Source of the DNA: Photorhabdus heterorhabditis
Lineage (GTDB): Bacteria; Pseudomonadota; Gammaproteobacteria; Enterobacterales; Enterobacteriaceae
NCBI RefSeq assembly: GCF_018448905.1
Contig: NZ_RCWA01000002.1
Span: 186,001-250,000, forward strand
Length of the DNA stretch: 64,000 nucleotides
Reading direction: 5' to 3'
Part shown: positions 1-64,000 of the stretch, one piece after another
Position numbering within the stretch: the first letter of the stretch is position 1
How the letters are laid out: every line of letters begins with the position of its first letter
The notes under the pieces: generated by a model
Told to the model about the DNA's origin: nothing
What the model saw: only the letters and a program-made list of their open reading frames with translations
The model's database searches: none
Program-made: the position numbers and the translations under genes

Positions 1-194
1 TATGGCAGAGATCATCGTATGTGTTAGCGATATTTAACTTTGGCGAGGTTTCATGTATTGCATAAATGCGGCGATATGGGTGTTGGTTGCCCAAAACGCC
101 GCAAACAATAGGTAACAAACAGATAGAATATTGCGATTAACCTAGTATCTTGAAGTTTGCTGTTGTAATAGCCAGGTTAAAAAGCCGGTGGGGT

Positions 195-941
195 CTATAA
201 AGTTTGACCACATTCAACCTTAATGATCTGTCCTGTCATTGCTTCTGCTTTTAATAACATCAAGGTGACTTCTGCAATATCTTCTGGTGTTGCGATTCGT
301 CCTAAAGGCAAATGCGTACAGAGCATCTGCATTTTTTCCTCTCTTCCTTTCCACCATCTTGTTTCGACCGCTCCAGGTGCCACGCAGTTAACCCTTATCG
401 ATGGAGCCAGTGCCCGAGCTAGGGATCTTGTTAGTCCGTGAACCGCTGATTTGGAAACTGCATAGGGAATAGAAGAACCAAGGCCAGTTTCGCCAGCGAT
501 ACTTCCAACATTCACAATAGCACTTCCTGCTCTTGCTTTGAGATAGGGGGCAGCATATCGGCAGCAATGAAATGTGCCTTTCACATTAACGTCGATAATG
601 GTATCCCAAATATCATCAGATATAGCCTCAAGATCTTCAAATTGAAGTTGCTTTGTTGTCCCTGCATTATTAACTAGATAGTCGATTCCGTTAAATTTTT
701 CCACGACGGTGTTTATCATGGTTTTTACTGCTGATTCGTCGGCAACATCCGCTTTTATTGCTATGGCTTGTCCCCCATCTCTAATAATAGATTCGGTTGT
801 TTCCAATGCCTCAAGTTCACTTTGTGAATAGATCACTGCTACAGCTGCACCTTGTTTCGCCAACATAACACTGATGGCTCGCCCGATACCGGTCGCACCG
901 CCAGTAATAATGGCTGTCTTACCTTGGAATTCTTTATGCAT
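195..941 (-). CDS. SDR-family NAD(P)-dependent oxidoreductase
   Basis: A 248-residue classical short-chain dehydrogenase/reductase, predicted to be cytosolic. The Rossmann cofactor motif TGGATGIG is at residues 13-20, NNAG at 91-94, the catalytic Ser of NVGS at about 147 and YAVSK (Tyr160, Lys164) follow in the expected order; length is typical of the family. The start is supported by a strong GAGGAGG ribosome binding site just upstream. It resembles FabG-like and glucose-1-dehydrogenase-like enzymes, but the substrate cannot be read from sequence. It is not operonic with the next gene, which lies on the other strand beyond an ERIC repeat. Family assignment is firm, exact reaction unknown. 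Confidence 0.9.
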   Translation of the reverse strand: MHKEFQGKTAIITGGATGIGRAISVMLAKQGAAVAVIYSQSELEALETTESIIRDGGQAIAIKADVADESAVKTMINTVVEKFNGIDYLVNNAGTTKQLQFEDLEAISDDIWDTIIDVNVKGTFHCCRYAAPYLKARAGSAIVNVGSIAGETGLGSSIPYAVSKSAVHGLTRSLARALAPSIRVNCVAPGAVETRWWKGREEKMQMLCTHLPLGRIATPEDIAEVTLMLLKAEAMTGQIIKVECGQTL

Positions 942-1419
942 AAAAACCTCCTCAATAATTTAGTACGTAGCTTGACGAATCATACCTCTCCTATAGACAG
1001 GCTTGCCAGTATCATTATATCCCCAATGGATTTCAAGATGTATCGCGACGGCAAGGGAGTGAATCCCCGTGAGCATAGATAACTCTGTGACTGGGGTGAG
1101 TGAACGCAGCCAACAAAGCAGCTGCTTGAAAGATGAAGGGCATAGAACTATTAGATAGAGGTCTGGTTAATATTACGTTGTAAATGCTCGATGTGATTTT
1201 GTGTGGACTTAATTTAACAAGGTGAATTCATGATGCAGAACATGAGAAATAATATACTTTGCTATTTCCAGTACTGTAATTCATAGCTTACTTGTTCTTT
1301 AATTATAGGCAGAAATAGTTTACGTTCTTTGAGGAGAATTTTGTTGGTCAAAAGTGTCTATTATATTTATTTTTTGTTATAGCTTATGATGATAAATTAA
1401 AAATAATGTCTTCATCACT
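942..1419. other. Intergenic region with ERIC and no gene
   Basis: This 478-base gap between the divergent SDR and MFS genes holds one ERIC copy (1016-1144). The rest is AT-rich, with no convincing coding frame, RNA gene or clear promoter pair that I can defend. Confidence 0.6.
1016..1144 (+). repeat. ERIC repeat (copy 1)
   Basis: A 129-bp enterobacterial repetitive intergenic consensus element in the orientation with ERIC2-like GTGACTGGGGTGAG reading on the plus strand. The left end is slightly altered (TATATCCCC instead of TATACCC) and the right end reads GGGCATA instead of GGGTATA, so it is an older, diverged copy. Confidence 0.9.
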
Positions 1420-2607
1420 ATGAGCAATATAAAATCTTCCCAACTGAGCCATAGCTATCAGTCTTTCCATATCGCAATGAGTGGGTTTTTAGCTCTGGTT
1501 GTTGCTATGGGGATCGGGCGTTTTACCTTCACGCCTCAAGTTCCTTTAATGATTGCAGAATCCCAATTGAACCTGACCGGGGCGGGTATCGTCGCAGCTT
1601 TAAACTATTTGGGTTACCTGGCTGGCTCCTATGACGCGATGCGGGCGCGCAGATTTATTGAATATCGACTCTGGACAGGATTATGGGGAGCGGTGACCAT
1701 TACGTTGCTTTCTGCGCTATTAAATGGACCGGTATTACACGGTATCGCTCGTTTTTTTATCGGTTGGGCAAGTGGCTGGACATTAGTGTTGGCGGCGGCA
1801 TGGGTCAATGAACAGTTAGCCAGATTAAACCGTCCTGCGTTGGGTGCTGCTGTGTTTGCGGGACCTGGCGTGGGGATATTTATCAGTGGCATCCTTGCGG
1901 TAGGTATTCAAGCATGGCAACTGAATGCTGCCGAAGCATGGATACTGTATGGCATTTTGGCTCTGATACTTAGTGTTTATGTTAGTCGGCATTTGCCTCG
2001 TAGTGGTGAGCTACACCGTTCGCAGACAGAGGTGAAAAAACTGATTTTGACACCTGCAATTAAGCGATTGGTATGGAGCTATAGTTTGGCGGGGTTTGGT
2101 TATATTTTACCTGCCACTTTTCTTTCACAAATGGCAAGTGAGCGTTTTCCTGGCAGTTTGTTTGCTCAGTTTGTCTGGCCTATATTTGGTGCCGCTGCGG
2201 TAATCGGCATTGGTTTCGCTATTCTAACCCGTGGTATACTGACAACCCAAATCCGGCTGGCGATCACTTTATGGATTCAGGCGGTAGGTGTGCTTATGCC
2301 TGAGATTATGCCGGGAATAAGTGGTCTGGCGTTAGGATCTTTGCTGGTTGGTGGTGGTTTTATGTGCGTGGTGCAAATGGCGTTTCAGTATGGACGTGAA
2401 TTAGCCCCAGAACATAGTCGCTACATGGCTGGGTTGTTAACTACAGTATATGCTATCGGGCAGTTGGTTGGGCCAATGTTATCTGCGGTTTCTACTGCGG
2501 TAACTGGGAAATTGGAACCCGCTCTGTATGTTGCATTTATTACACTGGTGATTGCTGGGTTGTTAGTTTGCAATAGGAAGAAACCAAACAGCGAAGTTTG
2601 TGTGTAA
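1420..2607 (+). CDS. YbfB/YjiJ-family MFS transporter
   Basis: A 395-residue, highly hydrophobic protein with about 12 predicted transmembrane segments. The N-terminal half carries the GIGRFTFTPQVPLM and LNYLGYLAGSYDA signatures seen in YbfB/YjiJ-type major facilitator proteins, an inner-membrane family without a well-defined substrate. Length agrees with the family (about 390-400). The ATG is preceded by an AT-rich region without a strong Shine-Dalgarno sequence, so the exact start is less certain than the family. It is monocistronic on the plus strand, followed by folE after a 169-base gap. Confidence 0.85.
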   Translation: MSNIKSSQLSHSYQSFHIAMSGFLALVVAMGIGRFTFTPQVPLMIAESQLNLTGAGIVAALNYLGYLAGSYDAMRARRFIEYRLWTGLWGAVTITLLSALLNGPVLHGIARFFIGWASGWTLVLAAAWVNEQLARLNRPALGAAVFAGPGVGIFISGILAVGIQAWQLNAAEAWILYGILALILSVYVSRHLPRSGELHRSQTEVKKLILTPAIKRLVWSYSLAGFGYILPATFLSQMASERFPGSLFAQFVWPIFGAAAVIGIGFAILTRGILTTQIRLAITLWIQAVGVLMPEIMPGISGLALGSLLVGGGFMCVVQMAFQYGRELAPEHSRYMAGLLTTVYAIGQLVGPMLSAVSTAVTGKLEPALYVAFITLVIAGLLVCNRKKPNSEVCV

Positions 2608-2776
2608 AAAATTCATACGATAATGAAAAGCAATCACTGGATAATCACCACGTGCTCATTTACAGTGTATGAAATAGTTACCAATGCGTTGTGATTACCT
2701 TGTTGTGGTACCCATGATTCAAACATCAATTTTACTACCCGCCAGATGATGGAAAGTAATATCTTTGGAGAAAATA

Positions 2777-3433
2777 ATGTCATCCCTAAGTAAAGAAGCT
2801 GAGCTTGTGCATTCGGCGCTGGAAGCTCGTGGTCTTGAAACTCCTTTGCGTGGTCAGGCGTTGGCACCGGAAGTACGTAAGGTGCGGATTGAGGAGCATA
2901 TGACGGAAATTATGAAACTGTTGAATCTTGATCTAAGTGATGACAGTTTGGCGGAAACTCCTAGCCGTATTGCAAAAATGTATGTTGACGAAATTTTTTC
3001 AGGGCTGGATTACAGTAATTTCCCGAAAATTACACTGATAGAAAACAAAATGAAAGTGGATGAAATGGTGACCGTGCGTGATATCACGTTGACCAGTACT
3101 TGCGAACACCATTTTGTGACTATTGATGGTAAAGCTACCGTTGCTTATATTCCAAAGGATAAAGTGATTGGATTGTCTAAAATTAACCGCATTGTGCAGT
3201 TTTTCTCACAGCGCCCGCAGGTACAAGAACGCCTGACACAACAGATTTTGATTGCATTACAAACACTGCTTGGCACCAATAATGTCGCAGTATCTATTGA
3301 TGCGGTCCATTACTGTGTGAAGGCACGAGGCATCCGTGATGCAACCAGTACCACGACAACAACGTCTCTGGGTGGTCTGTTTAAATCCAGTCAGAATACC
3401 CGTCAGGAGTTTTTACGCACGACTCGCCATTGA
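2777..3433 (+). CDS. folE: GTP cyclohydrolase I
   Basis: Converts GTP to 7,8-dihydroneopterin triphosphate, the first step of tetrahydrofolate synthesis; a cytosolic homodecamer in E. coli. The protein is nearly colinear with E. coli FolE. Zinc ligands are visible in TSTCEHHF (Cys109, His111/112) and HYCVKARG near residue 180, with the substrate-binding region [10 protein letters not shown] between them. I chose the ATG at 2777 (218 residues, matching the E. coli N-terminus SLSKEA) over an in-frame TTG at 2765; GGAG lies just upstream. yeiB begins 24 bases downstream, so the two are probably cotranscribed, and folE and yeiB are also neighbours in E. coli. Confidence 0.97.
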
Positions 3434-3457
3434 TAATTTTTACATCGGGATATAAAC

Positions 3458-5360
<1,903 letters not shown>

Positions 5361-5402
5361 CTACTTTACCTGAAATGCCTAAGCAAGTTTTCTCTGTAAG
5401 AA

Positions 5403-5433
5403 AAAAGCCTGACAGCAAGACTGACAGGCTTTT
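5403..5433 (-). terminator. Rho-independent terminator of maeA
   Basis: An inverted repeat with 13-base arms (5403-5415 and 5421-5433; one mismatch, 5-base loop) lies just beyond the maeA stop and gives a T-rich tract on either strand. It separates maeA from sanA. Confidence 0.8.
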
Positions 5434-5456
5434 TTAGGTCTTTTTAAGGCTAAAAA

Positions 5457-7154
5457 TCAGAATGAAGTGCGTTTATACACGCGATATTCAGGTTTCCAGA
5501 AGTTTCGCTCAATAGCTTCATCCAGTGCACCATCTGACGTGACAGTTGCAACACCTTGTATTTGTGCTTCTTTTGCAACTTGTTTAGCAATTTTGCGTGA
5601 AACTGCCTGAATATCATCAATGAGTGGTAGTAATGGGCCTTTACCCTCTTGAGCCAACGGTGAACAATCAGCCAGTGTCCGACTTGCCGCCATCAACATA
5701 CCATCAGTGACGAGTTTGGCTCCTGATGCAATGGCACCTAGGCCAATCCCAGGGAAGATGTAGGAGTTGTTACACTGAGCGATTGGATACTCCTGACCTT
5801 TGTATTTTACCGGATGGAATGGGCTTCCTGTTGCAACCAAGGCGGCACCATCGGTCCAGTTGACAATATCTTCGGGGCGGGCTTCAACACGGGAGGTCGG
5901 GTTGGATAATGGCATTACGATTGGACGTTCGCAGTGTTTGTGCATCTCACGGATGATCTCTTCTGTAAACAGGCCAGCTTGACCTGAAACACCAATCAAG
6001 ACAGTCGGTTTGGCGTTACGAACAACATCGAGTAGAGAGATTGTATCGCTATTCACATCCCATGCAATCAGTGAGTCGCTTTTTTGTACCAGTTTGTTCT
6101 GAAAATCCAACAGATTTGGCAGCTTATCTGTCAGTAAACCAAAACGGTCAACCATGAAAATACGAGCGCGAGCTTGTTCTTCACTTAAACCTTCAGATTT
6201 CATCTGAGCAACGATCTGTTCTGCGATACCACAACCGGCGGAACCTGCTCCCAAGAAAGTAACAGTTTGATCTTTCAATTGACGACCCGCAGCGCGGCTG
6301 GCTGCAATCAAGCTACCCAGAGTAACAGCAGCCGTTCCCTGAATATCATCATTAAAGCAGCAAATCTCATGGCGATAGCGGTTGAGTAGCGGCATGGCAT
6401 TTTTTTGCGCAAAATCCTCAAATTGCAACAATACGTTTGGCCAGCGGCGTTTAACGGCCTGAATAAATTCATCAACGAATTCATCATATTCTTGACCAGT
6501 AATACGTGGATGACGCCAGCCCATATATAGTGGGTCATTCAGGCGCTGTGGGTTATTAGTTCCCACATCCAGTACCACTGGCAGCGTATAGGCTGGGCTA
6601 ATGCCACCACAGGCGGTATACAGGGAAAGCTTACCGATAGGAATACCCATCCCGCCAATACCTTGGTCACCCAGGCCAAGAATGCGTTCGCCATCGGTAA
6701 CAACGATAACTTTTACATTTTGTTTGGTCGCGTTTTGCAGCATGTCATCAATATGGGCTTTGTTTGGGTATGAGATGAACAAGCCTCGGGCGCGGCGATA
6801 AATATCGGAAAAGTGTTCACAAGCCTCACCTACAGTTGGGGTGTAGATGATTGGCATCATTTCGTTCAAATGTGCATCCAGCAGGCGGTAGAACAGGGTT
6901 TCGTTAGTGTCCTGAATATTTCGCAGATAAATGTGTTTGTCTGCATCATTTTCGAAATCAAGGTACTGTCGATAGGCTCGTTCAGCTTGCTCTTCGATGG
7001 TTTCGACGGCTTCAGGTAATAAACCATGCAGGTTAAAGTTGCTACGCTCTTCTTCAGTAAAGGCACTGCCTTTATTCAGCAGGGGGAATTCCAACAGGAT
7101 TGGGCCTGCATAGGGAATATATAATGGACGTTTACTTTCGTGTTCCAGTTCCAT
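5457..7154 (-). CDS. maeA: NAD-dependent malic enzyme
   Basis: Oxidatively decarboxylates malate to pyruvate with reduction of NAD. At 565 residues it has the same length as E. coli MaeA (SfcA). The malic N-terminal domain includes [13 protein letters not shown] and the [16 protein letters not shown] block around residues 160-175; FEDFAQKNA and [12 protein letters not shown] mark the metal/substrate region; the NAD-binding [13 protein letters not shown] lies near residue 300; [14 protein letters not shown] and ATGSPFHPV follow. It stands alone, with a terminator downstream and cdd on the same strand upstream after a 214-base gap. Confidence 0.97.
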
Positions 7155-7325
7155 GAATCTTACTCTTTGAACTAAATGGATAACAAGGTCAATTATAGAT
7201 CCTAAGAGATAGGAAAAATATGTACAGTAAATGTTACTTAATTAGAGGTATTATGGGTGAAAATGAGAGATAACATCCAGATTTGGCTAATAAAATGTTA
7301 CGTTCACTGTTTTCATTGAGGAAAA

Positions 7326-7346
7326 CCCTCTATCTGATATAGAGGG
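7326..7346 (-). terminator. Probable cdd terminator
   Basis: A perfect 8-base inverted repeat (CCCTCTAT/ATAGAGGG, 5-base loop) just past the cdd stop, followed on the minus strand by TTTTCC. The T tract is short, so termination strength is uncertain. Confidence 0.55.
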
Positions 7347-7368
7347 AAAATTGAATTTTTCATCGAAC

Positions 7369-8253
7369 TTAGAGGGTGTAGTGCTCAAATTTACTACAAC
7401 CCAAAGTAGCGAGTATGGATTGAGTTGCGCTTCGTTGGGATAAGTGGCTGTGTTTTCCCTCAATGAGTACCGCTCTTTCGATAGCCAAATAATCACCACC
7501 AGACATATTCATCAAAATCAGTGCTGCTTGTAGTGGGGGTAAGCTTGGGTTAAATGCAGCATTTTCTGCGTAACGGCCAGAATAGATTTTTCCGTTTTTT
7601 CCCAAAAGTGCGATACCACTGTATGAATTGCTGTATGGGGCATGGCTCTGGTTTGCTGCATCTAGTGCAGTTAGTACCAGTTTATCGGTGGTTTCTAATT
7701 TATAGCCATGATTAATCGGGTCCATTAACAGAGTGGTAATCCCCAGATCGTTTGGACCAAATGAATCGGGTAAATAGTCACCTAATGTTGAAGGTGTTTG
7801 CTTTGGTAGATGGACCTCTAGTTGTGTGCCACTATTAAGTTCGTTCATAAACTGACGGCAGTGACCGCATGGAGAGTAATTCACGGTAATGGATGTCAAT
7901 TTTTTCTCGCCCCGCAACCAAGCGTGGGTGATAGCACATTGTTCAGCATGAATTGTTTGCTGTAACGGCACGCCGGTAAATTCCATATTGGCACCAAAGT
8001 AGAGGTTTCCGCTTTCTCCACGGGCAATTGCACCGACATTAAAATGCGATATCGGCGTGAGGGAACATGCTGCTGCTAATGGCAGCAGAGCAATCGCCAA
8101 TGTGTTATCGTCAAAGCCACAGGCTTTCTTGATGGATTTCGCTTGTTCAGCGGTAAGCATAGCAGGAAAGTTGTCGTTTCCTGCATAGGGCAAAAGTGCA
8201 TCCTGTAGTTTAGATGGCAACTGTGCCCAGATAGAGTGAAAACGAGCTTGCAT
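7369..8253 (-). CDS. cdd: Cytidine deaminase
   Basis: Deaminates cytidine and deoxycytidine to uridine forms in pyrimidine salvage. At 294 residues it is the long enterobacterial type with a catalytic N-terminal domain and a degenerate second cytidine-deaminase domain, forming a homodimer in E. coli. The active site HAEQC (His and Glu near 102-104) and the zinc cysteines in SPCGHCRQ (about 129 and 132) are intact. The order yohJ-yohK-cdd-sanA is as in E. coli, but maeA lies between cdd and sanA here. Confidence 0.97.
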
Positions 8254-8325
8254 AGAACGATCTCCAAATTAAGTTAAGATAATTTTAGGCTGTTTGGTCA
8301 GGTTTTTAATGTGATTAACATCATA

Positions 8326-8467
8326 TATACCTGTTATCTTTCAAGTTGTCTCTTTGTTGGCTGCACTCACTCACCCCGGTCACAGTGTTATCTATGACAT
8401 AGTTATCTATGCTCCCGGGGATTCGCTCCTTTGCCGTCGCGATCCATCTTGAAATCTATTGGGTATA
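8326..8467 (-). repeat. ERIC repeat (copy 2) with 15-bp internal duplication
   Basis: ERIC in minus orientation, 142 bp rather than 127. The excess is a tandem duplication of about 15 bases around GTTATCTATG near the centre (about 8385-8420), which lengthens the loop side of the palindrome. Ends TATACCT and GGGTATA are intact. Confidence 0.92.
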
Positions 8468-8532
8468 GATGGTGAAATTTTTGTAATTAAAGCCAGTAAT
8501 TTAGAGATCTGCATCAAATTTTTTAACTATAA

Positions 8533-9228
8533 CTAGCCAAATAAGTATAGTAGCACTGGGAACACAAAAGGGGCCGTCAGTGAAGTAATGATACCGCAGG
8601 TCATCAGTGCTAATGAGCTATATGCGCCTTCAATAAAATTAACTTCCGCGCAACGGGCGGTACCTAAAGCATGTGATGCGGTTCCCATTGCTAAGCCGCG
8701 GGATGCTTTAGTTTTTACCTGCAAAATATCGAATAGGTTATGACCAAATACGGCGCCAAGAATACCGACAAAAATGACACAAGCGGCGCTAATTGCAGGA
8801 ATACCGCCGATAGCATCGGCGACTGCCATTGCGATAGGCGTAGTGACTGATTTAGGAAGTATAGAGGCTGCCATTTCAGGTGTGGCGCCTGTCCACAGTG
8901 CAATAGCAGTACCTGTCACCATAGCAACGATACTGCCGATAAAACAGATACTGATGATGGATTTCCATTGGGCCCGGATCTGGTGCAGCTGTTCATATAA
9001 AGGAAATGCCAACGCAACCACGGCGGGCTGGAGCAGATCATTTAAAATCCGGCTGCCTGCGAAATAGTGATCATAGGGGGTATTGGTTATTATCAATATC
9101 GGAATAAGCACTGCGATAGAAACCAATAAAGGATTAAGAATGGGAACTTTGAGCTGTAGTGAAAGTTTTCTTGCAATGTAGAATACAATCAATGTCAGTG
9201 GTAGTGACCACCAAATATGACTTAACAT
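8533..9228 (-). CDS. yohK: LrgB-family membrane protein YohK
   Basis: A 231-residue LrgB/CidB-type inner-membrane protein with about six or seven hydrophobic helices. Family signatures KSVTTPIAMAVADAIGG and SHALGTARCAEVN are present. In E. coli YohK pairs with YohJ; the relatives LrgAB/CidAB of Gram-positive bacteria modulate murein hydrolase activity or metabolite export, but the role here is inferred only. It starts 2 bases after yohJ ends, so translation is probably coupled. Confidence 0.93.
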   Translation of the reverse strand: MLSHIWWSLPLTLIVFYIARKLSLQLKVPILNPLLVSIAVLIPILIITNTPYDHYFAGSRILNDLLQPAVVALAFPLYEQLHQIRAQWKSIISICFIGSIVAMVTGTAIALWTGATPEMAASILPKSVTTPIAMAVADAIGGIPAISAACVIFVGILGAVFGHNLFDILQVKTKASRGLAMGTASHALGTARCAEVNFIEGAYSSLALMTCGIITSLTAPFVFPVLLYLFG

Positions 9229-9230
9229 TT

Positions 9231-9659
9231 TTATTTCTCTTGTTTCTGTTGTTCAATCTTCACTTCTGATACGGAGCCAATAACCGGACGTTCACGGTGA
9301 ATATAATGGGAACTGTAAGCAACGATAATCATAACAACGGCGGTGCTGATCAAGCATGAAAGGACAATCGGTAGCATCTGTTGGCTGATCTGATCGTAAT
9401 AATTCATAATGCCTACACCGATAGGCAGAAACAGCAGGGTCATATTTTTCAGTAACAGGCTACAACCGGGTTTTGCCCAGTGAGCAGGGATAAGCTGGAA
9501 AGCGAGTAAAACGAACAATATCAACATACCGATAATACTGCCAGGGATAGCGATGGGTAGCAGGGCAGAGACGGCATTACCTGCCAGTAGACACAGATAA
9601 ATCAGTACAAATGCTCGCAGGTACTGCCAACCTATAATCAGTACTTCACGAAACGACAT
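9231..9659 (-). CDS. yohJ: LrgA-family membrane protein YohJ
   Basis: A 142-residue LrgA/CidA-type holin-like protein with four predicted transmembrane helices; [18 protein letters not shown] and [15 protein letters not shown] match E. coli YohJ. I chose the ATG at 9659, which has AGGA eight bases upstream, over an in-frame start 13 codons earlier. It is the first gene of yohJK. The C-terminal tail (after about residue 120) is charged and slightly longer than in E. coli. Confidence 0.92.
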
Positions 9660-9730
9660 AACAAAATTCCTAATTCCAGTGAGGCATTCATCATACAATT
9701 AACGCTGAAAATGTGCCATAAATCACATTT

Positions 9731-9761
9731 AAAAAAGCGGGGATCATGGCTGATCCCCGCT
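9731..9761 (-). terminator. Rho-independent terminator of metG
   Basis: A perfect 11-base stem (AGCGGGGATCA with its complement, 4-base loop, 9736-9761) followed on the minus strand by a run of six T, just downstream of metG. A strong, canonical terminator. Confidence 0.9.
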
Positions 9762-9789
9762 AAGATATATTCATAAGATGAATTTATTG

Positions 9790-11817
9790 CTATTTCACTT
9801 GCATACCGGGTTGTGCACCGCTGTCAGGGCTGAGTAGGAAAATATCTTTTCCGCCAGGGCCAGCAGCCATTATCATACCTTCAGAAACACCAAAGCGCAT
9901 TTTACGCGGCGCTAGGTTAGCCACCATCACGGTCAAACGGCCTTCCAGCGCTTTTGGATCAGGATAACTGGAGCGGATACCGGAAAACACCTGACGAGTT
10001 TCGCCACCCAGATCCAGATTCAGTTTCAGTAACTTATCTGAACCTTCTACGAAATCAGCTTGTTTAATAAGGGCGATTCGCATATCAACTTTAGCGAAAT
10101 CATCAAAGGTGATCGTGTCTTGAATGGGATCATCTGCCAATGGGCCACTGACTTTCTGTGGTGTGTTAATGTTTTCCTTAGATGCAGCAACCATAACATT
10201 CACTTTGTCCATATCCATACGGCTGAACAGAGCCTTAAAGGCGGAAACCTGATGATCCAGTAGAGGTTGTTCAATGTCATTCCAAGTTAATTCTGTGTTC
10301 AGGAACGCTTCGGCACGTTCTGCCAGACTTGGCAAAACCGGTTTAAGGAAAGTCATTAGAACACGGAACAGGTTGATTCCCATTGAACAGATAGCTTGAA
10401 GATCTGCATCACGGCCTTCTTCTTTTGCCACAACCCATGGCGCTTGTTCATCCACATAACGGTTTGCTAAATCAGCCAGAGTCATGATTTCACGGATTGC
10501 TTTACTGAATTCGCGGTTATTGAACTCTTCTTCGATCACTTTCGCCCCATCAATAAACTTCTGGTAAAGCGCTGGATCAGCCAGTTTATCCGCCAGCTTG
10601 CCACTAAACCGTTTATTAATGAAACCTGCATTACGGGATGCCAAGTTAACAACTTTGTTAACGATATCGCTGTTAACACGCTGAACAAAATCTTCCAGAT
10701 TCAAATCGATATCGTCAATACGGGAAGAGAGTTTAGCTGCATAGTAATAGCGCAGGCAGTCTGCATCCAGATGATCCAAGTAAGTGCTGGCCTTAATAAA
10801 AGTACCCCGGGATTTGGACATTTTTGCACCGTTTACGGTCACATAGCCGTGAACAAATATATTTGTTGGCTTACGATAACCGCTGCCTTCCAGCATGGCA
10901 GGCCAGAACAGACTGTGGAAATAGACAATATCTTTACCGATAAAGTGATAAAGATCAGCGGTGGAATCTTTTGCCCAGAAATCATCAAAGCTCAGATTTC
11001 CGCGTTTGTCACATAAATTTTGGAAGGAACCCATATAGCCAATAGGAGCATCCAGCCAAACATAGAAATATTTGCCGGGCGCATCAGGAACTTCAAAACC
11101 AAAATAAGGGGCATCACGGGTGATATCCCACTGTTGTAAACCGGACTCAAACCATTCTTGCATTTTGTTAGCAACTTGTTCCTGTAATGCACCGGAGCGG
11201 GTCCATGCTTGTAGCATGTTACTGAATGCAGGTAAATCGAAGAAAAAGTGTTCTGTTTCACGCATTTCTGGTGTCGCACCAGAGACAGCCGAACGTGGGT
11301 TGATCAGCTCAGTAGGACTGTAAGTAGAACCGCAAACTTCACAGTTATCGCCGTATTGATCTTCTGCTTTGCATTTCGGGCAATTGCCTTTTACAAAGCG
11401 ATCCGGCAGGAACATACCTTTCTCAGGATCATATAACTGAGAAATAGTACGATTCTTAATATGACCGTTCTTTTTCAGCTCCAGATAAATTTTAGTTGAT
11501 AACTCTTGGTTCTCTTTGCTGTGCGTGGAGTGATAGTTATCATAGCTAACTGAAAAGCCAGTAAAATCCTGATGATGTTCTTGGTTCACGGCTGCGATCA
11601 TCTCTTCAGGAGCAATACCCATTTGCTGAGCTTTCAGCATGACTGGTGTTCCATGAGCATCGTCGGCGCAGATAAAGTGAACCTCTTTGCCGCGCATTCG
11701 CTGAAAACGGACCCAAATATCTGCCTGGATATGTTCCAGCATGTGACCGAGATGGATTGGACCGTTAGCATATGGTAACGCACACGTCACCAATAATTTT
11801 TTTGCGACTTGAGACAT
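9790..11817 (-). CDS. metG: Methionyl-tRNA synthetase
   Basis: Charges tRNA-Met and initiator tRNA with methionine. The 675-residue protein has the class I Rossmann domain with the HIGH variant HLGH (about residues 22-25), a zinc knuckle with cysteines in [18 protein letters not shown] (about 145-162), the KMSKS loop in [10 protein letters not shown] (about 333-337), the helical anticodon domain, and the C-terminal tRNA-binding dimerisation domain (from about 570; [12 protein letters not shown]). It diverges from mrp, as metG does in E. coli, and ends at a strong terminator. Confidence 0.98.
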
Positions 11818-12037
11818 AATAAGGATCTGACTTCCATAAGTGAAAAAGGGAATTCGATGTTACCTGATCAGAAAAATTGTCGCTAGGGTAACACTTAATC
11901 TTAGCGAGTTTTATTGAATAAAAATCGAATCAGTGAGCTGGAAATGAGTTTTTATACCTGATCTTATCCGAACTCGTTTGGTTCTGTTATGATGAAAAGA
12001 TGGTTTTTAGGTAATAGCGATAATCAAAGGAGCCGGG

Positions 12038-13150
12038 ATGAACTCACAATCCCCCGAGCAGACCAATCCTGACCTGCTGAAATCTCAGGTAACAAAAATA
12101 CTTGCTACCTTTACACATCTGACATTGGAACACGATCTGACAACTCTAAAAGCACTGCATCACTGCACGATGCTTGATGGTGTTCTACATATTGAATTGA
12201 TAATGCCGTTCGTGTGGCAGCGTGGCTTTGAAGCGTTGAAACAGGCAACAACCCAAAAATTGCAGGCGATAACGGGTGCAAAATCTGTTGCGTGGAAACT
12301 GAACCATGATATCAGCACATTACGTCGTGCTAACGATCTGCCGGGAATTAATGGTGTCCGTAATATTTTAGCGGTCAGTTCAGGCAAAGGCGGTGTAGGT
12401 AAATCCAGTACAGCCGTAAATCTGGCACTGGCGCTGGCTCAGGAAGGTGCAAAAGTGGGTATTTTGGATGCAGATATCTACGGTCCTTCTGTCCCGAATA
12501 TGCTGGGAACAACTAAAGAGCGCCCAACTTCTCCAGATGGGCAGCATATGGCGCCTATCATGACTCACGGCCTTGCCACTAACTCAATTGGTTATCTGGT
12601 GACCGATGACAATGCAATGGTATGGCGCGGCCCGATGGCCAGTAAAGCATTGATGCAGATGCTACAAGATACATTGTGGCCGGATCTTGATTATCTGGTT
12701 ATTGATATGCCACCAGGAACCGGTGATATTCAGCTTACTTTGTCACAAAATATTCCGGTAACTGGCGCTCTGGTGGTAACAACGCCACAGGATATTGCAT
12801 TGATTGATGCGATGAAAGGCATCGTGATGTTCCAAAAAGTTAAGGTTCCTGTACTGGGTATTATTGAAAACATGAGTGCGCATATTTGCAGCAACTGCGG
12901 TCATCTGGAGCCTATCTTCGGTACTGGAGGGGCGGAAAAATTGGCAGCTAAATATAACTGCAAATTACTGGGACAAATCCCCCTGCATATTTCCTTACGT
13001 GAAGATCTAGACCGTGGTGAACCAACCGTTATCAGTAATCCTGATAGTGAATTCACGGATATTTACCGTGAAATTGCAGCGAATATTTCTGCACAAATGT
13101 ACTGGCAGGGTGAGAAGATTCCGACGGAGATTTCATTCCGCGCGGTTTAA
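12038..13150 (+). CDS. mrp: Fe-S cluster carrier ATPase Mrp/ApbC
   Basis: A 370-residue P-loop ATPase of the Mrp/ApbC (MinD/ParA-like) group, which carries and delivers [4Fe-4S] clusters. The N-terminal MIP18-like part covers about residues 1-90. The deviant Walker A SSGKGGVGKSS is near residues 112-122, and VIDMPPGTGDIQLT is the Walker B region. The cluster-binding CSNCGH (Cys-x-x-Cys) is near residue 286. An upstream AGGAG supports the ATG. It diverges from metG, as in E. coli, and ends at a terminator hairpin. Confidence 0.96.
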   Translation: MNSQSPEQTNPDLLKSQVTKILATFTHLTLEHDLTTLKALHHCTMLDGVLHIELIMPFVWQRGFEALKQATTQKLQAITGAKSVAWKLNHDISTLRRANDLPGINGVRNILAVSSGKGGVGKSSTAVNLALALAQEGAKVGILDADIYGPSVPNMLGTTKERPTSPDGQHMAPIMTHGLATNSIGYLVTDDNAMVWRGPMASKALMQMLQDTLWPDLDYLVIDMPPGTGDIQLTLSQNIPVTGALVVTTPQDIALIDAMKGIVMFQKVKVPVLGIIENMSAHICSNCGHLEPIFGTGGAEKLAAKYNCKLLGQIPLHISLREDLDRGEPTVISNPDSEFTDIYREIAANISAQMYWQGEKIPTEISFRAV

Positions 13151-13170
13151 GAATCTAATTTGACTGATGG

Positions 13171-13204
13171 AACGGGTAATTGAGCTTTTCATTGCCCGTT
13201 TTTT
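13171..13204 (+). terminator. Rho-independent terminator of mrp
   Basis: A 10-base stem (AACGGGTAAT with ATTGCCCGTT, one G-T pair) separated by a 10-base loop and followed by TTTTT, 20 bases beyond the mrp stop. Confidence 0.85.
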
Positions 13205-13393
13205 GTGTATATGAAGAAAAAATTCTTTTCAGATTTTACTTGTTGCATGCTTTTTATGCGAAACGCTTCGAAAAAATGAGACTTAATCTTGTTTACACTG
13301 GAACAGATACAATTAACTCCCTATAATCTCGCCCGACTCAGCACTCATCGGTGCTTTGTTCCCCATTTTTTCTAGAATCAGGTTATCTCTATT

Positions 13394-14035
13394 ATGGCTG
13401 ACGAAGCACACCAGTGCACAATTGTAGGAATTTCCGGTGCATCTGCCTCAGGTAAAAGTCTCATTGCTAATACACTTTACCGTGAATTACGCGCTCAGGT
13501 TGGTGATCACAATATCGGTATTATACCAGAAGATTGCTACTATAAAGACCAAAGCGATCTATCAATGGAGGAGCGTTATAAGACCAATTATGACCATCCA
13601 AGTTCAATGGATCACAATCTGCTCTTTGCTCACCTGCAAGCTTTGAAAGCCGGTAAATCAATTGAATTACCACAGTACGACTATGTTGCTCATACCCGCA
13701 AACCAGAAGCGATTCATTTTGCACCAAAAAGAGTTATCATTCTGGAAGGTATTTTGTTACTGACAGATAAACGCTTGCGTCAGGAGATGGACTTCTCTAT
13801 TTTCATTGATACGCCATTGGATATTTGTCTTATGCGCCGGATTAAACGGGATGTTCATGAACGGGGACGTTCTTTAGATTCTGTTATTGAGCAATATCAT
13901 AAAACCGTGCGTCCAATGTTTCTGCAATTTATTGAACCATCAAAACAATATGCAGATATTATTGTGCCGCGCGGAGGTAAAAACCGGGTAGCGATTGATG
14001 TATTGAAAGCCAAAATTGGTCAGTTCTGCGAATAA
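13394..14035 (+). CDS. udk: Uridine kinase
   Basis: Phosphorylates uridine and cytidine to their monophosphates in pyrimidine salvage. The 213-residue protein has the P-loop [11 protein letters not shown] at about residues 12-22, the YDHPSSMD and [10 protein letters not shown] substrate motifs, and [12 protein letters not shown] in the lid. Length equals E. coli Udk. udk, dcd and asmA follow each other on the plus strand as in E. coli, with gaps of about 55 bases, and may form one transcript. Confidence 0.97.
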
Positions 14036-14090
14036 TAAAGCTTTGCTTATCAGGCGTTGATGAGCATCATCGTATTTGAGAGGGAAAATA

Positions 14091-14672
14091 ATGCGACTCT
14101 GTGATCGCGACATTATTAAATGGCTTGATGAAGGTAAACTGGTCATTTCTCCACGTCCGCCGATTGAACGAATTAATGGGGCAACTGCTGATGTTCGCCT
14201 TGGAAATCAGTTTCGTGTTTTCCGTGGTCATACTGCCGCATATATTGATTTGAGTGGCCCAAAAGATGAAGTTAGTGCTGCTCTTGATCGCGTGATGAGT
14301 GATGAAATTATTCTGTCTGATAATGAAGTTTTTTTCCTTCATCCTGGAGAGTTGGCACTGGCTGTCACTTTGGAATCCGTTACGCTGCCTGATGATTTGG
14401 TGGGGTGGCTTGATGGGCGTTCTTCTCTTGCCCGTCTTGGATTAATGGTACATGTGACAGCACATCGGATTGATCCGGGCTGGCATGGTCAGATTGTTCT
14501 CGAATTCTATAATTCTGGTAAGTTGCCTCTGGCATTACGTCCGGGTATGGTGATTGGGGCTTTGAGTTTTGAACCGTTGTCTGGTTCGGCTGATCGTCCA
14601 TATAACCGTCGTCAGGATGCGAAATATAAAAACCAGCAAGGCGCGGTAGGTAGCCGTATTGATGAAGATTAA
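14091..14672 (+). CDS. dcd: dCTP deaminase
   Basis: Deaminates dCTP to dUTP, the main route to thymidylate in enteric bacteria. The protein is 193 residues, the family length, from the ATG at 14091 preceded by GAGAGGG; an in-frame start 15 bases earlier would sit on the ribosome binding site. The catalytic block [22 protein letters not shown] contains the conserved Arg and Glu-region residues, and [11 protein letters not shown] is the usual C-terminal nucleotide-closing tail. Confidence 0.97.
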
Positions 14673-14726
14673 TACGGCAATGGTTACTGAGTTACATTTA
14701 CCGCTTTGACATTAGCTGAGGAAGTC

Positions 14727-16559
14727 ATGAAGAGATTACTAACGACACTGGTTATTTTGCTGGTCGTGATTATTGCCGGTTTGGTAGCATTAGTCATGTT
14801 AGTAAATCCGAATGACTTTCGTGCTTATATGATTAAACAGGTGCAAAAGAAGAGTGGCTATCATCTCGTCATGCAAGATAGTATGCGCTGGCATGTCTGG
14901 CCAAAACTTAGCATCATTACCGGACGTATGTCATTGACTGCACCAAATGCGATACAGCCAACGGTTACGGCAGAAAATATGCGTTTGGATGTTGAGTTGT
15001 GGCCACTTTTTTCGCATCGGCTTGCGGTTAAAGAGGTCATGCTGAAAGGGGCGGTGTTGCAATTCACTCCTGAGAGCAAGTCTCAGCAAAAAGAGAATGA
15101 ACCCGTTGCACCGAAAGGAAATATAGTAAATCCTGTAGGCAAAGGTGAACGCTGGAAGCTTGATATTGACAAAATTAAGATCGCGGATAGTTTGCTTATC
15201 TGGCAGGATAGTGATCATTCTCAATTAAATATCCGTGATATTAATCTGCTGATGGAGCGGGACGACCAAAACCATATCAGCGTGGAGTTGAGCAGTAAGG
15301 TCAGTAAAAATCAGCAAGAACTTGCTTTTAATCTTAATGCAGACGTAGATATTGCTGATTATCCTTATCGTGTTGCCGGTAATATTGATTCTTTTGATTA
15401 TCAGCTTCAAGGGGTTGGTATCCCCACGGGGGGCATCAGTGGTTCAGGGAAAGTTAATGCAGTTTACCAGGAAGAAACCACTGGGGAGCCACAAACAATC
15501 TCTTTACAGGCGCTTAATTTCACTGCCAATGAGAGTGAGTTGTCTGGCAGTATAAAGGCAATATTAGCAGCATATCCTGATTATCAGATAAATTTATCTT
15601 CCAAAAAGCTGAACTTAGATAATTTGGTGGGATGGGATCTGCCTCCTAAAGATGATTCGGAAATTAAACGCTATTATCGAGTAGAAAATAGCTTAGCCAA
15701 ACCTGTGATCGCAGTTTCAAGCTCTGCGCAGCCTGATTATAGTGCTAAATTTCTGAATGATTTTAATGCTAATGTTACCATTAATGCGGACAAATTTATT
15801 TATCGGGGAATGGAGATCGATAACCTGATATTTAAGGCGGTCAGTCATAGGGGGCTTGCTGAAATTTCTTCCCTGAGTGGAGAATTGTTTGGTGGTCACT
15901 TCTCTATTCCAGCTATTCTGGATGCAACAGGTGATCAGCTTAGATTACATACAAAGCCTTTACTGCAAAATATAGAATTGGAACCCGTACTAAAAGCATT
16001 TTCTTTACCACTGGTATTTAGTGGTAAATTCAATCTGAACGGGGATCTTTCTGGTAAAGGATACGACGATTATGCTATTTCGCATGCTTGGCAGGGTGAT
16101 CTTAATTTCAGTTTAGTTGATGCCAAAATGCATGGGTTGAATATTCCACAATTAATCCAGCAATCTGTTGCCCGTATAACGAATAAAGTGAATATTCCAG
16201 ATAATGTGGGTAACTTTACTGGCGCTAAAAAGCTTAATGTTAAAGCTGTGCTTAACCAGGGTGATATAAAAATCAATCAGCTTTATGCTGTATCTGATTT
16301 GTTGAATATTAACGGTCAGGGTAAAGCTAATTTACTTAAACAAAATGTTGATGTCGCCTTAAAAGTACAGATAACTCAAGAGTGGGGTGCGGATAATGAG
16401 CTGGTTCGCCGTTTGAGAAAGCTGAAAGTACCATTACGGATTTACGGTAATTGGGATAATCTGCAATACCATCTTGATATAGAACAATTACTACGTAATG
16501 AGTTGGAAAATAAAGCAAAACAGGCAATTTCCGATTGGGTTGAACGTAATAACAGTTAG
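14727..16559 (+). CDS. asmA: Outer-membrane assembly protein AsmA
   Basis: A 610-residue AsmA-family protein. One N-terminal transmembrane helix (about residues 5-25) anchors it in the inner membrane, with a long periplasmic beta-rich part; related AsmA-like proteins are thought to bridge the envelope and move phospholipid. LVNPNDFRAYMIKQV near the N-terminus and the C-terminal AsmA domain (LNLNGDLSGKGYDD...LLNINGQGKANL) match E. coli AsmA. I chose the ATG at 14727, with GAGGAAG upstream, over a TTG seven codons earlier. An ERIC begins 13 bases after the stop. Confidence 0.95.
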   Translation: MKRLLTTLVILLVVIIAGLVALVMLVNPNDFRAYMIKQVQKKSGYHLVMQDSMRWHVWPKLSIITGRMSLTAPNAIQPTVTAENMRLDVELWPLFSHRLAVKEVMLKGAVLQFTPESKSQQKENEPVAPKGNIVNPVGKGERWKLDIDKIKIADSLLIWQDSDHSQLNIRDINLLMERDDQNHISVELSSKVSKNQQELAFNLNADVDIADYPYRVAGNIDSFDYQLQGVGIPTGGISGSGKVNAVYQEETTGEPQTISLQALNFTANESELSGSIKAILAAYPDYQINLSSKKLNLDNLVGWDLPPKDDSEIKRYYRVENSLAKPVIAVSSSAQPDYSAKFLNDFNANVTINADKFIYRGMEIDNLIFKAVSHRGLAEISSLSGELFGGHFSIPAILDATGDQLRLHTKPLLQNIELEPVLKAFSLPLVFSGKFNLNGDLSGKGYDDYAISHAWQGDLNFSLVDAKMHGLNIPQLIQQSVARITNKVNIPDNVGNFTGAKKLNVKAVLNQGDIKINQLYAVSDLLNINGQGKANLLKQNVDVALKVQITQEWGADNELVRRLRKLKVPLRIYGNWDNLQYHLDIEQLLRNELENKAKQAISDWVERNNS

Positions 16560-16572
16560 CCCGTGTTTGATC

Positions 16573-16699
16573 TATACCCAATAGATTTCAAATTGCAGCG
16601 CGGCGGCAAGGGAGCGCATCCCCAGGAGCATAGATAACTATGTGACTGGGGTAAGTGAACGCAGCCAACAAAGCAGCAGCTTGAAAGATGAAGGGTATA
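16573..16699 (+). repeat. ERIC repeat (copy 3)
   Basis: A canonical 127-bp ERIC in plus orientation with perfect TATACCC and GGGTATA ends, 13 bases after the asmA stop. It would be transcribed as a long hairpin in the asmA 3' region. Confidence 0.95.
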
Positions 16700-16832
16700 G
16701 TGTATCGTTAAGAAGCTGAGCATTGAGTGGTATTCATATATGACAATTAACTACTCAGCTTAGTTGGATGCATAAATAATATTCTTATGGTTACCTGAAG
16801 AGCCAATTTGAACATCAAGAGGAGTTGCCAGT

Positions 16833-17270
16833 TTACATTTTAATAATTGCTAGCATTTCTTCATTGTTTTCATCCATGCCGACTTCAACGAAACCAAAAC
16901 TGGCATAAAAGTCTTTCGCTACAAGATTATTTGGCTTGTAACAGATTTCGATTTCTTCCAATCCACCTGTCTGTTTAATTTCGTGAAGGGCTAGCTGCAT
17001 TGCTTTGCGTCCAATACCTTTGTTTTGATGGTGTTTATCTACCATAAAACGCCAAATCGATATTCTTCTGTTTGTTTCTGGTACCCACATAAAAAATCCA
17101 ACAGGTTTGCCGTCTAAGCAAATTGCGCGTGTTTGATATGATGGGTTGAATTTTGATTCAACCAGTGACCATGTATTATCTGCAACATATTCATATTGGT
17201 CTTTGGTTACCGTTAAGTCACAGACATCTTCATAATTGTCTTTATTCACATCTGTAAGGGCTATATTCAC
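16833..17270 (-). CDS. GNAT-family N-acetyltransferase
   Basis: A 145-residue GNAT protein. The acetyl-CoA-binding motif A is visible in FMVDKHHQNKGIGRKAM (about residues 80-96, Q-x-x-G-x-G), and motif B in AKDFYASFGF. The N-terminal region around DQYEYVADNTWSLVES resembles diamine/spermidine acetyltransferases of the BltD/PaiA type, so a polyamine substrate is possible but not shown. It stands alone on the minus strand; a short ERIC derivative sits just upstream of its start at 17283-17328. Confidence 0.85.
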   Translation of the reverse strand: MNIALTDVNKDNYEDVCDLTVTKDQYEYVADNTWSLVESKFNPSYQTRAICLDGKPVGFFMWVPETNRRISIWRFMVDKHHQNKGIGRKAMQLALHEIKQTGGLEEIEICYKPNNLVAKDFYASFGFVEVGMDENNEEMLAIIKM

Positions 17271-17282
17271 GTAATATCCTTT

Positions 17283-17328
17283 TATATCTGTTATCTTTCA
17301 AGTTGCCTCTTGAAATCTATTGGGTATA
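17283..17328 (-). repeat. Internally deleted mini-ERIC (copy 4)
   Basis: A 46-bp element with both ERIC ends (about 20 bases at the ATCTTTCAAG end and about 22 at the ATCTATTGGGTATA end) fused at CTCTTGAAA, lacking the central 80 bases. It lies immediately upstream of the acetyltransferase gene and could affect its 5' leader. Confidence 0.85.
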
Positions 17329-17505
17329 GATTAATAGTATTACCGATTGGCAGTTTATATGAAGTTTATTGAATTGCAAAGCTATGGGACTGTGTTTTCC
17401 ATTCCTATAATTTTAGGTCACTTAACATTGAGTATTTGAGCAAGTTTTTATGAGATGAACTATTAACCGTATCTGTATATGGTATTGATAACAAAAGCTA
17501 AAAAT

Positions 17506-17537
17506 AACCCGGTACAGTTTAAACTGACCGGGTTTTA
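17506..17537. terminator. Terminator downstream of yegH
   Basis: An inverted repeat of 14-15 bases (AACCCGGT.. with ..ACCGGGTT, one bulge) flanked by A/T runs on both sides, about 60 bases past the yegH stop. It may work in both directions. Confidence 0.8.
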
Positions 17538-17597
17538 TTTTGTCCCAGAGGAAAAACTCAGTGATGGGAAATACTCTTAGTGAACAATAGCACTGAA

Positions 17598-19169
17598 TTA
17601 TTCTTTATTTTCTTCCTCTGAAACGAGCGGTGTAATTTTTACCTTATTGATCCGGTGACTGGTAACTTCCAGTGGTTCAAACAAGTAATTACCAATCTGA
17701 AATTGTTCACCTTGTTGTGGAATATGTTGTGAATGTTCCATTAATAAACCTGCCAAGGTTTGATATTCACGCTTTTCATCCAGTTGCAAAGGAACATAAA
17801 GGATCAAATCATCCAGTGGCATATAACCATTGGCAATCCAGCAACCATTTTCAGTTGCTTGTATGTCATGTCGGGCATCAGTTTCTTCACCATCTACTGG
17901 CAAATTACCTGCGATAGTTTCCATGACATCTGTCAGAGTAACCACACCTTCCACGGAACCAAATTCGTCAACCACAAACGCAAAATGAGTTTGTGCCCGA
18001 CGGAACTGTTCTAACGCTTGAAGGAGTGAAAGATGCTCTGGGAAAATCAGAGGTTGTTTTATCAGCGACTGTAAATCAAAAGGCTGTTGATTAAGTTGTT
18101 GGTTGAGCAGATCAATAACATGGACAACACCTAATGGTTCATCACTGGTATTTTCATCTGTTACAACAATGCGTGTATGAGGACTTTTACTCAGTATTTG
18201 CGTCAGGTTTTCTGCTGGGGCATTAATATCAAGATACTCCACATCGTGGCGGGAGGTCATGATACTGTTGACGTTACGTTGAGCCATACCCAGCACTCGG
18301 GCAATCATCTGGCGCTCTTGTGGATCAAACACTTCTTGATTGTCAGAAATCAGATTGGATGTGTGATTATCCAATTCTGCATTTTCATGTTTACCGCTAA
18401 GGATACGTAAAACGGCTTCTGCGGTTCTTTCACGTAGTGAGCGGGAAGCAGTAAGAAATCTGCGGCGGTTAAACTGAGCGAATTGGTTTAGGGATTCAAT
18501 CATAATTGAGAAGCCGATAGCGGCATACAAGTAACCTTTTGGTATGTGATAACCAAAGCCTTCTGCTACCAGACTGAAGCCAATCATCAGTAAGAAACTT
18601 AGACAGAGAATCACGATTGTCGGGTGGGCATTGACGAAGGTTGTTAGCGGCTTACTTGCCAGTATCATCAGGAACATCGCAATGGTTACTGCCGCGATCA
18701 TGACACCGATATTATCCACCATACCGACAGCGGTAATCACTGAATCTAATGAAAATACGGCATCAAGGACAATTATTTGAACGACAACCGTCCAAAATTT
18801 AGAAGTTTTGTGTTGTTGTCCTGAGTGCGCATCTTTCCCTTCCAGCCGTTCATTCAACTCCATAGTTGCTTTGAATAGCAGGAAGAGGCCGCCCACTAAC
18901 ATAATCAGGTCACGGGCACTGAATGGATGTTCCCAAAGCGTAATTAATGGATTAGTTAGCGTTATCAGCCAAGAGAGACTAAAAAGTAGTACGACACGCA
19001 TCAGTAGTGCACAGGTTAGCCCTGTAATACGTGCTTTATCTCTTTGTTTTTCAGGAAGTTTATCTGCCAGAATGGCAATAAAAACCAAGTTGTCGATTCC
19101 GAGGACAATTTCTAGAACGATAAGAGTAGCCAGTCCGGCCCATATCGTTGGATCTGCGATCCATTCCAT
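17598..19169 (-). CDS. yegH: TerC/CBS/CorC-domain membrane protein YegH
   Basis: A 523-residue membrane protein with three parts: an N-terminal TerC-like domain of about seven helices (residues 1-230; [12 protein letters not shown] and [16 protein letters not shown] are typical), a CBS-domain pair (about 290-425; [16 protein letters not shown] and [17 protein letters not shown]), and a C-terminal CorC/HlyC domain (about 435-515). It matches E. coli YegH in length and sequence. The family is linked to metal-ion homeostasis, but the substrate of YegH is unknown. In E. coli yegH also follows asmA. Confidence 0.93.
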
Positions 19170-19418
19170 ACAGTTTGTTTTACCTTTTAATATGACGGCT
19201 TATGCCGAGCTATGAATAATGGGCATTGACTCATAAAATTTCAATAGTTGATTTTTCATATGAGGAAGTTTTTTTAAAAAAATGAGGGATGGCAGTATCG
19301 ATTGCACCAATGAACTATCCACTAAGCCTAATCCTGAGTTAACATGTGATCACATTAACAAATTGTCCAGCAATAATCATTATTGGTGGGCAGTATTATC
19401 ATCAGACAGGAGTTATTC

Positions 19419-20825
19419 ATGTCCAAGCAGCAGATTGGTGTTGTTGGTATGGCAGTGATGGGGCGTAACCTGGCACTGAATATTGAGAGCCGTGGTTATT
19501 CCGTATCTATATTTAACCGTTCCAGTGATAAAACTGACGAAGTCATTGCCGAGAATCCAGGGAAAAAATTAGTTCCAAATTACACTATCGAAGAATTTGT
19601 CGATTCACTGGAAAAACCGCGTCGTATTCTGCTAATGGTTAAGGCTGGTGAAGCAACTGATAAAACTATTGCCTCACTGACACCACATCTGGATAAAGGT
19701 GACATTTTGATTGATGGTGGTAATACTTATTTTCAGGATACTATCCGCCGTAATCGGGAACTTTCTGCTCAAGGCTTTAATTTTATCGGTACTGGGGTTT
19801 CCGGGGGAGAAGAGGGGGCATTGAAAGGCCCTTCTATCATGCCTGGTGGTCAGAAAGCAGCGTATGAGTTAGTTGCTCCAATTTTGCAAGAGATTGCGGC
19901 TAAGGCTGAAGGGGAGCCTTGTGTCGCGTATATTGGTCAGGATGGCGCCGGTCATTATGTGAAAATGGTCCACAATGGGATTGAATATGGTGATATGCAG
20001 CTTATTGCTGAAGCCTATTCTTTATTGAAATATTCTCTGAACTTGAGCAATGAAGAGCTATCTGAGATTTTCACCGATTGGAATAACGGTGAATTGAGTA
20101 GCTATTTGATTGAAATCACAGCTGACATTTTCCGTAAGAAGGATGAAAACGGTCAATATCTGGTTGATGTGATCTTGGATGAAGCGGCAAATAAAGGTAC
20201 GGGTAAATGGACCAGCCAGAGTTCCCTTGACCTAGGCATTCCAGTTACTTTGATCACGGAATCTGTATTTGCACGTTATATTTCTTCTCTGAAAGATCAG
20301 CGTATCGCGGCTGCTAAAGTTCTGAGTGGGCCGGTAATACAACCATTCAAGGGGGATAAAGCTGAATTTATTGAGAAAGTACGCCGTGCGCTTTATCTGG
20401 GTAAAATAGTTTCTTATGCTCAAGGCTTCCAGCAGTTGAAAACTGCATCCGATGAATATCAGTGGGCATTGAACTATGGCGAGATCGCTGGGATTTTCCG
20501 GGCAGGTTGTATTATTCGTGCTCAGTTCTTGCAAAAAATTACTGATGCATATACTGAAAATGCTGATATTGCTAACCTGTTGTTGGCACCCTATTTCAAG
20601 AAAATTGCTGATGAGTATCAGCAGGCACTGCGTGATGTTGTGTCTTATGGTGTGCAGAATGGTATCCCGACTCCTACTTTTTCCGCAGCTATTTCTTACT
20701 ACGATAGCTACCGTTCAGCGGTATTACCCGCAAACTTGATTCAGGCACAGCGTGACTACTTTGGTGCTCATACTTACAAGCGTACTGATAAAGAAGGTGT
20801 CTTTCATACTGAATGGATGGAGTGA
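19419..20825 (+). CDS. gnd: 6-phosphogluconate dehydrogenase (decarboxylating)
   Basis: Converts 6-phosphogluconate to ribulose-5-phosphate with NADP reduction in the oxidative pentose phosphate pathway. It is 468 residues from the ATG at 19419 ([15 protein letters not shown]; upstream AGGAG), the same length as E. coli Gnd; a start 12 codons earlier would include leader sequence. The nucleotide-binding [13 protein letters not shown], catalytic [11 protein letters not shown] and [13 protein letters not shown] motifs are intact, and the C-terminal [12 protein letters not shown] tail is present. A long hairpin follows at 20922-20961. Confidence 0.97.
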
Positions 20826-20921
20826 ATTCGGTTATCACAATTTAAAGTGAGGTAATGAGCAAGGAGAGTGAAGCGTTCGTCAGGGATGATATAGCATTGC
20901 CCTCTGTGATAATCCAGAAAC

Positions 20922-20961
20922 ACACTGTTGCGGTTATAATCAATATTTACCGCAACGGTGT
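20922..20961. terminator. Hairpin between gnd and crystallin-like gene
   Basis: A 13-base stem (ACACTGTTGCGGT with ACCGCAACGGTGT, one mismatch) between the convergent gnd and the crystallin-like gene. There is no clear T tract on either side. It is nearly identical in its stem to the hairpin at 22619-22656. Confidence 0.6.
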
Positions 20962-21018
20962 GGCCTAAATTTGAATATGACCAACCTAAAAGAGACAGTA
21001 GATCATTGTCTTATCACA

Positions 21019-21648
21019 TTAAGCAATGGGATTGGTATTGATGATATGAAAATCAAAGCGATTCTTTCCTACGTGGACCAATTTCAGATTTCTTGGGAAA
21101 TTGAGACCTTCATCAATAGTTGCGATACCATGTACATCATAAGAAAAATAGAATGATCCGTTCCCAATATATTCTCCGGTGTTGACATTTCTTACGTAAA
21201 TTGAAGTTACTAACTTTTCCTGTATAAGGAGTTCATCTACGACAACATAATCTTCACCTGTCGCAGTATTAACTTCAATTTTATCTTGTCCTTCTCCATT
21301 ATATATTTTAGTGGTTAGGGAGAATTTTATATCTGAATGAGTATCATCAATGACTCTTAGAGCAATCAGTCTGGTATCTTTCTGAGTGACTCTAAATTTA
21401 GATAACCCTCTAATTTCTTTATCAATATCTGGATTGTCGACTACCCATTCATAATATCTATTCTCTGGATCGTTATAGTGACGCCATGCCTGAACTTTTG
21501 ATAATTTTCCAATTTTTACTGAAAGGAATTTATCGTTAAGATGAGAAGGAAGCGATATAATTTTATCTAGCTCTTGGTAATCGTGTGATTTACCTTGATA
21601 GTTTCTTCCTTCGAAGAAGGTTACACCTGTAATTGATTTTTTTACCAT
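21019..21648 (-). CDS. Beta/gamma-crystallin-like protein (paralog 1)
   Basis: A 209-residue protein with no signal peptide or membrane segment that I can see. The first 90 residues look like a beta/gamma-crystallin double Greek-key domain: TFFEGRNYQGKSHDY fits the first strand pair, followed by LPSHLNDKFLSVKIG and a second repeat ending in EIRGLSKFRV. Bacterial members of that fold often bind calcium. The C-terminal 110 residues (RVIDDTHSDIKFS to NRFDFHII) look beta-rich but match no family I recognise. Start supported by AAGGAG nine bases upstream. A clear paralog lies at 22723-23343, well over half identical by eye. Function unknown; the crystallin assignment is by pattern only. Confidence 0.7.
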   Translation of the reverse strand: MVKKSITGVTFFEGRNYQGKSHDYQELDKIISLPSHLNDKFLSVKIGKLSKVQAWRHYNDPENRYYEWVVDNPDIDKEIRGLSKFRVTQKDTRLIALRVIDDTHSDIKFSLTTKIYNGEGQDKIEVNTATGEDYVVVDELLIQEKLVTSIYVRNVNTGEYIGNGSFYFSYDVHGIATIDEGLNFPRNLKLVHVGKNRFDFHIINTNPIA

Positions 21649-22358
21649 TATTCTCTACTCCTTAAAGTTGATTTAATTTATCAAAAAAACAATATAATAA
21701 TTATTAAGTTACTTTGTGACACTTTCTTGAAAGCATACCTGATCATATTAGAGTTATAGTATTTACTTGGTTATAATTTTCATGCGAATTAGCGAGTGCT
21801 TTTTGATGTAATATTTGTCACTGGTAATGCATTTATTCCTTATCTTTAGATGTTAAACTCCCATTTAAAAAATAATAATATTAGACTAAGTAATATTAAA
21901 AATAGCACAAAAATGTATAAAGTAAAGTCAGTCAGAAAAACACATGAATAATGTCTTTTTAATCATGTTAATATAATGTAATACACTGTTTGGAATGTGA
22001 ATGTTTGATGATTTTTTTAATTTATCTTTCGTGTTATCATTTTATTATGAATGTTTTTCATGTTTGGTGTTTTTAGAATGAATTATAAAATTATTACTTG
22101 TTGATAATGTTGGGAAAATTCCATTTGAAAAATGTTTAGTAATTTAATAATTGGATTTATATATAATTTATGAAATTAATCATTAGAGAAATATCTATCT
22201 GAATAAATACAGGTCATGATAATTATTTTAGTATGGCTTAATTTGATGTCTTATTTTAAGGTGTTAAAAATTTATATGATAATTTATGAAGAAAGCCATT
22301 TATAGCAAAGAATGACTTATTATTAAAAACTTAGTCTTCCGTAAAAGAACATCACTTT

Positions 22359-22416
22359 TATACCCAATAGATTTCAAGATGGATCGCGACGGCAAGGGAG
22401 CGAATCCCTGGGAGCC
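22359..22416 (+). repeat. Truncated ERIC, left half (copy 5)
   Basis: 58 bp matching the left half of ERIC from TATACCC to GGGAGC, where it is replaced directly by the start of another complete ERIC. The matching right half is absent. Confidence 0.85.
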
Positions 22417-22532
22417 TATACCCAATAGATTTCAAGTTGCAGTGCGGCGGCAAGAGAACACATCCCCAGGAGCATAGATAACTCTGTGACTGGGGTAAGT
22501 GAACAGAGGCAACTTGAAAGATAACAGGTATA
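22417..22532 (+). repeat. ERIC repeat (copy 6)
   Basis: A complete ERIC in plus orientation abutting the truncated copy. It is 116 bp because about 11 bases are missing near the GTGAACAGAGGCAACTT region (the CCAACAAAG segment). Ends TATACCC and AGGTATA are present. Confidence 0.9.
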
Positions 22533-22618
22533 TAAATTATTCATAATCCCTTATTTCATTACGTTGAGATAAATAAAAAATTATTTTTAGCAACGAAAAA
22601 TTTCAAGAATAATAGAAT

Positions 22619-22656
22619 ACACCGTTGCGGTTCTTGATGCTATGCCGCAACGGTGT
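22619..22656. terminator. Hairpin downstream of crystallin-like paralog 2
   Basis: A perfect 12-base stem (ACACCGTTGCGG with CCGCAACGGTGT, 14-base loop) 66 bases beyond the stop of the second crystallin-like gene. No strong T tract. The stem is nearly the same as that at 20922-20961, downstream of paralog 1. Confidence 0.6.
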
Positions 22657-22722
22657 AGCTTAAATTTTCAGAACGTAGCTTGTCTGAAAACGATAATTAA
22701 TTATCGTTATATTACGCCAGGA

Positions 22723-23343
22723 TTAGTGAGAAAACTCGGTACTAATGATATGAATGTCAAAGCGATTATTACCTGCATTGACTATGCTAAGATTTTTAGG
22801 GAAATTAGCCTTCTCATCAATAGTAACAACACCATTTGAATCACGATAAAAATAGAATGATCCGTTATTAATATATTCTCCAGTATGGGTATTTCTTATT
22901 GCAATAGCGGTGACTAATTCTGTATTAAATGGGAGTATGCCAACAAGCGCATAATCATCATCAGTTGTCGTTTCAACCGGACCTACGCAATGGGTATTCG
23001 TGTACATGGAAAATTTTATGCCTGAATTAGTATCATCAATGACTCTTAATGCAACCAAGCATGTATCTTTTGATGTCACTTTAAACTTAGATAATCCTCT
23101 AATTTCTCTATCAATATCTGGGTGATCAAATTCCCATTCACGGTAGCGCTGACCTGGCTCACAATCACTAAGGTGACGCCATGCATAAACTTTTGATAGC
23201 GTTCCGATTCTTACTGAACGAAATCTATCATTAAGATCGTAAGGAAGAGGAATAATACTATCGTTTTCTGGGTAATGGTGTGATTCGCCCAGAAAGTATT
23301 TTCTATCGAAAAAGGTTGCACCTGTAATTAGCTTATTTGTCAT
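22723..23343 (-). CDS. Beta/gamma-crystallin-like protein (paralog 2)
   Basis: A 206-residue protein aligned along its full length with the one at 21019-21648, with small gaps near residues 62 and 125. The crystallin-like N-terminal domain is TFFDRKYFLGESHHY, then LPYDLNDRFRSVRIG, then DIDREIRGLSKFKV. The C-terminal part keeps RVIDDTNSGIKFS, TGEYINNGSFYFY and NRFDIHII. Start supported by AAGGA upstream. No signal peptide. Divergence between the copies is too large for a very recent duplication. Function unknown. Confidence 0.7.
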   Translation of the reverse strand: MTNKLITGATFFDRKYFLGESHHYPENDSIIPLPYDLNDRFRSVRIGTLSKVYAWRHLSDCEPGQRYREWEFDHPDIDREIRGLSKFKVTSKDTCLVALRVIDDTNSGIKFSMYTNTHCVGPVETTTDDDYALVGILPFNTELVTAIAIRNTHTGEYINNGSFYFYRDSNGVVTIDEKANFPKNLSIVNAGNNRFDIHIISTEFSH

Positions 23344-23929
23344 ATTTGTCTGTTCCTTAAGATGTATTTTAAAAGAGTATAATCTTTCTTTCCTAAAGCG
23401 GTTTTAGAATACAATGATTATGGAAATTTTGTATTAATAAAATATAACGAGAAGATGTATTAAATTATTGGCAATATAGCATTAATATAATTGATAAATC
23501 ATTTCTGGTCGATATTTAAAATAAAATCTCTGAGATTGACGTAATTGAGAATTATTATCAAAAAACACTTTTCTGTGGATGGGAAAATTATTACGAAATG
23601 TAATTTATGCTTTTGAATATATGGCTAAACATTGAATAATTAGATGTTTGTAGCATTTGATAACTATATCTATGAACTTTACGTTTATATAACATGTTTG
23701 TAATGGTGTCTTTACCTAATGATATAAATTTACAGGGAAGTAGGATAGTTAACATTTTGAATGAATATATTTAAGATAATATCTTAAATAGCCTATTTTT
23801 ATAGGCTGTTTAATTAGTTTTTGATTAATTGAATTAGATGATCATCTATTTACTTCAAGTTAGAAGTGGAATTAACTTATGATGTTTCTGCTCCCTGTCT
23901 ATGGCTACTTTAATTTTCTTTAATGATGT
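23344..23929. other. AT-rich spacer with no gene
   Basis: About 590 bases of AT-rich sequence between the second crystallin-like gene and yeaK. No open frame, RNA gene, ERIC or convincing hairpin seen. Confidence 0.55.
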
Positions 23930-24421
23930 TTATTCTACCCGACGAAAATTAACCAGTTCAGGTTGTGCGATCCGGAGATAATCTTTGGTGTTGAGAATTA
24001 CTGAGCATTCAAGGCTTCCAGCATTGAATGCCAGTTCATCAAAACGTTCAAACAGTAAAGGGTCAGCAACCAGTTTCAGATCTGGATGGAAACTAAACGG
24101 TGGAATAGCACCGAATACACATTGTGTCAGTTTAGAAACTTCTTTAGGGCTTGCCAGTGATGCGCGAGAACCCCCAATCTGTTTTGCTAGTAAAGAGAGG
24201 TCAGCTTGTTGATCCGCAGGAAGAGCAGCAAGCACATATTGACGAAATCCTTCTCCTTTGACATGACAAACCAGTCCTTTTGCTCCTTGTCCAAGCTGTG
24301 TGCCACGGATTTTTGCAACTTCTTCAGAGCGCTCTGCGGTTGGATGTTCAATGACTCGATAACAGGCATGATTTTCATCCAGTAATGTAGTTAGATTGCT
24401 AAATATTTCGTTAGAGGACAA
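23930..24421 (-). CDS. yeaK: YbaK/YeaK-type aminoacyl-tRNA deacylase
   Basis: A 163-residue protein of the YbaK/ProX superfamily, trans-editing enzymes that hydrolyse mischarged aminoacyl-tRNAs. It is closer to E. coli YeaK than to YbaK: RGTQLGQGAKGLVCHVKG, IGGSRASLASPKEV, FGAIPPFSFHPDLKLVADPLLFERFDE and the C-terminal RIAQPELVNFRR are almost the same. Length agrees with the family. It is monocistronic, with AGGAG upstream of the ATG. Confidence 0.92.
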   Translation of the reverse strand: MSSNEIFSNLTTLLDENHACYRVIEHPTAERSEEVAKIRGTQLGQGAKGLVCHVKGEGFRQYVLAALPADQQADLSLLAKQIGGSRASLASPKEVSKLTQCVFGAIPPFSFHPDLKLVADPLLFERFDELAFNAGSLECSVILNTKDYLRIAQPELVNFRRVE

Positions 24422-24707
24422 AATAAACTCCTAAGTAATAGTAATAATGTAATGAATTGATCTATGAGTTTTCATAATTATTTTATTAATTATATTTTCA
24501 CCAAAACATATTACCAAATAAAAACATTATAAGATATGTATCCGAATGGATATCATCTGATCTTACTGAAATTCATTGGGTATATGGTTTTTTGAGATGT
24601 ATGGTTTAAATGGAGCTATTATTTATAGTTCTATGAGGTGATTTTTAAGTCTTGGGGTTTTTTTATATATTTCCATATTATAACTATTTAATATTAAGGT
24701 ATTGTCA

Positions 24708-25859
24708 ATGATGACGACTAAATTTTTTATGCCATTAGTCAATATGATTGGAGTTGGCTGTCTGGTTGAAGCGGTAAATTCGATGAAAGATTATGGTTAC
24801 AAGCGAGCATTAATTGTGACTGACCATATTTTAAATGAACTTGGAATAGTAGCAAAAGTTCAATCTTTGCTGGCTGATGTGGGTATTGAAAGTACGATTT
24901 ACGATGGTACAAACCCGAATCCGACGACGGTTAACGTTTCTGAAGGTCTGACTATATTGCGTCAGAATAATAGCGATTGCATTATTTCATTAGGTGGTGG
25001 TTCACCGCATGATTGTGCAAAAGCTATTGTGTTACTAGCAGCCAATGGCGGAGATATCCGGGATTATGTAGGTATTGATCGATCATCTAAACCACATTTG
25101 CCGTTAATTGCCATTAATACTACTGCGGGTACTGCGTCAGAAATGACACGTTTCTCTGTCATTACTGATGTTGAGCACCATATTAAAATGGTTATCGCTG
25201 ATAAAAATATAACCCCTATTTTGTCGGTGAATGATCCAGAATTGATGGTAGGAATGCCGAAAAGTTTAACTGCGGCGACGGGAATGGATGCAATGACCCA
25301 TGCGGTTGAAGCTTATCTCTCTAAAGAATCCAATCCAATAACGGATGCTTGTGCACTAAAAGCGATCACTATGATTAGTCAGTCCTTACGCCAAGCAGTA
25401 GAAGATGGGAGTAACATAGAAGCCCGTGAAAACATGGCCTATGCACAATTTCTGGCGGGTATGGCATTTAATAGTGCGTTACTGGGATATGTTCATGCCA
25501 TGTCTCACCAATTGGGTGGTTCCTATGATTTACCACATGGTGTATGTAATGCGGTTTTATTACCGCATGTTCAGGAATTTAATGCCAAAGTATCTGCTGG
25601 TCGTTTGAAGGATATTGCTGCGGCAATGGGGGTAGATGTAAGAACCATGGATGATCAGCAAGGGGCGGCAGCGTGTATTGATGAAATTCGTAAACTGTCA
25701 AAAGATATTGGCATTCCAGCTGGTTTGGCTGAACTGAATGTCAAACTGGAAGATCTGCCAATGTTGGCAACTAATGCTTTGAAAGATATATGTTGTTTGA
25801 CTACCCCAGTTCAGGCTACCCACGAAGAAATCGTTGCAATTTTCAAAGCTGCCATGTGA
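24708..25859 (+). CDS. yiaY: Iron-containing alcohol dehydrogenase YiaY
   Basis: A 383-residue group III iron-dependent alcohol dehydrogenase, very close to E. coli YiaY. NAD-binding [12 protein letters not shown] lies near residues 95-106; [35 protein letters not shown] and [19 protein letters not shown] carry the metal ligands (the two His and upstream Asp/His). The true physiological substrate is not known; relatives act on ethanol, propanediol or lactaldehyde. I chose the ATG at 24708 (AAGG 8 bases upstream); 24711 is an equally plausible ATG, and a TTG at 24702 is less likely. A hairpin follows. Confidence 0.93.
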
Positions 25860-26183
25860 TGTAAATCCTCATTTCATAGGGCATAATTATCTACACATTG
25901 TTAAACTGACCCAAAATATTTGTGGCTAATTGGGTCAGTTTCTCGGCTGTCCTACAACTGTGCTCATCAATGAGCTATACAATTGCTCTTGCTTCCCGTA
26001 AGAACATATTCTTGGTGGCATATTTTCTTAACAATAATTGCAGCTACACATGGGTAAAAAAAGTCAAGGTACATGCTGATTACCATATGGAGATAAGCGG
26101 GCATTATTACTAGTACCCTGCAACTTTCTGGGAATTTAATCACTTGTGATTTAGTAGTGGGAGCAAGTTACCTGATTTCTCGC
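25860..26183. other. Convergent spacer between yiaY and hisI
   Basis: 324 bases. It contains the yiaY hairpin (25903-25941). A short plus-strand frame is present, but its sequence has no recognisable domain, so I do not call a gene. Confidence 0.5.
25903..25941 (+). terminator. Probable terminator of yiaY
   Basis: A perfect 11-base inverted repeat (AAACTGACCCA with TGGGTCAGTTT, 17-base loop) 44 bases after the yiaY stop, followed by TTTCTC. Confidence 0.6.
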
Positions 26184-26782
26184 TCATCTTTCCCTTAACC
26201 GGCGAATAATACAACTGAGATCCAGATTTTGATCTTGCAGCAGAACCATTAAGTGATACATCAGGTCAGCCGCTTCATTTGTAAGTTCTTCTCTGTTATT
26301 AACTGTAGCTGCCAGAGCAGTTTCTACGCCTTCTTCACCGACTTTTTGAGCGATTCGTTTAGTGCCGCTGGCATATAACTTTGCTGTGTATGAGCTGTTT
26401 GGGTCGGCTGTTTTACGGCTAGCCAGCAATTTTTCAAGTTGAAAGAGAAAGCCCGATTCAGTTTGTGCCGGAGCGAAGCAACTGTTTGTACCAGAATGGC
26501 AGGTAGGGCCGATCGGATCAGCGAGTGCCAGTAGAGTATCATTGTCACAATCTGGATAAATCTTAACTAAGTTAAGAAAATGTCCAGAGCTTTCACCTTT
26601 GGTCCACAAACGTTGTTTGCGACGGGAAAAGAAAGTGATTTTGCCCGAGCTAATAGTGATATTAAGCGCCTCTTTATTCATATATCCCATCATTAGGACA
26701 TCCCCGGATACCGCATGTTGCACGATAACTGGCATCATGTAGGAGACTTTTTCCCAATCCAATTTTTCGATTTGTTGTATGG

Positions 26783-26789
<7 letters not shown>
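26184..26789 (-). CDS. hisI: Bifunctional phosphoribosyl-AMP cyclohydrolase / phosphoribosyl-ATP pyrophosphatase
   Basis: Catalyses steps 2 and 3 of histidine synthesis. The 201-residue fusion has the cyclohydrolase domain first (about 1-115; [16 protein letters not shown], and zinc ligands in DCDNDTLL and [10 protein letters not shown]) and the pyrophosphohydrolase domain second (about 116-201; [18 protein letters not shown] and [14 protein letters not shown]). This fusion is usual in enterobacteria. It is the last gene of the operon and overlaps hisF by 7 bases, indicating coupled translation. Confidence 0.97.
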
Positions 26790-28873
<2,084 letters not shown>

Positions 28874-28874
<1 letters not shown>

Positions 28875-29940
28875 CACAAAACCCCTTTGGAACTTGGCAG
28901 TGTATCGCCTTCTATCCGAATCGCCTGACGTAGTGTCCGGCCAAAGACTTTAAATAGGCTTTCCGCTCTGTGGTGATCATTATTGCCTTTTGTCTTCAGG
29001 TGCAGTGTGCAGGCCATTGTATAAGAGAGTGAGCGGAAGAAGTGCTCGATCATTTCGGTGCTCAGATCACCTACTCGCTGATATTTGAATTCAGCGTTAT
29101 ATCCAAGATGCGGGCGACCGGAGATATCGAGAGCACAGCGAGCAAGGCATTCATCCATGGGTAATACAAAACCAAAACGAGAGATGCCTCGTTTATCGCC
29201 CAGAGCCAGTTTTAATGCTTCTCCGAGTGCTAGTCCGGTGTCCTCAACGGTGTGGTGATCATCAATACAGAGATCGCCTTTAACCTGAATATTCATGCGG
29301 AAACCACCATGGGTTGCAATTTGATCCAGCATATGATCAAAAAATCCGACGCCAGTATTGATTTTGCTGCCACCTTCACGATCGAGCCAAACTTCAATGT
29401 CGATGGATGTTTCTTTAGTGACACGTTGAATGTAAGCGTAACGATTTTGACGAGTCAATTGTTCACTTATGGTTGACCAGCTAAGACTTTCAGGATGATA
29501 GCGCAATCCCTGAATACCCATATTTTTAGCCAGTTGCAGATCGGTTTCCCGATCACCAATAACATAACTGTTAGCTGTATCCATTAAACCCTCTGCCAGA
29601 TATTTTTCCACCAGTTTTGTTTTTGGCTTACGACAATTGCAGTTGTCTGCGGGTTTGTGAGGACAGATTAAAACTTCATCGAAATTGATCCCCTGAGAGT
29701 GAAAAATTTGCATCATCAGGTTGTGTGGCGGTTCAAACTCCGCTAATGGAAAATTTTCTGTACCCAGCCCATCCTGATTGGTGATCATAATCAGTTTGAA
29801 ACCTGATTTTTGCAGGGCAAGCAATGCGGGAATAACGTTAGTTTCCAGTGCTAGTTTGTCCAAGCGATCAACTTGAAAGTCTGCTGGTGGTTCAGTAATC
29901 AGCGTGCCATCTCGGTCAATAAAAAGTAGTTTCTGGTTCA

Positions 29941-29941
<1 letters not shown>
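28874..29941 (-). CDS. hisB: Bifunctional histidinol-phosphatase / imidazoleglycerol-phosphate dehydratase
   Basis: Carries out two non-adjacent steps, dehydration of IGP and dephosphorylation of histidinol phosphate. The N-terminal HAD phosphatase domain (about 1-165) begins [10 protein letters not shown] with the nucleophile Asp and a zinc loop ([14 protein letters not shown]). The C-terminal IGPD domain (about 168-355) has [18 protein letters not shown] and [10 protein letters not shown], manganese-binding His motifs. The 355-residue length equals E. coli HisB. It overlaps both neighbours by 1 base. Confidence 0.97.
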
Positions 29942-32363
<2,422 letters not shown>

Positions 32364-32369
32364 CTTTGT

Positions 32370-33269
32370 TTACTCCATCATTTTTTCAATTGGCAAAACC
32401 AAAATAGAACTTGCGCCAAGAGATTTAAGTTTCTCCATGGTTTCCCAAAATAGCGTTTCACTGCTCACCATGTGCATGGCAATACGGTTTTGATCACCAG
32501 CCAGAGGAAGAATAGTTGGATGCTCTGCCCCGGGTAGCAGAGAAATGATTTCTTCGAGTTTCTCACTGGGGGCGTGCAACATAATGTATTTAGATTCACG
32601 GGCCTGAATTACCCCTTGAATGCGAGTCATCAGTTTATCGATCAATTGCTGTTTCTCGGCTGGCATTTCACCGTCACGTTGAATAAGACAGGCTTTTGAA
32701 CGGTAGATAACTTCCACTTCCCTCAGACCATTTGCTTCCAGTGTTGCACCCGTTGAAACGAGATCACAGATGGCATCTGCTAATCCGGCACGAGGTGCAA
32801 CTTCGACTGAGCCATTTAGCAGACAGGATTTAAAGCGGATTTTTTTCTGGTCGAGGTAACGTTTTAGCAGGTGAGGATAAGAGGTGGCGATACGGGTGTC
32901 TTGTAGGCATTCGACATCGGTATAGTTGTAACCCAGTGGAGTCGCCAGTGAAAGACGACAAGTGCCGAAATCGAGACGGCGTAAAGTGAAATATTGTGGA
33001 TCTTCTCCCTGGGCACGACGATTTAATAACTCTTCTTCCAGTACGTTTTCACCAATAATGCCCAGATCAACGACGCCATCCATAACCAGCCCCGGAATGT
33101 CGTCATCACGTACCCGTAGGATATCGATAGGCATATTTTCTGAGAATGCAATCAGGCGTTGTTGTTGCAGATTGATTTTAATACCACAGCGAGATAACAA
33201 CTCGCGGGAATCTTCACTCAACCGGCCAGATTTTTGCATTGCTATACGTAAACGTGATTTATCTAACAT
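32370..33269 (-). CDS. hisG: ATP phosphoribosyltransferase
   Basis: First enzyme of histidine synthesis, joining PRPP and ATP; in enterobacteria it is the long, histidine feedback-inhibited form. I chose the ATG at 33269, giving 299 residues, the length of E. coli HisG, and the expected [11 protein letters not shown] terminus; upstream in-frame ATGs lie in the leader just after the attenuator. Signature [10 protein letters not shown] and PRPP-binding region [14 protein letters not shown] are present, as is the C-terminal regulatory domain (about 225-299). Confidence 0.97.
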
Positions 33270-33297
33270 TTTTATCCCCATTGAAAATTGGAAACAT

Positions 33298-33327
33298 AAA
33301 AAAAACCTCGGAAGAATTCTTCCGAGG
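33298..33327 (-). terminator. his operon attenuator terminator
   Basis: A perfect 22-base palindrome (33306-33327, core CGGAAGAATTCTTCCG) followed on the minus strand by eight T, between hisL and hisG. An upstream arm with GGAAGAC/GTCTTCC (33352-33374) contains CTTCCG, able to pair with the CGGAAG arm of the terminator, which is the expected mutually exclusive antiterminator arrangement. Confidence 0.92.
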
Positions 33328-33395
33328 GTTTTGTATCGCATTCATGCCACCGGAAGACCCGCTAAACGTCTTCCAGTACACAACAGCCTGAAAGA

Positions 33396-33440
33396 CTAAT
33401 CAGGATGATGGTGATGATGGTTGAACTGAATACGGATCAT
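33396..33440 (-). CDS. hisL: his operon leader peptide
   Basis: A 14-residue leader peptide, MIRIQFNHHHHHPD, with five consecutive His codons. E. coli HisL is MTRVQFKHHHHHHHPD, so start, QF and PD ends are conserved and two His codons fewer are present here. When His-tRNA is scarce, ribosome stalling on these codons should favour the antiterminator and let transcription pass the terminator at 33298-33327. GAGAAG precedes the start. An ERIC ends 21 bases upstream of the start codon. Confidence 0.95.
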   Translation of the reverse strand: MIRIQFNHHHHHPD

Positions 33441-33461
33441 AATGGCTTCTCTTTTTCTATA

Positions 33462-33588
33462 TATACCCTTCATCTTTCAAGCTGTTGCTTTGTTGGCTGC
33501 GTTCACTTACCCCAGTCACATCGTTATCTATGCTCTTGGGGATGCGTTCTCTTGCCGCCGCGCTGCAAATTGAAATCTATTGGGTATA
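33462..33588 (-). repeat. ERIC repeat (copy 7) in the his leader/promoter region
   Basis: A canonical 127-bp ERIC in minus orientation whose left end is 21 bases upstream of the hisL start codon. It either lies inside the his 5' untranslated leader or supplies promoter sequence itself (its end gives TATATA on the minus strand). Confidence 0.95.
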
Positions 33589-33664
33589 TTTCTATTAGTG
33601 ACTGCTTGCTGCCGATTGTTTTGTGGTTGACCAGCAGTGGTTCAATTTTTTGCTTGCTATTCAA

Positions 33665-33692
33665 CCTATACGATTTGGCAGGTTAAAAGCAA
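33665..33692 (-). promoter_or_regulatory. Candidate his promoter upstream of the ERIC
   Basis: On the minus strand TTGCTT, a 16-base spacer and TATAGG form a moderate sigma-70-like pair. If this is the his promoter, the whole ERIC would be transcribed in the leader. No experimental or comparative support is available here. Confidence 0.25.
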
Positions 33693-33846
33693 CCTATTTT
33701 TAAAAAGAAATTTATATTTTAATAATATCTTGTTTTTACTTGAGATATCGTTTTCCATAGGAAAAATACAGGGTCAATAATAACAGTAGCTTAATGTTCA
33801 GATTGTTTGCATAATCAACGCAATATCAGACATAGAAGGCGTGGTG

Positions 33847-34674
33847 ATGAAAAAAGTTTCCATTATCGGTCTGGGTTGGTTGGGGATGCCATTAGCCAAA
33901 TCATTGAGCTATAGCGGTATGCAGGTTGTTGGTAGTAAAACAACGCCAGATGGCGTAGAAGCAGCACGTATGTGCGGCATTGAATGTTATCTGTTACAAC
34001 TGGAACCTCAGATTAACTGTGCTTCTGATGACTTGGAACAACTGATGACAGCCGATGTGTTGATTATTACTTTACCGGCAAGTCGTACCGCAGGTGGCAG
34101 TTATAACTATGTCAAGGCGGTTCAGTTAGTGGTTGATACTGCCCTGTCATACTCGGTGCCGAGGATTATTTTCACCAGTTCCACTTCTGTTTATGGGGTT
34201 ATGGCCGGTAAACTCAATGAAGATGCTCCTTTTCGCCCTGAAACACCATCAGCTCAGGCATTGGTTGAATTGGAAAACTGGTTGCATAAATTACCAAATA
34301 TTTCCGTTGATATTCTGCGTTTGGCGGGGCTGGTGGGCAGTGGCCGTCATGCCGGGCGTTTTTTGGCGGGGAAGAAAGAAGTAAAAGGTGGTGCTCAGCT
34401 GGTAAATCTGGTTCATCAGGATGATGTTATTTCAGCCATTAATTTGTTACTTCAAAGGTCCAAAGGTGGTCATATTTATAATTTATGTGCGCCTGTTCAT
34501 CCAACCAAAGCGGAATTTTATCCTAAAGTCAGTGGTCAGCTTGATTTAATTCCACCTGAATTTGTCAGAGAAAAAACTCAGGTGGAGAGTAAGATTGTTG
34601 ATGGTAGTCGTATTTGTAAGGAGTTAGGATTTAAATATCAATATCCAGACCCTGGATGGATGCCAATGAGTTGA
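33847..34674 (+). CDS. yeeZ: NAD(P)-binding epimerase-like protein YeeZ
   Basis: A 275-residue Rossmann-fold protein of the extended SDR/epimerase type, closely matching E. coli YeeZ. The cofactor motif IIGLGWLGMPLA is at the N-terminus; SKTTPDGVEAARMCGI, IIFTSSTSVYG and GGHIYNLCAPVHPTK follow; the C-terminal LGFKYQYPDP is conserved. The reaction is unknown. I chose the ATG at 33847; two GTG codons lie directly upstream (33841, 33844). It diverges from the his operon, the same relation as in E. coli. Confidence 0.92.
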   Translation: MKKVSIIGLGWLGMPLAKSLSYSGMQVVGSKTTPDGVEAARMCGIECYLLQLEPQINCASDDLEQLMTADVLIITLPASRTAGGSYNYVKAVQLVVDTALSYSVPRIIFTSSTSVYGVMAGKLNEDAPFRPETPSAQALVELENWLHKLPNISVDILRLAGLVGSGRHAGRFLAGKKEVKGGAQLVNLVHQDDVISAINLLLQRSKGGHIYNLCAPVHPTKAEFYPKVSGQLDLIPPEFVREKTQVESKIVDGSRICKELGFKYQYPDPGWMPMS

Positions 34675-34680
34675 TTTTTA

Positions 34681-35301
34681 TTAAGTTAATTCAATCATGA
34701 CAATTTCTCTGAACGCTGGTCTTTCTGTCATCAGATGATACCAGCGTTCAATATTTGGCAAAGATGGACGTTTGATATGGACATTAAGCCAAGGGTAGAT
34801 CATGGGTCCTAATGCAATATCTGCCATACCAAATTTATCGCCGGAAAAGTATTCTTGTTCTGTTAAGGCGTTATCTGCTATTTCCATCAGTTTTTCAATT
34901 TCAGTCATTGTTTGTTCTATTTGCTTTTGATCCCGTTCTGCTTCAGGTGTGCGAATAATACCTATCATTAGCTGTCTGATGTGAGGAAATAAATGTGAAC
35001 CGCACCAATCCATCCATTTTTCCGCATTTGCTCTCTCTTGTAAGTTTTGCGGATAGAGAACATTTTCACCGAATTTTGCTGCAAGATAACGGACAATCGC
35101 GTTAGATTCCCACAAGATAAAATCACCTTCTTGTAAACAGGGAATCTGTTTATTCGGGTTCATTTTCAGATATTGCGGATCATCCAGTTTGCCAAATTTA
35201 CCGCCAATATCTATCTGGTTATACGGCACATTAAGTTCTTTCAGGCACCAAAGTACTTTTTTTACATTAGAAGAGTTTTTACGGCCCCAAACGGTTAGCA
35301 T
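34681..35301 (-). CDS. gstB: Glutathione S-transferase (GstB-like)
   Basis: A 206-residue cytosolic glutathione transferase. The thioredoxin-like N-terminal domain (about 1-80) has VWGRKNSSNVKKVLWCLKEL and the glutathione-site WESNAIVRYLA; the helical C-terminal domain carries KWMDWCGSHLFP and GMADIALGP. It resembles E. coli GstB (YliJ) more than other paralogs. In E. coli gstB also adjoins dacC, which supports both names. It ends 7 bases from the convergent yeeZ. Confidence 0.88.
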   Translation of the reverse strand: MLTVWGRKNSSNVKKVLWCLKELNVPYNQIDIGGKFGKLDDPQYLKMNPNKQIPCLQEGDFILWESNAIVRYLAAKFGENVLYPQNLQERANAEKWMDWCGSHLFPHIRQLMIGIIRTPEAERDQKQIEQTMTEIEKLMEIADNALTEQEYFSGDKFGMADIALGPMIYPWLNVHIKRPSLPNIERWYHLMTERPAFREIVMIELT

Positions 35302-35491
35302 TGGTTTCTCCTTGAATTGGAATATTAGGAAATCATTTATTGCTATCTGTCATTCCTTTCTTATCAATCAGCTTAAATTAAAACTAATGATTAGCACAAT
35401 CTTTACATCGTTACATTGGTTTCTTATCGTACAACATCATATATTAGTAGAAATTTGATATTTTTCTTGCAAGTAAGAGGGGGAACATTTA

Positions 35492-36694
35492 ATGAAGAGA
35501 AATCTGGCTATGACGATGAAATGTGTTACTGCTGTGCTGACAGTAATATTAGTAACAAATACTCACGCTTATGCGTCGGATGAACCGGTTGTTCCTTCGG
35601 TGGATGCTAAAGCTTATGTGCTGATGGATTATGACAGCGGTAAAATCCTGGCTTCTCATCATCCTGATGAACGGCTTGATCCAGCGAGTCTGACAAAAAT
35701 TATGACCAGTTATGTGGTTGGTCAGGCGATAAAAGCAGGAAAAATCACGCTAGAAGACGTGGTTATTGTGGGAAAGGATGCTTGGGCAACGGGTAATCCG
35801 GTATTGAAAGGTTCTTCTCTGATGTTTCTCAAGCCTGGTGATCGGGTAAAAGTGATTGACCTGAATCGTGGCATTGTTATTCAGTCGGGTAATGACGCCA
35901 GTATTGCTTTAGCTGATTATGTGGCAGGTAGTCAGGATGTGTTTGTCAGTCTGATGAATAATTATGCAAAAGCACTTGGATTGACTAATACCCATTTTCA
36001 AACCGTTCATGGATTGGATGCTGAAGGGCAATTCAGTACTGCTCGTGATATGGCGGTATTAAGCCAGGCAATGATCCGTGATGTTCCTGACGAGTATGTC
36101 CTTCATAAAGAGAAAGCGTTCACTTTTAATAACATCCAACAGCCTAATCGTAATCGATTGCTATGGAATAAAAATATGAATGTGGATGGTGTGAAAACAG
36201 GATATACCCGTGGTGCGGGTCATAATCTGGTTGCTTCAGCGACGGAGGGACCAATGAGGCTGATTTCTGTTGTACTGGGGGCACCAAGTGATCGGGTTCG
36301 TTTTGCAGAGAGCGAAAAGTTACTTTCATGGGGATTCCGTTTTTATGAAACAGTGACACCAATTAAAGTCAGTGAGCCATTTGTTTCAGAAAAGGTCTGG
36401 TATGGTGATCGTTCAGATGTTGCTCTTGGGGTGGAAAAAGATGCGGCAATCACTATTCCCCGCGGTCAACTGAAAAACTTGAAGGCCAGTTACACGTTGA
36501 ATCAGACGCTATTAGAAGCACCTTTGGCTAAAAATCAGGTTGTGGGTGTGATTAATTTTCAATTAGGGGATAAAGTTATTGAACAGCGCCCATTGGTTGT
36601 TAAAGAAACGGTTGAAGAAGGCGGTTTTTTCAGTCGTATCTGGGATTTTATCGTCATGAAAGTTGGCAGCTGGTTTAATGCAATTTTTGGTTGA
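35492..36694 (+). CDS. dacC: D-alanyl-D-alanine carboxypeptidase (PBP6a)
   Basis: Removes the terminal D-Ala from peptidoglycan pentapeptides in the periplasm. The 400-residue precursor has a signal peptide (about 1-28, cleavage near HAYA-SD), the active-site SLTK (Ser66, Lys69), SGN at 132-134 and KTG at 235-237, then the PBP5-like C-terminal beta domain and a terminal amphipathic helix ([18 protein letters not shown]) for inner-membrane attachment. Its length, IEQRPL and [12 protein letters not shown] fit DacC rather than DacD, as does the neighbouring gstB. An ERIC begins 8 bases after the stop. Confidence 0.94.
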
Positions 36695-36701
36695 TTTAAT
36701 G

Positions 36702-36827
36702 TATACCCAATAGATTTCAATTTGCAGCGCGGTGGCAAGAGAACGCATCCCCAGGAGCATAGATAACTCTGTGACTGGGGTAAGTGAACACAGCCAACAA
36801 GCAGCAACTTGAAGGATGAAGGGTATA
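36702..36827 (+). repeat. ERIC repeat (copy 8)
   Basis: A 126-bp ERIC in plus orientation starting 8 bases after the dacC stop, with perfect TATACCC/GGGTATA ends and one base missing near CCAACAAGC. Confidence 0.95.
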
Positions 36828-37011
36828 AAGAGTGATGAGTGGGAGAAAGTAGATATTTTTTTGAACATTAAAAATAGTAGTAAACGTTATTGATATCTGT
36901 CAAAGAAATGAGTTTAATTTAATATTTTATAGGTAATGTTTAATTAGGAATTTATTTTTGATAAATTAGAATTCTATAGTTGCAAATGGAATTGATTTAA
37001 TTATTACAATA

Positions 37012-37138
37012 TATACCCTATGGATTTCAAGATGCATCGCGGCGGCAAGGGAGCGAATCCCCGGGAGCATAGATAACTCTGTGACCGGGGTGAGTGAGTG
37101 CAGCCAACAAAGAAGCAACTTGAAAGATGACGGGTATA
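37012..37138 (+). repeat. ERIC repeat (copy 9)
   Basis: A 127-bp ERIC in plus orientation with perfect ends. Internally it is almost the same as the copy at 38626-38752 (both GATGCATCGCGGCGG, GACCGGGGTGAGTGAGTG and GATGACGGGTATA), so the two are closely related. Confidence 0.95.
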
Positions 37139-37235
37139 TTGTTGTTAAGTTATTAAATGTGTAATAAATGAATATGTTTGGATTGATTTTTGTTTTTTTA
37201 TTTATGATATTGAATTCGAAAAAATTCTGTTGAAA

Positions 37236-37267
37236 CAGGCAGAACCCTGATATTGCAGCTCTGCCTG
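37236..37267 (-). terminator. Hairpin downstream of the 112-residue gene
   Basis: An 8-base stem CAGGCAGA/TCTGCCTG with a 16-base loop, 140 bases beyond the stop, followed on the minus strand by a T-rich stretch. It resembles the GGGCAGAAC hairpin beyond the paralogous gene (38893-38921). Confidence 0.45.
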
Positions 37268-37406
37268 GAAAGAGTGATGTCTGATAGAGGTTGTTTTTTA
37301 GCTTTGAAAAAACGTCAGCCTCATTCTGCCAAGGAAATACTACGCCAAATTTACATTGTGGCAATACTGTATTCGGTGTAGATATTTAGCAGTTTATAGA
37401 TTTATC

Positions 37407-37745
37407 TTAAGAAGCTAACAGTGTTGCGTTGTAGATATAATTGTATCCACCAGGAGAAACAACTGATGAAGAAGTGATATTTACACGTTTGTTATTACCA
37501 CAAGCGTTCAGAAGAAGATGATACAGCGCTGCGCCTCTGTAGTCCTGAGCATTCCACCATAAGAGGTAGTTAAATCTGCCGTTAGGGAGTTGCATAGTAA
37601 CAGTAATCTGCAATTGATTTTGATCAGGTGCAGCTTGAATTGAACTTACTGTACCGACTGCGAAATAGTAATTAGGAGCCTGAGTAGTCTCAGTTTTATT
37701 TTCTGTTGCCACTTCACTGTTTGAAGAAGGATGTGCATGGTTCAT
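37407..37745 (-). CDS. Small protein of unknown function (paralog A)
   Basis: A 112-residue protein I do not recognise. The first 25 residues are polar and probably disordered (MNHAHPSSNSEVATENKTE), with no signal peptide. The rest alternates like a small beta barrel: YYFAVGTVSSI, LQITVTMQLPNG, LLWWNAQDYRGAALYHLLLNAC, KRVNITSSSV, YIYNATL. The start is supported by AGGA eight bases upstream. It aligns with the protein at 39100-39417 (the -W-N-x-x-D-x-RG-x-A-x-Y block is the best-conserved part), so this is a genuine family. It is flanked by ERICs in an AT-rich accessory segment. Confidence 0.7.
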   Translation of the reverse strand: MNHAHPSSNSEVATENKTETTQAPNYYFAVGTVSSIQAAPDQNQLQITVTMQLPNGRFNYLLWWNAQDYRGAALYHLLLNACGNNKRVNITSSSVVSPGGYNYIYNATLLAS

Positions 37746-38225
37746 TGTATTAATCCTATAATTTAATGTAGTTGAAAAAATAAATTTTTATTACTTAAAG
37801 ATGCGAAGCAATAAGTTACCCGCCGAAGAAATATAAGATAATTGGTAATTGTAATCTATATTAAAAGTTTATCTGTGTTATATAATTATTGATGCTGTTA
37901 AAATGTTGACGGTGATATTTTTCCTCTAAATAGTTAGATGTATGATAATAAAATGCATAGCGATTATTAAAAATAATATTGATATTTTTTGCTGATTATC
38001 TGAATGGGGGGTTAATGATTTACCTCCATGGGTGTTATTATTTCAAGGTATTATTGTTAATAAATTGGAGATTTGAATATCGTATAGGAGTTGGAGTGCA
38101 CTCGTGGTACGTGAGAAATTATTTTCTTTTTTTTTCTTCATTTCTATTTCTTAGAGGATATTTTTTTCAAATATTATGAATTTAGGTAATTATATAATTA
38201 TAAATTTGGGGATTAATAGTTGTGG

Positions 38226-38339
38226 TAAATAAGGTTTCATAATTCTGCTACACGTAGCTTTCTTCAACCAATTGTTATACATAGAGTTATATGTTATGTA
38301 GCGTGTGTAAGGTGTAGCACTATTTTGGAAAGCTATTTA
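38226..38339 (+). mobile_element. Putative 114-bp MITE, empty copy
   Basis: A 114-bp sequence beginning TAAATAAGGTTTC and ending GAAAGCTATTTA, whose ends are imperfect inverted repeats over about 28 bases (outer TAAATA and inner CTGCTACAC/GTGTAGCAC pairs match). It has TA at both outer edges. A second copy at 38570-38808 is the same apart from three or so substitutions and an inserted ERIC. No coding capacity. I do not know a name for it. Confidence 0.7.
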
Positions 38340-38569
38340 CCTTGCATGGTTAATAATATCAAATAAAATAACTTGATTTGTTAATAAGTTACTAAAGTTA
38401 TTCTTTCATTATGAAATATTAACGATGTATAAAAGAGGAATATTATTCCATCTTGTTTTTAGAAGTTGAATTGATAGTATGTGTTATTTCATAGACAATT
38501 CTGAATAAATAATTACTTTTTGGTAAAAATTAATTCGCAGGTGATATATTAGGGTTGATATTGACGAAA

Positions 38570-38808
38570 TAAATAAGGTTTCATAATTCTGCTACACGTG
38601 GCTTTCTTCAACCAATTGTTATACATATACCCAATAGATTTCAAGATGCATCGCGGCGGCAAGGGAGCGAATCCCCGGGAGCATAGATAACTATGTGACC
38701 GGGGTGAGTGAGTGCAGCCAACAAAGAAGCAACTTGAAAGATGACGGGTATAGAGTTATATTTTATGTAGCGTGTGTAAGGTGTAGCACTATTTTAGAAA
38801 GCTATTTA
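38570..38808 (+). mobile_element. Putative 114-bp MITE, copy interrupted by an ERIC
   Basis: The same element as at 38226-38339, in the same orientation 344 bp away, but with 125 extra bases at its internal TA (corresponding to 38282-38283 in the empty copy). The extra DNA is exactly the ERIC at 38626-38752, less one TA. Outer ends and inverted repeats are intact. Confidence 0.75.
38626..38752 (+). repeat. ERIC repeat (copy 10), inserted in the 114-bp element
   Basis: A perfect-ended 127-bp ERIC. Comparison with the empty copy shows flanks GTTATACA on the left and GAGTTATAT on the right, and TA at both junctions where the empty site has a single TA. Confidence 0.95.
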
Positions 38809-38892
38809 TATAGTTAGGTGAATTAATTTATAAATTTATTTTTGTTATTTTATAGGTTCCTATTTTTAAATAACATTGAGTAGAATATTGAC

Positions 38893-38921
38893 GGGCAGAA
38901 CGTTGAGATTATGTTCTGCCC
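38893..38921 (-). terminator. Hairpin downstream of small paralog B
   Basis: A perfect 9-base stem GGGCAGAAC/GTTCTGCCC with an 11-base loop, about 180 bases past the stop of the gene at 39100. No clear T tract. It corresponds to the hairpin at 37236-37267. Confidence 0.45.
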
Positions 38922-39099
38922 TAAATCTGGTAGGATACATCTTTATGAAAATCAGCGTTATTCTACCAGAAAAATGTTGCGCCTAATTCCTGTTTACAAC
39001 TGTACTGTATTTTACGACCAATCAAATCGCTTAAAATCAGATTAAGTTTTTATTAGGAATCTATTAGTTAGCACAGACATTTAACAACGGATGATTATT

Positions 39100-39417
39100 T
39101 TACATAGATAATTCTACGTGATTGATATAATCACGATCGAGAGGTCCTATTTTTCCTACGGTTCCTATTTTTATATCTTTCTTAGCACAAAGAGCTTCCA
39201 TCAGAACCTTATAAATAGCCATGCCTCTATTGTCCATAAGATTCCATTTTAAAAGCATCTCTTCAGAGCCGCCATCAAGTAGTAATATGGTCACCATGAC
39301 TTGCATGACATTATCAGGCATAACTTTCATGCTAATGACTTTACAGCTACGTAAGATCATATCATTCATCATATCTTTATCTTTTACTAAAGAAGGGTGC
39401 ATATCGTTAATCATCAT
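39100..39417 (-). CDS. Small protein of unknown function (paralog B)
   Basis: A 105-residue protein of the same unrecognised family as 37407-37745: MQVMVTILLLDGG, MLLKWNLMDNRGMAIYKVLMEALC, DIKIGTVGKIG and YINHVEL line up with the other copy. It is unusually methionine-rich in its first 50 residues. I chose the ATG at 39417, six bases after GGAG; a start four codons earlier would overlap the ribosome binding site. No signal peptide or membrane helix. Function unknown. Confidence 0.7.
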   Translation of the reverse strand: MMINDMHPSLVKDKDMMNDMILRSCKVISMKVMPDNVMQVMVTILLLDGGSEEMLLKWNLMDNRGMAIYKVLMEALCAKKDIKIGTVGKIGPLDRDYINHVELSM

Positions 39418-40239
39418 AATAAACTCCATAATATATTGTAATTTTTTGATAAATAAACTTATATTCTCTCAAGAAAAGAACGGAAAACCGCTAGATTGAG
39501 AAATATAAGTTGGTTGGTACTTCTACTATAAAAAAGCAATCTACATAAGAAATATTTTTGCACTAAAAATATAGGACAGTTAACGTTTTTAATTGGCATA
39601 TAACATTTTGTCTGACACATATAACTATAGGTGCCATTTGGAGGTTGTCAATTAAATTTAAGAAAATAATTTAATTGATTGATAAATATAATTATATTGC
39701 CAAAGGAAGAAAATAAATGGTAAATATGAAATAGTTGTAATTTCTTACATTTTGTATAATTGGATGGAATTAAGATATTGTTGATAATATATTTATATTG
39801 GGATGATTAGTGTGATAATTAAAATATAATTGCATTTTTAATCATGGAAAATAATATTGTTTTTTATTTTCTTGAAATTTCTATAAATATCAATATGAAA
39901 GAGTTGTTATGTGTCTTTTCTTACAAGAAATACTTTTCTATGATAATTATTCTTATATTCTTATATTCTTTAAATAACTTATTAGAATATAAATAGAATT
40001 GTTAGTGGTTATTTCAATATAAGCATCAACTATGTCGGAGAAATATGCATATTAATTAATGCTGTTAATAATAGAAATGTTCATTTAACACATCAGGAAT
40101 ATATATCTAAGAATAATATTAATCAGGAAGTGTAAATACTTTGTGGGATCATGCGGGGGTACACTGTTGGAAGTTGTGAAGCAGTTCCGTGTAAGTATGC
40201 GGTTGCTGCCCGCTGAAGAGAGCAGCAACCAGGAATTGA
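39418..40239. other. AT-rich spacer with no gene
   Basis: About 820 very AT-rich bases between small paralog B and sdaC. The only structure seen is the sdaC hairpin at 40201-40230. No ERIC, no coding frame. Confidence 0.55.
40201..40230 (-). terminator. Hairpin downstream of sdaC
   Basis: A perfect 9-base stem GGTTGCTGC/GCAGCAACC with a 12-base loop just past the sdaC stop. It lacks a T tract on the minus strand. Confidence 0.5.
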
Positions 40240-41538
40240 TTATGCAAATAGTGAATACAGAACAGCAGAGATAGCCACTAAGCCCATGAAGGCAACAAAA
40301 GTATTGCTTAGTTTGCCGCTATATTTGCGCATAGCAGGAACTTTGCGGATCGCATACATTGGCATGATGAACAGCAGCATTGCGATAATTGGACCGCCCA
40401 ATCTTTCGATCATTTCCAAGATACTTGGGTTCAGAGTAGCAACTATCCAAGTAGTGACTAACATGAAAATGGATGTGATGCGATTCAGTTTATTCGGTTC
40501 AATGGTTTTACCTTGGTCACGTAGTGTCTTAACCACCATACCGTTAAAGCCTTCACGAGCACCCAGATAATGCCCAAGGAAAGATTTGGTAATCGCTATG
40601 AATGCAATGAACGGAGCAATGTAGGCAACCACTGGTGTATTAAAGTGATTAGCCAAATAAGACAGAATAGAGATGTTTTGTGCTTTAGCTTCTGCCAGGT
40701 TTTCTGGAGACAGACTCAGTACGCAACTGAATACGAAGAACATGACGGTCACAACCATCATGATGTGAGCATACGATAGAATGCGGGAACATTTTTTCTC
40801 CGCATTTTCGCCGTACTCTTCACGTTTTGCTACAGCAAATGCAGAGATGATTGGTGAGTGGTTAAAGGAGAATACCATTACTGGGATCGCCAGCCACAGA
40901 GTAATCAATAGCCCATGGCCTGCACCTGTTGCAGAAATAGTGATGTTTTCGAAGATTGAGGTGTTCCAGTTAGGGATCAGATAAAACGCCAGTAACATCA
41001 GAACTGCAACAAATGGGAATACCAGTACGCTCATTGCTTTAACGATAGCTTGTTCGCCGAAACGAACGATGGCCATTACACCAACAATTAGGATCAGAGC
41101 CAATAGGGCACGAGGCGGAGATGGCAAATGTAATTGGTGAACAATGAAGCTATCTACGGTGTTGGTAATGGCAACACTGTAAACCAGTAATATCGGGTAG
41201 ATAGCAAAGAAGTAGAGCAAGGTGATGAGTTTACCTGCCAGGCTGCCAAAATGCTCTTCCACGACTTCAGTAATATCTTCACCAGGATTTTTACCAGACA
41301 GAACGAAACGGCACATCCCGCGGTGAGCAAAGAATGTCATTGGGAAAGCCAGTAGTGCCATCACCAGCAGAGGTAGCAAGCCACCAATACCTGCGTTGAT
41401 TGGTAAGAACAGTACACCGGCACCAATCGCAGTACCATATAAACCAAGCATCCATACTGTATCTGATTTACGCCAGGTTTTATAATCGCTTGGGTTGGCG
41501 CCCTTGGATGCGATCGTACCTGTTTGAGTCATATCCAT
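40240..41538 (-). CDS. sdaC: Serine transporter SdaC (HAAAP family)
   Basis: A proton-serine symporter in the inner membrane. The 432-residue protein has about 11 transmembrane helices. MLGLYGTAIGAGVLFLPINAG at the N-terminus is the family signature, and FSFNHSPIISAFAVAKREEYG and AITKSFLGHYLGAREGFNGM match E. coli SdaC nearly residue for residue. Unlike E. coli, no serine deaminase gene follows. AGGAG-like sequence lies upstream of the ATG. It sits alone between long AT-rich spacers. Confidence 0.95.
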   Translation of the reverse strand: MDMTQTGTIASKGANPSDYKTWRKSDTVWMLGLYGTAIGAGVLFLPINAGIGGLLPLLVMALLAFPMTFFAHRGMCRFVLSGKNPGEDITEVVEEHFGSLAGKLITLLYFFAIYPILLVYSVAITNTVDSFIVHQLHLPSPPRALLALILIVGVMAIVRFGEQAIVKAMSVLVFPFVAVLMLLAFYLIPNWNTSIFENITISATGAGHGLLITLWLAIPVMVFSFNHSPIISAFAVAKREEYGENAEKKCSRILSYAHIMMVVTVMFFVFSCVLSLSPENLAEAKAQNISILSYLANHFNTPVVAYIAPFIAFIAITKSFLGHYLGAREGFNGMVVKTLRDQGKTIEPNKLNRITSIFMLVTTWIVATLNPSILEMIERLGGPIIAMLLFIMPMYAIRKVPAMRKYSGKLSNTFVAFMGLVAISAVLYSLFA

Positions 41539-42476
41539 AATTATCTCCGAGAATAACGCGGTAAATTAAAAAAATAAAATTACAGTACCGCAAGCATTCA
41601 GTAAATGCATGTGGTTTAACTCTTTCTTTATAAATAACAAATTCTTTAAATATCTCTGGTTTTTATTACCACATTAACATATGGTCGAAAATTAGACTTT
41701 AAATTAGCAAGCCAAAAATTTCGCTTTACTTTCTTTTTTGAAAGAAAATCAGAAAATTTTAATTTCAGACTTTTGATAGCGGCAAGATAGCGATTTTTAG
41801 TGAATAGTACAGTGATCATAGTCTCAAATGCCAAATAAATCCCGTAAAGTCATCATGTTACGAAATTTAGTGTAATTGTTGTCTAAATATTGCAATTTTA
41901 ATAAGGTCAAATTATAACCTGAATCGAATCATTACTCAACTCTCATTATTATCTTATGTTTTTGCTATTTCATTGTCTTTTGTTTACATATTAATGAATG
42001 GAAATGAAAAAGAGAAGTAAGAATAAATAAGTTGACAAATATCAATTTGTTACTGGATTTAAAAATATTTACATCTTATGTTGTATTTGTATCTTTGTGA
42101 AAAATATATATAAAGCCAGAATAACAGATTGGTAGCGTCAATGATATGAGTGAAATATGAGCTATGTATTCTTCGATCAAATATTAATAATTCCTGCCGT
42201 TGTATATCTATTTACATAGTGGTTTAGTGTAGGTTTCTTGATTGATGAAAAGTTTTGAATTGAATTTAAAGAATAGATAAATGTTAAATATGGTCCAAAA
42301 TATTATTCTGTTGTTTAACTAATGTTCATTTTTGGGGGTGAAATTAACCAATGACTTCTGATAAAAAGATCTTGATTGAAGTCGCGTTTACTTGTCTGGA
42401 ATAATGAGTTTGCATCTATATTGCTGATTAAAAGTACAATATTAGCATGTCAGTGAACTCAAGTTGGTAGTATGCA
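41539..42476. other. AT-rich spacer upstream of sdaC
   Basis: About 940 AT-rich bases between sdaC and ybjG. A 62-codon minus-strand frame at 41646-41834 is lysine/phenylalanine-rich as expected of random AT-rich DNA, so no gene is called. The sdaC promoter should be here, but I cannot place it. Confidence 0.55.
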
Positions 42477-43097
42477 TTAATTTTTTATCCAGCCTTTACG
42501 GATAGGAAAAGCGCAGCAGCGTTGATACAGATTATTCAGTATTTTTTGTAAATTTTCACCAAATAAGAACCATATCATTTGTGTGAAAGCGCATGCCATC
42601 AGACTGACGAGAAATGCTCCAACCATATCCATCGGCCAGTGGACACCTAAATAGACTCTGGACCATGCGACAACCAACGCGATTGCCATCATACACAAGC
42701 CGGGCCAAACCCTATACCAGAGTAGAAAAGATAGAGCGAACGTGAAGACAGCTGTGCCGTGATTACTTGGGAATGAGGTTGTTGGCGCGTGAAGAAGAAA
42801 GTTATAACCAAAGCCTTCTGCGAAAGGGCGGTCGTGAGGGCAAAGTAAACCAATGCAGAATGAGGTTAGCATAGCAAAACAAAAAGCAATGGTGGTTTTA
42901 CTGACGATAACCCGGTGATGGGGAAGGGCACGTTCTGAACCCCAAAACCAAAAACCTGCCAATATCAGAGGAAAAATTAGAACCAGATATTTCGCAATGA
43001 AAATCGCCATTGCAATCATCAAAGGTGATGATTCAGGCGTGGCATTGAAAAAAGTAAATAGATTATGGTTTGTTTGCTCTAACAAATCGGGCCTCAC
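42477..43097 (-). CDS. ybjG: Undecaprenyl-diphosphatase YbjG (PAP2 family)
   Basis: Dephosphorylates undecaprenyl diphosphate to recycle the lipid carrier of cell-wall synthesis. The 206-residue protein has five or six transmembrane helices and the three PAP2 motifs: CPHDRPFAEG, FPSNHGTAVF, and WSRVYLGVHWPMD. The C-terminal AFPIRKGWIKN matches E. coli YbjG. dacC, ybjG, rybB and grxA occur in this neighbourhood in E. coli too. Confidence 0.94.
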   Translation of the reverse strand: MRPDLLEQTNHNLFTFFNATPESSPLMIAMAIFIAKYLVLIFPLILAGFWFWGSERALPHHRVIVSKTTIAFCFAMLTSFCIGLLCPHDRPFAEGFGYNFLLHAPTTSFPSNHGTAVFTFALSFLLWYRVWPGLCMMAIALVVAWSRVYLGVHWPMDMVGAFLVSLMACAFTQMIWFLFGENLQKILNNLYQRCCAFPIRKGWIKN

Positions 43098-43378
43098 ATA
43101 CAGTCAGTCACTTGTGTACATAACGACAATTGGGCGTAGAAGGTTAAAGTTGGAAGAAGTATGAGTAAAGAATAATTGTCATAATTATTTGGTGTTATTT
43201 ATTTTTTGTTTATATTTACACCAGAAAAAAGTTGGGTGGTGATAGTAAAAAAATCGGCCAATATATTGATATATATAATATATCTATAATTAGACTGCAT
43301 AATATTACCGATACTTAAGAGTTTAGATCATCTGAGAAATGGGTTATGCGTTTGCGAAAGTCAGATTCTTCAGGCAAT

Positions 43379-43458
43379 AAAAAAACCCGATAGCCTTAAA
43401 CCAAAATGGATCAACTATCGGGTTCCTCAATATGGGGATATCAAAGAAAAGCAGTGGC
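43379..43458 (-). ncRNA. rybB: RybB small regulatory RNA
   Basis: An 80-nt minus-strand RNA gene. Its 5' end reads GCCACTGCTTTTCTTTGAT, the same as the conserved target-pairing region of E. coli RybB, followed by a CCCCATATTG segment and a terminator stem (AACCCGATAG with CTATCGGGTT, 43384-43424) and seven T. RybB is Hfq-dependent and represses outer-membrane protein mRNAs under envelope stress. Its place between ybjG and grxA fits E. coli, where rybB lies a few genes from grxA. The promoter is a separate entry. Confidence 0.93.
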
Positions 43459-43464
43459 ATTAAC

Positions 43465-43492
43465 TCAGACTACGATTTGGCAAGAAAGTTCT
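43465..43492 (-). promoter_or_regulatory. Sigma-E-type promoter of rybB
   Basis: On the minus strand AGAACTT (43486-43492), a 16-base spacer and TCTGA (43465-43469), ending 6 bases before the RNA 5' end at 43458. This matches the sigma-E consensus (GGAACTT and TCTGA) and the known sigma-E control of RybB. Confidence 0.85.
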
Positions 43493-43624
43493 TCGTGATA
43501 AGAAAAAAATACAGATTTTTTTCGGTTTGATGAAAATAACATTTTTTGCACAAATCAACGGAGTAAGCTGTCGTTAATCAATGGTTACTTTTACAGCGAA
43601 AAAGTAAAGTGTGAAGGTCGATTG

Positions 43625-43882
43625 TTATAACAAATGGTGCTCTTTTACGTATGCTTCGAAATCTGTGCAGCCACCAATGTGTTTCTCATCAACGAAAATT
43701 TGTGGAACAGTTTCGACCGGTTTACCAACAGTTTTTTCTAGATCAGCTTTAGTGATACCTTCTGCGTGAATGTCAACATAATTGAAATCAAAATCATCAC
43801 GTTGTTCTTTCAGTCTTTCAGCTAGCTCTTGCGCGCGGACACAATACGGGCAACCAGGACGGCCAAAAATCACAGTAAACAT
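43625..43882 (-). CDS. grxA: Glutaredoxin 1
   Basis: Glutathione-dependent disulfide reductant for ribonucleotide reductase and OxyR. The 85-residue protein has the active-site CPYC (Cys11, Cys14), TVPQIFVDEKHIGGCTDFEAY glutathione site, and family length. GAGGAG precedes the ATG. It diverges from ybjC as in E. coli. Confidence 0.96.
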   Translation of the reverse strand: MFTVIFGRPGCPYCVRAQELAERLKEQRDDFDFNYVDIHAEGITKADLEKTVGKPVETVPQIFVDEKHIGGCTDFEAYVKEHHLL

Positions 43883-44073
43883 ATAAACTCCTCTAGTGGT
43901 TATATAAAAATAATCTTAAATTGGTGTGTTGCTCATGTTCATTGATAGCTACTATGCCTGCATAGATCTGTAAAAAAAAGCAGGAATTGCCTTTTGTTTT
44001 AATTAATCATACCGATTTTAGCAATAGATTTACGGTAGTATAATACCGCACTAAAATTGTCAGTGAGGATGCA

Positions 44074-44344
44074 ATGAAGAGTGAGCGACAGGGTAGTATG
44101 AGTTCGTTGGCAGATATGTCAAAACAGGTTATCCTGCTGGAAATCATGGGCATTGGCGGGTTGCTCCTGGCATATTTGACTATTAATGATATTGTCCTTA
44201 ACAGATCTACTAATGACTCCAGAAGCGCATATTGTTATGATTTTTGCAGGTATTGGTTGTCTGATTCCTGCTGCGGTCAATATCATCTGGTGCGCAGTGT
44301 ATGGCCTCTTTTTTCTGGGAGTCGATCTTAAAAAAAGAGGGTAA
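44074..44344 (+). pseudogene. ybjC: Frameshifted ybjC (DUF1418)
   Basis: YbjC is a small inner-membrane DUF1418 protein of unknown function next to grxA in E. coli. Here the reading frame from 44074 encodes the expected N-terminal part (VILLEIMGIGGLLLAYLTINDI), but the C-terminal part (LLMTPEAHIVMIFAGIGCLIPAAV...) continues only in the +1 frame, ending at 44344. Skipping one base near 44194 restores an 89-residue protein that aligns with YbjC. In the original frame translation continues to an unrelated tail ending at 44331. It is a recent lesion, a sequencing error, or less likely a programmed shift. Confidence 0.8.
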
Positions 44345-44469
44345 AAATAAGTCGAAAGGTATCGATAACGGTAAAGAAAAATAATTTATCAGTTATTGGT
44401 GATAGCGCGATAAAGAATTATTTCGTAAGCTATAGCGCTTTTTCATTTTCCGTTGTATGGGGTTGTTAG

Positions 44470-44982
44470 ATGGGTTCACTTGTCATTCCTGACTTACCAG
44501 TGTTACGTGAGTGGTTGGATCAGCTCAAAATTTCCTACTTTGAGTGTGATTCGTGCCAGGCATTGCATCTACCTCATATGCAGAATATTGATGGTTTATT
44601 CGATGCTAAAATTGATTTGCTCGATAACGTCATCTTGTTCTCTGCTTTGGCTGAGGTTAAGCCAACAGCAATTATTCCTCTGATGGCTAATCTAAGCCAG
44701 ATTAACGCGAGTTCGCTGACTATTAAGGCTTTTCTTGATATTCAGGATGAAAACCTACCGAAATTGGTAGTATGCCAGTCTTTCTTGGTTTCAGCCGGAC
44801 TCACCTTTTCCCAGTTTTCTCATTTCTTACAACAAAGTGAAGAGCAAATTGCGGGTGTGGTTTTTGAAATTCACAGTAATAATCTGTTGTATGTTAGTCG
44901 TGATATTGAAGTCGAAGGTGACATTGAAGAGGACGAAGAGTCACAGGTTTCGGCTAAAGAACCAACTTTTACTTTGCACTAA
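44470..44982 (+). CDS. ybjN: YbjN-family protein
   Basis: A 170-residue YbjN (DUF1790/type III chaperone-like) protein. FECDSCQALHLPHMQNIDGLFDAKIDL and LPKLVVCQSFLVSAG match E. coli YbjN, which affects motility, exopolysaccharide and stress tolerance by an unclear mechanism. It is about 12 residues longer than in E. coli, with an acidic C-terminal insert (EVEGDIEEDEE). In E. coli nfsA and rimK lie between ybjC and ybjN; here the gap is only 125 bases. Confidence 0.93.
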   Translation: MGSLVIPDLPVLREWLDQLKISYFECDSCQALHLPHMQNIDGLFDAKIDLLDNVILFSALAEVKPTAIIPLMANLSQINASSLTIKAFLDIQDENLPKLVVCQSFLVSAGLTFSQFSHFLQQSEEQIAGVVFEIHSNNLLYVSRDIEVEGDIEEDEESQVSAKEPTFTLH

Positions 44983-45006
44983 TATTTCAAACGCGGTCAT
45001 TCAATA

Positions 45007-46140
45007 ATGCAATGTGCACAGTATTCTTCGGGGCATTGTCACTCCTGTCAGTGGCTTGAGAAAACCTATTCTCAGCAGTTAGAAGATAATCAGCAGAATT
45101 TAAAACAATTATTGGCCCAAACCACCGTTGGTCAATGGTTGTCTCCGATTGCCAGTGAACAAAGTACCTTTCGCAATAAAGCTAAAATGGTCGTCAGTGG
45201 CAGCGTAGAGCGGCCATTGCTGGGAATGTTACATCGTGATGGTATCGCAGTTGATCTGTGCAACTGCCCCCTTTATCCACCGTATTTTCAGCGCGTATTC
45301 GATGTCGTTAAATCTTTCATTGCCTGTGCCGGGTTGACGCCGTATAACGTTGCCCGTAAACGGGGTGAACTGAAATATCTGTTGCTGACAGAAAGCCGTA
45401 ATAGTGGTGAAATGATGCTGCGTTTTGTACTGCGTTCTGAAACAAAAATTGTTCAATTGGAACGTGCTTTGCCCCAATTGAGAACGCAGTTGCCACAGCT
45501 TACGGTTATCTCTGCCAATATTCAGCCAATCCATATGGCGATTTTGGAAGGTGAAAAGGAGATCCTTTTTACTGAGGAAAAATCACTAAAAGAAGAATTT
45601 AATGGTATTCCTCTTTACATTCGTCCACATAGTTTTTTCCAGACTAACCCCAAAATTGCTTCTGAATTATATGCGACAGCAGGGCGTTGGGTCCGTGAGC
45701 TGAAAATTAACAGCATGTGGGATCTGTTCTGTGGCGTTGGTGGCTTTGGGCTTCATTGTGCAGATAAAAACACCCGTTTAACGGGAATAGAAATCAGTCC
45801 TGAAGCGATTGATTGTGCTCGTGATTCGGCCAAAACACTAGGTTTGGAAAATATCGAGTTTCAGGCTTTGGATTCAACCCATTTTGCGGTAGCAAAAGAT
45901 CAGATTCCGCAACTGGTTCTGGTAAATCCACCTCGTCGGGGAATTGGTAAAGAGCTATGTGATTATCTCAGCAAAATGGCACCTGGCTATATTCTTTATT
46001 CAAGCTGCAATGCTCAGACGATGGCGAAAGATATCGCTGCGTTAGCTAATTATCGTGTGGAAAAGATACAGTTGTTTGATATGTTCCCTCATACTGAGCA
46101 CTATGAAGTTTTAACGTTATTGGTATTAAATCGTTGCTGA
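45007..46140 (+). CDS. rlmC: 23S rRNA (uracil-747-C5)-methyltransferase
   Basis: SAM-dependent methyltransferase that makes m5U747 in 23S rRNA (formerly RumB/YbjF). The 377-residue protein carries the N-terminal [4Fe-4S] cysteines (Cys3, Cys11, Cys14, plus one in LCNCPLYPP), the SAM motif [23 protein letters not shown] and the nucleophile Cys in YSSCNAQTM. It follows ybjN by 24 bases. Convergent to artM with a hairpin between them. Confidence 0.95.
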
Positions 46141-46158
46141 TTTTGTATTGTGAAGAAA

Positions 46159-46184
46159 GGGATGGGGTTGTAATACGCCATCCC
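46159..46184. terminator. Hairpin between rlmC and artM
   Basis: A 7-base stem GGGATGG/CCATCCC with a 12-base loop between the convergent genes; on the minus strand it is followed by TTTCTTC. Weak T tract. Confidence 0.5.
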
Positions 46185-46199
46185 GTGATAGCCAAACAT

Positions 46200-46868
46200 T
46201 TAATTGCGATGCTCAAAAGCCAGTGCACGGCGCTCAATCATCCTCATCAGTAAGGTCAAGATACCGTTAACACACAAGTAAATCACACCAGCGGCAACAA
46301 AAGCCATTGCATCATAATTACGGCCAAACAAAAGCTGGCTGTATCCCATTACTTCCAACAGAGTAATTGTGCTGGCAAGAGAAGTACTTTTGAAAATTAA
46401 TATGACTTCGTTGGAATAGGAAGACAACGCTCGTTTGAAGGCATATGGCAGCAAGATCTGCATAGATTGTGCTTTAGACATTCCCAACGCTTGGCAGGAG
46501 TGCCACTGACCGGCAGGGATTGCTTTTACTGCACCGTAAAATAGCTGAGTAGAATAGGCTGCACTGTTAAGCGCTAGCGTCACCATTGCACAGAACCAGG
46601 GTTCAGACAGTAGCTGCCAAAATAACGGATACTCTTTTATGGATGGAAATTGCCCAGGCCCGTAATAAACCAAAAAGAATTGCACCAGCAAAGGAGTGCC
46701 GGTAAATAGAGTAACGTAGATTTTTACCAGTTGTGTCAGTACCGGCAATTTCATGGTCAGAACCATAGTGAACAGCGCGGATAGCGTGAAAGCGACAAAA
46801 AGAGCGGCAATAGTTAAACTCAGGCTGATTTGCAGCCCTGGCAAAATTTGTTGAATATATTCAAGCAT
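46200..46868 (-). CDS. artM: Arginine ABC transporter permease ArtM
   Basis: One of two inner-membrane permease subunits of the arginine importer. The 222-residue protein has about five transmembrane helices and the polar amino-acid permease EAA-loop motif GAVKAIPAGQWHSCQALGMSKAQSM. It overlaps artQ by one base. Length and sequence fit E. coli ArtM. Confidence 0.94.
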   Translation of the reverse strand: MLEYIQQILPGLQISLSLTIAALFVAFTLSALFTMVLTMKLPVLTQLVKIYVTLFTGTPLLVQFFLVYYGPGQFPSIKEYPLFWQLLSEPWFCAMVTLALNSAAYSTQLFYGAVKAIPAGQWHSCQALGMSKAQSMQILLPYAFKRALSSYSNEVILIFKSTSLASTITLLEVMGYSQLLFGRNYDAMAFVAAGVIYLCVNGILTLLMRMIERRALAFEHRN

Positions 46869-47584
46869 CAGGAAGCACTCCGATCAAAGCGAGTGGTATG
46901 CATCTCAATTTTCTTCAGAATCAATTGACTGATCAGGGTGATAGCCAGATAGATAAGCGCCACAATCATATACCAGGTAAAGGGTTCTTGAGTACGTGTT
47001 GCAATACTTTTGGTTTGCAACATCAGATCATTGACGCTGATAAGCGATACCAACGCAGTATCTTTCAGCAAAACTAACCACTGATTGCTAAGCCCGGGTA
47101 GAGCATGTCGCCACATTTGGGGCATTATCAGGCGGAAAAATATTTCTGCGCGACCAAGACCCAATGCAAGACCGGCTTCCCATTGGCCGATAGGAATGGC
47201 TTTTATCGCCCCTCTCAGTGTCTGGGATGCATAAGCTGAATAGAGCAGGGAAAGTGCAATAACACCACAGAGGAATGGGCTGACATAAAAATCTTGAATA
47301 TCTATCTGAATTCTGGGATGCCAGAAAATAAGATAAACATCAAAGCCATCAGCCAACATCATCAGGAATTGTGATGCGCCGGAGTAGACAAACAGCACAA
47401 CCAAAATTTCCGGTAATCCTCTGCACAGCGTAACCCAGCAGGTGCCAAGCATGGCGAAGGGTTTCCAGCGAGCTGATTCCCAAGCCGCAAAGATCATTGC
47501 CAGAATCAGACCAAGCACTAATGCAGAAATGGCAAGGCCGACGGTGATGCCGGCGGCGTTGACTAAAGATTGAAATTCATTCAT
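46868..47584 (-). CDS. artQ: Arginine ABC transporter permease ArtQ
   Basis: The second permease subunit, 238 residues, about five helices, with the EAA loop [25 protein letters not shown]. It is homologous to ArtM and precedes it in the operon. The start ATG lies 13 bases after the stop of the binding-protein gene. Confidence 0.94.
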
Positions 47585-47597
47585 TGAGATTCAGTTA

Positions 47598-48332
47598 TTA
47601 TTCAAACCATTTTTTATAGATGATGTCATAAGTGCCATCTTGTTTGATATCAGTTAATGCTTTGTTCAGCTTCTCCTGTAGCGCTTTGTTACCTTTACGA
47701 ACTGCAAAGCCTAAGCCGATGCCAAAGTAGTTTTGATCAGTGACTTTATTACCCACTGTACTTAAGTTTTCATTCTTTTTCAGCCACTCATTTATAACGG
47801 CAGTGTCACCGAAGATAGCATCCAGACGACCGTTTTTCAGATCCAGAATTGCATTCTGATAGCTATCATAAGGAACGGTTTTAATTTCTTTCCGTTGTTC
47901 TATCAAGTATTTCTGGTGAGTTGTTCCGTTCTGGATGCCCACTTGTTTGCCTTTCAATTCCTCGATACCGGAGATTTTGCCTTTAATTGTGATAAATATC
48001 GCTGAGTTGTCATAATAAGTATCAGTAAAATCAACCTGTTTCTGACGCTCAGGTGTGATGTCTATACCTGCCGCTAAAGCATCAAAACGACGAAATTTCA
48101 GGCTTGGAATTAGACTATCAAATGATTGGTTAGTGAAAGTGCATGTAGCATTAATTTTCGTACAGAGGGCATTTGCCAGATCTATGTCAAAGCCTTGTAT
48201 TTTGTTGTTTGCATCAATGAACTCAAACGGCGGATAAGTCGCTTCCGTAGCAAAACGAATGGTCTCTTTTTCCGTGGCGGTTGCAGATAAAGTCACTGCA
48301 CCGAAGAGGGCTGCAAACAGTAATTTTTTCAT
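47598..48332 (-). CDS. artI: Arginine-binding periplasmic protein
   Basis: Periplasmic solute-binding protein of the arginine importer. The 244-residue precursor has a signal peptide (about 1-19, ending LSATA) and the family core RFATEATYPPFEFID, FDSLIPSLKFRRFDALAAGIDITPER and FGDTAVINEWL. The sequence is between E. coli ArtI and ArtJ; the name artI rests on its position between artP and artQ. Only one binding protein is present here, where E. coli has both artI and artJ near this operon. Confidence 0.88.
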   Translation of the reverse strand: MKKLLFAALFGAVTLSATATEKETIRFATEATYPPFEFIDANNKIQGFDIDLANALCTKINATCTFTNQSFDSLIPSLKFRRFDALAAGIDITPERQKQVDFTDTYYDNSAIFITIKGKISGIEELKGKQVGIQNGTTHQKYLIEQRKEIKTVPYDSYQNAILDLKNGRLDAIFGDTAVINEWLKKNENLSTVGNKVTDQNYFGIGLGFAVRKGNKALQEKLNKALTDIKQDGTYDIIYKKWFE

Positions 48333-48351
48333 CGCTATATCCTATTAATAG

Positions 48352-49080
48352 TTAGTGTGACAGATAATTAGCAAAGGCTTTGGTTTGTGGTTGAGTAAAA
48401 TGACGGGTATCACCTTGTTCTATAATGTGGCCGTTTTCCATATATACGACACGGTTTGCGGCTTTACGGGCAATTTCCACTTCATGAGTAACGATAATCT
48501 GTGTGATACCTGTTTCGGACAATTCATGAATAATGTTCACAACCTGTGCTGTAATTTCCGGATCTAGTGCGGCAGTGGGTTCATCAAATAACAAAACCTG
48601 TGGTTCCATCATCAATGCTCGGGCAATAGCGACCCGTTGTTGTTGCCCTCCAGATAAATGTTGCGGAAAGCGGCCAGCAAAATCATTTAAGCGCAAACGG
48701 GAAAGTATCTTATCTGCTTTTGCCAGCGCCTGTTGTTTGGATAAACCGAGCACACGGCAAGGCGCTTCGATTAGATTATTCATAACAGTCAGGTGGGGCC
48801 ACAAGTTATATTGTTGAAAAACCATACCTACATTCTGACGTAGAGAGCGAATCTCTTTGGGGCCGGGTGTCTGTTCAAAATCGAATTGATGATTAGCGAT
48901 ATTCAACTGACCGGAACACGGTATTTCCAGCAAGTTTAATACCCGCAATAAAGTGCTTTTACCAGCACCACTCGGTCCCAGCAAAACCACGGTTTCCCCT
49001 GAGGAACACTCAAGATTAATGTCAAACAGTGCTTGATGCGCACCGTAATAGCAATCAATGTTTTTTAATTGAATACTCAT
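48352..49080 (-). CDS. artP: Arginine ABC transporter ATP-binding protein
   Basis: ATPase subunit of the arginine importer, first gene of artPIQM. The 242-residue protein has Walker [10 protein letters not shown] (about 35-43), the Q-loop QQYNLWPH, the signature [15 protein letters not shown], Walker [12 protein letters not shown] and the switch His in IVTHE. It starts [14 protein letters not shown] as E. coli ArtP does. Confidence 0.96.
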
Positions 49081-49383
49081 GCTTTATTTCTGAATAGTCA
49101 GTGATTTAGTATGATGCTAAACCTGTTGGCATAATTATGCAATATTTTATACATATAATATCACCAATTGATATTTCAATTACATATCTGATTAACTTGT
49201 TCTATTCGCTGTTGACACTGTTCTTTAACAAGAGCTTATTTATGCTGTTTTCATGCTAAAAAGATTGAGTAAGACGTCCATTGATAAGCAATTAAGGTGA
49301 ATAGTTATCGCTTACTACTGATGGCGATCAAGTCCTAGAATCATAATTTATGACATCAAATATTATTGTGGCTGAAATTCTGG
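49081..49383. other. Spacer between artP and lysO
   Basis: 303 AT-rich bases with no gene or repeat. The artP promoter should be here; I see no ARG box that I can place with confidence. Confidence 0.5.
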
Positions 49384-50283
49384 TTAAGTAAAGAATGCTA
49401 TCAGTAAAGGAGCCAGTAAGCTCAATACAAAACCGTGAACAATAGCTGCTGGAACGATACTGACACCACCACACCGTTGTAACACTGGTAGGGTGAAATC
49501 CATAGAAGTTGCACCACTTAACCCTATTGCGCTTGAGCGATATCGATTGACCAAGGCTGGAATTAGCATAATCGCTGCCAGTTCACGTGCCAGGTCGTTA
49601 AAGAATGCGGCACTGCCGATTACTGGCCCATAAGCATCAGAAAGCAAGATACCAGAGAGGGAATACCAGCCATAACCGGAAGCAAGTGCTAAACCTGTTT
49701 TCACTGGCAGTCCAAGGATAAATGCTGCAATTGCACCACCAACAAGCGCACTGATCGCGACAATAATCGCAATAATCATACCTCGGCGGTTCAGCAATAT
49801 TTGTTTCAGGTTCATACCGCTGTTACGTAATTGAATACCTACCAGTAACAGCAAAATAACCAGAGCAATTTCACTGGCACGACTGGCGAAATGCAGCCAC
49901 GACCAGCCGGTTAGTCCAAGTAGGAAACCTAAAATCAGAACGCCACATAATTTCAGTGATTCAAAAACCATATGTAAGCGGGCAGGGGGCTTTTCCTGTT
50001 TGTGCGGACCGGCAATCCATGGATCACGTTTTTCAAGAAGGAATAATGCCAGCATATTGGTGGCAAAAATACACAAGAAGAATATAGTTGCATACTGAAA
50101 AATAGAGAAGAGGTTACGGCCTAAATCTTCTAGCAAAGCAAGGCTTACCCCCATTAAAAACAAAATAACGTATACCATCGCATTGAGGAGGCGATGAACA
50201 GCATTTAGCAGTGTTTGATTATTCGAACGGAAAAAATAACCAAGCGTTAACGGTAAAAGAATGATCAACAGCCCAGAATACAT
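49384..50283 (-). CDS. lysO: Lysine exporter LysO
   Basis: Inner-membrane exporter of L-lysine and thialysine (formerly YbjE). The 299-residue protein has about eight helices and the family blocks LLVGIQLRNSGMNLKQILLNRRGM, GYGWYSLSGILL and SAAFFNDLARELAAIMLIP plus GATSMDFTLPVLQRCGG. I chose the ATG at 50283, nine bases after AAGG, which gives the MYSGLLIILLPL terminus of E. coli LysO; earlier in-frame starts add up to 30 residues. Confidence 0.94.
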   Translation of the reverse strand: MYSGLLIILLPLTLGYFFRSNNQTLLNAVHRLLNAMVYVILFLMGVSLALLEDLGRNLFSIFQYATIFFLCIFATNMLALFLLEKRDPWIAGPHKQEKPPARLHMVFESLKLCGVLILGFLLGLTGWSWLHFASRASEIALVILLLLVGIQLRNSGMNLKQILLNRRGMIIAIIVAISALVGGAIAAFILGLPVKTGLALASGYGWYSLSGILLSDAYGPVIGSAAFFNDLARELAAIMLIPALVNRYRSSAIGLSGATSMDFTLPVLQRCGGVSIVPAAIVHGFVLSLLAPLLIAFFT

Positions 50284-50723
50284 AATTAACATCCTTATAA
50301 AACAGTTAACGTCTTTTTTATCCAAGTTTAGTGCGGAAATTAACCTGAAAGACCACAAAAATAAATATAACAATTTTTTTACACTAAGAGAATAGTCAAG
50401 GTAGGGAGAAGCAGGTTGCTGCTTAAAGAATTTTTTATTCTTAATGTTGGTGTGTTATTAATAACTTTTAGTGGGTATAAAACTCAAACGGAATTGCATC
50501 TATACCCAATAGATTTCAAGATGCATCGCGACGGCAAGGGAGCGAATCCCCGGGAGCATAGATAACTCTGTGACTGGGGTGAGTGAGTGCTGCTAACAAA
50601 GAGGCAACTTGAAAGATAACAGGTATATTTGGGATGAGTGGAAATTTCTGTTTTTCGTGGCATTACAAGAAACATAGTTTTTGTCATTCCTTCTGATCTA
50701 ATGTTTAAGATGGTGATATTTAA
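50284..50723. other. Divergent lysO-macA spacer with an ERIC
   Basis: 440 bases between the divergent lysO and macA. It holds the ERIC at 50501-50627; otherwise AT-rich with no gene. Confidence 0.55.
50501..50627 (+). repeat. ERIC repeat (copy 11)
   Basis: A 127-bp ERIC in plus orientation with TATACCC and AGGTATA ends, about 97 bases upstream of macA. Confidence 0.95.
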
Positions 50724-51836
50724 ATGAATTTTATTCGTTCGAAACGTCGATGGATGGTGTTGTTAGTTATTGTGGCAGTTATCGCGTTAGTTTTGGCGTA
50801 TTTTCTGCATAGGCCAGAAACGGTTAAATATCAGACTGTATCCGTCATTAAAGGCGATTTGCAAAAGAATGTATTAGCAACAGGTAAACTGGATGCGGTC
50901 AGAAAAGTGGATGTTGGAGCACAAGTTAGCGGACAGTTGCAGAACTTGTATGTTGAAGAGGGAGATAAGGTGACAAAAGGCCAGTTACTGGCGTTGATCG
51001 ATCCTAAACCTGCCCAAAACCAAGTAAAAGAAGTTGAAGCGACGATCAAAGAGCTGAATGCCAATTTGATGGAAGCTAGAGCACAATTGAAACTGGCACA
51101 GCTGACATTGCAACGTCAGAATAATCTGGCAAAAGTGCAGGCGGTATCTCATCAGGAATTGGACCAGGCTAAAACGGATGTTGAAGTAAAAAGAGCGAAG
51201 GTAGAAACATTGCTGGCGCAAATAAGTAAAAATCAGGCCAGCCTAGATACTGCCCAAACTAATTTGCAATACACTCGTATTACTGCCCCGATGGATGGCA
51301 TTGTTGTCAATATCAAAACACTTCAAGGGCAAACGGTAATTGCGGCACAGGAAGCGCCTACTATTCTGACATTGGCTGATCTAGGAACGATGTTGGTAAA
51401 AGCGGAAGTATCAGAGGCTGATGTGATTTACCTGAAACCGGGTCAGAAAGCTTCATTTACTGTATTAGGTGCACCAGATAAAAATTTTCCAGGAGTGTTG
51501 AAAGATGTTTTGCCGACGCCAGAAAAGATTAATGATGCAATTTTCTTTTATGCCCGCTTTGAAGTGGCTAATCCTGAACAACTTTTGCGTTTGCAAATGA
51601 CTGCTCAAGTGAAAATTCAGCTGGATTCCTATCATGGCATTTTAATGATCCCGCTTTCTGCTTTGGGTAGGCAAATTACATCAACCCGTTATGAAGTGGA
51701 TGTTTTGAATGGGGGTAAAGAAGAGAAGAAGGAAGTGAACATTGGTGTACGCAATGATGTAGATGTACAGATTTTATCCGGTCTGAAAGAAAATGAGCAG
51801 GTGATTACCAGCCGTGGTGAAGCAGGGGATGAGTAA
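50724..51836 (+). CDS. macA: Macrolide efflux periplasmic adaptor MacA
   Basis: Membrane-fusion protein linking MacB in the inner membrane to TolC. The 370-residue protein has an N-terminal membrane anchor (about 10-28), a lipoyl half [30 protein letters not shown], a coiled-coil hairpin (about 95-180, [22 protein letters not shown]), the second lipoyl half [12 protein letters not shown] and a beta-barrel domain. It closely fits E. coli MacA. The stop overlaps the macB start by one base. Confidence 0.95.
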
Positions 51837-53779
51837 TGAATGCGTTACTTGAGCTAAAAAACATAGAGCGCAGTTACCCGGCTGGCGAGGAACAGGTAAA
51901 AGTACTGGATAATGTCACTTTATCTATTTATGCCGGTGAGATGGTCGCGATCATTGGCGCTTCAGGATCGGGTAAATCGACACTGATGAATATCCTTGGC
52001 TGTCTTGATAAACCCAGTCATGGTGAATACCGGGTTGCGGGGCAGAATATTGCTGAACTGAATAATGATGAACTGGCTGCATTGAGACGGGAGCATTTTG
52101 GATTCATTTTTCAGCGCTATCATTTGCTGACCCATTTAACCGCTGAACAGAATGTAGAGATTCCTGCTGTTTATGCAGGAGCGGTTAAAACAGAGCGCAG
52201 GCAGAGAGCGATAGAATTGCTTAGTCGTCTGGGGCTAGAAGAGAGAATCAACTATCGGCCAGGGCAGCTCTCTGGGGGACAGCAACAGAGAGTCAGTATT
52301 GCCAGAGCGCTGATGAATGGTGGTCAGGTTATTTTAGCTGATGAGCCAACAGGGGCGTTGGATAGCCATTCCGGTGAAGAGGTGATGGTAATTCTCAAAC
52401 AACTGTGTGAACAAGGGCATACCGTCATTATTGTCACTCATGATCCGAAAATTGCGGCTCAGGCACAGAGGGTTATTGAGATAAAAGATGGTCTCATTAT
52501 GAGCGACTCTGGTCCGCAACTGCGTAAAAAAGTAACTGAGGTCCCGTCAGTGACATCAAAAATATCATCAATCCGCCAAATCTTTGGGCGGTTTAACGAG
52601 GCTTTATTGATGGCGTGGCGGGCAATGGTTGCCAACAAGATGCGAACTTTGTTGACCATGTTGGGGATTATTATTGGTATCGCATCGGTAGTGACTATTT
52701 TGGTCATCGGAGATGCGGCCAAGGCATTGGTGTTATCTAATATTAAAGAGATTGCAACAAATACCATTAGTGTTTATCCGGGAGAAGATTTTGGTAGTGA
52801 CGATCCGGTCAGTAAGCAAGCGCTGAAAATAGCGGATGTCGATGCTATTAAAGTGCAGCCCTATATTCTGGCGGTTTCACCTGTGATTGAGGGGGGAATG
52901 CGTCTGCGTAAAGGAAACATTGATGTTGCGGCGAGAGTATCGGGTATTGGTGATGAATATTTTCAGGTTTATGCTCTGCGTTTTGCTCAGGGAATGAGTT
53001 TCACATCGGATATGGTACGCCGTCAGGGACAAGTTGTGGTTATTGATAAAAATACCCAGTGTAAGTTATTTCCTCACCAAAAAAATGTGATTGGGGAAGT
53101 CATCCTGATGGGGAATATGCCCGCTACCATTGTAGGGGTGATAGCTGAAAGAAAATCTGCATTTGGCAGTGATAGTTCATTACATGTCTGGTTGCCTTAC
53201 AGCACAATGACCAGTCGCTTGATGAACCGCAATTACCTGGATTCTATTACCGTGAGAATAAAGGATGGCCATAATTCCAAAGATGCGGAACAGAAGATTG
53301 TTCAATTGCTGACTCTACGCCATGGAAAAAAGGATATTTTCACCTATAACACGGATATGCTGATAAAAACAGTGGAAAAAACCACCCGTACCTTACAACT
53401 CTTCTTGACAATGGTGGCAGTCATTTCACTGATCGTTGGCGGTATTGGTGTTATGAATATTATGTTGGTTTCGGTGACAGAACGCACGAGAGAGATCGGT
53501 ATTCGTATGGCAGTAGGGGCCAGAACCAGTGATGTCATGCAGCAATTTCTGATAGAAGCTATTTTGGTTTGTCTAGTTGGTGGTGTTTTAGGAATTGCAC
53601 TTTCCTATACGATTGCATTTATTGCTCAATTAGCGCTACCTGGTTGGCATTTTGTCTTCCAGCCCATTGCTTTACTGAGTGCTTTTGCTTGTTCTACCGC
53701 GATTGGGGTGATATTTGGGTTTCTGCCCGCCCGTAATGCTGCTCGCCTTGATCCAATAGAAGCTCTGGCAAGAGAATAA
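51836..53779 (+). CDS. macB: Macrolide exporter MacB (ABC ATPase-permease)
   Basis: ATP-driven efflux pump for macrolides, and in E. coli also for heat-stable enterotoxin and protoporphyrin. The 647-residue protein has an N-terminal ATPase (Walker [10 protein letters not shown] about 41-49, signature [15 protein letters not shown], Walker [13 protein letters not shown], switch IVTHD), then one transmembrane helix, a large periplasmic MacB domain (about 295-520) and three C-terminal helices of the FtsX type ([29 protein letters not shown]). Confidence 0.96.
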
Positions 53780-53794
53780 GTGAAAAAATGCTAT

Positions 53795-53816
53795 GCCGCA
53801 GACAATTGCCTGCGGC
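53795..53816 (+). terminator. Hairpin downstream of macB
   Basis: A 7-base stem GCCGCAG/CTGCGGC with an 8-base loop, 16 bases after the macB stop. No T tract follows. Confidence 0.5.
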
Positions 53817-53857
53817 GTGTAAGGTAATACCTGGTTATAACTCATAGGCTAAGTTAT

Positions 53858-54079
53858 TTAGCCTTTGGGTTCGTTTTCAAGAGGAACAATCATGCTGGCA
53901 TGATTTCCCTTTGGGCCTTGGTGAACGCTGAAATTCACCTTCTGGCCTGCTTTCAGCGTCCTGTAACCGTCCATCTGAATGGTTGAGTAATGAGCGAATA
54001 TATCTTCTCCGCCGCTTGCAGGACAAATAAACCCAAAGCCCTTAGCATTATTGAACCACTTAACAGTACCTGTCTCCAT
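53858..54079 (-). CDS. cspD: Cold-shock-like protein CspD
   Basis: A 73-residue cold-shock-domain protein. RNP1-type KGFGFICP and RNP2-type DIFAHYS are present; METGTVKWFNNAKGFGFI is the typical start. In E. coli CspD is a stationary-phase inhibitor of replication and is degraded by Lon. Its C-terminal tail and the place between macB and clpS identify it as CspD. I chose the ATG at 54079; an in-frame start 23 codons earlier adds unrelated sequence. Confidence 0.95.
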   Translation of the reverse strand: METGTVKWFNNAKGFGFICPASGGEDIFAHYSTIQMDGYRTLKAGQKVNFSVHQGPKGNHASMIVPLENEPKG

Positions 54080-54151
54080 ACTTCGACATCCCTCGTTTAA
54101 TAATTTCGGTTGAGATGAGTCATTAATATAACAGTCGTAAACAATCACATG

Positions 54152-54278
54152 TATACCTGTTATCTTTCAAGTTGCCTCTTTGTTGGCTGCACTCACTCAC
54201 CCCAGTCACATAGTTATCTATGCTCCTGGGGATTCGCTCCCTTGCCGTCGCGATACATCTTGAAATCTATTGGGTATA
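54152..54278 (-). repeat. ERIC repeat (copy 12)
   Basis: A 127-bp ERIC in minus orientation. Its right-hand TA is shared with the next ERIC. Confidence 0.95.
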
Positions 54279-54405
54279 TACCTGTTATCTTTCAAGTTGC
54301 CTCTTTGTTGGCTGCACTCACTCACCCCAGTCACAGAGTTCGCTATGCACCCGGGGATTCGCTCCCTTGCCGTCTCGCACTGCATCTTGAAATCTATTGG
54401 GTATA
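54277..54405 (-). repeat. ERIC repeat (copy 13)
   Basis: A 129-bp ERIC in minus orientation, directly after copy 12 and sharing its terminal TA (54277-54278). It differs from copy 12 at several internal positions (GAGTTCGC for the usual AGTTATC, and GTCTCGCAC). Confidence 0.95.
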
Positions 54406-54674
54406 AACAGTTACATTATCTGTGTTTGTTCACAAAACATACTGTAATAAAAATCAAATTCCCGTCAAGCACAGAACAAATGTCTGGTTGTTTTGAATGA
54501 CTAAAGTTTGATATAGATAACGATATGAGTTTCGTTCATTCACTTTTATACCGAGTTTTCATAGGGGAATAGTCTGTGGTAAAAGGAGTTAACCAGATAA
54601 TGATAAGATAAATGGGAACATAATTTATTTGCTGGTAGTGGCTGGTATTAGAGATTAATCCTGTTGGGAAAATA

Positions 54675-54995
54675 ATGAACGATTATCATAATAGTTTGAA
54701 AAATAAGGAATCAGTTAAGGATGAACGACAGCAAAAATTGCAGCCGCCGTCAATGTATCAGGTCATTCTTAACAATGATGATTACACTCCGATGGAGTTT
54801 GTAGTTGACGTATTACGAAAGTTCTTTTCTTATGATATTGAACGGGCAACGCAATTAATGTTGGATGTCCATTATCAGGGAAAGGCTGTTTGTGGGGTTT
54901 ATACTGCTGAGGTGGCAGAAACGAAAGCGGCTCAAGTAAATATGTATGCCAGGGAGCATCAGCATCCATTACTTTGTACGCTGGAAAAAATCTGA
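54675..54995 (+). CDS. clpS: ClpA adaptor protein ClpS
   Basis: Binds N-degron substrates and delivers them to ClpAP. The 106-residue protein has a flexible N-terminal tail (about 1-26), then the core [17 protein letters not shown] with the residues of the N-end binding pocket and [20 protein letters not shown]. It is 25-30 bases upstream of clpA. Confidence 0.96.
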
Positions 54996-55026
54996 CCAGT
55001 CATACTGATTTTAGGGGGAGGTGCTT

Positions 55027-57303
55027 ATGCTCAACCAAGAGCTTGAACTTAGTCTTAATATTGCTTTTGCTAAAGCGCGGGATAACAGACATGAGTTTAT
55101 GACCGTGGAGCACCTGTTGCTGGCGTTGTTAAGCAATTCATCAGCGCGTGAAGCATTGGAAGCTTGCAAGGTCGATCTGGTTCAATTGCGCCAGGAACTG
55201 GAGAATTTCATTTCACAAACCACACCATTATTGCCTGAAAATGATGAACGGGAGACTCAGCCGACATTGAGTTTTCAGCGTGTTCTTCAACGTGCGGTAT
55301 TTCATGTTCAGTCTTCTGGGCGTTCCGAAGTGTCAGGGGCTAATGTACTGGTGGCTATTTTCAGCGAGCAGGAGTCTCAGGCGGCTTATTTGCTGCGTAA
55401 ACATGATGTCAGCCGCCTGGATGTGGTTAATTTCATTTCTCATGGGGCTCAGAAAGAAGACACTGAATCGGATCATCTAGGAACAGGTGCGCAGGCTGCG
55501 GAAGAACCGCCGGTAGGTGAAGATCGTCTGGAGAATTTTACCGCTAATCTTAATCAACTCGCTCAGAAAGGGCAGATTGATCCATTGATTGGTCGCCAGG
55601 GCGAGTTAGAGAGAACGATTCAAGTATTGTGCCGTCGCCGGAAAAATAACCCATTGTTGGTAGGTGAATCGGGGGTTGGTAAGACAGCTATTGCTGAAGG
55701 GTTAGCATGGCGGATTGTGCAAAAAGATGTGCCGGAAGTGATGGCGGATTGTACGATTTATTCACTGGATATAGGTTCATTGCTGGCAGGGACTAAATAT
55801 CGTGGTGATTTTGAGAAGCGCTTCAAATCTCTGTTAAAAACCCTTGAGCAGGATAGAAAAAGTATTCTATTCATAGATGAAATCCATACCATTATTGGTG
55901 CGGGTGCGGCGTCAGGGGGGCAAGTAGATGCGGCCAATCTGATTAAGCCACTATTATCCAGTGGTCGAATCAGGGTGATTGGGTCCACGACCTATCATGA
56001 GTTCAGTAATATTTTTGAAAAAGATCGGGCGCTGGCTCGTCGTTTTCAGAAGATTGATATTGTGGAGCCATCACCAGAAGAGACAGTACAGATTATTAAA
56101 GGGTTGCGGACCAAATATGAGGCGCACCATGATGTGCGTTATACCACGAAAGCTATTCGTGCTGCGGTTGATTTGTCAGTGAAATACATTACTGACCGTC
56201 ATTTACCGGATAAAGCCATAGATGTTATTGATGAGGCAGGAGCGCGTACTCGTTTGGTGCCAGTCAGCCGTCGTAAGAAAACAATCAATGTATCGGATAT
56301 TGAATCTGTTGTCGCGCGTATTGCTCGTATTCCTGAGAAAACCGTTTCTGCCAGTGATAAGGATGTTCTGAAGACGCTGGATGATCGGTTGAAAATGTTG
56401 GTGTTTGGTCAGGACACCGCAATTGCGGCATTGACTGAAGCCATTAAAATGAGTCGTGCAGGATTAGGGCAGGATAATAAACCAGTGGGTTCTTTTCTGC
56501 TTGCAGGCCCGACAGGTGTTGGTAAGACAGAGGTCACCGTCCAACTTGCCAGGGTGCTGAATATTAAATTATTGCGCTTTGATATGTCGGAATATATGGA
56601 GCGCCATACCGTAAGCCGTCTGATTGGTGCACCGCCGGGATATGTTGGTTTTGATCAGGGAGGATTACTGACAGATGCTGTGATTAAACACCCTCATTCA
56701 GTATTGTTGCTTGATGAGATCGAAAAAGCGCATCCCGATGTATTTAATCTGTTATTACAGGTCATGGATAACGGTACCCTGACCGATAACAATGGCCGTA
56801 AAGCGGATTTCCGCAATGTTATTTTGGTCATGACAACGAACGCGGGTGTACGTGAAACTCAGCGCACATCCATTGGATTTAAGCAGCAGGATAACAGTTC
56901 TGATGCAATGGAAGAGATCAAGAAGGTATTTACACCAGAATTCCGTAACCGCCTTGATGGCATCATCTGGTTTAATGCGCTTTCTATTGAGGTTATTCAG
57001 CAGGTAGTAGATAAATTTATTGTTGCACTGCAAGCACAATTGGATGAAAAAGGCGTTTCACTGGAGGTCAGTGCAGATGCCCGTCAATGGTTGTGTGATA
57101 AAGGATATGATAAAACGATGGGTGCTCGTCCAATGGCTCGGGTTATTCAGGATAGTTTGAAGAAACCGCTGGCAAATGAATTGTTGTTTGGCTCATTAGT
57201 TCACGGCGGTTCAGTTAGTATTGGTCTGGATAAGGCAAAACAAGTGCTGACTTATGATTTCAGTAATGCTTATAAGCAGAAACCAGAAGATGTAGTGCAC
57301 TGA
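55027..57303 (+). CDS. clpA: ATP-dependent Clp protease ATPase subunit ClpA
   Basis: Unfoldase that feeds substrates to ClpP. The 758-residue protein has the double Clp N-domain (about 1-140), AAA+ domain 1 (Walker A GESGVGKT near 214-221) and domain 2 (GPTGVGKT near 495-502, [21 protein letters not shown]), and the IGF-like ClpP-docking loop in TSIGFKQQ. I chose the ATG at 55027 ([19 protein letters not shown] upstream) over a GTG at 55021. Confidence 0.97.
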
Positions 57304-57313
57304 TATAGGATCG

Positions 57314-57351
57314 CACCACAGGCGAATATAAAACTGCTATTGCCTGTGGTG
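57314..57351. terminator. Hairpin between clpA and infA
   Basis: A perfect 10-base stem CACCACAGGC/GCCTGTGGTG with an 18-base loop between convergent clpA and infA. No clear T tract on either strand. The serW tRNA gene that sits here in E. coli is absent. Confidence 0.55.
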
Positions 57352-57374
57352 TAATACCTAAAAACGGTAATGAA

Positions 57375-57593
<219 letters not shown>

Positions 57594-57749
57594 CTAATCC
57601 TCTAAGTTTAACAACCATCGTTTTTAACGGGCAAGATAATGCCGAAAAACCCTCATTATGTAAAGGAATGTTGTATTTTGAACCACTATTTTGCAAACAG
57701 CGCAAAGTGACAGGTCCATCAAAATCAACATTAATGGGTAAAATGTTGA

Positions 57750-58439
57750 TTATAATTCCAGTACTTGTTGCAACCAGCAGCCTGGTTTTAATGGTCGATT
57801 TCTAAATTGATAAAGATACTGAATGAATTTTTCCCTGGAGATTTCTTTCGCTCCTAATGACGCGGTGTGATGGTTCAGAACCTGGCAATCAATTAGGTCA
57901 CCATAGTGTCGCAGGAAGTGGTGATAAAAAGCAATAAGCGCGCATTTGGATGCATTCTCCATTTTGCTGAACATAGACTCACCGCAAAATAGTGTACCAA
58001 CGCTGACACCGTACAGGCCACCAACAAGCCGTTCATCATGCCAGACTTCTACTGAATGCGCCTGTCCTGTCTGATGTAATACCTGATAACCTTGCTTAAC
58101 ATCCCTGCCTATCCAGGTTCCTTCCTGCCGTTGTGCGCAGGAGTCGATCACTTGTTCAAAAGCATGATTTACCGTAATACGGTATGGGTGATTTCGCAGA
58201 AACCGACGTAATGTCCGACCAGTATGTAATTCACCCTTAATGATTACCGCTCGCGGATCAGGAGACCACCAAAGCGGCACTTCATTTGGTAAAAACCAGG
58301 GGAAAATTCCTTCATTGTAAGCTGCATTCAATCGTCCAGCAGATAAATCTCCTCCTACTGCCAGCAGGCCATTAGGTTCCGTTAATGCCTCTTCTGGCAG
58401 AGGAAAGCCATATGAATCATCCAGTTGAATTATTGGCAT
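57750..58439 (-). CDS. aat: Leucyl/phenylalanyl-tRNA-protein transferase
   Basis: Adds Leu or Phe to proteins with N-terminal Arg or Lys, making them substrates for ClpS-ClpAP. The 229-residue protein has [26 protein letters not shown], the start of the GNAT-like domain, and [18 protein letters not shown] and [21 protein letters not shown]. It lies 6 bases after cydC, as in the E. coli cydDC-aat-infA order, and near its functional partners clpS and clpA. Confidence 0.97.
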
Positions 58440-58445
58440 TGTGTA

Positions 58446-60197
58446 TTACAGCTCCGATTCAGGACCAATACGATATTGTTGCTGATAAAACTGATAATAG
58501 TGGCCTTGTTGAGCCAATAACTCATCATGCTGTCCTTGTTCAACAATTGTACCTCCGTCCATAACGTAAATACGGTTCATATGGTGAAGCCCGTACAGAC
58601 GATGAGTAACAATAATCAATGTCTTATGCTGACAGTGTTGGTGCAGCAGGGACAGAATTTGCTGCTCAGTGTCTGCATCAAGCCCTTCAGTGGGTTCATC
58701 TAATAACATCAGTGGTGCTGAGTGCAATAATGCTCTGGCAATTCCCAGACGGCGTTGTTCACCGCCTGATAACTGACGACCGCCTTCGCCCATCCAGCAG
58801 TTCAGCCCTTCATCTGTTGCCAGCAAATTGCTTAAACCTACCTGTTTCAACACAATTTCCAATTCATTATCGGTTGCATTGGGTTTTGCCAATAATAAAT
58901 TTTCACGTAAAGTATGGCTGAATACATGAACACGTTGTGAAACGACAGACATCATACTGCGCAGAGTGGGTTCGTCATAAATAGAAACAGGATGCTGGTT
59001 CAGACAGATAGTGCCTGCATCACTATTCCATGCGCGTGTTAGTAACTGTAACAAAGTCGATTTACCGCAACCTGTTTTTCCTAACAGAGCGATATGCTCT
59101 CCTGCTTGCAAGGAGAGAGAAATGTTTTTCAAGACCGGTAATGCCTGACCGGGATAAGTGAAACTGAGATTTTCAATGTCAACATTGACCTGCTCTGAGC
59201 TTTTTGGCCCTGATGCGGGGAAAATAATTTCCGGCTGTTGTTGCATCAATTGGGAAACGCGGGTTGCCGAGGTAATAACTTGCCCCAGATGCTGGAATGC
59301 GGCAGTGACAGGACCTAGGGCTTCAAAAGCCGCAAGAGAGCAGAAAACAAACAGCGCAATCAATGCTCCTGGCTGGTGGTTATCACCGACACCATTAGCT
59401 GCCATCCATAGGATCAACGTGACAGTCATCCCGGTAGCAAAAATCATGATTGCTTGTGACAAGCCTGTTAGATTAGCTTGCTGTTGCTGACGCTTTAACC
59501 AACGGGACTCAATATCCTCCATCGACTTGCGGAAGCGGCCAAGTGCACCGAATACCATTAATTCGGCTTGCCCCTGTAATGCCGCAGTGAGTTGAGTACG
59601 GTACTGACCACGCAGAATAGTTAAATCGCGGCCAATGGGTTTACCTGCGTTATAGAATACAAAGGGTAGCAGGAGCAGCAGAGCCAGCATAATACCGCCG
59701 AGAGTATAAGCCAGCGTGAGATCCAGAAAACCAAGGCCGAAAGTCAGTATGATGATGATAACAAAGGCGGCAAATATCGGTGAAATGACCCGTAAATAGA
59801 GATGATCCAGTGTTTCAACATCAGCAACCAACCGATTTAGTAATTCACCTTGGCGAAAACGGGCAATGCCTCCCGGAGAAAGGGGTAAAATTTTCTGAAA
59901 TGCAAATACTCGCAAATGAGCCAGTACACGGAACGTTGCATCATGGCTGACCAACCGTTCAGCATAACGCCCGGCAGTACGCAGAATGGCAGATCCACGG
60001 ACACCCGCAGCCGGTAACATATAGTTGAATGTATAGATTCCGCTAAAACCGGCCAATGCTGTGCCTGCAAGGAACCAACCAGAGAGCGTCAGCAAGCCTA
60101 TGCTGGCGAGCATAGTCACCGTAGCTAATACCATTCCCAGACTGATAAGAAACCAATGGCGGCGATAGAGCGCCAGAAATGGAAGCAATACCTGCAT
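58446..60197 (-). CDS. cydC: Glutathione/cysteine ABC exporter subunit CydC
   Basis: Half of the CydDC heterodimer, which exports glutathione and cysteine to the periplasm and is required for cytochrome bd assembly. The 583-residue protein has six transmembrane helices (about 1-320) and a C-terminal ATPase: Walker A GKTGCGKST, signature LSGGEQRRLGIARAL, Walker B LMLLDEPTEGLD and VTHR. It starts 2 bases after cydD ends. Confidence 0.96.
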   Translation of the reverse strand: MQVLLPFLALYRRHWFLISLGMVLATVTMLASIGLLTLSGWFLAGTALAGFSGIYTFNYMLPAAGVRGSAILRTAGRYAERLVSHDATFRVLAHLRVFAFQKILPLSPGGIARFRQGELLNRLVADVETLDHLYLRVISPIFAAFVIIIILTFGLGFLDLTLAYTLGGIMLALLLLLPFVFYNAGKPIGRDLTILRGQYRTQLTAALQGQAELMVFGALGRFRKSMEDIESRWLKRQQQQANLTGLSQAIMIFATGMTVTLILWMAANGVGDNHQPGALIALFVFCSLAAFEALGPVTAAFQHLGQVITSATRVSQLMQQQPEIIFPASGPKSSEQVNVDIENLSFTYPGQALPVLKNISLSLQAGEHIALLGKTGCGKSTLLQLLTRAWNSDAGTICLNQHPVSIYDEPTLRSMMSVVSQRVHVFSHTLRENLLLAKPNATDNELEIVLKQVGLSNLLATDEGLNCWMGEGGRQLSGGEQRRLGIARALLHSAPLMLLDEPTEGLDADTEQQILSLLHQHCQHKTLIIVTHRLYGLHHMNRIYVMDGGTIVEQGQHDELLAQQGHYYQFYQQQYRIGPESEL

Positions 60198-60199
60198 AA

Positions 60200-61969
60200 T
60201 TAAAGCTCCTCATTCCGATGGGATAACAGACGGGTGAATACTTCCCCAGACTGACTTAGCGTCTGGTAATCTCCTTGTTCAATGATTAATCCCTTTTCCA
60301 TGACCCAGATCTGATCATATCCCAGCGTTTCTTCCAGTTGGTGAGTCACTAATAGAGTTGTCTGATAATGAGATGCTTGATTCAGTGTTTCCATCACCCG
60401 TTGCTCACTATGAGCATCCAGACTAGCGGCAGGTTCATCCAGTAATAATAACTGGCAAGGTTTTAATAAGGCACGGGCGACAGCGATACGCTGAGCCTGA
60501 CCAACGGACAACCGTGCTGCATTATCACCGATAATGGTATTCAGCCCATTAGGAAAATCATTAACAAATTCGGTGACATATGCCCGTTCCATAACCTGAT
60601 CGATTTGTTGTTGATTAGCATCAGGTTGGTTAAGCCGAATATTATCAAGCAAAGTTTGTTCAGGTAGATGTGGGTTTTGCCCAACCCAACTTAGTTGATC
60701 TCGCCATTTTTGTGGCTCTAATTCTCGCAGTTCGGTGCCATTGATTTGGACTGAGCCACGATAGGGTAAAAACCCTAACAATAAATTCAAGAGGGAGCTT
60801 TTGCCCGCACCGCTTTGACCAACTAATGCAACTCGTTGATTTTTCGCTATAGTAAAATTTAACGGACCGGCGAGCAGACTGCCATTATGAGCCAGAATTT
60901 CCAGATTATTAGCGATTATCGTCACTGAATCTTGGGGGGATAGCGTTTTACCGCCACCGGAGGGGGCTTGCTCACCATCACTGCTTAACAACGTGACTAA
61001 TGATTCGGCTGCTCCAATGGCTTGTGCTTTAGCGTGATAATAAGTACCAAGATCACGTAGTGGCTGGAAAAACTCCGGCGCGAGGATCAACACTAAAAAA
61101 CCCGCAAATAGAGTGATTCCCATACCGTAACTGCCAAAATTAAGTTCACCAAGATAGGAAAAACCAAAATAGACAGCGACGACGGCAATGGAAATAGCCG
61201 CAAAGAATTCCAGCACAGCTGAAGAGAGAAACGCCATCCGCAGAACTTCCATCGTTCTGCGGCGGAAGTTATCAGTGGATTCGCTGATCTGTTGTATTTC
61301 TGCTTTACCACGATAAAACAGGCGCAGTGTTTCCAATCCGCGCAGACGATCAAGGAAATTACCGCTCAATCGTCCTAAAGCGACGAAATTGCGTCGGTTA
61401 GCATCTGCTGCACCTAAACCAACTAATGCCATAAACAAGGGAATAAGTGGGGCGGTCGCGAACAAAATCAGCCCGGCAGCCCAATTAATCGGAAATAAGG
61501 TAATCAGGATGAGAATAGGGATCATCACGGCGAGATACATCTGAGGCAGATAGCGGGAGTAATAATCTTGCATATCTTCAATCTGCTCAAGAATAATTGT
61601 TGCCCAGCTACCTGCTGGTTTGCCTTTAACCCATACCGGGCCAAGTTGTTCAAGCTTATCTAATACCATAGCGCGGATTTTCTGGCGCACGATTTTGCCA
61701 CAAATAAAACCAATTCGTTCCCGGATAGCACTGATCATTGCCCGTAGAGCAAAAGTCGCTGCCAACATCAAAAATTTATCTGTGATGTGTTCGCGGGGGA
61801 TATTATCCATGATTAAAGCTTGCAGGATTGAGGCCAGTAACCAGGCTTGGGTGATGATCAACAATCCACTGATTAAGCCAAATAGCATGGACAGGCGGAG
61901 CCAGCGCTGGGCTGGAGCACTTTGCTGCTTTAGCCAGCGAATCAATTCATACTGTCTTGTTTTATCCAT
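60200..61969 (-). CDS. cydD: Glutathione/cysteine ABC exporter subunit CydD
   Basis: The other half of CydDC, 589 residues, six helices and an ATPase domain. Walker A GQSGAGKSS, signature region LSVGQAQRIAVARAL (a variant of LSGGQ that is normal in CydD), Walker B LLLLDEPAASLD and VTHQ. trxB lies upstream on the same strand after a 128-base gap, as in E. coli. Confidence 0.96.
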   Translation of the reverse strand: MDKTRQYELIRWLKQQSAPAQRWLRLSMLFGLISGLLIITQAWLLASILQALIMDNIPREHITDKFLMLAATFALRAMISAIRERIGFICGKIVRQKIRAMVLDKLEQLGPVWVKGKPAGSWATIILEQIEDMQDYYSRYLPQMYLAVMIPILILITLFPINWAAGLILFATAPLIPLFMALVGLGAADANRRNFVALGRLSGNFLDRLRGLETLRLFYRGKAEIQQISESTDNFRRRTMEVLRMAFLSSAVLEFFAAISIAVVAVYFGFSYLGELNFGSYGMGITLFAGFLVLILAPEFFQPLRDLGTYYHAKAQAIGAAESLVTLLSSDGEQAPSGGGKTLSPQDSVTIIANNLEILAHNGSLLAGPLNFTIAKNQRVALVGQSGAGKSSLLNLLLGFLPYRGSVQINGTELRELEPQKWRDQLSWVGQNPHLPEQTLLDNIRLNQPDANQQQIDQVMERAYVTEFVNDFPNGLNTIIGDNAARLSVGQAQRIAVARALLKPCQLLLLDEPAASLDAHSEQRVMETLNQASHYQTTLLVTHQLEETLGYDQIWVMEKGLIIEQGDYQTLSQSGEVFTRLLSHRNEEL

Positions 61970-62097
61970 AGGAAAAACTTCTGATTTAGCGGGTGATGAT
62001 AACGATGTACTAAAGAGGCTGGACTGGTGTCAGCAGCCTGCCGATATGTTACATGTTAAAAGGTGCTACCGAAATAGCGCCTTGAAAGAAAAAGAAT

Positions 62098-63561
<1,464 letters not shown>

Positions 63562-64000
63562 ATGATAGATAATAAAAAGCGTCCGGGAAAAGATCTTGAT
63601 CGTATAGATCGTAATATACTCAATGAGTTGCAGAAAGATGGTAGAATTTCTAACGTAGAACTGTCTAAACGGGTAGGGTTGTCACCAACACCTTGTTTGG
63701 AGCGGGTTCGTCGCTTGGAACGCCAGGGATTTATTACTGGCTACACCGCGTTGCTAAATCCTCATTATTTGGATGCATCATTGTTGGTATTTGTTGAAAT
63801 TACCCTGAACCGTGGTGCTCCAGATGTTTTTGAACAATTCAATGCTGCTGTGCAGAAATTGGAAGAGATTCAGGAATGTCATTTAGTTTCCGGTGATTTC
63901 GACTACTTATTGAAAACCCGCGTACCGGACATGTCAGCGTATCGTAAGTTACTGGGCGAAACTTTGCTACGTCTGCCAGGTGTTAATGACACCCGCACAT
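63562..64000 (+). CDS. lrp: Leucine-responsive regulator Lrp (partial)
   Basis: Global transcription regulator of amino-acid metabolism and, in Photorhabdus and Xenorhabdus, of host-association traits. The first 146 of about 164 codons are in the window; the gene runs off the right end. The AsnC-type helix-turn-helix (about 12-60, DGRISNVELSKRVGLSPTPC) and the RAM/effector domain (FVEITLNRGAPDVFEQF, CHLVSGDFDYLL) are nearly identical to E. coli Lrp. The start at 63562 follows a weak ribosome binding site. Confidence 0.97.
   Translation, partial: MIDNKKRPGKDLDRIDRNILNELQKDGRISNVELSKRVGLSPTPCLERVRRLERQGFITGYTALLNPHYLDASLLVFVEITLNRGAPDVFEQFNAAVQKLEEIQECHLVSGDFDYLLKTRVPDMSAYRKLLGETLLRLPGVNDTRT

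Follow-up and report, generated by a model that had tools for sequence, protein, structure and literature searches.

How do an empty and a filled copy of the same site come to lie a few hundred bases apart on one contig? The window analysed here, a 64,000-nucleotide stretch of a Photorhabdus heterorhabditis contig, contains two 114-bp units in direct orientation, the second of which is split at its central TA by a complete ERIC (Table 1). We regard it as very probable that this is a nested insertion of two non-autonomous elements of IS630/Tc1/mariner type with different end types, MITEs having entered at TAs before the ERIC arrived.

Filled and empty copies in the window

In a pairwise alignment, 38226-38339 and 38570-38808 differ by one insertion of 125 bases and at 3 of the 114 positions they share. 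The empty copy reads GTTATACA-TA-GAGTT and the filled one GTTATACA-TA-(123-bp body)-TA-GAGTT, so that the extra bases amount to one ERIC of 127 bp, counted with both its TAs, minus one TA. A chance origin of this pattern is excluded, because 111/114 bases agree and the break falls exactly at the ERIC ends. The insertion and its duplicated TA are thus seen directly, and the ERIC is a discrete 123-bp element. The initial annotation had said as much: its identification of the extra bases, its reading of the full ERIC as a discrete insertion with TA duplication (empty and filled sequences agree base for base) and its statement that both states occur in one genome, in fact on one contig, all hold. 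Its distance of 344 bp is correct as a start-to-start spacing, the gap between the copies being 230 bp.

Table 1. Positions of the repeats discussed, numbered from the first base of the window
Feature	Position	Strand	Details
Uninterrupted 114-bp MITE (AATAA-type IS630 ends)	38226..38339	+	outer TAs 38226-38227 and 38338-38339; central TA 38282-38283
Second 114-bp MITE, split at central TA	38570..38808	+	halves 38570-38627 and 38751-38808
ERIC (MITEPlu5-like) with both TAs	38626..38752	+	body 38628-38750 (123 bp); duplicated TA 38626-38627 and 38751-38752
Neighbouring ERIC	37012..37138	+	3/127 bases differ from 38626-38752
More diverged ERIC	36702..36827	+	86% identical

At this site alone a 3-bp duplication of ATA would fit equally well, owing to the A that happens to flank it. 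As a general rule we rejected it, since just 30 of 58 ERIC sites (the set described below) have an A ahead of the left TA. Against nine other distinct sequences close to the 114-bp type, the filled copy has private changes 68T and 102A, and the empty copy 31A. The ERIC occupies the exact centre of its host (TA 57-58 of 114) in a unit that has 17 TAs. Scanning a collection of genome contigs, which may not include the source genome, for the same pattern, an ERIC at the centre of the MITE, gave five matches, all in other genera by title, which we took as chance.

The repeat cluster is flanked by minus-strand genes for two small proteins (37407-37745 and 39100-39429), diverged paralogues with 29% identity; neither protein matched Pfam at E 0.001. 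Rfam models gave only V_AS5 and Ysr49 matches in 36000-40000, far below gathering score, on three ERICs.

The 114-bp unit and the order of events

Judged by sequence comparison, the 114-bp sequence is a dispersed MITE whose inverted ends are bounded by TA; its two copies in the window were inserted separately and are not a duplicated segment. The unit starts TAAATAAGG and ends CTATTTA; its other copies in the same genome have unrelated flanks, and all 13 genus genomes compared, the source genome included, contain matches to it. At the orthologous locus of the relative G003, which is about 91% identical in syntenic DNA, neither position carries a MITE and each has a single TA. A second relative, G002, also has a single TA in place of the first MITE, and the stretch of the second is absent from that genome. 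The MITE thus duplicates its TA on insertion, as seen at both G003 sites and at the first G002 site, and the unoccupied single TAs of G003 make it most likely that both MITEs were gained after divergence from that genome. We therefore dropped the earlier term 'paralogous' for the two copies.

Which elements could have moved this MITE? Its left end agrees at 26 of 28 bases with the right end of an AATAA-type IS found in genome G012, and its right end at 21 of 28 with the left end of that IS, which is 1154 bp long and encodes a 347-aa protein with a DDE_3 domain (E 2e-27); the 114-bp MITE and a transposase-coding IS thus have inverted ends in common. The AATAA-type IS630 elements ISPlu10 and ISPlu16, in the part of PMC6267812 that describes them, have TAAATAA... 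ends and a TA duplication, both of which are present in the 114-bp MITE; we liken the unit to them by this description, not by ISfinder sequences, and its partner carries DDE_3. Five contigs of the source assembly end inside an apparent multi-copy IS with the MITE's left end, and the transposase of that IS was not seen in the assembly. Nesting of another kind occurs in two further genomes, where a 105-bp AATAA-type MITE lies near the centre (TA 51 or 53) of a 114-type MITE (L150 in G004 C3, L151 in G010 C2); these two loci are nearly identical and probably represent one event.

The order of events is then very probably as follows. Two AATAA-type MITEs of 114 bp entered two nearby TAs first, each duplicating its TA, as the relative's empty sites with one TA show. 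Later, a CCC-type, MITEPlu5-like ERIC inserted at the TA in the middle of one MITE, which was duplicated in turn, as the uninterrupted copy beside the filled one shows. From the ends that both kinds of element share with IS630 elements, we infer that each was moved in trans by the DDE transposase of an IS630 element with matching ends.

Could a local segmental duplication have produced both 114-bp copies, an ERIC entering one of them afterwards? The copies are direct, lie 344 bp start to start and differ at 3/114 bases, and the small genes on either side of the cluster are themselves diverged paralogues, all of which would suit such an origin. However, the likeness between the copies ends exactly at their TA-bounded ends, the unit also occurs at unrelated places, and in G003 both places hold a lone TA without a copy; we consider a segmental duplication very unlikely. 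We give still less credence to the idea that both copies once held an ERIC and that the first lost it by precise excision. An excision leaving exactly one TA would be compatible with the sequence, but excision of IS630/mariner-type elements usually leaves a footprint, and the seven clean orthologous empty sites reported below have no extra bases either. The nine other distinct near-114-type sequences are also all uninterrupted, by construction, as the search was ungapped. An assembly chimaera at a 127-bp repeat is scarcely credible even in a draft of 226 contigs, five of which end within a common IS end, because a false join would not leave the ERIC, inside a 265-kb contig, between two halves of a single MITE that complement each other and have one TA in excess. 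Insertion of the MITEs followed by that of the ERIC accounts for the locus, and we retain it below.

The ERIC family and its empty sites in relatives

The window ERIC has the form expected of the family, an imperfect palindrome of about 127 bp (TATACCC...GGGTATA), and it is dispersed, with 33 full-length copies among 41 matches on the 265-kb contig C2. Genome-wide, there were 522 candidates at first look, 40 of which were scored. The ERIC (also IRU or RU-1) of Photorhabdus luminescens appears as MITEPlu5 in the section of PMC6267812 on mobile elements, with hundreds of copies, a strong hairpin and CCC-type IS630-like ends; the window element is alike in its 123 bp plus TA, in its ends and in abundance. 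There is no difference in kind, this copy simply sitting inside another MITE.

The left and right ends of the ERIC each agree at 22/28 positions with the same-side ends of a 1101-bp element of the source genome, against 18/28 for the crossed ends, while comparisons across end types gave 6 and 5 of 28. Over bases 3-28 the agreement is 20/26, a value that shuffled ends reached in 0/100000 trials. ERIC ends are thus like those of CCC-type IS630 elements (ISPlu3, ISPlu8 and ISPlu19), as measured against the source-genome element and not against ISfinder entries. A DDE_3 match lies within the 1101-bp element and is interrupted by a TGA. DDE_3 matches were found at four places in the source draft assembly, three with an internal TGA (one of them also partial) and one a short fragment, and no intact CCC-type IS630 source was seen among these four; a draft may merge the copies of a multi-copy IS or omit them. 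The two CCC-type IS630 copies that were read at the DNA level (L002 on C81 and L160 on C25 of the source genome, G000) have a TGA at one and the same point of their transposase frames; this stop would seem to have been inherited, or to have travelled with the element, rather than to be private decay.

A different balance between the two families is found in G012, which had only 2 ERICs in 400 kb (C1:1000001-1200000 and 3000001-3200000), where an equal length of G007 yielded 42 after filtering, and which has the most AATAA-type MITE matches among the genomes compared (at least 40). The ERIC and AATAA-type MITE families seem to amplify independently.

Orthologous sites were surveyed for the 33 full ERICs of contig C2. 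Placement of both flanks within 3 kb succeeded for 18 ERICs in G003 and for 18 in G002, and 15 of the 33 had no flank pair placed in either relative, in part because the relatives' stretches begin only at about 130 kb of C2 in the case of G003 and at about 150 kb in that of G002. For seven ERICs, one relative or both show an empty site of exactly one dinucleotide (six in G003, two in G002, one in both). The dinucleotide is TA in six cases and TG in one, with no extra bases; in one of the seven (C2 168941) the left flank is just 67% identical. The TA target duplication of the ERIC is thus found at the window locus and at six of the seven clean empty sites. Two ERICs with clean empty sites in G003 miss an exact fit in G002 by a single base, which is extra in one case and missing in the other. 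The other 26 gave no clean orthologue answer: apart from the 15 unplaced, they have flank changes or are the tandem pair and the nested ERIC itself. No clean shared filled site was found in G003 or G002 among the placed ERICs.

The tandem pair (54152-54405) consists of two head-to-tail ERICs with one common TA; G003 and G002 lack it and have a single TA there. More complex arrangements also occur. At L152 (G000 C7:29600-30550), an ERIC sits at TA 59-60 of another ERIC and is followed by a third that shares the end TA, making a three-element nest. At 22359-22532 of the window, the first 60 bp of an ERIC are followed by a 116-bp ERIC sharing its TA, and the other half of the host was not seen there.

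Target preference, probable recent activity and significance

Do ERICs choose among TAs? ERIC sites favour T at position -2 and A at position +2 relative to the TA. Of 58 sites, 37 have this T and 38 this A, compared with 30.3% and 29.2% of 3930 control TA sites in the flanks; both are present at 23/58 ERIC sites against 8.4% of control TAs (p 8e-11). These sites come from contiguous stretches of G000 (C2), G003 and G002, which hold 69 full copies; one without outer TAs was dropped, and removal of 7 tandem copies and 3 duplicates reduced the remaining 68 to 58. The preference was first noticed in 143 sites, a set biased by loci fetched with flank-containing queries, a few of them from G007. 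That genome provides a nearly but not wholly independent test, as at least one locus in the tested stretches (L065) was in the discovery set. Its 51 matches, less 8 partial ones and 1 without TA, leave 42 sites, of which 28 have T at -2, 20 have A at +2 (weaker by itself, p 0.009) and 15 have both, against 8.1% of controls (p 5e-7). Neither of the two ERIC sites in G012 has both positions, a number too small to be informative. The nested site in the window has only half of the preferred target, the A at +2.

In the AATAA-type MITE the same preference is at most a trace: both positions occur at 9/41 sites against 10.2% (p 0.03), and single positions are not significant. This set derives from 148 matches of two queries, from which 37 partial, 68 duplicate and 2 TA-less matches were dropped, its loci having come from several different queries. 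We make no claim of a preference for a central TA or a palindrome centre, despite the positions of the window ERIC, L150/L151 and L152, because the internal TAs of the window ERIC are nearly all central (59, 63 and 67, with one more at 10) and two events in MITEs are too few. In a limited search of open-licence papers, covering main text or passages, we found no ERIC target preference beyond TA, and the section of PMC6267812 on mobile elements does not mention one.

How recent is the insertion? The initial annotation took the near-identity of the neighbouring ERIC (37012-37138) as a sign of a recent event. The near-identity is real, but this neighbour is not the closest copy, so its likeness is no argument for recency. 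Among the loci in hand, two ERICs of the source genome (on C43 and C45) and two of G003 (on C28 and C33) are identical to the window ERIC at 127/127 bases. Alignments of these loci between the genomes extend over at most 131 bases, about one ERIC length, so the sites are not orthologous. Such copies are a better argument for recency than the neighbour, and the window ERIC appears to belong to a subfamily recently active in both genomes. We suggest tentatively, and with slightly less than even confidence, that the ERIC has its own target rule, a palindromic T-N-[TA]-N-A to which the AATAA-type MITE does not clearly conform, and that a recently active subfamily has placed identical copies at non-orthologous sites of genomes that are about 91% identical.

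De Gregorio (2005) reportedly obtained a result on TA duplication. In passages of the later literature, TA duplication by these repeats is stated with reference to De Gregorio 2006 and Wilson and Sharp 2006 (PMC2759123) and is tabulated for ERIC (PMC2229807), and 47 copies of the ERIC-like MITEPlu5 are given as indels between Photorhabdus strains (PMC6267812). As of 2007, transposase-driven movement of such elements had no experimental support, according to the relevant passage of PMC2229807. The same source describes RUP of pneumococcus, paired with IS630-Spn1, as a TA-targeted MITE whose movement by an IS630 transposase was inferred and which is found inside other mobile elements; RUP belongs to another family and another host, and we liken it to the window elements by description, not by sequence. 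The initial annotation was incomplete here, since PMC2759123 and PMC6267812 had already published the TA duplication of ERIC and its movement in Photorhabdus; the presence of both states in one contig stands. With TA duplication, mobility and likeness to CCC-type IS630 all published, the locus is mostly ordinary, a good new instance of a known mode of ERIC insertion and not a new phenomenon.

What the locus offers is a before-and-after picture of an ERIC insertion within one genome, from which the element's boundaries can be read with no need of other strains, and the survey adds a target motif that can be tested, together with a candidate partner for the ERIC. If the tentative suggestion above is true, identity over 127 bases across genomes that are only about 91% identical suggests either a recent source that spread between species or a source copy that changes very slowly.
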